38,712 bases of DNA from Bacillota bacterium (lineage in GTDB: Bacteria; Actinomycetota; Aquicultoria; Aquicultorales; Aquicultoraceae): positions 1 to 38,712 of the forward strand of contig JAIMBH010000023.1 of the NCBI GenBank assembly GCA_023511485.1, read 5' to 3'. Within the stretch, counting starts at the first letter, position 1. Every line of letters begins with the position of its first letter. The notes beneath the pieces were generated by a model that worked only from the letters and a program-made list of their open reading frames with translations, had not been told where the DNA came from and did no database searches. Below are positions 1-38,712 of this stretch, one piece after another. A program made the translations under genes and the position numbers.

Positions 1-920
1 AACGTTTGCTCTTTAATGTTGCCTGCGGACTTCTCAAAGTAACCGCACGGTTGGACCTGGCCTACGTGGCTTATAAAACAGAAGCCGATTCCGCCAAGGC
101 AGCCCCTTGTCATGGTCTCAAGCCCACGGGCAGCATGCGGGTGCGCGGACATCATGGTTGACGCCTTCTCGCCGTCTTCCTTTGCTCTCTGGCGCATTAT
201 CCTGAAATAATGCGGGGCATCGGTTGGTTTGAAAAAGATATCCTTTTCTTCCTTTTGCTTATCGTAAACCCAGTTGAGGGTTCTCTCGTACTCCTCAGGT
301 GGGAGCTCCTGCTCCTCTAGATCCTTACCCCTTCCGGTTGGGACTAAAAGGAATGGGTGAAACGCGACCGCACCGACTTCTTTTGCAAACTTTAGTAAGT
401 CATCAAGATAGGCCACATTAAGCTTGGTGATAGTTGAGTTGATCTGCACCTCTATACCCGCTTCCTGGGCGATTTTTATTCCTCTTACCGCATTGTCAAA
501 CGCACCGGGAAGTCCCCTAAACTCATCATGCTTCTCGGCAGTCGGAAAATCAATGCTCACGCTCATTCTCGGTATGCCGACTTCTTTTACCTTGGCGGCG
601 ATCTCCGGTGTCATAAGCGTTGCATTAGTTCCAAGAACCATGCGAAGGCCAATATCATGTCCGTATTTTGCTATCTCGTAGAAATCGGACCTTGCCAGCG
701 GCTCGCCACCGGTCAAGATAATAATCGGGTTACTAAAAGACTTTATGTTATCAAGAAGCGCCTTTGCCTCATCAGTTGAGAGCTCGCCTGGATATGGGCC
801 ATGCAGAGCGGACGCCCTGCAGTGCACACAGGCGAGGTTGCAGCTTCGCGTTATCTCCCACGCGATCATCCTCGGTGGAGGCACTTCTCCCTTTAACTCT
901 TTTACTTCGGCTTTTGCCAT
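1..920 (-). CDS. ahbD: Radical SAM heme synthase-like protein (AhbD/NirJ family), 3' end outside window
   Basis: The family oxidatively decarboxylates Fe-coproporphyrin III to heme b (AhbD) or acts in related siroheme-derived heme steps (NirJ, AhbC). The reading frame starts at ATG 920 behind GGAGG with 8 nt spacing and runs off the left edge, so about 306 codons are visible. The radical SAM Cys-x3-Cys-x2-Cys is at residues 27, 31 and 34 (RSCNLACVHC), the GGEP motif at 71-74, and a second Cys group (GCLGGIGFC...QPCGYF) near the window edge fits the auxiliary cluster of this group. It lies 40 bp downstream of hemB at the end of a heme operon that includes precorrin-2 dehydrogenase, which favours the siroheme-dependent route. 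AhbC or another SPASM-type heme enzyme cannot be excluded because AhbA/B are not in view. Confidence 0.75.
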   Translation of the reverse strand, partial: MAKAEVKELKGEVPPPRMIAWEITRSCNLACVHCRASALHGPYPGELSTDEAKALLDNIKSFSNPIIILTGGEPLARSDFYEIAKYGHDIGLRMVLGTNATLMTPEIAAKVKEVGIPRMSVSIDFPTAEKHDEFRGLPGAFDNAVRGIKIAQEAGIEVQINSTITKLNVAYLDDLLKFAKEVGAVAFHPFLLVPTGRGKDLEEQELPPEEYERTLNWVYDKQKEEKDIFFKPTDAPHYFRIMRQRAKEDGEKASTMMSAHPHAARGLETMTRGCLGGIGFCFISHVGQVQPCGYFEKSAGNIKEQT

Positions 921-960
921 TTATAAAACCTCCGGCTTAATAGTTAACAGCACTGAGCAT

Positions 961-1935
961 CTACTCATTCAGCCATTTGGCTGCATCTTTTGCGTGGTAT
1001 GTAATGATTATGTCTGCGCCGGCTCTTTTAATGCCGGTAAGTATCTCAAGAACCACACGTTTCTCATCTATCCAGTCTTTCTCGGCGGCGGCTTTTACCA
1101 TTGAAAACTCGCCACTTACATTATATGCCGCTGTTGGATAGCCGAACTCTTTTTTTATTGCATAGATAAGATCTAGGCAACTTAACGCCGGCTTTACCAT
1201 AACGATATCTGCGCCCTCTTCGATATCGAGTGCAACTTCGCGCAGAGCCTCAAGGCCGTTTGCAGCATCCATCTGATAAGACCTGCGGTCGCCAAACTGT
1301 GGAGTCGACTCGGCCGCTTCCCTAAATGGGCCGTAAAGAGCCGACGCGTGCTTAGCAGAGTACGCCATGATCGGGACATCCTGGTAACCGTTTTCATCAA
1401 GATTAGAGCGGATTGCAGCGACCCGGCCATCCATCATGTCGGATGGCGCAACCATGTCTGCCCCGGCTTCTGCGTGAGAGAGAGCCTCTTTTGCTAAAAG
1501 CTCAAGTGTTATATCGTTTAGTATCTCGCCGTCTCTAATCACACCGCAGTGGCCGTGGCTCGTATACTCGCAGAGACACACATCTGTTACAACTAATAGC
1601 TCGGGCACTTCCTTCTTTAAAGCCCTGATTGCGTTTTGCACAACGCCGTGCTCATCGTACGCCTCTGAGCCCACCTCATCTTTTACCGAAGGTATGCCAA
1701 ATAGCAAAACGGCAGGGATGCCTAAGTCTTTGACCTCTTTCGCCTCTTCAATGATTAAGTCTACTGACATCTGATAGTTCCCGGGCATTGATGATATCTC
1801 TTTTTTAAACCCCTCGCCCGGAGCGACAAAAAGCGGATACATAAGGTCATCAACACTTAGCTTTGTCTCCCTGATCATCCTTCTAAAGTTTTCGTTCTTG
1901 CGCAGTCTACGCGGTCTATAATTTGGAAAATTCAC
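961..1935 (-). CDS. hemB: Delta-aminolevulinic acid dehydratase (porphobilinogen synthase)
   Basis: Condenses two 5-aminolevulinate molecules to porphobilinogen in the cytosol. The 324-residue length is normal. The Schiff-base lysines are K195 (YSAKHAS) and K248 (MVKPALS). Three metal-site cysteines, C120, C122 and C130 in [13 protein letters not shown], mark the zinc-dependent form rather than the Asp-rich magnesium form. The start is GTG at 1935; the sequence after it, [11 protein letters not shown], is the canonical HemB beginning, so this start is preferred although the ribosome site is weak. It sits between the cobA-hemD fusion and the radical SAM heme gene and is separated from the fusion by a long perfect palindrome. 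Confidence 0.97.
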
Positions 1936-1957
1936 CTACCATCAACCCTCTCTGTCC

Positions 1958-2022
1958 CAGGGGACGTTCCTGAAAAACTGAATAACTCATTGAGTTATTC
2001 AGTTTTTCAGGAACGTCCCCTG
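1958..2022. repeat. Perfect 65-bp palindrome (32-bp arms, 1-nt centre)
   Basis: The left arm at 1958-1989 and the right arm at 1991-2022 are exact reverse complements around T1990, with ends CAGGGGACGTTCC and GGAACGTCCCCTG. A run of six T follows on the plus strand (2023-2028), but both flanking genes are read from the minus strand, so it is not a normal terminator for them. The right arm encodes the last residues and stop (tga, 1999-2001) of the cobA-hemD protein. Arms this long and exact suggest a recently arrived dispersed element of REP/MITE type. It could also fold as a strong hairpin in the mRNA and affect hemB. Confidence 0.9.
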
Positions 2023-3540
2023 TTTTTTCTGTCTTTTCGCTATTGCGTTGACTAGGCCGGGGATAGTGTATTCCTCGGCGACTACATCTACTTTTAGCCC
2101 AAACTTCTCCACTGCATCTTTTGTTACCGGACCGATAACAGCAACTGTTATATCCTTCATGAGCTCCTTAAAATCGAGCCCAAGAATCTCCACAAAGTTA
2201 TTTATCGTTGACGGGCTTGTGAAGGTTGCTATATCGATGCTTTTCTCGGCAATCAGCTTCTTTATCCTGGAAGCTGCCGCCTCATCCAGCACGGTTTGGT
2301 ACACTTCGACCACATCGACCTCCCCGCCCATCTCGCGCAGCGTATCAGGAAGAATATCTCTTGCAACCTTTGCTCTTGGGATAAGAAAGTTTTGTCCCGC
2401 TATCCCAATTTGTTTAAATTCTTCTATTAAGCCCTCAGCCACAAATTCCTTAGGTGTAATATCGATATTTATAAGAAGTCTCTTAACTGCTTTGGCTGTG
2501 GCCGGCCCAATTACCGCAACTTTTGCCCCAGCAAGTATTCTGATATCCTTTTTAAGCTCTCGCATCCGCTTCACAAAGAAGCGAACCCCATTTGCGCTAG
2601 TGAAGATAACCCAATCGTAGCCTGCTCCGGTTTCCAGCCGGTCAAGAGCCCTATCAATATTTTCAAAGCTATCCGGATCAGTGATCTCTATTGTTGGGAC
2701 CTCGATGGCTTGGCCGCCAAGCTCAGCTATAAGCTCCGAGAACGCTTTTGCCTGCTCTTTGGCGCGTGTGATAAGAATCCGCTTGCCAAAGAGCGGTTTC
2801 TTCTCATACCAGCAAAGCTTTTCACGCAAACGCACAACATCTCCAACAATTATCAAGCTGGGAGCTTTAAGTTTTGCCTCCTCAACCTTGCCTACGATAT
2901 CTTCAAGCGTGCCGATTACTGTCTGCTGCTGCGGGGTTGTCCCCCAGCGCACGATGGCAACCGGCGTGCTTTTATCCCGCCCGTTTTTAGTAAGTTGCTC
3001 AACAATCGAGGGAAGATTTCTCATCCCCATGTAAAAGACGATGGTGCCGATACCGACAAGACTCTTCCAGTCGATATCAGTTGTTGGCTTTGACGGATCC
3101 TCGTGCCCGGTGACATAGGCAACTGTTGATGTAACGCCACGGTGTGTGACCGGTATTCCAGCATAGGCCGGAACCGCGTTTCCAGCCGATACACCTGGAA
3201 CAAACTCGAACTCGATGCCGGCCTCATGTAAAACCAGCGCCTCTTCACCACCACGCCCGAAGATAAGCGGATCACCACCTTTAAGGCGCGTGACTATTTT
3301 GCCTTCTTTGGCCTTTTCAACAAGCATCAAGTTTATATCTTCCTGCTTTACCGAATGCTTACCTTCCGCCTTGCCTACGTATATAAACTCAGCGTCCGGC
3401 CTGGCATGCTCGAAGAGAAGATTGGTTGCCAAGCGGTCGTATATTATGACATCGGCTTGAGCGATACACTCAAGCCCTCTTAGAGTTATGAGTTTTGGAT
3501 CGCCGGGCCCTGCCCCGACTAAGTACACTTTACCGTTCAA
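1999..3540 (-). CDS. cobA-hemD: Uroporphyrinogen-III C-methyltransferase / uroporphyrinogen-III synthase fusion
   Basis: The N-terminal half is a SAM-dependent methyltransferase making precorrin-2 from uroporphyrinogen III (GKVYLVGAGPGDP at the start, then GGDPLIFGRGGEE). The C-terminal half, from about residue 255 (FGKRILITRAKEQA), is HemD, which closes and inverts hydroxymethylbilane to uroporphyrinogen III. The TTG at 3540 is chosen because GAGGTAAGG lies just upstream and the family begins right at GKVYLVG. A GTG at 3573 would add 11 residues, with the ribosome site too close. The last residues (GTFLKN) are encoded by the palindrome at 1958-2022 and are not expected in the family. The product feeds siroheme and Ahb heme synthesis. 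Confidence 0.95.
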   Translation of the reverse strand: MNGKVYLVGAGPGDPKLITLRGLECIAQADVIIYDRLATNLLFEHARPDAEFIYVGKAEGKHSVKQEDINLMLVEKAKEGKIVTRLKGGDPLIFGRGGEEALVLHEAGIEFEFVPGVSAGNAVPAYAGIPVTHRGVTSTVAYVTGHEDPSKPTTDIDWKSLVGIGTIVFYMGMRNLPSIVEQLTKNGRDKSTPVAIVRWGTTPQQQTVIGTLEDIVGKVEEAKLKAPSLIIVGDVVRLREKLCWYEKKPLFGKRILITRAKEQAKAFSELIAELGGQAIEVPTIEITDPDSFENIDRALDRLETGAGYDWVIFTSANGVRFFVKRMRELKKDIRILAGAKVAVIGPATAKAVKRLLINIDITPKEFVAEGLIEEFKQIGIAGQNFLIPRAKVARDILPDTLREMGGEVDVVEVYQTVLDEAAASRIKKLIAEKSIDIATFTSPSTINNFVEILGLDFKELMKDITVAVIGPVTKDAVEKFGLKVDVVAEEYTIPGLVNAIAKRQKKQGTFLKN

Positions 3541-3622
3541 GATATACCTTACCTCTACTTGATTTATAAGCACCCTTCTTGTGTCACTGCAAGCAAATTG
3601 ACCTCCAGAGCTGCAGCACCGG

Positions 3623-4585
3623 TTAACCGTTCGTATGCATTGGTTTTGGTGCGCACACTGCTTCGGTTCTTACTTCGGCTAAGATCTCATCTGCACCCAT
3701 TGCCTTTAGCTTATTTGCAAGCTCGGTGCCAAGCCTGTCGGCATCCTTGGGTTCTCCTTCAATACGACTGCGGATTAATTTTGAGCCATCCAGGTTTGCA
3801 ACCATTCCGTCGAGTTTCAACGCTTCATTCTCGACCACACCAAGCGCACCAATTGGAATTTGGCATCCGCCTTCGAGCTCCCGAAGAAGCGCCCGCTCAG
3901 CAGTTACCGCAGCCCGGGTCTTCGTATCCTCAAGATGTTTCATGAGTTCAAGTATATCTTCATCGCCTTCTCGAACCTCAACTGCGATAGCTCCCTGACC
4001 GACAGCTGAAAGCATTACTTCAGATGAGATACGCTCGGTTATGCCCTGATTCCAGCCCATTCTATCTAAACCTGCTGCTGCAAGAATAATTGCATCAAAC
4101 TGGCCCTCTTCCATCTTACGAAGGCGGGTATCTAAATTGCCCCGCACATCTTTTATGCGTAAATTAGGCCTGCGGTTCAGCACTTGGGCAATCCTCCTAA
4201 GTGAGCTTGTCCCAACCACTGATCCGGCAGGCAATTCATCTAAACCCTTCCCGCTTTTTGATATCAGAACGTCTCGTGGGTCGGCACGTTTTAAAAACGC
4301 ACCAAGCACCAGCCCGTCGGGAATCTGTGTCGGAACGTCTTTGCTGCTATGTACCGCAAGATCGACCTCTCCCTCAAGAAGCGCAGTTTCGATTTCTTTT
4401 ACAAAAAGTCCCTTGTCTCCAATCTTTGCAAGGGCAACATCAAGAATTTTATCCCCTTGGGTCTTGATAATTTGAAGTTCGACATCAACACCGGCCTTTT
4501 CTTTCAGAATCGCGGCCACGTGCTCTGATTGCCAGAGAGCAAGCTTGCTCCCGCGTGTTCCTATGATATACTTCTTCCTTGTCAC
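3623..4585 (-). CDS. hemC: Porphobilinogen deaminase (hydroxymethylbilane synthase)
   Basis: Polymerises four porphobilinogen units into hydroxymethylbilane, the substrate of the HemD domain encoded just downstream. The 320 residues start with the typical KKYIIGTRGSKLALWQ. The catalytic Asp is D83 (HSSKDVP), and the cysteine that carries the dipyrromethane cofactor is C241 (LEGGCQIPIGA). The Arg-rich binding segment GTSSLRRIAQ is at about 125-134. It starts at ATG 4585. About 80 bp separate it from hemA, and that gap is filled by AT-rich inverted repeats. Confidence 0.97.
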   Translation of the reverse strand: MTRKKYIIGTRGSKLALWQSEHVAAILKEKAGVDVELQIIKTQGDKILDVALAKIGDKGLFVKEIETALLEGEVDLAVHSSKDVPTQIPDGLVLGAFLKRADPRDVLISKSGKGLDELPAGSVVGTSSLRRIAQVLNRRPNLRIKDVRGNLDTRLRKMEEGQFDAIILAAAGLDRMGWNQGITERISSEVMLSAVGQGAIAVEVREGDEDILELMKHLEDTKTRAAVTAERALLRELEGGCQIPIGALGVVENEALKLDGMVANLDGSKLIRSRIEGEPKDADRLGTELANKLKAMGADEILAEVRTEAVCAPKPMHTNG

Positions 4586-4597
4586 TCCATCACCCGC

Positions 4598-4632
4598 TAG
4601 TTTAAGTTTAAAACTTAAGCTTTAGCTTAAGA
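4598..4632. repeat. AT-rich inverted repeats between hemA and hemC
   Basis: Two adjacent palindromes are visible: TTAAGTTT/AAACTTAA and CTTAAGCT-TT-AGCTTAAG. A related short palindrome, TTTAGCTT-T-AAGCTAAA, occurs at 30365-30381. They may form an mRNA hairpin within the operon or belong to a dispersed repeat family. No T tract marks them as a terminator. Confidence 0.6.
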
Positions 4633-4636
4633 TAGT

Positions 4637-4712
4637 TATTAGCTTTCAGCTCTTAGCTATTGGCTTAATTCTTTATTCTTGCCGATAGCTGATGGCTGAC
4701 AGCTGACAGTTG
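4637..4712. repeat. Dispersed AGCTGATAGCTGATGGCTGA-type repeat overlapping the hemA 3' end
   Basis: This is a low-complexity series of AGCT-A/G-TAGCT/CAGCTGACAGCT words. Similar tracts lie at 9866-9892, 20028-20048 and 28407-28436 in this window. Here the tract runs into the 3' end of hemA and encodes its tail SSQLSAVSHQLSA. The recurrence at four intergenic or gene-end positions supports a mobile or dispersed repeat rather than a gene-specific signal. Confidence 0.7.
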
Positions 4713-6014
4713 GCTGCTTTCGGCAGTCTCTTCTTCGTCTTGCCCGCTCTCATCCTGAATGTCGAAAAGATATTTTAATGATTCCACGTAAAGATATCCA
4801 TCTTTGCGATTGGCACTTTCTTTCAGCTTAACAATTGGTTTATGAAGGATCTTGTTTATTATCGCACTTGTCAAAGCGTTAAGTATGTTTATTTCAGCAT
4901 CTGAAAGGTTGGGAAGCTTTCTTAGATGTTTCTCAAGCTCTTTTAACCTTATTTCCTCGGCTTCTCGCCTGAGCATTGCAATCGTTGGGGATACCTCCAA
5001 CGACGAGAGCCAAGAGCTAAAGTTTGCAACTTCAACTTCTACTATCTTCTCCGCAATTTGAGCTGCCTTCTTCCTCTCTTCAAGGTTTGTCTGAACAACA
5101 GCATCAAGGTCGTCAATATCGTAGGCAAATACATTATAGAGATTTGCAACCTCGGGGTCGATATCCCTGGGAACGGCAATATCGATGAAAAAGATGGGTT
5201 TGTTTTTTCTTTTATGCATAACCTTAGCTACGTGATCTTTAGTTACGACGTAGTGTGGTGCACCGGTCGAGCTAATAACAATATCGGCGTGAACCATATG
5301 ATCGATAAAGTCGGAGAACTTTACAGCAGTACCCTTGTATTTATCGGCAAGGCTTTCCGCCCGCTCATACGTGCGATTGGTAACGATGACCTTGGTAACT
5401 CCGTTTGCAACCAAATGCGTCGCAGTAAGCTCGATCATCTCGCCTGCACCAATCAGCATGCAGGTCCTTCCGGCAAGGTTCTCAAAGACCTTTTTCGCAA
5501 GCTCAACGGCGGCATAGCTGACGGAAACCGCGCTCTCGCCGATTTCTGTTTCGGTTCTGACCCTCTTGCCTGCAAGAAGTGCATGGCGAAATAGGCGGTT
5601 CATAATCGTAGAAGTCGCCTCGGCCTCAAAAGCCGCATCGTAAGCATTTTTTACCTGGCCCTGTATTTGGGCCTCACCAAGGACCATTGAGTCAAGGCTT
5701 CCAGCTACCCTAAATAGGTGAAGTATAGCGTTTTTACCCTCTCGGAAATAAAGATATCTCTCAAGCTTGCTGCGAACGATATTATGGTAATCGCTGATAA
5801 ACTGGATTACTTCATCCTTTCCTTTATCGAGATCGTTTGCAACGGCATATATTTCCATGCGATTGCAGGTCGACAGAATAACCGCTTCATTTATGCTTGG
5901 GTATCCAGTTAGCATATGCAGGGCATCTGACAATATCTGCTCCGGGAAAGTCACTGTTTCCCTGATTTCAACAGGAGCTGTCTTGTGACTAAGGCCGATA
6001 AGTATTATATGCAT
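4665..6014 (-). CDS. hemA: Glutamyl-tRNA reductase
   Basis: Reduces glutamyl-tRNA(Glu) to glutamate-1-semialdehyde, the first committed step of C5-pathway tetrapyrrole synthesis. The start MHIILIGLSHKTAPVEIRE is canonical. The catalytic cysteine is C50 (LSTCNRMEIY), the NADPH domain begins at about residue 185 (MLIGAGEM), and a long C-terminal dimerisation helix follows. At 449 residues it is slightly long: the last 17 or so residues (SSQLSAVSHQLSARIKN) come from a dispersed AGCTGA-type repeat and are probably not functional. The start overlaps the end of the precorrin-2 dehydrogenase gene by 10 bp, so the two are translationally coupled. No glutamate semialdehyde aminotransferase (hemL) is in view. 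Confidence 0.97.
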   Translation of the reverse strand: MHIILIGLSHKTAPVEIRETVTFPEQILSDALHMLTGYPSINEAVILSTCNRMEIYAVANDLDKGKDEVIQFISDYHNIVRSKLERYLYFREGKNAILHLFRVAGSLDSMVLGEAQIQGQVKNAYDAAFEAEATSTIMNRLFRHALLAGKRVRTETEIGESAVSVSYAAVELAKKVFENLAGRTCMLIGAGEMIELTATHLVANGVTKVIVTNRTYERAESLADKYKGTAVKFSDFIDHMVHADIVISSTGAPHYVVTKDHVAKVMHKRKNKPIFFIDIAVPRDIDPEVANLYNVFAYDIDDLDAVVQTNLEERKKAAQIAEKIVEVEVANFSSWLSSLEVSPTIAMLRREAEEIRLKELEKHLRKLPNLSDAEINILNALTSAIINKILHKPIVKLKESANRKDGYLYVESLKYLFDIQDESGQDEEETAESSQLSAVSHQLSARIKN

Positions 6015-6628
6015 GACCTTACTCTTTCCTCAACCTCTCTATCTTTACCTTCTCTTATCAACTCTACGATATCCGAATCGATTAATCTATTTAAAGCCTG
6101 TTTCCTTTCTCCAGGGTCATCGTATTTATCGGCAACTCTCGCGCGAAAGTTTCTTAAAATCTCGCAATACCGACCGTATTCTTCCCCAAATAACTGCTGT
6201 AACTGCTTGCGGATATTTTTTGCTAGGGCTGGGCAACTTCCACTGGTCGAGATGCTTATAACAAGATCTCCTCTGCGAACTGTTGAAGGTACGATGAAGG
6301 AACAAAGTTCGGGTGTATCTACTACGTTAACCGGTATGTTGTTTTCACTTGCTTCGCGGTGAACCAACTTATTTAACTCACCGTCATTGGTTGCAACAAT
6401 CGCAAGAGTTGCGCCTGCTAAATCACCTGGCTGATAACCACGTCTTTTTGCCTTAATACGGCCCTCTTTAGCAAGCCGCTCAAGCTCCGGCGTAAACTTA
6501 GGACTTACTACCTCTACATCTGCTCCGCACTCGACTAGCGAAGCAACCTTTCTTTCAGCAACATCCCCTCCACCAATAACAACGCATTTCTTGCCTTCAA
6601 TATCTACATATAAAGGATAAAAAGCCAT
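6005..6628 (-). CDS. Precorrin-2 dehydrogenase (SirC/Met8p/CysG-N family)
   Basis: NAD-dependent oxidation of precorrin-2 to sirohydrochlorin, and in some family members also ferrochelation to siroheme. The 207 residues open with a Rossmann fold (CVVIGGGDVAERKV at about 15-28). The family signature NVVDTPELCSFIVPS and STSGSCPALAKNIRKQL follows. ATG 6628 lies 3 bp after the stop of the preceding membrane protein gene, and GGAGG lies inside that gene's end. It supplies sirohydrochlorin for siroheme and for the Ahb heme route suggested by the radical SAM gene at the operon end. Confidence 0.92.
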   Translation of the reverse strand: MAFYPLYVDIEGKKCVVIGGGDVAERKVASLVECGADVEVVSPKFTPELERLAKEGRIKAKRRGYQPGDLAGATLAIVATNDGELNKLVHREASENNIPVNVVDTPELCSFIVPSTVRRGDLVISISTSGSCPALAKNIRKQLQQLFGEEYGRYCEILRNFRARVADKYDDPGERKQALNRLIDSDIVELIREGKDREVEERVRSCI

Positions 6629-6631
6629 TAG

Positions 6632-7504
6632 TTAGCCGAGACCTCCACCATAGCTATGGATGCTCGGGATAATGCCTGTGTTTCCTATTAGATACGTTAT
6701 AATGCCTACTGCAAATCCGACAACTGCAAACATGTTTGCCCTTTTACCCTGCCATCCAAAAGACTCCCTTACTATGAGATAGCCCCCATAAATCAGCCAC
6801 GTGGTAATAGCCATAAGAATCTTTGGATCCATAAACCACTGCGACCACTCGGGTAGCATCTCAGCCCTTATAACTCCTGTTGCAACCACCAAAGTTAAGA
6901 AGGCAAAGCTAAAAGCGATAGATTTGTGGCAGAGCTCATCTGATATTTCAAGCGACGGTAACTTACGGAAAATCTTGCCCGGTTTTTTCCCACGCATTGC
7001 GCGCAGCTGTTTTTCCTGAAGCAGGTAAGCTATGGCTATTGCTAGAGCTACCGTCATAGACGCATATGCTAAGACGGCAAATGTGACATGGATTCCAACC
7101 CAATAGCTGTTAAGCTGCTCGCTCAATTCTTCGGTTACACCATACGAATGCCAGGCTAAAAACTGCAGCAACACGGCCACCGGCATAACAACCATGCCAA
7201 ACGCCTTAACTTTAGAGCTTTTGCCTGCATAAATTGACTCGACCAGGAGAAATACCCCAATAATAAATGCAGCAAAAATAATGCGTATTGTAAAAGGCCC
7301 GGCCGTCTTTGCAACCCCTAAGGTATTGGCTCTTATAAATATAACGGCAAGTAAGAGAGCAAAAGCACCAAGAGCAGAGCCGACCGCAGTGTAGGTGTGT
7401 ACCCGGCGCTCCGCCTTTGCTACAAAGTTTCCTATATAAGCCAGACTGCTGGCAATTCCAGATATTAAGGCTAGCCAGAACAATACTATGGTTAGCTTTT
7501 CCAA
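6632..7504 (-). CDS. CcsA/ResC/HemX-family cytochrome c assembly membrane protein
   Basis: A polytopic membrane protein of about 290 residues with around eight hydrophobic segments. The segment EWSQWFMDPKILMAITTWLIYG resembles a degenerate WWD heme-handling motif (family pattern WGxYWxWDPKExW). Histidines that may contact heme are in GIHVTF, CHKSIAF and SIHSYGG. The TTG at 7504 is chosen because AGGAG lies 8 nt upstream; a TTG at 7522 would place AGGAG inside the coding region. HemX-type proteins are often encoded next to hemA and influence its level, whereas CcsA proteins deliver heme in System II. Here it sits among System I genes, so its exact role is uncertain. Confidence 0.82.
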   Translation of the reverse strand: MEKLTIVLFWLALISGIASSLAYIGNFVAKAERRVHTYTAVGSALGAFALLLAVIFIRANTLGVAKTAGPFTIRIIFAAFIIGVFLLVESIYAGKSSKVKAFGMVVMPVAVLLQFLAWHSYGVTEELSEQLNSYWVGIHVTFAVLAYASMTVALAIAIAYLLQEKQLRAMRGKKPGKIFRKLPSLEISDELCHKSIAFSFAFLTLVVATGVIRAEMLPEWSQWFMDPKILMAITTWLIYGGYLIVRESFGWQGKRANMFAVVGFAVGIITYLIGNTGIIPSIHSYGGGLG

Positions 7505-7521
7505 GTCATTCGCTCCTAGCA

Positions 7522-7548
7522 AAGAAAAGCTTAAAATTAGCTTTTCTT
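7522..7548 (-). terminator. Possible hairpin after ccmD
   Basis: Read on the minus strand, AAGAAAAGCT and AGCTTTTCTT form a 10-bp stem around a 7-nt A/T loop, and the stem overlaps the ccmD stop codon. No long T tract follows and the next gene starts immediately, so it is more likely an attenuator or a processing site than a full terminator. Confidence 0.35.
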
Positions 7549-7689
7549 CTCAATAGCTTTAGTTAGAGCATCCAGCTCTTTCTTAAGTCCGCTGATTTTG
7601 CTGCTGGCGACAAACACATAGGCAAACAGGACTACCCATATGCCCATATACGCCGCGACTACATAAGGTATGGCTTCCCTAAGCTCCAC
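7537..7689 (-). CDS. ccmD: CcmD-like small membrane protein
   Basis: This is a 50-residue protein with GTG start at 7689, 5 bp after the ccmC stop, with a GGGGG ribosome site about 9 nt upstream. It has one membrane segment (YVVAAYMGIWVVLFAYVFVA) followed by a charged helix (LKKELDALTKAIEKKS). Size, topology and position directly after ccmC match CcmD, which helps CcmC and CcmE release heme-loaded CcmE from CcmABC. Sequence conservation in this family is low, so the call rests mainly on architecture and place. Confidence 0.78.
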   Translation of the reverse strand: MELREAIPYVVAAYMGIWVVLFAYVFVASSKISGLKKELDALTKAIEKKS

Positions 7690-7694
7690 TACGG

Positions 7695-8387
7695 TTAACC
7701 CCCAACTTCATTCTTTAAGTAATCTATCTCTTCTCTGATCATAAATATTTGGTATCGCATCAGAAGAAATGCAACGTAAAGCACGCTCATCCCAAACATC
7801 GATATGAGAAATGCCGCAAGCATAGGCGGCTCCATCTTTGCACCTGAGCTATCGAATACCACCGGATGAACAGATGGGATAAGTCTTATTGCAAAGAAAG
7901 TCAGAGGCACTGTAACTGCAGCGATAACAGAATAAGCTGCTGCAAGGCGTGCCTTTGCACTCTCCTCACTAATCGCCGAGCGAAGAACAAAATAGCCTGA
8001 GTATAGAAGCATCAGGACAAGATATGTGGTAAGCCTTGGCTCCCATTCCCACCAGGTACCCCACTCGGAGCGGGTCCAGATGTCTCCCGTCCACATGACA
8101 AGAGCCCCAAAAAGAAAGCCAAGCTCAACGGAGGCGTGGCTTAAAAAATCATATTTCCGGTTCTTTTTGCTAAGAAATAGTGCGCCAAACACCGCAGCGA
8201 CTATAAAGGCTAAAAGTGATGTCTCCGCTATCGGCACATGGTAATAAAAAATTTTTTGGCTAAATATGGAGACCTCTTTGCCATCCTTTTCTATTACAAC
8301 CTCTGGTGCCACAAAGAAGGCAAACGCCAAACCGGTAAGTAACAAAATAGCAGCAATGACAAACAGCGATTTTGTAGCCTTTTCCAT
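7695..8387 (-). CDS. ccmC: Heme exporter/handling protein CcmC
   Basis: A six-segment membrane protein that binds heme and transfers it to CcmE. The WWD-type motif WGTWWEWEPRLT is at 109-120, and the flanking external histidines are H50 (YYHVPIAE) and H174 (SVHPVVF), exactly the CcmC arrangement. The 230-residue length is normal. ATG 8387 has AGGGGAG 6 nt upstream. It is 3 bp from ccmB and followed by ccmD. Confidence 0.95.
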   Translation of the reverse strand: MEKATKSLFVIAAILLLTGLAFAFFVAPEVVIEKDGKEVSIFSQKIFYYHVPIAETSLLAFIVAAVFGALFLSKKNRKYDFLSHASVELGFLFGALVMWTGDIWTRSEWGTWWEWEPRLTTYLVLMLLYSGYFVLRSAISEESAKARLAAAYSVIAAVTVPLTFFAIRLIPSVHPVVFDSSGAKMEPPMLAAFLISMFGMSVLYVAFLLMRYQIFMIREEIDYLKNEVGG

Positions 8388-8390
8388 GCT

Positions 8391-9074
8391 TCACTCCCCT
8401 ATAACAAAATCGTAGAGGGCATAAGCTACCAGTAAGTACAGTATATCACAAACTACCAGCAATTTCATTGCATCCATCACGTTTGCAAACTTTGCACCGT
8501 CTACCCCAGCCATAATCCCGCTACTGGATATAACGGCGCCTGCCAGAACTGGCAAAATCACCGGTAGAAAAATAAGCGGCAGCAACATATCCCTCATTTT
8601 TGTATTAATCGATATGGTTGAAAGCAAAGTTCCAACGGCACATATCCCTATATTACTTAAGAGTATAGCTCCAATAAACATCCAAATCGAACCCTCTATT
8701 GAGAGCTTGAACAAAATCATATAAAGGGGAATGGCTATGACCTCTACAATGGTTAGAAAAATAAAATTGCCGATGGCTTTACCAAAGAATATATTCGGTC
8801 GGTCTATCGGTGAGAGAAGCAGACCCTCCAGACAACCCTCATCCTTCTCATGAACGAAAGACCTGTTCAGACCTAAAAGCGCTGTAAAAAGAAAAGCCAC
8901 CCAGAGAAGGCCGCCGGCGTAGCTGGCAAAATCGGCGGAATCGCCAAACGCATATTTAAAAGCGACCATAATAAGCATAATAAAAAGGAACATCGTAATG
9001 ACCATTTCCTTGGTCCTGAGCTCGGCGATTATGTCTTTTTTGATGATGGCTCCGATTTGTCGTCCGGCAGACAC
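8391..9074 (-). CDS. ccmB: ABC transporter permease CcmB
   Basis: Membrane subunit of the CcmAB ABC complex, which uses ATP to free holo-CcmE from CcmC. It has six predicted segments, and the opening IGAIIKKDIIAELRTKE is typical of CcmB. GTG 9074 is chosen: it starts one base after the ccmA stop with AAGGGTGA upstream and gives about 227 residues, the usual size. An upstream start at 9131 would overlap ccmA by 56 bp. Confidence 0.93.
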   Translation of the reverse strand: MSAGRQIGAIIKKDIIAELRTKEMVITMFLFIMLIMVAFKYAFGDSADFASYAGGLLWVAFLFTALLGLNRSFVHEKDEGCLEGLLLSPIDRPNIFFGKAIGNFIFLTIVEVIAIPLYMILFKLSIEGSIWMFIGAILLSNIGICAVGTLLSTISINTKMRDMLLPLIFLPVILPVLAGAVISSSGIMAGVDGAKFANVMDAMKLLVVCDILYLLVAYALYDFVIGE

Positions 9075-9075
9075 T

Positions 9076-9840
9076 TTACGAATCACCCTTAACGCGTTGC
9101 TGGTATATATTTTTAAATTTTCTAATATCAAGCTCTTTTTTGTCCTGGTAAAATACGATCTGCCCGTTATATAGAATCATAGCTTTAGAGCATAAAGCAA
9201 GACCGCGCTCAATATTGTGGGTTATCATTATAAAGGTATGGTTGGCCCGGATGCTATCGAGCAGGTTCTCAAAAATATCGACCGCATGCGGGTCAAGGCC
9301 GGTATGCGGCTCGTCTAAAAGAAGCACCGATGGCTTATGAAGAATTGCACGGGCGATTGCAAGGCGCTGTGTCATGCCTTTTGAGTAGGTTCTAACCAGG
9401 TCATAGCGGCGGTGGCCCAGCTCTACCTGGTCAAGCAGCTCATCAATTCGCTCATTCAGGTTAGAAACACCATACAGAGTGCCGTAGAACCTCAAGTTTT
9501 CCTCAGCATTAAGGTCCAGATAAAGAAGCGGACTGTGTGAGATAAGTCCAATTTTTGCCCGGATGGCGGCCGAGTTTTTTCTCGGATCCATACCGGCAAC
9601 CCTTATTTCGCCGCTGGTCGGAGCGATTAAGGTAGAGATTATCTTAACAAGCGTCGTCTTCCCCGCTCCGTTTGGACCAAAAAGGGAGAGGAAACCACCT
9701 TTTTCGAGCTCAAATGAAACCTTGTCGAGGACTTTCCTCTTACCAAAAACCTTCGAGAGCTCTTTTACCTCAATCTCTGGAGTTGCGGTCGAGCCTTTAT
9801 CTCTCTTCTTTTTTTCTAAAAGTTCAGTTGACTGATTCAC
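9076..9840 (-). CDS. ccmA: ABC transporter ATP-binding protein CcmA
   Basis: ATPase subunit of the cytochrome c maturation ABC complex. Walker A is GPNGAGKTT (55-63), the signature YSKGMTQ (152-158) and Walker B VLLLDEP (172-178), followed by the switch His in IMITHN. It starts at GTG 9840; about 20 extra N-terminal residues precede the usual domain beginning (IEVKELSKVFG). The 44-bp gap upstream to ccmF contains an AGCTATTAGCT-type dispersed repeat. Confidence 0.93.
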   Translation of the reverse strand: MNQSTELLEKKKRDKGSTATPEIEVKELSKVFGKRKVLDKVSFELEKGGFLSLFGPNGAGKTTLVKIISTLIAPTSGEIRVAGMDPRKNSAAIRAKIGLISHSPLLYLDLNAEENLRFYGTLYGVSNLNERIDELLDQVELGHRRYDLVRTYSKGMTQRLAIARAILHKPSVLLLDEPHTGLDPHAVDIFENLLDSIRANHTFIMITHNIERGLALCSKAMILYNGQIVFYQDKKELDIRKFKNIYQQRVKGDS

Positions 9841-9865
9841 TATCTGTCAATCACCATAAAGAGCC

Positions 9866-9892
9866 GTTAGCTATTAGCTACCAGCTATGTAC
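9866..9892. repeat. Dispersed AGCT-type repeat between ccmF and ccmA
   Basis: A short tract GTTAGCTATTAGCTACCAGC matches the AGCTGATAGCT word family found at 4637-4712, 20028-20048 and 28407-28436. It begins at the ccmF stop and fills most of the gap to ccmA. Confidence 0.6.
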
Positions 9893-11930
9893 TTGCACCC
9901 ACCAATTCTTTTTTCTTCTTACCGGTAGCTTTTTTCTTCTTAACATGTTCTGTCTCTTCTGCAACAGAGATAGCTCTCGGCCACATCGCAATAACCGTAC
10001 CAAAAACCAGGATGACGCTGCCGATCCATACAAACGAAATAAGCGGGTTAACCTTAACCGTCAATGCAAGGATCCCCTGATTATCTATGCCATTTAACAC
10101 GACAAATATGTCCCTGAACGGCTGATGGTAAATAGATGCTTTTGCAGTTTGCTGCTGCTGGACCTCGTGGTAGGTTATCTGCGGCCTTACCACCCCAAGC
10201 AGCTTTCCGCCATTTTTACTGTCTATTAAGTTGAAAATCGCATCTGTTCTCTGCTCTCCTGGCACTTGCGATTGCTGAAGGCCTTTATAAACCAGCTGAT
10301 AATCGCCGGCCTGAACGGTGCTTCCCGCTTTATTAGGAAGCGTAGGCTGAGTCTCCTGTACGTAGAGCATTGAGCCGGCGATGCCGAAGAACATGATCGC
10401 CATACCCAAATGGCCTATATAACCTCCAGTCAGGCTGCGGTCATTCCTAATTGTCGAGCCAAGAGAAGTTAAGAAACCCACTCCCCTGTTTTTGGCCCTT
10501 GAGCCAACCGTTATAAAGAAGATTTGAATTACTGCAACAAACGAAAATACTGCAGCGACTATAGTCGCAAAACCCCATGGCTTGCTGGTCCACTGAATGC
10601 TGGTCCAACCTGTTGCAAGTAAGACAGCTGCTGCAGCAGCAGCCACGGTTGGCACTATAAGCTGCTTAAGCAGTTTTCCGCCGTCGGTCTTGGTCCAGCC
10701 AAGATAAGGGCAAATGGTTAAAAGCAACAAATACACCAGTCCTAACGGTTGCGCAAGTGCGTTGTAAAAAGCAGGCTTTACTTCTGTTCCCATAAGCTGT
10801 CCGCCAACAGTTGCAAGAAGGATAATCGTCGTAAAGACTACAAGCATAAAATTGTTTAGATAATAGGTAAAATGCCGTGAGAGAAAGTCGTTGAAAAACT
10901 CCTGCGTCTCAAACTCCTGCTTTCTGGTATTGACCAGGTACAGAGTTAAGCCGGTGGCTACCACCATCATACTGCCGAACGCAAAAACGAGGTCTCCTCT
11001 TACATCTGGGAATGCATGTACGGATGATATAAGACCTGATCGGGTTATAAATGTGGCCATCACACACATAATAAATGAGAGCGAAGCAAGCGAGACCGCC
11101 CAAACCTTCATGCCGCCCCTGCGGCGATAAATCGTAAACGTATGAAGCAATGCGGTTCCCGTAAGCCATGGCAGAATCGATGCATTCTCAACCGGATCCC
11201 AGCCCCAGAATCCGCCCCAGCCAAGGACAACATAGGCCCAGAGAGCGCCCAGCCAGATACCGATAGTTAAGAATAGCCAGGCAAAGAGGGTCCATCCGCG
11301 CGCCTGGTTGATCCAGTTATTCGAAGCATCTCTTTCAATAAGCGCAGCTATCGCAAAAGCAAACGGTATCGTAAGCCCCGCATACCCCATGAAAAGTGTA
11401 GGCGGATGAAGGACCATCGCCCAGTGCATAAGAAGCGGGTTTAGACCAACACCGTTTCCCATCATAGCAAACTGGGGGTCGGCTGCTTTAAACGGATTGG
11501 TAAATGCCAAAGTGGTAATAAGCAGGGCAAGTTGAACATAGTTTGATATATATAAGGCCTGAGATTTAAGCTTATCGGTCTTCTTTAAGTTAAAGTAGGC
11601 GAGCACCGCCGTGTAGCCGCTAAGCATCCATATCCACAGAAGAAGCGAGCCCTCATGACCCGCCCAGAATGCGGAGATTTTGTAAAATATGTTCATAGTC
11701 CTGGTCGAGTGCTCAGCAACATAGCCAAACGTAAAATCATCGTTTATAAATGCAGCCAATAAGACAAGGCTCGCAAAAGTTGAGATGACAAACTGCCAAA
11801 TCATGCCCCAGCTGGCAGCCTTTTGTTGCTTTTCACCCTTGCGGATCTTATTGCCGACATAGTAGCTGTAAGCGGTGTAAATTGAAAGGCCAATCATTAC
11901 AAGAAGGGCAAGTATTCCGACATAACGCAT
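9885..11930 (-). CDS. ccmF: Heme lyase CcmF
   Basis: Large membrane protein that ligates heme from CcmE to apocytochrome c. The WWD domain WGGFWGWDPVENASILPW is at about 238-255, with flanking histidines H175 (VLHPPTLF) and H263 (LLHTF). About 14 hydrophobic segments and a large external loop near residues 545-635 fit the 650-690 residue family. ATG 11930 follows AGGAGGAGAA, which overlaps the ccmE stop. The C-terminus is a lysine-rich tail. In this operon it probably works with the cysteine-type CcmE and without CcmH. Confidence 0.96.
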   Translation of the reverse strand: MRYVGILALLVMIGLSIYTAYSYYVGNKIRKGEKQQKAASWGMIWQFVISTFASLVLLAAFINDDFTFGYVAEHSTRTMNIFYKISAFWAGHEGSLLLWIWMLSGYTAVLAYFNLKKTDKLKSQALYISNYVQLALLITTLAFTNPFKAADPQFAMMGNGVGLNPLLMHWAMVLHPPTLFMGYAGLTIPFAFAIAALIERDASNNWINQARGWTLFAWLFLTIGIWLGALWAYVVLGWGGFWGWDPVENASILPWLTGTALLHTFTIYRRRGGMKVWAVSLASLSFIMCVMATFITRSGLISSVHAFPDVRGDLVFAFGSMMVVATGLTLYLVNTRKQEFETQEFFNDFLSRHFTYYLNNFMLVVFTTIILLATVGGQLMGTEVKPAFYNALAQPLGLVYLLLLTICPYLGWTKTDGGKLLKQLIVPTVAAAAAAVLLATGWTSIQWTSKPWGFATIVAAVFSFVAVIQIFFITVGSRAKNRGVGFLTSLGSTIRNDRSLTGGYIGHLGMAIMFFGIAGSMLYVQETQPTLPNKAGSTVQAGDYQLVYKGLQQSQVPGEQRTDAIFNLIDSKNGGKLLGVVRPQITYHEVQQQQTAKASIYHQPFRDIFVVLNGIDNQGILALTVKVNPLISFVWIGSVILVFGTVIAMWPRAISVAEETEHVKKKKATGKKKKELVGAST

Positions 11931-11933
11931 GTG

Positions 11934-12347
11934 CTATTCTCCTCCTATTTTTTTCGACTTATACTTAGAGGGACATTTTGTCGTAATGCTTTTTGCCTCC
12001 AGCATATTTTGTGATACTAGCTTGCCCTCTACTATGGCCTGAACGCCGGCTCCAAATGTTGACGGCACCTGGCCGCTGTAAGTTACAGTAAGCTCTTTAT
12101 CCTTTTCAAAAATTTTAAAAGTATATTTATTACCCTTTTGGACAACCGTTCCTTTTTTAATCTCACCACCAACCTTTACCGTCTTGCCTACATAAGAATC
12201 ATCCTTTATCACTTCTTCTACCTTCTTATAATATGAAAGCGATGAGGATGAGGAGTTACTCAGTAAGCTATAGACCATATAGCCAATGATGGCAACAAGG
12301 ACGACGGTCACAACCATCAAACGCGTTTTGCTTTTGCTATCAACCAC
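11934..12347 (-). CDS. ccmE: Heme chaperone CcmE, Cys-x3-Tyr variant
   Basis: Membrane-anchored OB-fold protein (one segment at about 10-29) that carries heme covalently from CcmC to CcmF. The canonical His-x3-Tyr is replaced: ITTKCPSKY places Cys at 125 and Tyr at 129. Such CXXXY CcmE proteins are known from archaea, Desulfovibrio and some other bacteria, where System I lacks CcmH; no ccmH is seen here either. GTG 12347 has GGGGAG upstream. The stop lies 3 bp before ccmF. It is the first gene behind the promoter at 12413-12441. Confidence 0.92.
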
Positions 12348-12412
12348 TCTAAATCTCCCCCTGATTTTTATGGCCAGCGAAGCCGATTAAACCTTTTTCT
12401 ACTATGCAATGT

Positions 12413-12441
12413 AGCATAAATATAAAAGCTGGTCAGGTCAA
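12413..12441 (-). promoter_or_regulatory. Sigma-A-like promoter for the ccmE-to-ahbD operon
   Basis: On the minus strand TTGACC (12436-12441) and TATGCT (12413-12418) are separated by 17 bp. It lies about 65 bp upstream of the ccmE start, in the only sizeable gap between the CcmC-like gene and the heme/cytochrome run. It is a good match to the housekeeping consensus, but the assignment rests on the sequence alone. Confidence 0.6.
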
Positions 12442-12505
12442 CCATAAACCCTAGCTAAAACAAGGCTTTTTATGTAGCCAGCCAAGCAGTAAATAAGTTT
12501 TGAAC

Positions 12506-13180
12506 CTAGCCGCCGACATCCGGCTGAACTTTAGATTCCTGGCCTTTTTGTATATCAAAAATCAATCGCATTGCGGTAATGGCGACTAAAATAAATGTCA
12601 GTGTAATAAGGGCGGCAAATAACTTTATCGAAAAAGAATCGGATGCGGCAAAGGCATTATCCGGATGAAATAACTTGCCGGTTTTCCAAAGTAGAAGATA
12701 CGTCAGTAGCGGAAAGGTAAGATTAAGGCCCGCCCATAGCGACTTATTATCCACCATCAACCTGATTAAGAAAGTAACAATTGCCATAAGAAGAATAAGA
12801 GCCGCAATTTTAAGCCGGGGCTCATCCCACCAGGTTCCGCCCCAAATAATATAGGCGCCGATCGCTCCAAGGGTAAGATGAGCCACCCAAAACAATGTTG
12901 CAGTAGTCTGGCCCGCCGAAGACCAGTTGGCCATATTGTTTTTAAACCTATCTCCCCCGACTGGAAATATTGAGCCAACGAAGTATAGCAGCCCCAGCAG
13001 CCCCGATGCGATAAATAGAATAAGACCGACCCACGTTACTGCAGCATGCAAATAGATCAGCCTGATATTGCTTCCTAGTGTTTTCTCTTCCGGGGCAAAA
13101 AATGCGAGGATTATAGCTAAAATGATTAGCCCGAGGGTAGTAGATAAAGCTTTTATTCGCCTTTTTGGATCAAGCGCCAT
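12506..13180 (-). CDS. Divergent CcmC/CcsA-family membrane protein
   Basis: A second heme-handling-type protein of 224 residues with about six hydrophobic segments. A WWD-like stretch WGGTWWDEPRL is at 113-123, with candidate heme histidines H45 (IYLHAAVTW) and H172 (KLFHPDNAF). It differs from the ccmC at 7695-8387 (WGTWWEWEPRL). The only in-frame ATG, at 13180, is chosen; a TTG at 13261 would add 27 unlikely residues. It precedes the ccmE operon promoter and may be transcribed with that operon. It could be a System I accessory protein or a CcsA relative of other use. Confidence 0.8.
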   Translation of the reverse strand: MALDPKRRIKALSTTLGLIILAIILAFFAPEEKTLGSNIRLIYLHAAVTWVGLILFIASGLLGLLYFVGSIFPVGGDRFKNNMANWSSAGQTTATLFWVAHLTLGAIGAYIIWGGTWWDEPRLKIAALILLMAIVTFLIRLMVDNKSLWAGLNLTFPLLTYLLLWKTGKLFHPDNAFAASDSFSIKLFAALITLTFILVAITAMRLIFDIQKGQESKVQPDVGG

Positions 13181-13320
13181 GATAAAACTAACTACTCTCC
13201 GTATCTCAGGCAAATTTGCCTGATTTTCAAACAAATAAGCAATATATAGTCTGCTGCTCAATTGTCAATTTCTTGAAGCTTCTTATTTTTATTTAATGAT
13301 TTTTGGCACAAACCATTAAA

Positions 13321-13440
13321 ATAGGACACCCCCGTGCCAGGAAGCGCATCTTAATTGTTTAGGCAAGCAAACCTGGCCAGGGGTGATGAATAACCTGTCT
13401 ACTTGCGCCTTTTAGCTTGCCTAAACGTATTTAGCTTAAC
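13321..13440. other. Intergenic stretch with interleaved inverted repeats, possible structured RNA
   Basis: The gap 13181-13510 holds no convincing gene. GTTTAGGCAAGC (13357-13368) and GCTTGCCTAAAC (13415-13426) are perfect 12-bp inverted repeats 46 bp apart. AAGCGCA (near 13342) can pair with TGCGCCTT (near 13404) with one mismatch, giving an interleaved, pseudoknot-like order, and CCAGG/CCTGG words add a further possible stem. It could be a leader of the CcmC-like gene, the pqqD-like gene's terminator, or a mobile repeat. Confidence 0.35.
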
Positions 13441-13510
13441 AAAATTTGCGCATTTTAGCAAGGAAAATAGTTAAAAGTAGCGTGGTGTTATGATACGGGA
13501 TTTTGGGATT

Positions 13511-13807
13511 TTAAGCCGCGACATCGCATGGGTGGTTTAGTAAAACCAGAACTTGCCTCTCAACAAGCTCCTCGATGAATTCTTGTATCTCCGTGCGTAT
13601 TTGCTCCTCAGGTTTTTTGCTATGAGCCCGCATTTCCCTGACGATATCTTCTATCGCATGCTTTCCGTCTGCAAGCTCCCAGATTCTCGTCCCGGCAGCG
13701 TTTAAAACAAACAGCTTTCTATTTGTCGACTGGATTATTAGTGTTTGGTTATCGATAACACATGATGCCGAATCAGCGCCACGCAGTGGATAATAATCCA
13801 TGTTCAT
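13511..13807 (-). CDS. PqqD-like RiPP recognition element (RRE) protein
   Basis: This is a 98-residue stand-alone PqqD-fold protein. The typical core LFVLNAAGTRIWELADGKHAIEDIV at about 33-57 is followed by a helical segment. Such domains bind leader peptides of ribosomally made peptides and hand them to radical SAM enzymes. No precursor peptide or partner enzyme is adjacent; the nearest radical SAM gene in this window is the AhbD-like one. It starts at ATG 13807 with GGAGG about 12 nt upstream; an ATG two codons later is possible. Confidence 0.8.
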   Translation of the reverse strand: MNMDYYPLRGADSASCVIDNQTLIIQSTNRKLFVLNAAGTRIWELADGKHAIEDIVREMRAHSKKPEEQIRTEIQEFIEELVERQVLVLLNHPCDVAA

Positions 13808-14177
13808 GCTTCGTCTTTTCCTCCGTACCTAAACAGCAATGTTCGAAAGTCCATGCCAGCACAGGCCACCAGCGGTTCATGATGTCAAGCAAATTTGGTT
13901 GACAACTACATATACCATCTCCCATGCTTTAAAGCGATAACTTCGCGAAAGATACGCCGCTCTTACTTTTAATTCCCCATCCGCAAAAATTTAAAAGTGA
14001 TTTATTGAATTAAGCAATAAAAGAACAATCTCTCTATACTGAGTTTGTACCGAGCTTTCTAAGGCTCCCTACTCCACATTTGGCTAAGACTTTTTCTGCC
14101 AATCCCATTCCGGTTTTATTTGGCTATCTCTTGGGTAAAGAATGATATGTATGGGTTTTGCTTGGGGGTTGCTATTA
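13808..14177. other. Gene-free intergenic region with possible plus-strand promoter
   Basis: No gene is seen here. A TTGACA at 13899-13904 has a weak -10 (CATGCT) 18 bp downstream. A better -10, TATACT at 14035-14040, lacks a good -35. Either could serve the hypothetical gene at 14178. The divergent pqqD-like gene begins at 13807. Confidence 0.3.
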
Positions 14178-14906
14178 ATGGCTGATATCAAAGAATACAG
14201 AAAAAACGGCAAGCATTTTTGGCTTTGGATATTATCGACCTTGCTTCTATTTACTCCGCTATTTATAGCCTGGCAATATAGAGAGATGCTGCCGTTGGGA
14301 ATTGCTTACGTGGGCAGAGAAAATCTATCCGGTACGGTTGTCGAGAACTACCCTGGTAACCCTCCCGCAACAGGCATCACAGTCAAAATAGACGGCGAGT
14401 GGATAAAGCTGAGCAAACCAGGTAGCTTTATCGCCGAGAATCTTACCCTTGGCAGGCATCTTGTGACTATCGAGGGGCCAAGCTACGCGACACTCTCCGA
14501 AGATATCGAGATCAAGCGAGGTAAAAACGAAAGCAAGTTTAAGCTCTTGCTTACTCCGGTTGAGGCTGCAAACCGCTGGATGCAGACAAAAAAAGAAGAT
14601 AAACACGCGGAGACTTATTCCTTCTTCCACCCGGATGATAAGAAGCGGATCGACCCGGCAGGTTATGTGAAATTTAAAACCGATATTAAAAATAGATTTG
14701 GTGTTACAATAAAAAGCTATAAGGTAGATTCGCCAAGAGTATTTATGTCGTGGGAGCATCCCCGCACAAAACGAGTATATAGAAACGTGATTGCAATGAA
14801 GGCAAGTGCGGTGCTAGAGGCGCCTCAGGTGGGCTCCACTGAAACAGCGTGGACGATTTACGCGCAGAACCTAAATGGGCGCTGGGTGTTCTTCTCTACC
14901 GAGTAG
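14178..14906 (+). CDS. Hypothetical membrane-anchored protein
   Basis: I do not recognise a named family. The protein of about 242 residues has one strong N-terminal membrane segment (FWLWILSTLLLFTPLFIAW, about 15-33). A short beta-rich region follows (about 50-120) whose GTVVEN...GITVKIDGEW...LGRHLVTIEG pattern resembles PEGA or carboxypeptidase-regulatory folds. The C-terminal part from about residue 125 has an NTF2-like look (EAANRWMQTKKEDKHAE...NLNGRWVFF). ATG 14178 has GGGGG 9 nt upstream; an ATG at 14142 would add 12 residues but has no ribosome site. It is the only plus-strand gene between 1 and 22366. Confidence 0.7.
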   Translation: MADIKEYRKNGKHFWLWILSTLLLFTPLFIAWQYREMLPLGIAYVGRENLSGTVVENYPGNPPATGITVKIDGEWIKLSKPGSFIAENLTLGRHLVTIEGPSYATLSEDIEIKRGKNESKFKLLLTPVEAANRWMQTKKEDKHAETYSFFHPDDKKRIDPAGYVKFKTDIKNRFGVTIKSYKVDSPRVFMSWEHPRTKRVYRNVIAMKASAVLEAPQVGSTETAWTIYAQNLNGRWVFFSTE

Positions 14907-14920
14907 TTTTTCTTATCGGC

Positions 14921-14956
14921 ATAAAGCGACCGCCGGTTTCTCAGCGGCCGCTTTAT
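14921..14956. terminator. Hairpin terminator after the hypothetical gene
   Basis: ATAAAGCG (14921-14928) pairs with CGCTTTAT (14949-14956), and CCGC (14930-14933) with GCGG (14944-14947), with a single mismatch between them. It lies 15 bp after the stop at 14906. The flanks are T-rich on one side and A-rich on the other, so it may work in both directions. Confidence 0.65.
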
Positions 14957-14967
14957 TAAACCTGGGC

Positions 14968-15005
14968 CCGAAGCGTGAGGCCTGATTTAGGCTCTCACGC
15001 TTCGG
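14968..15005 (-). terminator. Strong hairpin after the 134-residue secreted protein gene
   Basis: CCGAAGCGTGAG (14968-14979) and CTCACGCTTCGG (14994-15005) form a perfect 12-bp stem, extended by GCCT/AGGC. It begins 8 bp after the minus-strand stop at 15014. Only a short T tract follows on that strand. It probably ends the minus-strand secreted-protein region. Confidence 0.65.
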
Positions 15006-15013
15006 CTTCCGTC

Positions 15014-15418
15014 TTAATCCTCTACCTCATTCTCTTGTTCTACTTCTGCCTTTTGCTCGATCTCGTTTTTGATTTTTTCATTTTCTGCTTTTGCGTCGCC
15101 GGACTTAGCTACCGCAAAGCCCTCATTCTTGACCTCGATCTTGACTTCGTTATCAGCTTTGCTATGGCAAGCATTTACATTGTTGTTGACGAAAACAACC
15201 GTTTTTGAAGCGTTGCCTATAGCATAAGCATCGCCGCTCTTTGCAATAGCTTTATTGTCAATCGATGCATCCTGATCTACCTTAGCTAGGTTTGCCTGGA
15301 TTTTAAATGTGATGGGTTTCTTTTTAAAGTGGTGGTTCCCATTCACGCTGGCGAACGCCATGCTCGTCATGCTGAGGACAAGTACGAACGCTAGCAATAT
15401 CACTAAAGCCTTCTTCAC
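15014..15418 (-). CDS. Small secreted repeat-motif protein (paralogue of the 848- and 277-residue proteins)
   Basis: A 134-residue protein with a clear Sec signal peptide (MKKALVILLAFVLVLSMTSMAFA, cut before SVNG). The mature part contains the two half-motifs SGDAYAIGNAS and GFAVAKSGDAKAENE that recur in the two larger proteins upstream. Its end is very acidic and helical (QKAEVEQENEVED). ATG 15418 has a perfect AAAGGAGGTGA ribosome site, suggesting high expression. No known function is recognised; it could be a minor subunit or nucleator of an extracellular polymer. Confidence 0.82.
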   Translation of the reverse strand: MKKALVILLAFVLVLSMTSMAFASVNGNHHFKKKPITFKIQANLAKVDQDASIDNKAIAKSGDAYAIGNASKTVVFVNNNVNACHSKADNEVKIEVKNEGFAVAKSGDAKAENEKIKNEIEQKAEVEQENEVED

Positions 15419-15842
15419 TAAGATTCACCTCCTTTCGCACTAGTAGTTTGCAATATTAAATTTGACTAAGACTAAAGCTGGATTAGTATCCTAGAATTGA
15501 CGGTAACTTGAACGGCTTTCTCTAGGACCGGGAAAAATTATTACCGTTAATCAAAAACTTCTAACATCTAAACCTAAATTCGTTATATTTTTTTGCCAAA
15601 CGGATGTTATATTTAATAACTGCAGGTAGATAAGGTTATTTAAATTATGATTGCCACTTACTACTAGTCAGTTAGAGATCGCTACTATTTTTATAACCAC
15701 TGGTCAGCAGCTTACGAATAATTCCGCTGAAAAGTAGAAAAATTATTTAATATTAGGCTCTCTGTCTGACTGCTTGAAATAGTCGGCAACATAATTCTAG
15801 TAGGCAATATTTACGGTCACACTTAAAGGTTTAAAAAGGTAA
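15419..15842. other. Gene-free intergenic region upstream of the 134-residue protein
   Basis: About 420 bp without a plausible gene. Near the gene, the minus strand carries TTCAAG and ATACTAAT about 17 bp apart (15490-15525), followed by CCAGCTTTAGTCTTAG. The word TTAGTCTTA also occurs upstream of the 848-residue gene. The rest is AT-rich and shows no repeat or structure that I can support. Confidence 0.4.
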
Positions 15843-15862
15843 GAGGGGCTATTCGGCCCCTC
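15843..15862 (-). terminator. Terminator after the 848-residue gene
   Basis: On the minus strand, GAGGGGC and GCCCCTC form a 7-bp GC stem with a 6-nt loop, followed by TTACCTTTTT. It lies about 37 bp after the stop at 15900. Confidence 0.75.
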
Positions 15863-15899
15863 ATTTATCTTGCTACGTGTAGGTTGTTGTTCCATTTTT

Positions 15900-18446
15900 T
15901 TATTTTCTAACTACGTATCGCCAAGGCTTTGCCTTTAGAGTGAATCCGACCCACGCAGCAAGCATAGCTGCAACTATAGCCCAGATCCACAAAGAAGACT
16001 CGGCGGCCGCATGCTGGCGCTGCCGGGCTGCCCCGGCTTTTGAGCCCGTGTAATCCTCGGCTTCTGCCGCACTTAGGTTAGCTCCGCCAGAGTCACCGGG
16101 GTTTCCACTATATAACGCATAGCCACCCGCGGCATTGTACTTCGTTTTTATTATCTTAGGCTTGTGTGGCCACAGGATGCCATCTGAGATAGCTACGCTG
16201 CCTGAAGTTGAATCACCGCCTCCCTGTTCTACGTCGTTTCTGATGTCTCCATCGCTTGAGCCATCATCACCGCTGGGCAGCGGCTCTCCTGCTCGAGTCA
16301 ATGCATCGCCTGTCATAGCGATAGCTGCTCCAAAATTAAGAACGCTGTTCTTAATTTTGTTTGAGCTATGCGAGTTGCCCCCTTCAACCGAGCTTGCATC
16401 TGCACTTGACCGCACATCTGATTCAGAACTACTTCCGGTTGCATCCGCATTGCCAGTACTTGCTACCGCATCCTGGCTCAACCGATTTCCGATGGAAATC
16501 GCCATCGCGTCTTCACTCGGATCCACTAAGGTAGTTTGCAACAGCGTACCGGTAAAAGAAACATTCGCATTAGACATGTTGTTCTCTGCGTTAGCATTAC
16601 CGGAAAAAGCCAGGCCGGTTCCCTGGTTTCCTACGCTATTGGTAGTCTCGTTCATCGCAGAAGCATCGCCATACGGATTAAAGATGCTTATGTCGGCATA
16701 CGCCTTCGCGCCCGAGTCGCTTTCAATTGTATTGGTTGATACCGATCCGACCGCAGTTGCATTGCCGGTCGTTGCGTTAGCCGATCCAGTAAGCAGCGCC
16801 CAAATGTCGTAGACAACTTCTATGATCACTTTGCCTTGCTCAATTATCGGCTCTGCTACCTTTACAACTGCATATATTGTAGGTGACAGGTTTACTATAT
16901 TGCCGTTCATTACATTCGTAGCATCAGCATCGCCAGTCGATGCTAGAGCTCCTCCCTGGTTTATTATAGAGTTGTCTACGTTGTTTGTCGCAACAGCTTG
17001 CCCATCCTGAGAACCATCATATCCGGTACCCGAGGATATCAATGGGGCATCTCCTACTGCCTTTGCCGTAGCGCTGCTGTCTATGGAATTAGAAGCCTCC
17101 AAACCTAAGGAATTTGCATTGCCTGTCTCAGCAGTCGCACTACCTTCGATCGACCCGCAGAAATTATAGATGACCTTGATCCAAACATCAGAGTCCGTTA
17201 TGTCGGGAAGCTCAAGCACGCTTGTTATATTCGGGGCGATGACCACGCTGTTGTTCTCCATCGTATTTGAAGCCGTAGCATTGCCAGACGCCGATAGCCC
17301 TTCCCCGCTATTAATTATCGTGTTGTTTGTATGGTTTAAAGCGTAAGCGCTCCCATCTGATACTGCTCCTCCGCCTGCCTTTAACGGGGCATCACCCACC
17401 GCTATGGCATCTGCATAACTATTTATATCATTGTCAACACTTGCACCAATAGCAGATGAGTCACCCGATGTTGCGCTTGCCATCCCTGATATCATTCCTA
17501 AGAAGTTGTAGACAATATCGATGACCACGTTGGCGTTTACAATGTCGCCGCAAAGCGCAATGATCGTGTTAACGATAGGGGCGATTAGTATCTCATTTCC
17601 GGTCATCGTGTTGGTGGCATTTGCGTCACCGGTAACAGCGCCTGCAGTGCCCACATTATCTATCGTGTTGCTGCCGGTATTTTGTGCAACTGCGTTTCCG
17701 CCATAAGACCCCCCGCCACCAATAAGAGGCGCGTCAGCCAACGCTTGGGCGCTCTGCGTGCTATCTATTGAGTTATTTGCAACTAGCCCGGTAGAGTCGC
17801 TACTGCCGGTTTTGGCATTGGCCGACCCAACTATGGCAGCTAAATAGTTATAAACCACATTTATGATGATATTCGCATCGGTTATATTGCCCAGGGTTTC
17901 AACTGTAACTGTTGTATCGGGCGATATCGTGGCTATGTTATTTTCCATTGTATTTAAGGACTGGGCCGCTCCGGAGCGGGAGTATGCATCGCCACTATTG
18001 CCAATTGTTTGTGATGCGGTATTGTCGGCAATGGCGTCACTGCTTCCTCCTCCCCAGCTCTCATGCGAGTCACCGGAAGCATTTGCATCCGACGTATTGG
18101 TTACGCTGTTTTCCGCTTGCGTACCTAATGAGTTGCTGTCACCAGATGTTGCCGACGACTTTCCACCAATGTTTACATCAACATTCTCCTTAGTTTCAAC
18201 CTGTAGGCCGTTGCTGGGAGGCTCCGGACAATTACTACCTGCACTAACAGCATCCCCTGAACCGCTACCCTCATTCTGGTTTGAAGCGGAATTATCGGCA
18301 GTCGGCCCTTGCCCCGTATCTTGGGTACTTACAACTGCCGTATCTTGCACTTGATTGTCTTGCGGATCTGCAAAAGCAGGCGCCCCAACAACGCCGAAAA
18401 CCATGCATATAACAACTAAAATGGATAGGAGTTTTCGTTTCAGCAC
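15900..18446 (-). CDS. Large secreted, membrane-anchored repeat protein
   Basis: An 848-residue protein of unknown function. It has a signal peptide (residues 1-26, ending APAFA) and a low-complexity Ser/Gly/Asp region. About six tandem repeats of 114-117 residues follow (roughly 80-700). Each repeat holds a hydrophobic segment (NANVVIDIVYNFLG type), GSANATTGNAxxxG, NSIDSxAxAxAxGDAPL, and GxAxAxTGDAxATNxMxxN. A linker and a C-terminal membrane segment with basic tail (SLWIWAIVAAMLAAWVGFTL, then KAKPWRYVVRK) end it. Alternating small residues suggest beta-strand stacking, as in beta-solenoids or functional amyloids, but this is inference. The start is GTG 18446 behind GGGGGTGG. It shares motifs with both flanking secreted proteins. 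Confidence 0.85.
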   Translation of the reverse strand: MLKRKLLSILVVICMVFGVVGAPAFADPQDNQVQDTAVVSTQDTGQGPTADNSASNQNEGSGSGDAVSAGSNCPEPPSNGLQVETKENVDVNIGGKSSATSGDSNSLGTQAENSVTNTSDANASGDSHESWGGGSSDAIADNTASQTIGNSGDAYSRSGAAQSLNTMENNIATISPDTTVTVETLGNITDANIIINVVYNYLAAIVGSANAKTGSSDSTGLVANNSIDSTQSAQALADAPLIGGGGSYGGNAVAQNTGSNTIDNVGTAGAVTGDANATNTMTGNEILIAPIVNTIIALCGDIVNANVVIDIVYNFLGMISGMASATSGDSSAIGASVDNDINSYADAIAVGDAPLKAGGGAVSDGSAYALNHTNNTIINSGEGLSASGNATASNTMENNSVVIAPNITSVLELPDITDSDVWIKVIYNFCGSIEGSATAETGNANSLGLEASNSIDSSATAKAVGDAPLISSGTGYDGSQDGQAVATNNVDNSIINQGGALASTGDADATNVMNGNIVNLSPTIYAVVKVAEPIIEQGKVIIEVVYDIWALLTGSANATTGNATAVGSVSTNTIESDSGAKAYADISIFNPYGDASAMNETTNSVGNQGTGLAFSGNANAENNMSNANVSFTGTLLQTTLVDPSEDAMAISIGNRLSQDAVASTGNADATGSSSESDVRSSADASSVEGGNSHSSNKIKNSVLNFGAAIAMTGDALTRAGEPLPSGDDGSSDGDIRNDVEQGGGDSTSGSVAISDGILWPHKPKIIKTKYNAAGGYALYSGNPGDSGGANLSAAEAEDYTGSKAGAARQRQHAAAESSLWIWAIVAAMLAAWVGFTLKAKPWRYVVRK

Positions 18447-18510
18447 CTTTCCACCCCCTTTCCTTAAGACTAAGCTGTTCAGTTTAATGCGCCCAAGGCT
18501 GGGTTAATAT
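18447..18510 (-). promoter_or_regulatory. Possible promoter of the 848-residue gene
   Basis: Downstream of the previous gene's terminator the minus strand has TATATTAACCCAGCC, which resembles ATACTAATCCAGC upstream of the 134-residue gene. TTAGTCTTA is also shared by the two upstream regions. The shared words suggest common control. A clear -35 was not found. Confidence 0.3.
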
Positions 18511-18517
18511 AGTGTAA

Positions 18518-18542
18518 GTGGGGAGGTTAAACCTCCCCACTT
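18518..18542 (-). terminator. Terminator after the 277-residue gene
   Basis: A perfect stem of AAGTGGGGAGG and CCTCCCCACTT around a short TTTAA loop lies 10 bp after the stop at 18553. It separates the 277- and 848-residue genes into different transcription units. Confidence 0.8.
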
Positions 18543-18552
18543 TAACCACCGT

Positions 18553-19386
18553 TTAATTTACCGCATAGCACTCTGAGAAATCCGCGCAAATGTTAATTGT
18601 TTTATCAGCGGTTGCGCTTCTTTGGATGTTGATATTTACACAATTTTCTGCATTATTAGTTGCAACAGCCTCGCCAGTTGTCGCGTCGGCCTGGCCATAG
18701 TTGGTCACCGTAATCGGATTCTCATTGGCTGCCTCACTGCCGTCGCAAGCTTCCGCTTTGTTCTTAGCATCAATATGGGTGATCGCATGGTTTCCAAAAG
18801 CGGTTGCATCACCTGTGTAGGCGTAAGTCCCGTTATCGAACTTCACTTTAATACAGATGTCACCGAAGATCTGAGCCGGGCAGCAATCGAAGATATCTGC
18901 AAGCCAGCTGAAGTCGTGACCGCCATCAACTTCATTTAAGCTTGCGTCTGAAACCCATGGTATAAACGGCGGGATATCATCGACATAGACATCAACATTC
19001 GCATTAGTATCTGCCGTATCGACTATATCCTCCTGCTCGCAGTTCTGAGCATTTTGCGTTGCAGTTGCAGGTTTTGTAAGCGCCGTAGCTCCGCCCTGGT
19101 TATCCACAACTATCGGATTATCATTTATAACCTCGGAGCACTCATTGGCTTTAGCCTCGTTATTGGTTTTAACTTGGGAGTTTGAAAAATTGCCCTTGGC
19201 TTCAGCATTGCCTGTATATGCTTCGGTGTTGTTATCAAAGCAGATATCCTTGAGTATGTCGCTGTTGATCTTGGCCCCGCTTTTGAAGAGATCGATTAGA
19301 TCACCTCTGCCTTCATAAGCGAAAGCAAGACCGCTCATACTCACTACCATAGCCAATGCAACTAATACCACAACTAATTTTTTCAT
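18553..19386 (-). CDS. Secreted cysteine-containing repeat protein (paralogue)
   Basis: A 277-residue protein with a Sec signal peptide (ends GLAFA, about residue 23). It has two repeats of about 110-115 residues, each with ICxxxxFDNxTxAYTGxAxAxGN, a Lys/Asn-rich segment, ENPIxVxNxGxAxATTGxAxATxNAxNC, and a polar Asp/Thr segment. Unlike the 848-residue relative it is cysteine-rich (paired positions in both repeats), so disulfides are possible. It has no C-terminal anchor. ATG 19386 has AAAGGAGGTGA upstream. Function unknown; the shared repeat motif and location link it to the other two secreted proteins. Confidence 0.83.
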   Translation of the reverse strand: MKKLVVVLVALAMVVSMSGLAFAYEGRGDLIDLFKSGAKINSDILKDICFDNNTEAYTGNAEAKGNFSNSQVKTNNEAKANECSEVINDNPIVVDNQGGATALTKPATATQNAQNCEQEDIVDTADTNANVDVYVDDIPPFIPWVSDASLNEVDGGHDFSWLADIFDCCPAQIFGDICIKVKFDNGTYAYTGDATAFGNHAITHIDAKNKAEACDGSEAANENPITVTNYGQADATTGEAVATNNAENCVNINIQRSATADKTINICADFSECYAVN

Positions 19387-19443
19387 TATCTTTCACCTCC
19401 TTTCGCTACTTACTAAATGTTTCTTGATATAGGCCAATCTTTT

Positions 19444-19472
19444 GACAAACTCGTACCTTAGGCAGGCACGAG
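19444..19472 (-). terminator. Hairpin after the receiver gene
   Basis: CTCGTGCCT and AGGTACGAG (one mismatch) form a hairpin at 19450-19472, followed by TTTGTC on the minus strand. It lies between the receiver gene stop and the 277-residue gene. Confidence 0.6.
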
Positions 19473-19476
19473 CGAA

Positions 19477-19842
19477 CTATCCCCTACGTGTTACCCTTTT
19501 TACCGTATCTACTATCTCTTTTGCGTCAGAGCCTTTTACGATATAAGCATCGATGAGCCTATCGTTGTCCCTGGATATATAGTCAAAAGAGTCGAATATC
19601 GACAGCACGATTAGTTTTACTGAGGGGTATGCATCCTTAACGGTTGAAAGAAAATCTACCTTGCCCTTTTCATCTGATCCTAACCCGATTAAAACAACAT
19701 CAGACGATGTTGCCTTAAGCAGAAGCGGGATTTGTTCTAGACTAGATGCTCTCCCTGTAACCTCGATACCATGCGAACCCAGCAGCTTGCTGAGAATATT
19801 TTGAAAGATGCTGTCACTGTCGATTACTAGAGCTTTTACCAT
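19477..19842 (-). CDS. Receiver-only protein lacking the phosphorylation aspartate (pseudo-receiver)
   Basis: A 121-residue CheY-like fold without an output domain. The acidic pocket (VIDSDS, 6-11), S81 (VLS) and K103 (IVKG) are present. At the phosphorylation position, however, the sequence is DVVLIGLGSDEKG, with Gly53 where Asp is normal; compare VMDIRLPDMDG in the NarL-type regulator next door. ATG 19842 has GAGAGG a few bases upstream; an ATG at 19875 has no ribosome site. It lies between the kinase/regulator pair and the secreted proteins. Likely a non-phosphorylated binding or anti-regulator protein, or one that uses the nearby Asp58. Confidence 0.8.
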   Translation of the reverse strand: MVKALVIDSDSIFQNILSKLLGSHGIEVTGRASSLEQIPLLLKATSSDVVLIGLGSDEKGKVDFLSTVKDAYPSVKLIVLSIFDSFDYISRDNDRLIDAYIVKGSDAKEIVDTVKRVTRRG

Positions 19843-19875
19843 TGAACCTCTCTTTTTAGCGCTTCCGTTTCGCAT

Positions 19876-20262
19876 GTCGCATGTTAACTAGTTGCAGCTT
19901 TGATCCTTGCTCCATGTTATGCGCTGGGCACAGATATTTCTTCCGCCTTTTGGATAGTATTGGACTGTACGAAAGGATAGGATTCTATGGGGGTGCGGGT
20001 AAGGTCCTGATGTGCCAAGGTCAATTAAAGCTGATAGCTGTCAGCTAGTGGGAGCAAGTAGCGAGGGCAAATATGTTTGATATTATTTAGATGCTTCGGC
20101 GCCGCTCATTGCTACCCTCTCGCCGCGGAGTTTACCCTGAGCGAAGTCGAAAGGGCCTGGGATGACATCTATTGCTGCCTGCTGCCTTTTAGCAGCCCTA
20201 AAGAGCTGCACTACGTTTTTTATAAACCATGGACCCTGGTCCCCGATCCCTAGACCCTTTTC
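19876..20262. other. Gene-free intergenic region with dispersed repeats
   Basis: No gene is seen. It holds an AGCTGATAGCTGTCAGCT tract at 20028-20048 (same family as 4637-4712). A word of the CCCTGAGCGAAGTCGAAAGGG type lies at about 20131-20151, whose ends are inverted (CCCT/AGGG) and which looks like a second dispersed repeat. Confidence 0.5.
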
Positions 20263-20892
20263 TTATGCGACGACGGAGTCGTAAGCAAGTTTGGCCGCCT
20301 CGACTCGGTTTTTTACGCCAAGCTTGTGGAATATGTTTCGAATATGGAATTTGACCGTGCTTTCTGAAACAAAGAGTTTTTGGCTTATCTCGACGTTTGT
20401 GGCTCCGTTAGAGAGGAGTTTCCAGACTTCCCGCTCTCTTGGAGTTAAACGATCGCTGCCCCTTATGCAATGCAAACCAATCGGTATTATATTGCGCGTA
20501 AGTTGAGGCGATATTGGGTTTAACCCGCCTGCTACCTGCCGTACAGCTTCTACTAACTCTACTGCATCTATACTTTTTAGGACGTATCCATCAGCTCCGC
20601 TTTCAAATGCCTTGATGACATACCGCTTGTCGTCAAACCCGGAGAAGATCAACACCTTTGTTTCCTTATGTCTATCCCTAATACGCTTCATAGTAGTTAT
20701 GCCATCCATATCAGGAAGCCTTATATCCATAACAATAACATCCGGCATAATATCATCGGCCAACACCACTGCCTGTTTGCCGGTGGATGCTTCACCGATT
20801 ACCTCAATGCCGTTGCATCTCTCAAGAACTTTCCTAATACTCATCTGCATAAGCGGATGGTCTTCGACAATCATCACTCGCAAATTACTCAT
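20263..20892 (-). CDS. NarL/FixJ-family response regulator (LuxR-type HTH)
   Basis: A 209-residue DNA-binding response regulator. The receiver domain has the phosphorylation site D56 (VIVMDIRLP) and K105 (YVLKSIDA). The C-terminal LuxR helix-turn-helix spans about 148-205 (LTPREREVWKLLSNGATNVEISQKL, then VKFHIRNIFHKLGV). It is encoded 39 bp downstream of the sensor kinase, so the two form a two-component pair. Its targets are unknown; the secreted repeat genes just downstream on the same strand are obvious candidates. Confidence 0.95.
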   Translation of the reverse strand: MSNLRVMIVEDHPLMQMSIRKVLERCNGIEVIGEASTGKQAVVLADDIMPDVIVMDIRLPDMDGITTMKRIRDRHKETKVLIFSGFDDKRYVIKAFESGADGYVLKSIDAVELVEAVRQVAGGLNPISPQLTRNIIPIGLHCIRGSDRLTPREREVWKLLSNGATNVEISQKLFVSESTVKFHIRNIFHKLGVKNRVEAAKLAYDSVVA

Positions 20893-20931
20893 AATTTGCC
20901 TCCTGTGGCAAATGCTGCTTCAAGATACTTC

Positions 20932-22062
20932 CTATAGCGGTATGGTAAATTCAATACAGGTACCTTTACCAGGAGTGCTCTTGATATCAAATATGCCCAG
21001 AAATTGCTCAACCCGGTCTCTCATGCTTATTAAACCGTATCCTTCAAGGTCTTTTACCTGCTTATCTAAGTCACAGATATTAAAGCCAACCCCATTGTCA
21101 CTGATGCTGCAGGATACCCTGGAATCGTCAAAAGTCATGCTTATCACAATGCGAGTTGCCTTTGCATGCTTACTAATGTTGTTTAGTGCTTCCTGGATAA
21201 CCCTGAATAAGCTGACCTGAATTTCGGCAGGGATATCCCGCCCCTTTGAGTGCACAGTAAAATCCACCTCGATACCAGTTTTAACCGAGAACTGGCGGAT
21301 GTGCTCCTTAATCCTTGCTATCAGGGCTTGCCTTGAAACGCTCTGGGGCTTGAGTGAATATATTGACATGCGAAGCTCATGAAGGCATTGGCTAAGTATT
21401 GTCTTTAACGACTGCAGCTCTCTTTTAGCCTCTGCCGAGCCTACCAAGTCTTCCAAAATGTCTGTTTGAAGTATAGCGCTTGACACCGCCTGGGCGGGAC
21501 CATCGTGAAGATCAAAAGCAAGTCTCTGGCGATCCCTTTCGAGAAGACCGTTGACATCGCGAAGCATCTTTCTAACGCGGCCTTTCTCCAGCTCCAGTTT
21601 TCTAACTTGATCAAAAAGAACTAATGTTAAGTCGGCGGCGATTGAGCGATCCAAAATCCTTATGAGCAGCTCAGCCTCTTTTTCGACAACTTGCCGAACC
21701 CAAAAATCAAGGTCTAAAGACTTTATCTCATCTTTAAAGGCCTTAAGTAACCCATCCAATATAGCTTGGTACTTTTCCTTATCAAGCAGAGCTGCTTGTC
21801 GCGATTCATTAGCCTGCACGAATTCCTGTATCAAGTTCTCTTTAGGCTTAGACTGAGAATCAATGTTTGAGATGATATCTTTTGTTCTTTGTTTAAAGTA
21901 GTTAAGCAATTCGTCGCTTGCCGTTCCGCTAAGCGACATTGACAACCTTCGGAACGCAGATTCGGATACCGCTTTTAGCTTTAACATGGATTCGTCTGAA
22001 GTAAAAATCATTTGTCCATTGATGTTAGTATTTGCTTTCCCTTGCGTCCATTGTTTACCCAT
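20932..22062 (-). CDS. Soluble DegS/NreB-type sensor histidine kinase
   Basis: A 376-residue HisKA_3-family kinase. The phospho-accepting H186 lies in RQRLAFDLHDGPAQAVS, and the HATPase_c domain has the N box (VIQEALNNISKHAKA), DNGVGFN and GYGLISMRDRVE. No membrane segment is present. The N-terminal 170 residues are mostly helical and coiled and do not match a PAS or GAF domain by eye, so it probably senses an intracellular signal. ATG 22062 has a weak ribosome site. It is divergent from rex across a 304-bp gap. Confidence 0.93.
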   Translation of the reverse strand: MGKQWTQGKANTNINGQMIFTSDESMLKLKAVSESAFRRLSMSLSGTASDELLNYFKQRTKDIISNIDSQSKPKENLIQEFVQANESRQAALLDKEKYQAILDGLLKAFKDEIKSLDLDFWVRQVVEKEAELLIRILDRSIAADLTLVLFDQVRKLELEKGRVRKMLRDVNGLLERDRQRLAFDLHDGPAQAVSSAILQTDILEDLVGSAEAKRELQSLKTILSQCLHELRMSIYSLKPQSVSRQALIARIKEHIRQFSVKTGIEVDFTVHSKGRDIPAEIQVSLFRVIQEALNNISKHAKATRIVISMTFDDSRVSCSISDNGVGFNICDLDKQVKDLEGYGLISMRDRVEQFLGIFDIKSTPGKGTCIEFTIPL

Positions 22063-22366
22063 TTACACTAAGCCTAAACAAAACATGCGTAAACAAAATA
22101 AAGCTGGTGCGACCTCTAGGATTGCCGGCAAAATACTTATATCAACAGCGTTTATATAAATAGCACTGTGTAACGTCTAACATAGTGTTGGGTAATATCT
22201 GGTCACCCTTTTTGGCTATTTGTTAAAATTTGGACAAATTTTAACCGTCCCTCTAGAAAAAGTTTGTATCATCGGTTACAATGGATTGACCGACCAATAG
22301 CTTTAAATTCCAAAAGCAGATCATTATAAATCTATTCGAAGTTAGCAATTGAATTAGGAGTTAAAA
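22063..22366. other. Divergent regulatory region between the kinase operon and rex
   Basis: No gene is present. It contains the palindrome at 22222-22245 and a plus-strand -10 TACAAT (22277-22282), preceded 17 bp upstream by a weak TAGAAA. The minus-strand promoter of the kinase operon must also lie here but is not clear. Confidence 0.45.
22222..22245. promoter_or_regulatory. Perfect operator-like palindrome, possible Rex site
   Basis: GTTAAAATTT (22222-22231) and AAATTTTAAC (22236-22245) flank the 4-bp centre GGAC; with the preceding T it begins TGTTAAAA. Rex operators have the form TTGTGAA-N4-TTCACAA, so this is related in size and spacing but not a clean match. Its position 120 bp upstream of rex, in a divergent promoter region, supports an operator role. 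Confidence 0.45.
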
Positions 22367-23056
22367 GTGAACGAGATACCTGAAGGCGTAATTGAACGGC
22401 TATCAACGTATCTAAATTGCTTAATAAAGTTTCAGCAAAGCGGAATTGAAACCGTCTCTTCAGAGCGGTTAGGTGCGTCTGCTGGCGTCAATCCAGCTGA
22501 AGTGCGAAGGGATTTTACATACTTCGGCACGTTTGGCAAAAAAGGTGTCGGCTATGGCGTTGAAACGCTAATCCAGCATATCCAGAGAATACTGGGCTCG
22601 GATGAGCCGCATAAAATCGCGCTTGTTGGGGCAGGTAATCTAGGATCTGCTATTGCTTCATATGAAGGTCTTCTGCAGCACGGCTTTCATATTTCCGCTA
22701 TCTTTGACAAAGACCCTGATAAGATAGGTAAAACAATTCAGCACCTTGAGGTATTTGATATCAAGGATTTGCCGCAGATTGTTAAAAATGCAAACATCGA
22801 GATCGGCATAATCGCAGTACCGCCAGCCGCCGCGCAACAGGCAGCCGATTTGCTTGTAGAGGGTGGAGTGCACGTTATATTAAACTATACACCAGCGCTC
22901 ATAAGCGTTCCGGCTGGGGTGCAGCTGCACAATACCGACCCGGTCCAGCAGCTACTGCATACGCTTTACTACCTCTCTTCGGCCGGGGATAAAGCGATAC
23001 TTAGAAAAAAGCGCAACCCTAACGGGAGCAAGAACCATATCAAAACGTCACGGTAA
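22367..23056 (+). CDS. rex: Redox-sensing transcriptional repressor Rex
   Basis: NADH/NAD-responsive repressor controlling fermentative and respiratory genes in Gram-positive bacteria. An N-terminal winged helix (about 1-80, with NPAEVRRDFTYFGTFGKKGVGYGV) is followed by a Rossmann domain with VGAGNLGSAIASY (GAGNLG at 88-93). The 229-residue length is slightly above usual owing to a basic tail. GTG 22367 has AGGAG 6 nt upstream. It is divergent from the two-component kinase gene. Confidence 0.95.
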   Translation: MNEIPEGVIERLSTYLNCLIKFQQSGIETVSSERLGASAGVNPAEVRRDFTYFGTFGKKGVGYGVETLIQHIQRILGSDEPHKIALVGAGNLGSAIASYEGLLQHGFHISAIFDKDPDKIGKTIQHLEVFDIKDLPQIVKNANIEIGIIAVPPAAAQQAADLLVEGGVHVILNYTPALISVPAGVQLHNTDPVQQLLHTLYYLSSAGDKAILRKKRNPNGSKNHIKTSR

Positions 23057-23135
23057 CACAAGCCTCAAGCCACCTTAAACCTAGTTTATCGTGCTTAGCT
23101 CTAGCCCATATTCGCTCCAGCCTGCATAAAGTAGT

Positions 23136-23153
23136 GCAGGGCTTTATAGCCCC
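23136..23153. terminator. Shared hairpin between convergent rex and mtnP
   Basis: GGGCT-TTAT-AGCCC (23139-23152) lies between the rex stop (23056) and the mtnP stop (23184). No long T tract is seen on either strand. Confidence 0.4.
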
Positions 23154-23183
23154 GCCCGGGAGTTAGAAAGGCAGTATAAGGTT

Positions 23184-23987
23184 CTAGAACCTTGCTCCCT
23201 CAAGAGCTCTATAACATGAGCAGTCGCGCACTTCTGGAATTTTGGGTATGAGCGCCAGGAGAAAATCCTTTAGCTTCTCATTGTTTTGCATGAAGACCTT
23301 AACTACCTCCTCATGCGATACCGGCGCTATCTCCGGCACACCTTCAAGACCTACATCGTAGTCGGTAATAAGCGATACGTTTAAGTAACACATTTCAAGC
23401 TCACGCGCCAGATATGCCTCTGGATACTGGGTCATGTTGATAACCTCCCAGCCCATCGAGGAAAACCACTTGCTTTCAGAGCGGGTGCTAAACCGTGGAC
23501 CCTGTATAACCACAACAGTGCCGCCGTTTACCGCAGGAATATCTAATTCTTTTGCAGTTTTGTAGGCCACCTCGCGCATAGCCGCACAGTAGGGATCAGC
23601 AGCACTAACATGAGTTGTTACCGGCCCATCATAAAATGTGTCTTTACGACCGCTAGTGCGATCGACGAACTGGTCGCAGAAGACAAATGTGCCTGGCCTG
23701 ATCTCGGGCTGCAGGCTTCCGCTAGCACAAGGGCCAATTATTTGCTCAACCCCAAGCGATTTCATCGCCCAAATATTTGCGCGGTAGTTTATCATGTGCG
23801 GAGGATACTCATGATCACGCCCATGACGGGGCAAAAATGCGACCTTCTTTCCCGATACCTCGCCTATCGCGACCTTGCTGCTCGGAGGCCCATACGGAGT
23901 ATCTACGCTTATCTCTTCAATATGTTCTATAAAAGAATAAAACCCCGAGCCGCCAAATATGCCTATATCCGCTTTTTTTTCTGCCAT
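23184..23987 (-). CDS. mtnP: S-methyl-5'-thioadenosine phosphorylase
   Basis: Phosphorolysis of methylthioadenosine, a polyamine and SAM by-product, to adenine and methylthioribose-1-phosphate. Family hallmarks are GIFGGSGFY (9-17), PRHGRDHEYPPHMINYRAN, GPCASGSLQPEI, IQGPRFSTRSES and INMTQYPEAYLARE. The 267-residue length is normal. ATG 23987 has AGGAGG 8 nt upstream. A methylthioinosine-specific variant cannot be excluded by eye. Confidence 0.92.
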   Translation of the reverse strand: MAEKKADIGIFGGSGFYSFIEHIEEISVDTPYGPPSSKVAIGEVSGKKVAFLPRHGRDHEYPPHMINYRANIWAMKSLGVEQIIGPCASGSLQPEIRPGTFVFCDQFVDRTSGRKDTFYDGPVTTHVSAADPYCAAMREVAYKTAKELDIPAVNGGTVVVIQGPRFSTRSESKWFSSMGWEVINMTQYPEAYLARELEMCYLNVSLITDYDVGLEGVPEIAPVSHEEVVKVFMQNNEKLKDFLLALIPKIPEVRDCSCYRALEGARF

Positions 23988-24055
23988 TTCTTGCCTCCTA
24001 ACAATTAAATCTAGAGCCGCACCTGATATAAACAGGGGCTGGTAAAGCCAAGGAA

Positions 24056-24070
24056 TGTAATAATATTACA
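24056..24070. promoter_or_regulatory. Short perfect palindrome upstream of mtnP
   Basis: TGTAATA-A-TATTACA is a perfect inverted repeat about 70 bp upstream of the mtnP start, in the gap after the PP-loop gene. It has operator form but could also include a -10 element (TAATAT). Confidence 0.3.
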
Positions 24071-24121
24071 TGAACTACCTGGCGATTGGAATGTTTTTGG
24101 ATAAATATAAGAGTGTTAAGA

Positions 24122-25135
24122 CTATTTCTTTATAACCCTTGCCAGTTCGCCATTTTTAGCCGGGATTATTTCGATTGCTTCCGAGGGGTCTTCCAGGTGA
24201 ATAACCCGCTTCTTTTCATCACCAAACTTAAAGCTTGCCACATCAACCTCTTTGGCAGATTTAGCTTTGCTGTATCTTGCCGTAAGAGCCGCTGCCTCAA
24301 AAATAGTATTATCACCAAAGCGATCCTGCAGAATAATGGTGAGCGGGCCGGGGAAATTTTCTACCTCAAATATTAAGTCCCCGGGTTCTGCAAGCTCAAT
24401 GAGCCTGTTATTCTCCTGCTCGTTTCTTGCTACCACGATGACCGCATCCTCGCTTGATAAAAAGATGCGGCCAATTTTTATTAAGTTGACATCCTTTGGC
24501 GAAGGCTCGGCCTCGACTTTGTAAAGGTTGCGAAGCCTTGTCGAATACATAGGGTCGGTTAAGATACAGCCCCCAGCTGGCGACGGATATTCATCTATGC
24601 CATATTTCTTCGCCAGCTCCATTTGCGGCTTTCTTGAGCGGCCTCGAATTGCAAGTAGCTTGCTCCTGTCGACCAGTCCTTCCCTCTCCGGAATTGTCTC
24701 ATCAAGGAACTTTGCAGAAAGCGGGCGAAGCAGATAGCCTTCAAGGCCAGACTCTCTCTCAACTACTCTTAATGCGTTGCGGTTCTGCGATTTTGGCCGC
24801 TCACCTAAGACTTCGCCGGTCGCAATAAAGTCGGCTCCAATCTCCCTCATCAGCTCACCTGCCCGCTTGATCATAAGCGCGTGGCAATCAATGCAGGGGT
24901 TCATAAAACGTCCATAGCCATGCTTTGGAGATTTTAACATCTGAAGATGCTCTTCCGTTATGTCGATTATGTGGATTGGAATGCCTAGCATGACGGCAGC
25001 CTTCTCAGCGCGAGCTGAACCAAAAAAGGGAGTTATAAACGTTACTGCTTCAACTTCTATCCCTTGCTCCTGCAGTACCTTTGCCGCCAGTATGCTATCT
25101 AGACCGCCGGACATGAGCACCAGCGCTTTTGCCAT
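24122..25135 (-). CDS. PP-loop ATP-dependent sulfurtransferase (MnmA/ThiI-like)
   Basis: A 337-residue PP-loop protein. The ATP-binding SGGLDS is at 9-14; C81 and C84 (NPCIDCHA) and C190 (SPAGGCILTDP) are placed like the catalytic and persulfide cysteines of tRNA 2-thiouridylases. The C-terminal third (from about 205) does not look like the usual MnmA beta-barrel and may be a separate domain. It is probably a tRNA or nucleotide thiolation enzyme, but not a standard MnmA. It is 6 bp downstream of the PHP gene and in one run with the DUF523/TudS gene. Confidence 0.8.
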   Translation of the reverse strand: MAKALVLMSGGLDSILAAKVLQEQGIEVEAVTFITPFFGSARAEKAAVMLGIPIHIIDITEEHLQMLKSPKHGYGRFMNPCIDCHALMIKRAGELMREIGADFIATGEVLGERPKSQNRNALRVVERESGLEGYLLRPLSAKFLDETIPEREGLVDRSKLLAIRGRSRKPQMELAKKYGIDEYPSPAGGCILTDPMYSTRLRNLYKVEAEPSPKDVNLIKIGRIFLSSEDAVIVVARNEQENNRLIELAEPGDLIFEVENFPGPLTIILQDRFGDNTIFEAAALTARYSKAKSAKEVDVASFKFGDEKKRVIHLEDPSEAIEIIPAKNGELARVIKK

Positions 25136-25141
25136 GTCGCG

Positions 25142-25933
25142 TCACCTCAAACTAATGTATTGTGGCACTCGCTTATTAAAAACCACAACCCTGTCATATC
25201 CAGCCTCTTTGGCATAAGCAAGCGCAATATCAAAATCTTTGCCAACTTCCTCCGGTCTGTGGGCGTCCGAGCCAAATGTAATTGGGATATTTGCTTTAAA
25301 GCAAAGCTTTATAATATCCAAGCTTGGATATACCTCACCGACCGGCTTTCGCAGCCCAGCTGTATTTATCTCGACAGCAACCCCGGCCTCTTTGATTGCA
25401 CTGAGCGCCTTTTCAACTAGCGGAGCTATGTCGCTCTCAGGGCGGAAATTATATTTCTTGATCAGGTCAAGGTGCCCGATGATATCAAAAAGTCCTGTAC
25501 TCGCAGCCTCGGCGACCAGATCAAAGTAGCGCGCGTAAAGCTCAAAGAGATCCCAATCTTTATATCCATCAATGTAACGGCTATCGTCAAAACCCCAGCC
25601 ATCGATAAAGTGAACAGAGCCGATAACAAAGTCAAAATTATAGGATTTAAGTATGCGCGAAGTATTTTCCTCAAAACCAGGGAGGTAATCAGCCTCGATA
25701 CCCGACTTGATCAAGATATCGGGAAACTCATTCTTAATCTGCTCAACCGCCTGGATATACTCATCAAGCTCCTCAAGCGACATGGTAAGGGTAGGGTCTT
25801 GTTTAAAAAGTAGTGGCAGATGATCGGCAAAACCTATCTCTTCTAACGATAGCGTGCGGGCATGTCTTACATAATCGGCCATCTCGCCTTGAGCGTGTCC
25901 GCATCGCTTGGTATGGATATGGTAATCAATCAT
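25142..25933 (-). CDS. PHP-domain histidinol-phosphatase family protein
   Basis: A 263-residue PHP phosphoesterase of the HisK/HisJ type. Metal ligands are visible in DYHIHTKRCGHA (3-14), FADHLP, GSVHFID, IGHLD and the terminal FGSDAHRPEEVG. Histidinol-phosphate phosphatase is the family default, yet no histidine genes are nearby, so another phosphate substrate is possible. The start overlaps the end of the DUF523 gene by 8 bp. Confidence 0.85.
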   Translation of the reverse strand: MIDYHIHTKRCGHAQGEMADYVRHARTLSLEEIGFADHLPLLFKQDPTLTMSLEELDEYIQAVEQIKNEFPDILIKSGIEADYLPGFEENTSRILKSYNFDFVIGSVHFIDGWGFDDSRYIDGYKDWDLFELYARYFDLVAEAASTGLFDIIGHLDLIKKYNFRPESDIAPLVEKALSAIKEAGVAVEINTAGLRKPVGEVYPSLDIIKLCFKANIPITFGSDAHRPEEVGKDFDIALAYAKEAGYDRVVVFNKRVPQYISLR

Positions 25934-26411
25934 TTTCTAATTCTTCCTCGGTAATAACTTCTAGTCCTGCTTCCTTAAGCAGAGCAGCCGTAACTCCATC
26001 ACCCTCCACTATATTACCGGAAAAAGTCCCATCATATATAGCACCACATCCGCAAGACGGGCTCAAAGATTTTAAAATTGCTTTTTCCGCCCCAATAATC
26101 CTGGCGAGACTCAACATGGACAACGCGCCCGCAATGAACTCGTGGGTAACATCCTTGCCTTGTTTAGTTATGACCCGCGCTTTCCCAGCAAGCACTTCTT
26201 TACCGTCTCCCCCGACTAATTCTGCAGGTGGCCGGGGAGTGGTAAGCCCTCCAGCCTGCTCAGGACAAAGTGGCATTGCAAGACCCTCCTTGACTAGTTG
26301 CAGCACGGGTTTGCAAAGTTTGTTGCCGCCATCATATCTGGTATTTAGACCAATCAGACAGGAACTTACTACATATTTTACCTTTTGAAAATCAGTGGTC
26401 TTGTTATCCAA
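25926..26411 (-). CDS. DUF523 / TudS-like iron-sulfur protein
   Basis: A 161-residue DUF523 protein. Characterised members (TudS) use a [4Fe-4S] cluster to remove sulfur from 2-thiouracil. The three expected cluster cysteines are C18 (SSCLIG), C49 (PLCPEQAGGL) and C120 (SPSCGCG). Other signatures are TPRPPAE and IYDGTFSG. A TTG at 26411 is the only good start, and it overlaps the MgtC gene by 34 bp. Its place beside a thiouridylase-like gene suggests sulfur removal from thiolated bases. Confidence 0.85.
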   Translation of the reverse strand: MDNKTTDFQKVKYVVSSCLIGLNTRYDGGNKLCKPVLQLVKEGLAMPLCPEQAGGLTTPRPPAELVGGDGKEVLAGKARVITKQGKDVTHEFIAGALSMLSLARIIGAEKAILKSLSPSCGCGAIYDGTFSGNIVEGDGVTAALLKEAGLEVITEEELEND

Positions 26412-27055
26412 CGTGCCTCACTTACACCTTTCGTGGCTGTAAGTCTGGAGATAATCGTATCCGGTGAAACATCCGGTGGAATCTGCAACTCCAACCGTAT
26501 TATATTTTCACCCTCCCCTTCAAGTTCCTCAATCTCGATGGTCCGCACCGTTATATTCAGTTCGCCCAGCGCAGACATGATAAGCCCAAGCTCCTGGGGA
26601 TTATCAACAGCAACCAACTGGATAGTTTTATGTGCAGGGGCCGCCCTGACCTCGAGATAGACAAGAGCGGTTAATGTCAGGAAGATGAGAAGTGTTGCAA
26701 CTGTAGCGGCAACATAAAGCCCAGCCCCAACGGCAAGCCCGATACTAGAGACAACCCAGATACTGGCTGCAGTAGTCAAGCCGCGCACAATACTTCCTTG
26801 CCGGATAATCGCGCCTGCACCTAAGAAGCCGATACCGGTTACAACACCTGATGCTATTCGGCTAACGTCCACGTTCGGGAGACCTAAGAACGGCTCGATC
26901 GAGACAATCATGACAAGCGCCGCACCTAAGCTCACGAGAGCGTGCGTACGAAGGCCTGCAGGTTTCTCATGAACCTCTCTCTGGTATCCTATAATTCCGC
27001 CTAAAACTAACGCAAGAACCAAGCGAAGTGCTATTTCCCAAAACGGTGATGTCAC
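26378..27055 (-). CDS. MgtC/SapB-family membrane protein
   Basis: A 225-residue protein. The N-terminal MgtC domain has about five membrane segments and the family motif GGIIGYQREVHEKPAGLRTH (about 19-38), then GIGFLGAGAI. A soluble ACT-like domain follows from about residue 145. MgtC proteins are linked to magnesium limitation and F-type ATPase control in pathogens, and the role in other bacteria is unclear. GTG 27055 has GAGGT upstream. It is the first gene of the TudS/PHP/PP-loop run. Confidence 0.92.
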   Translation of the reverse strand: MTSPFWEIALRLVLALVLGGIIGYQREVHEKPAGLRTHALVSLGAALVMIVSIEPFLGLPNVDVSRIASGVVTGIGFLGAGAIIRQGSIVRGLTTAASIWVVSSIGLAVGAGLYVAATVATLLIFLTLTALVYLEVRAAPAHKTIQLVAVDNPQELGLIMSALGELNITVRTIEIEELEGEGENIIRLELQIPPDVSPDTIISRLTATKGVSEARWITRPLIFKR

Positions 27056-27183
27056 TATCCATACCTCGTTTTCTATTGATCTTAAATCTAGTTATCGACC
27101 TTATAATTTGCCCTGTTAATGAAATTGTAACAATTTCATATTCTTATTCCCACCAAAGCCACAGATATACTCCGGTAAAAAAC

Positions 27184-27213
27184 TTGCTTGCTGCATGTAA
27201 AAAGGGCTATAAT
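27184..27213 (+). promoter_or_regulatory. Promoter of the small zinc-ribbon gene
   Basis: A perfect -10 TATAAT at 27208-27213 with TTGCTT (27184-27189) 18 bp upstream, about 27 bp before the start codon at 27240. Confidence 0.6.
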
Positions 27214-27239
27214 GAATGCGAACATATGTTTGCTAAGGA

Positions 27240-27446
27240 ATGATGACTACGAAGCACCAATTAGCAAAAAAAGTCGAAGTAAAGACGTTAAAAGACAACG
27301 CACAAGGAAGACGCCTTATCTGCCCGCAACACGGTTTCCGAATTGGTAAGATATCTGACAAAAAAAGGAAAAATGGAGCCCTTGCCTCCTTCGTCCTAAA
27401 ATGCCCAAAGTGTGGATATAAAGAGCAAAGGATTTTAAGTATATAG
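27240..27446 (+). CDS. Small zinc-ribbon-like protein
   Basis: A 68-residue basic protein with CPQHG (28-32) and CPKCG (55-59), a likely zinc-binding ribbon (Cys-x2-His or Cys and Cys-x2-Cys). I do not recognise a named family. AAGGA lies directly before two consecutive ATG codons; the second (27243) has better spacing. A good promoter and a following hairpin support it as a real, monocistronic gene. Confidence 0.65.
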   Translation: MMTTKHQLAKKVEVKTLKDNAQGRRLICPQHGFRIGKISDKKRKNGALASFVLKCPKCGYKEQRILSI

Positions 27447-27519
27447 GTGCCGAAGTCTTGAGATGCAAAGGTGCCAATGTCTTTATTTACTGACTTTGGC
27501 ACGTTGGGACATTGGCACT
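27446..27519. repeat. Nested imperfect inverted repeats after the zinc-ribbon gene
   Basis: GTGCCGAAGTC (27447) and GTGCCAATGTC (27471-27481) recur in reverse as GACTTTGGCAC (27492-27502) and GACATTGGCAC (27508-27518). They pair as a long hairpin or alternative hairpins between two convergent genes, acting as a terminator or a dispersed repeat. Confidence 0.6.
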
Positions 27520-27529
27520 TCTAGACTAA

Positions 27530-28186
27530 TTACTCGAAAAAGATTTCGGCGGTGCCAGTTGGCTCAAACTCATCTGCCTCGGGCGTATGCGACTCAATCA
27601 GCCTTTTTGCCGCCGTGCGAAGTACATAATCATAAGCTTCTTTAGCAAGCCACTCGATATATGTCGGGTCCTCAAGCAAGATGTCCCCGAGCGTTTTATC
27701 CGCATGTTTCCCGAAGGATAAGACAACGGACTCGGGCTTTTCAAGCCACGCTGACTTCACCTCATCATCAACATCTTTCTCTGCCTTGCGAGCTTTCCTA
27801 ACACCGCTCGAGCCATCGCCATATCCACCTATAATAGGTTCACTCTCGTTTAGCTCCTCGACCGCAGTCATGCCGACGTTAACTGCAAGCCTGATAGCTC
27901 TTGCAATAGCTCGAGTATCGGCCAGGCGTACTAGGTGTGGCTGCATGGGCCGCTCTGCCGACTCTGGCGAGGCGTCTCCCAGAGCCGAAAACACCCCTTT
28001 ATCTGTCTCGATAACAGCACGCACTATCGCTAACATACCGTTATCTTTATGCGGCGCTTGCAGAAGCTGCGTCTCAACTCTTTTCAGACCTTCCGCATGT
28101 GCCATTTCCAGGAGACCCTCGAAAAGGACAAAGTCTTTGCCCTGGATTTTCTTGGTGAACCTTGCAGGGAGTTTGTGTTCTGACAT
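27530..28186 (-). CDS. Predicted SOS-regulated DNA-repair protein with possible ssDNA-annealing (Rad52/DdrA-like) domain
   Basis: A 218-residue protein without a gene name I am sure of. The N-terminal part (1-110) has GLLEMAHAEGL, AIVRAVIETDKGVFSALGDASPES and HLVRLADTRAIARAIRLAVNVG, a pattern reminiscent of phage-type single-strand annealing proteins. The C-terminal part (158-180) carries FGKHADKTLGDILLEDPTYIEWL, a short module also found attached to exonucleases. ATG 28186 has GGTGGTAAGG upstream; an earlier start would add 29 unlikely residues. A perfect LexA box overlaps its promoter. The function is inferred from motif resemblance and regulation only. Confidence 0.7.
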   Translation of the reverse strand: MSEHKLPARFTKKIQGKDFVLFEGLLEMAHAEGLKRVETQLLQAPHKDNGMLAIVRAVIETDKGVFSALGDASPESAERPMQPHLVRLADTRAIARAIRLAVNVGMTAVEELNESEPIIGGYGDGSSGVRKARKAEKDVDDEVKSAWLEKPESVVLSFGKHADKTLGDILLEDPTYIEWLAKEAYDYVLRTAAKRLIESHTPEADEFEPTGTAEIFFE

Positions 28187-28207
28187 TGCCTTACCACCTT
28201 TCAAGTT

Positions 28208-28221
28208 CGAACGTTTGTTCG
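28208..28221. promoter_or_regulatory. LexA (SOS) box, Gram-positive type
   Basis: CGAACGTTTGTTCG is a perfect palindrome of the form CGAAC-N4-GTTCG, matching the Bacillus/actinobacterial LexA site. It lies 22 bp before the start of the gene at 28186 and just downstream of its -10, where a repressor would block initiation. Confidence 0.85.
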
Positions 28222-28227
28222 TATATA

Positions 28228-28256
28228 ATTGTAATATATTGCCATTTCGTGTGCAA
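28228..28256 (-). promoter_or_regulatory. Promoter of the SOS-regulated gene
   Basis: On the minus strand TTGCAC (28251-28256) and TACAAT (28228-28233) are 17 bp apart. The LexA box begins about 7 bp downstream of the -10. Confidence 0.7.
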
Positions 28257-28406
28257 CGACATGCGCCCGCCATTGGGGCTATAACCAGGTAATATATGGC
28301 GTTGGGAAGGCTAGTGCCCTGGTGTTCAAAATTTGGGTATCTATATTTAAGCGGCAGCAGTTTAAAGTCGTCAGCAATCTGCTATTAGCCTAAAGACAAA
28401 GAAATA

Positions 28407-28436
28407 AGAGCTGATAGTTTAGTGCTGATAGCTAAT
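28407..28436. repeat. Dispersed AGCTGATAG repeat upstream of lemA
   Basis: Two AGCTGATAG/GCTGATAGCT words in the gap before lemA, matching the repeat family at 4637-4712, 9866-9892 and 20028-20048. Confidence 0.55.
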
Positions 28437-28453
28437 ATTGCGAAAGGATTATT

Positions 28454-29005
28454 ATGATTGCACTAATTATTATCGTTGGCCTGATTGTGCTTGCTGTACT
28501 CATATTTGCCGGCTATTATAACAGCCTAATCTCGCTTCGGAACCGAATTGACAACGCATGGTCGCAGATTGATGTGCAGATCAAACGGCGGCATGACCTC
28601 ATACCAAATCTCGTCGAAACCGTTAAAGGTTATGCCGCACACGAGCGCGAGGTGCTTGAACATGTAACCGAGGCACGATCGCGGGCCATTACAGCAGGCA
28701 GCATTGCTGAGCAATCCGATGCCGAAAACCAGCTCACGCAGACGCTACGAAGCCTCTTTGCGGTTGCCGAGAATTATCCCGAGCTAAAAGCCAACCAAAA
28801 CTTCTTAGCGCTTCAAGAAGAGCTCTCCGGAACTGAAAGCAAGATCGCCTTTGCAAGGCAGTTCTATAACGACAGCGTCTACCGGTACAATACGGCGATA
28901 CAGAGCTTTCCAGGGAATATTATGGCCGGCATCTTTGGTTTTAAAGAGCGGCAGTACTTTGAAGCTGAGCCGGAGTCGCGTGGACCAGTAAGGGTCGAGT
29001 TCTAA
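28454..29005 (+). CDS. lemA: LemA family membrane protein
   Basis: A 183-residue LemA protein: one N-terminal membrane segment (2-22), then a helical bundle with the family core YNSLISLRNRIDNAWSQIDVQIKRRHDLIPNLVETVKGY, FQ-type repeats, and FARQFYNDSVYRYNTAIQSFPGNIMAGIFGF. The function of LemA is poorly known. It is directly followed by htpX, a pairing seen in many bacteria that suggests a joint envelope-quality or membrane role. Confidence 0.93.
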   Translation: MIALIIIVGLIVLAVLIFAGYYNSLISLRNRIDNAWSQIDVQIKRRHDLIPNLVETVKGYAAHEREVLEHVTEARSRAITAGSIAEQSDAENQLTQTLRSLFAVAENYPELKANQNFLALQEELSGTESKIAFARQFYNDSVYRYNTAIQSFPGNIMAGIFGFKERQYFEAEPESRGPVRVEF

Positions 29006-29938
29006 ATGATGTACGAAGAAATAGCGCGCAATCGCCGTGTAACCTGGCTAATTATCATCGGCTTTGTCCTCTTTATACTACTTTTGGGCTATGTGTTTGG
29101 CATACTCACCCGCCTAGGCTACTTCGGTATAGTTATTGCACTTGTTATCGCCTTCTTTATGAGCTTTACAAGCTACTACTATAGCGACCAAATCATTCTA
29201 ACCGTAAGCAGAGCCCAACCAGCTGAGAAAGATAAGTACCCCAATCTTTATAACACGGTTGAAGGGCTATCGATTGCAGCAGGTATTCCTATGCCCAAGG
29301 TCTATGTTATCGATGACCCGGCACCTAACGCCTTTGCTACAGGACGCGACCCAGAGCACGCGGCAATTGCAGTGACAACTGGCTTACTCAATATCATGAA
29401 TCGACTTGAGCTCGAGGGGGTTATCGCGCATGAGATGAGCCATATCGCCGACTATGATATCCGCCTCTCGACAATCGCTGTTGTTTTAGTTGGTGCCATT
29501 TTTATCCTGAGCGGACTACTGCGGCAGAGCTTTTTCTGGGGAGAATTAAGACGCGGTCGCGGGCGTGAAGGCCTGGGGCCGATTCTGCTCATCATTGGAC
29601 TTATCCTTGCGATCCTCGCTCCAGTTGCCGCGCAGCTCATCCGGCTTGCGCTGTCGCGCAACCGTGAGTACCTGGCCGATGCACAAGGTGCAATGCTCAC
29701 CCGCTATCCACCAGGTCTGGCAAGTGCACTGCGAAAAATAGCCGCCGACAAGCATGTTCTTCGAGCTGCAAATGAAGCTACCGCAAATCTATATATAGTA
29801 AATCCCTTAAAGGGTGAGAGCGGGATAACCAAGAGGTTCAGCGAGTTGTTCTCCACCCACCCACCGATTGAGGAGCGAATAAGAAGACTCGATGAGATGA
29901 GCCTTGGTGAAGCACCTGGCGGACAGGTGATGCAATAA
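29006..29938 (+). CDS. htpX: Membrane zinc metalloprotease HtpX
   Basis: M48-family protease degrading damaged membrane proteins. The catalytic HEMSH is at 142-146, with the third zinc ligand Glu in SRNREYLADAQGA. Two N-terminal and two central membrane segments are present. The 310-residue length is normal. The start abuts the lemA stop (taaATGATG), indicating coupling. The C-terminal FSTHPPIEERIRRL is typical. Confidence 0.95.
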   Translation: MMYEEIARNRRVTWLIIIGFVLFILLLGYVFGILTRLGYFGIVIALVIAFFMSFTSYYYSDQIILTVSRAQPAEKDKYPNLYNTVEGLSIAAGIPMPKVYVIDDPAPNAFATGRDPEHAAIAVTTGLLNIMNRLELEGVIAHEMSHIADYDIRLSTIAVVLVGAIFILSGLLRQSFFWGELRRGRGREGLGPILLIIGLILAILAPVAAQLIRLALSRNREYLADAQGAMLTRYPPGLASALRKIAADKHVLRAANEATANLYIVNPLKGESGITKRFSELFSTHPPIEERIRRLDEMSLGEAPGGQVMQ

Positions 29939-30060
29939 ACTGCGAGCTTAGAAACGCAAGCATTAAACTATTATTTAAATTCAATTACTCCCGCACATTT
30001 CCAAGTTGCGATATTTGCTCCATGTCGGGTAACCTTTAATAAAAGATACTATATTAGGGG

Positions 30061-30351
30061 ATGGTTTTATTGACAAGCCAGGGCAGTGTTGAAGTGAAAA
30101 TATCTGAGGAAACCGCCAAGGGAGTTTACTCCAATAACGTGGTAATCTCACATAACGCGGAAGAATTTGTTATGGATTTTATGTTCATTGCGCCGAATAG
30201 CGGCACAGTAAATGCAAGAGTGATTGTGAGCCCGGAGCATGCAAAAAGAATTATGGCTGCCCTAAAAGACAACATTGCAAAATACGAAAAGTCATTTGGG
30301 AAGATTCAGGATTTGGCCAGACCAGAAACCAAGCCCGCATCTTATCATTAA
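30061..30351 (+). CDS. DUF3467-family protein
   Basis: A 96-residue protein matching DUF3467: GVYSNNVVISHNAEEFVMDFMFIAPNSGTVNARVIVSPEHAKRI is the conserved core, followed by a helical segment ending in GKIQDL. The function is unknown and it is widespread in bacteria. AGGGG directly precedes ATG 30061, so initiation at the TTG 9 bases later is equally possible. TATACTA-like bases just upstream may be its -10. Confidence 0.85.
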   Translation: MVLLTSQGSVEVKISEETAKGVYSNNVVISHNAEEFVMDFMFIAPNSGTVNARVIVSPEHAKRIMAALKDNIAKYEKSFGKIQDLARPETKPASYH

Positions 30352-30364
30352 ATTGACGGCAAGC

Positions 30365-30381
30365 TTTAGCTTTAAGCTAAA
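30365..30381. terminator. Short palindrome between convergent genes
   Basis: TTTAGCTT-T-AAGCTAAA lies after the DUF3467 stop and overlaps the end of the NTF2-like gene. It resembles the palindromes at 4598-4632. It may act as a weak two-way terminator. Confidence 0.35.
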
Positions 30382-30832
30382 TCAATCCTTTAAGCGAAGT
30401 CCTGGTTATCTCGCGGAGAATCCCCTTAGCCACAATGCCTTTGGCAACTAAGCTGGCAAAGTCAAACCTATCAAAGTATATGCGAAGGCTTTTTATCTCC
30501 AGGTTATCGTCAAACACAGTTACCTCAGCCTGCTTTGATTTGATTACGGTGCCGTCGTCACCCTTGGCATCAAGTATATACTCCTCAAAAATGGTATTGC
30601 CCTCGGTCATCGCCATAACTGGGATAATTTTAAATTCTTCAAGGAAACGATAGAGCCACTTAAACCACCGGCGGGCTCCGTCTTTCCCAGTTAGTGTAAG
30701 CCCAAGGACTTCGATTACACAGTTGTCGGCAAAGAATGATACTGCCGTTTCGATATCCTCCTTCTCAATAGCCCGATCGAGCTCTAAAGTTATTCTGTGA
30801 AGTTTGCTTGTCGGGATTGCTGTATCATCCAT
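30377..30832 (-). CDS. NTF2/SnoaL-like protein
   Basis: A protein of about 151 residues with a SnoaL-like cone fold: an opening helix (LDRAIEKEDIETAVSFFADNCVIEV), GKDGARRWFKWLYRFLEEF, and a strand-rich second half (QAEVTVFDDNLEIKSLRIYFDRFDF). The substrate is unknown. ATG 30832 has GGGAGG 9 nt upstream; the ATG at 30841 is too close to it. It is about 26 bp downstream of the PEP synthase-like gene and probably cotranscribed. Confidence 0.75.
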   Translation of the reverse strand: MDDTAIPTSKLHRITLELDRAIEKEDIETAVSFFADNCVIEVLGLTLTGKDGARRWFKWLYRFLEEFKIIPVMAMTEGNTIFEEYILDAKGDDGTVIKSKQAEVTVFDDNLEIKSLRIYFDRFDFASLVAKGIVAKGILREITRTSLKGLI

Positions 30833-30858
30833 TTTAGGCATCCTCCCTGCAAGGATAA

Positions 30859-33165
30859 TTATGCTGCTCTTCCTTGCTCGCGAAGCCTCTCGAGCAACTC
30901 AAGCATCATCCGCTGCTCGGTTGAAGCAACAAGCCTTCTCGTTTGCACGACTGCATCCGGGTTTACCGAAATAGAGGTTATCTCGTGACTAACAAGGGCC
31001 TCTGTTATCTCAGGATAAACCGAAGGGGCTTGCCCGCAAATAGAAGATGTCACCCCGTAGCGATGGCAGGTCCTAATCACCTCAAACATTGCTTTCATAA
31101 CAGAAGGGTCGCGCTCGTCAAACTCAGGGGCAAGCAGGTCTGAGTCGCGGTCGATTCCTAAGATAAGCTGGGTTAAGTCATTTGAGCCGATAGAGATGCC
31201 ATCGATTCCTGCCCGGCAAAAGTCATCGATCAAAAATACTGTTGAGGGTACCTCGATCATTATCCAAAGCTTAAAGTCAGCCGAGCGCCTGAGGCCATTT
31301 TCTTCCATAATCTTTTTGACATCTTCTAACTCGTGGACCTTGCGCACAAAAGGCAGCATCACCCAGAGATTCTTGAGCCCCCACTCTTTTCGTACCTTGT
31401 TGATTGCGGCTAGCTCCATCTCAAACTCGTCACGCTGTTTAACATAGCGTGATACGCCGCGAAACCCAATCATCGGGTTTTCCTCATGGGGCTCGTATTT
31501 CTCCCCGCCTTCTAAGCCGCGGTACTCGTTGGTTTTAAAATCAGATGTGCGGTAGACGACCGGGCGCGGATAAAACGCCTGGGCAAACGTGCGCAGTCCA
31601 TCGGCAAGTTTGTCGATAAATTCCTGCTGCCTTCCCTCATCGATGAACTTTCTGGGGTGAACCCCCATGCCTGCGATCATAAACTCAGCACGCAAGAGAC
31701 CCACGCCATCGACCGGCAACGCCGCTGTTTTCTCGGCAAGCTCAGGTTCAGCAAGATTTACGTATATCTTGGTCGCAGTAACTGGAACACCGGCCGATAC
31801 AGCTGCAACCGGTGCGGCCTCTTCTGCGCGCTTCTCCGGCAGAGCCTTTGGTTTTATCTCTCCAGAGAAGATAATGCCCCGAGCACCATCTACCGTTATC
31901 ATCTCTCCATCCTTTAGTATTTGTGTAGCTTTGCCAGTACCAACTACTGATGGGATGCCTAACTCGCGGCTCACTATTGCTGCATGAGAAGTACGGCCGC
32001 CCAAGTCAGTAACAATTGCAACCGCCCGGCGCATCGCCGGTACAAAGTCCGGGTTGGTCATTGGCGTGACCAGAACATCTCCTTGCTTGACTTTATCGAG
32101 CTCTTCTTTAGTATAGACGATTTTAACCGTGCCTGAGGCCATCCCCGAGGAAGCCGCAATTCCTTCTAAGAGCACCTCGCCTGCCGCTTTCTCCGCTGGC
32201 CTAGCTTCAACGGGCGCAAGCGTGGTTACCGGCCTGGTCTGGACAAGGTATACCTTGCCTGCCTCGATAGCCCACTCGGCATCTTGAGGGAAATTATAGT
32301 GGTTCTCCAGTATGACACCGTAGCGCGCAAGCTCAATAATCTGCTCATCGGTTATCTTCTGCTTATCTCGCAGCTCAGGCTCTACATCAATGTGCTGATT
32401 TTTGCCTTCTTTAAGAGCAATTTTCCAAGCCTGGCTAACAACTTTTTTATCTATAATCTTAAGGTCGCTTTTTGAGACGAGATAAACATCCGGGGTTAAT
32501 GCACCGGAGACAATCGCTTCACCCAAACCGTAGATCGCCTCAATCTCAATCTTATCGGGATCGTTAGTCAGGGGCTCAATTGTAAACATGACACCGCTTG
32601 CATCGGACTCGATCATGCGCTGCACAGGCACCGCGATGCCAATCTTAAAATGATCAAATCCCTTCTCGTGCCGGTAGAAGATGCCTCGCGCTTCGAAAAG
32701 CGAAGCCCAAACCCGCTTTACCGCATCAACTACTGCATCCTCCCCCTTAACGTTTAGAAGAGTTACCTGCTGCCCAGCGAAAGACGCCTTGGGAAGGTCT
32801 TCAGCTGTGGCGGAAGAGCGCACGGCAACATAAGCATCAGCTGGCCCGGATAGATCGCGATAAGCCTTTTTAATATTATTTGCGATGTCCTGAGGCATAT
32901 CAGCAGATATGATAAGGTGTTTTATTGTATCTGATACCCTGCTCAGAGATCGGTTATCGTTATAATCAAGACCTGATAAAACCTGAGCTATCTTGTCTCT
33001 TAGACCGGCAACATCGAGAAAGGTAAAGTATGCCTGCGAGGTTACAATAAACCCTGGAGGTACAGGAAGCCCGGCCCGCGTCATCTCGCCAAGATTTGCT
33101 CCCTTGCCACCGGCAAGAGCGATATCATCCTTGCCGACTTCACTAAACTGCACAATATATGCCAT
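30859..33165 (-). CDS. ppsA: Phosphoenolpyruvate synthase-like enzyme
   Basis: Converts pyruvate, ATP and water to PEP, AMP and phosphate (gluconeogenic). The 768 residues are close to the usual length. An N-terminal ATP-grasp domain opens with GGKGANLGEMTRAGLPVPPGF. The swivelling domain carries the catalytic His at about 394 (GGRTSHAAIVSRELG). The C-terminal PEP/pyruvate barrel has GFRGVSRYV, IMIEVPSTVF, SIGSNDLTQL and SICGQAP. ATG 33165 is preferred for its canonical MAYIVQFSEVG beginning and GGTGAGG just upstream; an earlier start at 33222 is unlikely. Confidence 0.93.
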   Translation of the reverse strand: MAYIVQFSEVGKDDIALAGGKGANLGEMTRAGLPVPPGFIVTSQAYFTFLDVAGLRDKIAQVLSGLDYNDNRSLSRVSDTIKHLIISADMPQDIANNIKKAYRDLSGPADAYVAVRSSATAEDLPKASFAGQQVTLLNVKGEDAVVDAVKRVWASLFEARGIFYRHEKGFDHFKIGIAVPVQRMIESDASGVMFTIEPLTNDPDKIEIEAIYGLGEAIVSGALTPDVYLVSKSDLKIIDKKVVSQAWKIALKEGKNQHIDVEPELRDKQKITDEQIIELARYGVILENHYNFPQDAEWAIEAGKVYLVQTRPVTTLAPVEARPAEKAAGEVLLEGIAASSGMASGTVKIVYTKEELDKVKQGDVLVTPMTNPDFVPAMRRAVAIVTDLGGRTSHAAIVSRELGIPSVVGTGKATQILKDGEMITVDGARGIIFSGEIKPKALPEKRAEEAAPVAAVSAGVPVTATKIYVNLAEPELAEKTAALPVDGVGLLRAEFMIAGMGVHPRKFIDEGRQQEFIDKLADGLRTFAQAFYPRPVVYRTSDFKTNEYRGLEGGEKYEPHEENPMIGFRGVSRYVKQRDEFEMELAAINKVRKEWGLKNLWVMLPFVRKVHELEDVKKIMEENGLRRSADFKLWIMIEVPSTVFLIDDFCRAGIDGISIGSNDLTQLILGIDRDSDLLAPEFDERDPSVMKAMFEVIRTCHRYGVTSSICGQAPSVYPEITEALVSHEITSISVNPDAVVQTRRLVASTEQRMMLELLERLREQGRAA

Positions 33166-33371
33166 AACCCTCACCCCAAAAACTTGATTAATCCTACCTA
33201 ATAGTTGCCCAAAATCAAGCACGGTGAAAATAACAAGTGAGTTGTGCTGCAGTTGCCAGTGCTACAGCGCTGCAGAAAGATGGTTCCAGAAACCAGGTCT
33301 CAGGGAAATGGCATTTCCAGGGTAACAGTTTACTGCTTACTGCCTGTTTTTTGTTCCCTACTTTAAATCCC

Positions 33372-33400
33372 TTCCCATCCGATTATCCTTCTGCTAAAAT
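33372..33400 (+). promoter_or_regulatory. Promoter of the nurA-herA-mre11 operon
   Basis: TTCCCA (33372-33377) and TAAAAT (33395-33400) are 17 bp apart; TATTAT (33400-33405) is an alternative -10. The LexA box begins 5 bp downstream. Confidence 0.5.
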
Positions 33401-33405
33401 ATTAT

Positions 33406-33419
33406 CGAACAGTTGTTCG
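33406..33419. promoter_or_regulatory. LexA (SOS) box, Gram-positive type
   Basis: CGAACAGTTGTTCG fits CGAAC-N4-GTTCG exactly. It sits just after the -10, 28 bp before the nurA start, so LexA would block the whole DNA end-processing operon. The arms match those of the box at 28208-28221. Confidence 0.85.
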
Positions 33420-33446
33420 AGGCATAATTTTTAGGGGTGCAATAGC

Positions 33447-34652
33447 TTGCTTGACTTAAACAAACTCTACGCACAAATAGCTTCACTCGGTAAATATCAG
33501 ATAAGTAGGATCCACGACCTGGCAAAGGCCTTCGGGCTGGCTGATGAGCAAATCAGGTTGGTATCAGAAAACATAGAAGCTTTCAAAAGTAAAGTAAACC
33601 GGTCTACCACTTCATGGCTGGTTGCTATACCAACCGATGAAGAGCCGTTTCAGACACACCAACCGCCGCTGTGTCCTAGCTCGTATGCTGTGCTCTCAAC
33701 GGACGGCTCGCAGATAACTCCCGACCGACATAGCCCATACCGGGCGTATCTTATAAATATCGGTAAAGTTGAGATCGGCTACGGAGACTTCCTGGGATAT
33801 AAATTCGAGAGTGAGCCGAATCTCTTCTTCGAGGAAAAGGACATTAAGCGGCGTTTTGGCGGCAAAGAGCGCGATGTCTCAGGGGCAGTGCTTGCGGCGC
33901 TTCGTGGCAAAATGGAATCGGATGCCCTGGCTGAGATGATAAAAAATTGTAAGAGACGGCCCACGGTTGCGCTAACCGATGGGACACTTATCCTTTGGAG
34001 TTTAGAGGCAGATTCGGGCGGAATAAAGGGATTGGAAACCGATGATTTAAAGATGCAGTCGTTTCTCTCTCTTATGAACCTGATATCTACCGGAAAAGAA
34101 ACCGGGATTCCAATTGCCGGGTATATAAGCGCGCCGGGAAGCAGCGATGTTGTAAACGCGCTAAGGGTAAGTCTTTGCCCAAGCGACCCGGTTAATTGCG
34201 ACAACTGCCCGTATAGGGGTGCGGGTTTCGATGGTGCCCTTCCCTGTGCTAAGATAGATGGCATAACAGATGCCGAGCTGTTCCGCAGGCTTCTTCAAAT
34301 TGGCGAGCGGTCTTCACTCTTTGGAAGCATATCAAAAATCCTGGAAGACTACGGCGAGGAGAAGATTTACTTCTTCTACCTAAATGTAGGATATGAGATC
34401 GCCCGCATTGAAGTACCGGGATGGGTCGCACGCGACAGCCAAGCAATCGAACTTGTGCATGCCACGTGCCTAGACCAGGCGGACAAGGGTGCGGGATACC
34501 CCATTGCGGTAGCTGAGGCGCACGAGCAAGCTGTCGTAAAATCAACGGACAAGAACATGTTTGATCAACTAGTTTTACAAGCATTGATAAGAGAGGGTTC
34601 CCCAGTTATTGAATCCCGCAAGTCGCTTCGCAAAAAGGGAGGCTTTGTATAA
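33447..34652 (+). CDS. nurA: NurA nuclease with a four-cysteine insert
   Basis: NurA is a 5'-3' exo/endonuclease that partners HerA in DNA end resection. Catalytic-type motifs are VLSTDGSQI (D86), ALTDGTLILW (D178) and EAHEQAVV (H359). The 401-residue length is normal to long. An insert around 244-267 has Cys244, 251, 254 and 267 (CPSDPVNCDNCPY then C12 residues later), a likely zinc or Fe-S site. TTG 33447 has AGGGGTG 7 nt upstream. It is the first gene of the operon, and its stop is immediately followed by the next ATG. Confidence 0.9.
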   Translation: MLDLNKLYAQIASLGKYQISRIHDLAKAFGLADEQIRLVSENIEAFKSKVNRSTTSWLVAIPTDEEPFQTHQPPLCPSSYAVLSTDGSQITPDRHSPYRAYLINIGKVEIGYGDFLGYKFESEPNLFFEEKDIKRRFGGKERDVSGAVLAALRGKMESDALAEMIKNCKRRPTVALTDGTLILWSLEADSGGIKGLETDDLKMQSFLSLMNLISTGKETGIPIAGYISAPGSSDVVNALRVSLCPSDPVNCDNCPYRGAGFDGALPCAKIDGITDAELFRRLLQIGERSSLFGSISKILEDYGEEKIYFFYLNVGYEIARIEVPGWVARDSQAIELVHATCLDQADKGAGYPIAVAEAHEQAVVKSTDKNMFDQLVLQALIREGSPVIESRKSLRKKGGFV

Positions 34653-35249
34653 ATGGCTAAGGAGTTAGCAACCGGGCGAATCGGAGAAATAATTCAGGTA
34701 GCAACAACAAGGTTTACGGCTCAAAGCGACCGTCTTGAGAGCCCGCCGCATTTTGGAAGTTTCGTCAAAGCTGAGAGCCAGGGTATGGCTATTTACGGCC
34801 TCATCTATAATGTCTACGAGACAAGCATCGACCCAAACCGGCGTGCCGTTGCTTTTGGCATCGAGCGTGAGGAGCTCTTTAAGCAGCAACCCCAGATAGC
34901 TGAGTTCTTAAAAGTCGAGTTCGAAGCGGCGGTCATCGGGTTTAACGATGCCGGCTGCATCAGGGCATATCTTCCGCCCTTTCCTCCGCGCATTCACAGC
35001 TTTGTCTATCCGTGCGAGAGACAAGAGGTGCTTGATCTAACTGAAGACCTAGAATTTATCCGAAGCATAAATGCTCTTCCTGGCTTGCCGGTTGAGGAGC
35101 TTGCCGCCGCATCAATTCGCCTTGCCTATGCCGAGCGTGGAGGCGACCGCACTTTTTTGGTGCGCGCCGGGCAGGCAATAGCTCAGCTTTTAAAAGATGA
35201 GTATGAAAAAGCAAGAAGTATTATCAGGAGAATAAGCGATGTCGGGTAA
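34653..35249 (+). CDS. HAS-barrel-like protein of the HerA-NurA operon
   Basis: A 198-residue protein starting right after nurA and overlapping herA by 11 bp. The N-terminal part (GRIGEIIQVATTRFTAQSDRL) resembles the HAS barrel normally fused to HerA, and the middle PPFPPRIHSFVYPC supports a beta-rich fold. The C-terminal part is helical (LVRAGQAIAQLLKDEYEKARSIIRRI). It is likely an accessory subunit that docks NurA or regulates HerA. No experimental role is known to me. Confidence 0.75.
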   Translation: MAKELATGRIGEIIQVATTRFTAQSDRLESPPHFGSFVKAESQGMAIYGLIYNVYETSIDPNRRAVAFGIEREELFKQQPQIAEFLKVEFEAAVIGFNDAGCIRAYLPPFPPRIHSFVYPCERQEVLDLTEDLEFIRSINALPGLPVEELAAASIRLAYAERGGDRTFLVRAGQAIAQLLKDEYEKARSIIRRISDVG

Positions 35250-36876
35250 GTCGCAAGAGATCGGAAAGTTAATATCAGGCTCACTTTTATCTGGGCTTGA
35301 GGCAAAGCTAAATGAGGACATAGATGTCGAAGGTATATCGGTAGGTAGGCTTGTCGTTGTCGACGGCAAGGAGAATAAGTTCTTCTGTCTTTTAAAAGAC
35401 GTCTCTCTTGAATCAACAAACGAGGATATCCTTTTAAGTCCGCCAAACGATGATTTTGCAAGACTTGTCCATGCAGGGGTAAACACGTTTTACAAGCTCT
35501 CGGTGCATCCGATGCTTATCACCGCACAAAACCCAACTGAGATGGACAGGCCCCGCCCATCGACCACTGTGCCGCCACACTTCTCCCCAGTCTGCGAGGC
35601 CACAGCCGAGGACGTCTCGCTTATCTTTGGCGAGCCGGGCATCACTAACCCAGAGATCGGCTCCCCCATCTTTATGGACGTTCCGGTTTGCCTTAATCTA
35701 GAGAAGTTTTGCAAGCGAACGAGTGCAATATTCGGCAAAAGCGGCTCGGGCAAGAGCGTGCTTGCGCGGATGGTCCTTGGATATTTAGTAAAAAGCGATA
35801 TGGCAATAAACCTTATCTTTGATATGCACAACGAATATGGTTGGAGCGCGACAAGCGAGTCGGGCATCGATGACCCAAGTCTAAAGCAGCTTCTGGGCGG
35901 CAAAATCGCAATATTTACGGTTGATGCAAACTCACCACTTTACCGCAAAGTACGCCCCGATTTTGATGTGCAGATACCTTTAAGCGCAATTGAGATAGCC
36001 GACCTTGAGCTTGCCGCAGGTGAGCTGGGCTTGACTCCGGCCGGAATCGAGACGATGTATCGCCTGGCAGATAAGTGGGGCGATGACAAATGGCTTGCTA
36101 AGTTCTTGGAGATGGAAACCGATGAGTTTCCGCTAGTTATCGATGAGCTGAAAGTAAACGAGCAGGCATTGAACAAGCTTCGCCGCTGCCTTGACCGTCT
36201 AAAGAAGCTTCCCTTCATCCGAAAAGAAGTCGCTGATGATACGGTAAAGCGCATCATGGAGTTCATCCAAGCTGGCAAGCATATTGTCTTTCAGTTTGGC
36301 AGGTATAACTCAATGCTTGCCTACATCCTGGTAGCAAATATATTTACCCGCCGGCTGCATAGGCTCTATATTGACATGACAGATACCGCACGGGCCGAAG
36401 GAACCGATGGTCCAAAACCACTGATTGTAACCATTGAGGAAGCACACAAGTTCCTCGACCCTTTAGTTGCAAAGCAGACCACCTTTGGCACAATTGCCCG
36501 CGAGATGAGAAAGTATAACATGGTCCTTTTACTTATCGACCAGCGTCCAAGCGGTATAGACGATGAGGTGCTCTCGCAGGTGGGCACGCGCATCATCGGA
36601 GACTTAGGCGATGAGCGAGATATCAATGCAGTTCTAACTGGCCTTCCCAATCAAGGGACGCTAAAGGTTTTAATAAACAATCTTGAGCCGAGACAGTTTT
36701 TACTCACCGGATTTGCCCTCCCAATGCCGGTTGTAATCGACGCCAAGGACTACAGCAAGTTCTGCAATGAGATCTCGCTTGGCTCGAGCTTGATACTGGA
36801 TGAGATTGAGCGAAGAAAATCCATGGATGAACTAAAGGCAAAGGTGTTTGGCGATGACGAAATCGTCTTTGACTAG
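35239..36876 (+). CDS. herA: HerA-type hexameric DNA translocase/helicase
   Basis: FtsK/HerA-superfamily ATPase that pumps DNA and couples to NurA. An N-terminal beta-rich (HAS-type) domain (about 1-100) precedes the ATPase core. Walker A is GKSGSGKS (166-173) and Walker B LIVTIEEAH (395-403); the segment GDLGDERDIN is a likely arginine-finger region. The 545-residue length is normal. ATG 35239 lies inside the preceding gene's end. Its overlap with the next gene shows tight translational coupling. Confidence 0.93.
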   Translation: MSGKSQEIGKLISGSLLSGLEAKLNEDIDVEGISVGRLVVVDGKENKFFCLLKDVSLESTNEDILLSPPNDDFARLVHAGVNTFYKLSVHPMLITAQNPTEMDRPRPSTTVPPHFSPVCEATAEDVSLIFGEPGITNPEIGSPIFMDVPVCLNLEKFCKRTSAIFGKSGSGKSVLARMVLGYLVKSDMAINLIFDMHNEYGWSATSESGIDDPSLKQLLGGKIAIFTVDANSPLYRKVRPDFDVQIPLSAIEIADLELAAGELGLTPAGIETMYRLADKWGDDKWLAKFLEMETDEFPLVIDELKVNEQALNKLRRCLDRLKKLPFIRKEVADDTVKRIMEFIQAGKHIVFQFGRYNSMLAYILVANIFTRRLHRLYIDMTDTARAEGTDGPKPLIVTIEEAHKFLDPLVAKQTTFGTIAREMRKYNMVLLLIDQRPSGIDDEVLSQVGTRIIGDLGDERDINAVLTGLPNQGTLKVLINNLEPRQFLLTGFALPMPVVIDAKDYSKFCNEISLGSSLILDEIERRKSMDELKAKVFGDDEIVFD

Positions 36877-38158
36877 CTCAGTGGCTTTAGTTGAGCCTCA
36901 GCTAAAAACCGACATTGTAAAAGTCATCCACTTTGCAGACCTTCACCTGGGGATGGAAAACTACGGGCGTGTCGATTCTAAGACTGGCCTTAGCCAGCGT
37001 GTAATCGATTTTTTAAAATCGCTTAACTTTTTGGTCGATACCGCAATTGGGCAAGATGCGGCTCTTGTTATCTTTGCAGGGGATGCCTTTCGCAACCAAA
37101 AGCCCAATCCAACACTTCAAAGAGAATTTGCAAAAGCAATTCGCCGCCTGACTAAAGCAGATATCAAGGTGGTACTTTTGGTTGGGAACCATGACCTTCC
37201 CAACATGGATAAACAAGCCCACTCGATGGCGGTCTACGACGCGTTGGAGATAGATGGCGTCTATGTCGCCCGCTCACCGAAGCTATTTACAATCCCTACA
37301 AAACAGGGCGTAGTGCAGGTGGCAGCCCTTCCCCACTTCTCAAGAAGCCGCTTGATCGCAAGTCTTAAAGAGCAAGATGTGGAGCACCGGGATAAAACAC
37401 TGACCGAGCTAAACGAGCTTATGGCAAGAACAGTTGAGAGCTTCATCGATGATCTGGCAAGGCAAGTAGATACATCGATACCGGCTATACTTACCGCACA
37501 TTTGAGCGTATCAACCGCAACGGTGGGATGCGAAGACCGAAGCATCCTGGCAGGCCATGAGATAACGGTGCTGCCCAGTGTACTGCAGCGGCCCGAGTTT
37601 GATTACGTCGCCCTGGGCCACATCCACAAGTTTCAAGACTTAAGCCAGGGCGCTTATCCTCCCCTTATTTACTCAGGAAGCATCGACCGGGTGGACTTTG
37701 GCGAAGAGAAGGAAGATAAAGGCTTTTGTCTGGTAAGCCTAAAGCGGGGCGAAACAACCTACAAGTTTGTGAAAACTCCGGCCCGCCGCTTTGTGACTCT
37801 TGATATCGAGTGCAAAAGCGAAGACCCAACGGCTGAGATCTGTGCGGCTTGCACGGAACAGGACTTAGATGATGCCGTGGTTCGGCTGCGCGTGCGTATT
37901 CCGGCAAGACTAAAAGAGCAGGTGCGAAAAGACGAGATTCTGAGCGCGCTCTCCAGTGCTTACTTTATCGCCTATATAAATATCGAGGCAGTCGGCGAAG
38001 AGGTAAGAACTAGAAACCCAAACCTAACCGAGGTCCAAACCCCAGCAGCCGCCCTTGCCGAGTACATCAAAACCCGTGATGATCTGCTTGAGCACAAAAA
38101 AGAGCTGATAGAATACGGTCAGAGATTGATAGATGAGCTAAGAACAAGGGATTTATAG
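36854..38158 (+). CDS. Mre11/SbcD-type DNA double-strand-break nuclease
   Basis: A calcineurin-like phosphoesterase of about 434 residues. The five metal motifs are visible: FADLHLG, FAGDAFRNQKP, VGNHDLP, LTAHLS and LGHIHKFQ. A capping domain follows and a coiled C-terminal helix (DDLLEHKKELIEYGQRLIDEL) fits Rad50/SbcC-contact regions. ATG 36854 has AAGGTG 7 nt upstream, within the herA 3' end. In archaea mre11 and rad50 lie beside herA-nurA; here no rad50 follows. Confidence 0.92.
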   Translation: MTKSSLTSSVALVEPQLKTDIVKVIHFADLHLGMENYGRVDSKTGLSQRVIDFLKSLNFLVDTAIGQDAALVIFAGDAFRNQKPNPTLQREFAKAIRRLTKADIKVVLLVGNHDLPNMDKQAHSMAVYDALEIDGVYVARSPKLFTIPTKQGVVQVAALPHFSRSRLIASLKEQDVEHRDKTLTELNELMARTVESFIDDLARQVDTSIPAILTAHLSVSTATVGCEDRSILAGHEITVLPSVLQRPEFDYVALGHIHKFQDLSQGAYPPLIYSGSIDRVDFGEEKEDKGFCLVSLKRGETTYKFVKTPARRFVTLDIECKSEDPTAEICAACTEQDLDDAVVRLRVRIPARLKEQVRKDEILSALSSAYFIAYINIEAVGEEVRTRNPNLTEVQTPAAALAEYIKTRDDLLEHKKELIEYGQRLIDELRTRDL

Positions 38159-38192
38159 GTCACTATTTCCAATCACCAGCTACCCAAAGTAT

Positions 38193-38205
38193 GCGGCACC
38201 GGGTG
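38193..38205 (+). terminator. Weak hairpin after mre11
   Basis: GGCACC-G-GGTGCC lies 35 bp after the mre11 stop with only a pyrimidine-rich tail. It is a possible operon end. Confidence 0.35.
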
Positions 38206-38251
38206 CCCTGCTCTCTACTAAGCTTATACAGTATGTTGTTCATACATTCCA

Positions 38252-38704
38252 CTACTTTGAATTTGAATCATCTACCTTCCAATACCCATCCTCTTTAATT
38301 AGATTCACAACACTATTAGTTTCATATGTGCTATAAAGTTGCTTTCCATCCTTGGAAACAATGGTTCCAGTCAATATAAATTCAGCTTTAGCAGTTCCTT
38401 TCTCCTTATTTATTACTATGTTGTTCCACTTTATTGAGCCAAATTCGGTAATATATCTGCCTTTCTTAACAGCATCCACTATCTGGTTGTCATAACCAGC
38501 TTTTAACCACAAATCCCGGTACTTCCTTGTCATCATCTCTGTTCCCTCAATGCCCATAGTAGTTCTGTAATCCCTATTATGCTGAGCCTTCTCGAAATTT
38601 GTTATCACTTGCTTGATCTGACTTTCATCCGTCAGTGTAGGCGGCCAAATTATTTGGCACAAGTTCGGCCAAATTAAATGACCGCCTACTGCATAAAAAA
38701 TCAC
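38252..38704 (-). CDS. NTF2-like hypothetical protein, N-terminus replaced by repeat DNA
   Basis: The convincing part runs from about residue 27 (DESQIKQVITNFEKAQHNRDY) to the end (NSVVNLIKEDGYWKVDDS), an NTF2-like fold often found in lipoproteins or secreted proteins. The preceding residues (GHLIWPNLCQIIWPPT) are translated from the inverted and direct repeats at 38637-38689. No signal peptide and no ribosome site is seen, and the only start is a GTG near the window edge. The gene is likely 5'-truncated by an inserted element; a true start may be lost. Confidence 0.5.
   Translation of the reverse strand: MIFYAVGGHLIWPNLCQIIWPPTLTDESQIKQVITNFEKAQHNRDYRTTMGIEGTEMMTRKYRDLWLKAGYDNQIVDAVKKGRYITEFGSIKWNNIVINKEKGTAKAEFILTGTIVSKDGKQLYSTYETNSVVNLIKEDGYWKVDDSNSK
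38637..38689. repeat. Inverted/direct repeat resembling an insertion-sequence end
   Basis: GTAGGCGG (38637-38644) and CCGCCTAC (38682-38689) are inverted. Inside, GGCCAAATTA occurs twice (38643-38652 and 38667-38676), 24 bp apart. Multiple GGCCAAATTA-type words recall the ends of IS21-family elements, though the identity is a suggestion. It disrupts the start of the adjacent NTF2-like gene. Confidence 0.55.
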
Positions 38705-38712
38705 TCGCTTTC

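Follow-up and report, generated by a model that had tools for sequence, protein, structure and literature searches.

Streptomyces chaplins and rodlins are secreted beta-rich coat proteins of actinobacteria and occur in long and short forms. Secreted, repeat-built proteins are also represented by Pseudomonas FapC, and the Gram-positive surface carries adhesins of the LPXTG/SdrD type. In the Bacillus-type matrix fibre, TasA/CalY proteins (camelysin, PF12389) are accompanied by SipW, and it has been reported that TasA, a secreted matrix protein, forms fibres via donor-strand exchange (PMC9674648). In the curli proteins CsgA and CsgB, every other residue of a strand is small and points inward, Asn residues form columns, and the turns that join the strands contain Gly (PMC10192328). 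The locus described here, which lies in a window of 38,712 nucleotides (the whole stretch of DNA that was analysed), encodes secreted proteins sharing a repeat of which the literature searched gave no description, and in which little was found on Aquicultor surfaces. We consider it on balance probable that these beta-rich repeat proteins form a matrix, fibre or coat outside the cells of Aquicultor-type Actinomycetota, where relatives have the TasA/SipW module instead.

The first-pass annotation had pointed to three neighbouring reading frames on one strand, of 134, 848 and 277 aa between positions 15014 and 19386, and both coordinates and lengths matched exactly, the strand being the minus strand (Table 1). 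The N-terminal signal peptides it had proposed were borne out by a hydrophobic N-terminus on each protein, and a C-terminal membrane segment was found, as it had stated, only on the 848-aa protein (hydrophobic from about residue 819, then a basic tail), the other two being free. Although the transmembrane segment and basic tail are present, LPXTG is absent from the 848-aa sequence, which thus departs from the sortase-anchored pattern; sortases are present in the genome. In a relative (G004), the large protein has a Lys/Arg-rich tail at its end but no clear transmembrane segment there, so the C-terminal anchor is not universal. The 277-aa protein has orthologues in five relatives, with extra copies in two of these. 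The functional locus is wider than the three genes, covering about 14142-22062, and no RNA element of Rfam was found in the window or the locus. A surface location of the repeat proteins is supported by the signal peptides, the transmembrane tail and the LPXTG and TasA/SipW neighbours.

Table 1 Features of the repeat-protein locus and its edges (positions in the window)
Feature	Position	Strand	Remarks
PqqD-like gene	13511..13807	-	One cassette edge; adjoins Rex in G001 and G002
Membrane protein, CarboxypepD_reg/PEGA-like domain	14142..14906	+	Divergently transcribed; conserved cassette boundary
134-aa secreted protein	15014..15418	-	Signal peptide and one repeat unit, without anchor
848-aa large surface protein	15900..18446	-	Signal peptide, six ~112-aa units (residues 93-720, sixth partial), Gly/Ser linker, C-terminal TM segment, basic tail
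277-aa secreted protein	18553..19386	-	Signal peptide and two repeat units, without anchor
Receiver-only response regulator	19477..19875	-	Pfam Response_reg; directly upstream of 277-aa gene; neighbour kept in five relatives
Interval without gene here	19876..20262		Five relatives carry a gene for an LPXTG (LPFTG) Thr-rich surface protein there
NarL/LuxR-type response regulator	20263..20892	-	Response_reg and GerE; conserved neighbour
HisKA_3 histidine kinase	20932..22062	-	No predicted TM segment; conserved cassette member
Rex gene	22367..23056	+	Other cassette edge

A unit of about 112 aa is common to the three proteins. By an iterated unit profile, which was seeded from the 848-aa protein and extended with related loci, contiguous units were located at residues 93-204, 205-318, 319-432, 433-551 and 552-659 of the 848-aa protein, followed by a partial one at 656-720, and further units at residues 50-138 and 183-273 of the 277-aa protein and 53-134 of the 134-aa protein. 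The earlier count of about six units in the large protein therefore stands as five complete units and a partial sixth, but their spacing is 108-119 aa instead of the 114-117 given before. The half-motif pair had been counted once in the 134-aa and twice in the 277-aa protein, which agrees with one and two units, respectively, with the precision that the 134-aa unit is complete and carries both half-motifs. A non-circular profile, made of four units of the 848-aa protein only, recovered the 134-aa protein at 24.8 bits (E 5e-7) and the 277-aa protein at 20.0 bits (E 1.5e-5), while the best of 900 composition-matched shuffles reached 6.9 bits. The shared paired half-motifs proved to be a true internal duplication, with half A and half B, each of about 55 aa, aligned by HHalign at P = 4e-5. 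Elsewhere in the 2.37 Mb genome the unit was not found, even at E <= 10. Since Tandem Repeats Finder detected no repeat at the DNA level, the units have diverged and do not represent a recent expansion.

Across 55 units, conservation alternates every residue on either side of (S/T)G(D/N). Counted from the turn G, the values were mostly 3-4 bits at -1 (S/T), -3 (A), -5 (A), +2 (A), +4 (A) and +6 (G/N) and about 1 bit at the positions in between, and in the second half-unit the alternation runs on as G at -7, N at -9 and I/V at -11. This alternation, as read from the aligned sequences, fits two beta-strands and a tight turn, in which small residues and Asn would make up a single buried face. Extra xGx matches at residues 151, 320, 553 and 610 of the 848-aa protein were rejected as regex artefacts, because they lie within strands and the true half-motif follows 5-7 residues downstream. 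An alignment with shifted repeat rows fell back into the natural register and was left unused.

No known family had been recognised in the first-pass annotation, and this was upheld, since neither sequence (Pfam, NCBIfam, PDB) nor fold gave a match; a sequence profile against PDB chains returned nothing at E <= 10. Like TasA/CalY, the repeat proteins are secreted, occur as several paralogues per locus and occupy the cassette slot behind a two-component system that holds TasA in sister genomes. However, they did not match PF12389 or the TasA model, the SipW-type signal peptide TIGR04088 was not detected in the window proteins and no SipW-like reading frame was found in the window cassette; tandem repeats and a large membrane-anchored member set them further apart. 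With curli they share the features named above, but the unit is about 112 aa (2 x 55) against about 23 aa, Gln columns are missing, the curlin Pfam profile gave no match at E <= 1 in the window proteins or at E <= 0.1 in any of the 55 units, and the N-x5-Q pattern, which recurs every ~23 residues in curli, was matched once per window protein. The repeat also differs from that of chaplins and rodlins, with no chaplin domain match in Pfam or NCBIfam. The likeness to curli or chaplins that had been suggested was not borne out as family membership by the curlin and chaplin profiles. Unlike FapC, which they resemble in being secreted and repeat-built, the window proteins match neither FapC nor any solved chain by sequence, and their cassette contains no Fap genes. 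A sortase-signal protein within the cassettes of relatives recalls LPXTG/SdrD-type adhesins, but the repeat proteins themselves have neither an LPXTG signal nor an SdrD_B domain. The protein family is absent from the libraries searched, whereas secreted beta-rich matrix proteins controlled by a two-component system are already known as a kind.

Residues 88-725 of the 848-aa protein, modelled by AlphaFold2 together with four homologues, were predicted as all-beta (mean pLDDT 79, pTM 0.70); pLDDT exceeded 95 in the strand cores, whereas loops at Gly-rich insertions had low confidence. All 11 genuine half-motif turns matching S/T-G-x in the modelled region sit at breaks between predicted strands; in this model, the (S/T)G(D/N) motif is a strand-strand turn. 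For the 277-aa protein (five sequences), AlphaFold gave no confident model (pLDDT 43), and a self-standing fold of the proposed subunit accordingly has no model support. Searching the 848-aa model against the PDB with Foldseek returned nothing significant (best E 0.085 with prob 0.01; prob <= 0.06 overall). Of the stacked beta-strands suggested at first, the strand content was supported by the all-beta prediction for the large protein, and no beta-solenoid or fibre matched significantly; the strand pairs may be hairpins or stacked arches, and the unit is best described as a predicted 2 x 55-aa all-beta repeat without a match to any solved fold.

These results bear on a sharper version of our explanation, namely that the proteins form a functional amyloid or beta-solenoid fibre by a curli/Fap-type mechanism, in which arch-shaped repeats stack with Asn/Ser ladders. 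The motif G-x-A-x-A-x-(S/T)-G-(D/N)-A-x-A-x-N resembles the curlin pattern N-x-psi-x-psi-x-Q plus an X-G-X-X arc (PMC10192328), and the insignificant PDB matches are nearly all beta-solenoids, with CsgA first and FapC and chains of the S-layer protein RsaA among them. However, the best Foldseek match has E 0.085 with prob 0.01, the predicted strands of 12-20 residues are longer than those of curli, and the curlin pattern and profile results given above do not fit. We therefore regard the amyloid version as rather unlikely.

Among 396 genomes sampled across the phylum, the unit was present in nine, and all nine belong to one class. Seven come from the window's family, which is represented by 11 genomes, and two other families contribute a single genome each. 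Named relatives include Candidatus Aquicultor primus, A. secundus and other Aquicultor-type MAGs. The co-occurrence of sets in related genomes, proposed as a check in the first-pass annotation, was confirmed, as each of the nine encodes a single large protein together with one or more small secreted paralogues. In the two other families the sets consist of a 600-aa protein with paralogues of 165 and 168 aa (L027), and of a large protein split over two overlapping contigs with one of 179 aa (L118/L028). No relatives of the 848-aa protein were found in viral contigs, plasmids or phages, which gives no support to an origin from a phage or plasmid; Foldseek against viral models likewise gave nothing significant.

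The constant set composition is relevant to the main rival explanation, a non-polymeric adhesin, in which the large anchored protein would be a stiff stalk displaying binding surfaces and the small proteins soluble partners or decoys. Such a function would agree with one large anchored protein per set, with the low-confidence and probably flexible loops between the strands, with the He_PIG Ig-like domain that has been added to the L027 homologue, and with an SdrD_B/LPXTG adhesin-like protein in the L118 cassette. However, small secreted paralogues of the same unit in all nine genomes would be superfluous for a simple adhesin, the repeat proteins have no recognisable binding domain, and TasA fibre genes stand at the same slot in relatives. 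We regard an adhesin as rather unlikely, and as less probable than the matrix, fibre or coat that we propose.

The repeat genes form part of a cassette, whose order in relatives is Rex, histidine kinase (HK), LuxR-type response regulator (RR), LPXTG (LPFTG) protein, receiver (REC), 270-aa repeat protein, large repeat protein, small repeat protein, divergent PEGA-like gene, PqqD and Ccm genes; in some relatives, parts are lacking or lie on separate contigs. The window follows this order except for the LPXTG gene, which was not found anywhere in its genome. At 20132-20154, inside the interval that holds this gene in relatives, the window carries the repeat-like sequence CCTTTCGACTTCGCTCAGGGTAA in a single copy, which was not seen at the loci of other genomes. 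The PEGA-like domain passed the Pfam cut-off in the L027 homologue but scored below it in the window. Eight of the nine repeat-bearing genomes (all but G005) and four of the 27 others carry the PEGA-like gene. G004 and G006-G010 have an orthologue of HK, whereas G005 and G001-G003, the latter being the three family members without repeats, have none; these counts are not independent, because the genomes are related. In G006, HK and RR lie on a 3.2-kb contig that ends there, and in G005 a large and small pair lies at another location without the regulators.

In G001 and G002, which belong to the window's own genus, Rex is directly beside PqqD and the whole cassette is missing as one block, leaving a clean empty site. 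G003 has no cassette either, but between Rex and PqqD the last 24 codons of RR remain (83% identical; L106:1452-1523), and this C-terminal stub is a relic which indicates that the cassette was deleted there. The adjacency of HK, RR, REC and surface genes is kept across families, as in a two-component-regulated surface cassette, and the cassette is conserved in outline across three families of one actinobacterial class. Several variations were seen at its edges. The window Rex is inverted, pointing away from HK and toward MTAP, while in the relatives examined Rex is co-directional with MTAP and with the gene that follows (HK or PqqD). Between Rex and the cassette, G003, G004 and G007-G010 have a small TatA-like gene (for example L106:1119-1289, L020:7342-7485 and L023:15669-15821), which is lacking in the window, in G001 and G002 and on the Rex contig of G005. 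Some relatives have two PqqD-like genes and a DegT-type aminotransferase-like gene beside the cassette (L023:5213-7116, L024:5813-7761), where the window has one PqqD-like gene only.

The repeat proteins might also be components of an S-layer, sheath or cell-wall coat, assembling in two dimensions instead of as a fibre. Extracellular beta repeats rich in Asn/Asp/Ser/Gly/Ala, the RsaA chains in the Foldseek list and the surface-protein neighbours would suit such a component, but no SLH or other S-layer anchoring domain was found, and the patchy distribution together with two-component control would be unusual for a constitutive S-layer. We consider this explanation very unlikely.

The slot after the receiver gene is occupied in sister genomes by two TasA/camelysin genes and SipW, a correspondence of context and not of homology. 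For example, G020 has the order S8 protease, GAF histidine kinase, RR, LPYTG protein, RR, receiver, two TasA/camelysin genes and SipW. Its orthologues in G028 are 63% (S8 protease), 69% (HK), 72-74% (RRs) and 73% (receiver) identical, and there the receiver is followed by an SdrD_B/LPYTG protein and then the repeat genes. Similarly, in two species of one genus (g10), a U32 peptidase, HK, RR and receiver are followed in G014 by a second RR, two TasA genes and SipW, and in G025 by two small repeat genes and a large one; the U32 peptidases are 89%, HKs 65%, RRs 79% and receivers 90% identical. G019 and G024, of the same family as G028, also have HK, RR and REC followed by two TasA genes and SipW, and among the cassettes compared these two hold the closest RR (48-50% identity) and HK to those of the window outside its family.

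A search with PF12389 found no TasA-family gene in G000, G025 or G028 and at least two in the cassettes of G014, G019, G020 and G024, all of which lack the repeats. Because six repeat-bearing genomes of the Aquicultor family also have a weak TasA-like gene elsewhere, the mutual exclusion of TasA and repeats applies to the cassette slot and not to the whole genome. TasA/camelysin and SipW cassettes under HisKA_3 kinases and LuxR-type regulators, SipW adjoining the TasA genes in each, were observed in an uncultured actinobacterial class at L123:6680-14147, L145:7147-12667, L146:6813-12768 and L147:5174-12108, and G008 has additional TasA-like and SipW-like sets outside its repeat cassette (L148:7386-10301, L149:5253-6539). 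What the slot exchange demonstrates is that the two systems share a regulatory context, and equal biochemistry does not follow from it. The exchange of TasA for repeat genes behind orthologous regulators is the best evidence that supports a matrix or fibre role.

The first-pass annotation had taken an anchored scaffold with soluble paralogues as the layout of a fibre or sheath. This layout is constant in all nine genomes, and the TasA exchange supports a matrix or fibre role, while polymerisation and an amyloid or beta-solenoid structure are putative. From the observed secretion signals and synteny we infer a matrix that may polymerise, possibly with amyloid character. A signal from a surface or from the community would induce the cassette through the two-component system. 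The small free proteins would then serve as subunits, stacking by way of their sheets of small residues, and polymer growth would start from the large protein, which is membrane-anchored in most cases, as base or nucleator. The LPXTG protein, where present, may be an additional wall-attached part.

The locus adds a repeat family without match in the family and structure libraries searched, which is tied by synteny to a known matrix-fibre system, and its function could be tested with four or five genes. We put forward tentatively, as possible but somewhat doubtful, that the 2 x 55-aa beta-repeat represents a new class of polymerising surface protein, and that it and TasA fibres have changed places on two or more occasions in one cassette of an uncultured actinobacterial class, so that fibres would be swapped as modules under constant control. 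The exchange between TasA and repeat genes offers a natural comparison for the question of whether matrix fibres are interchangeable modules.
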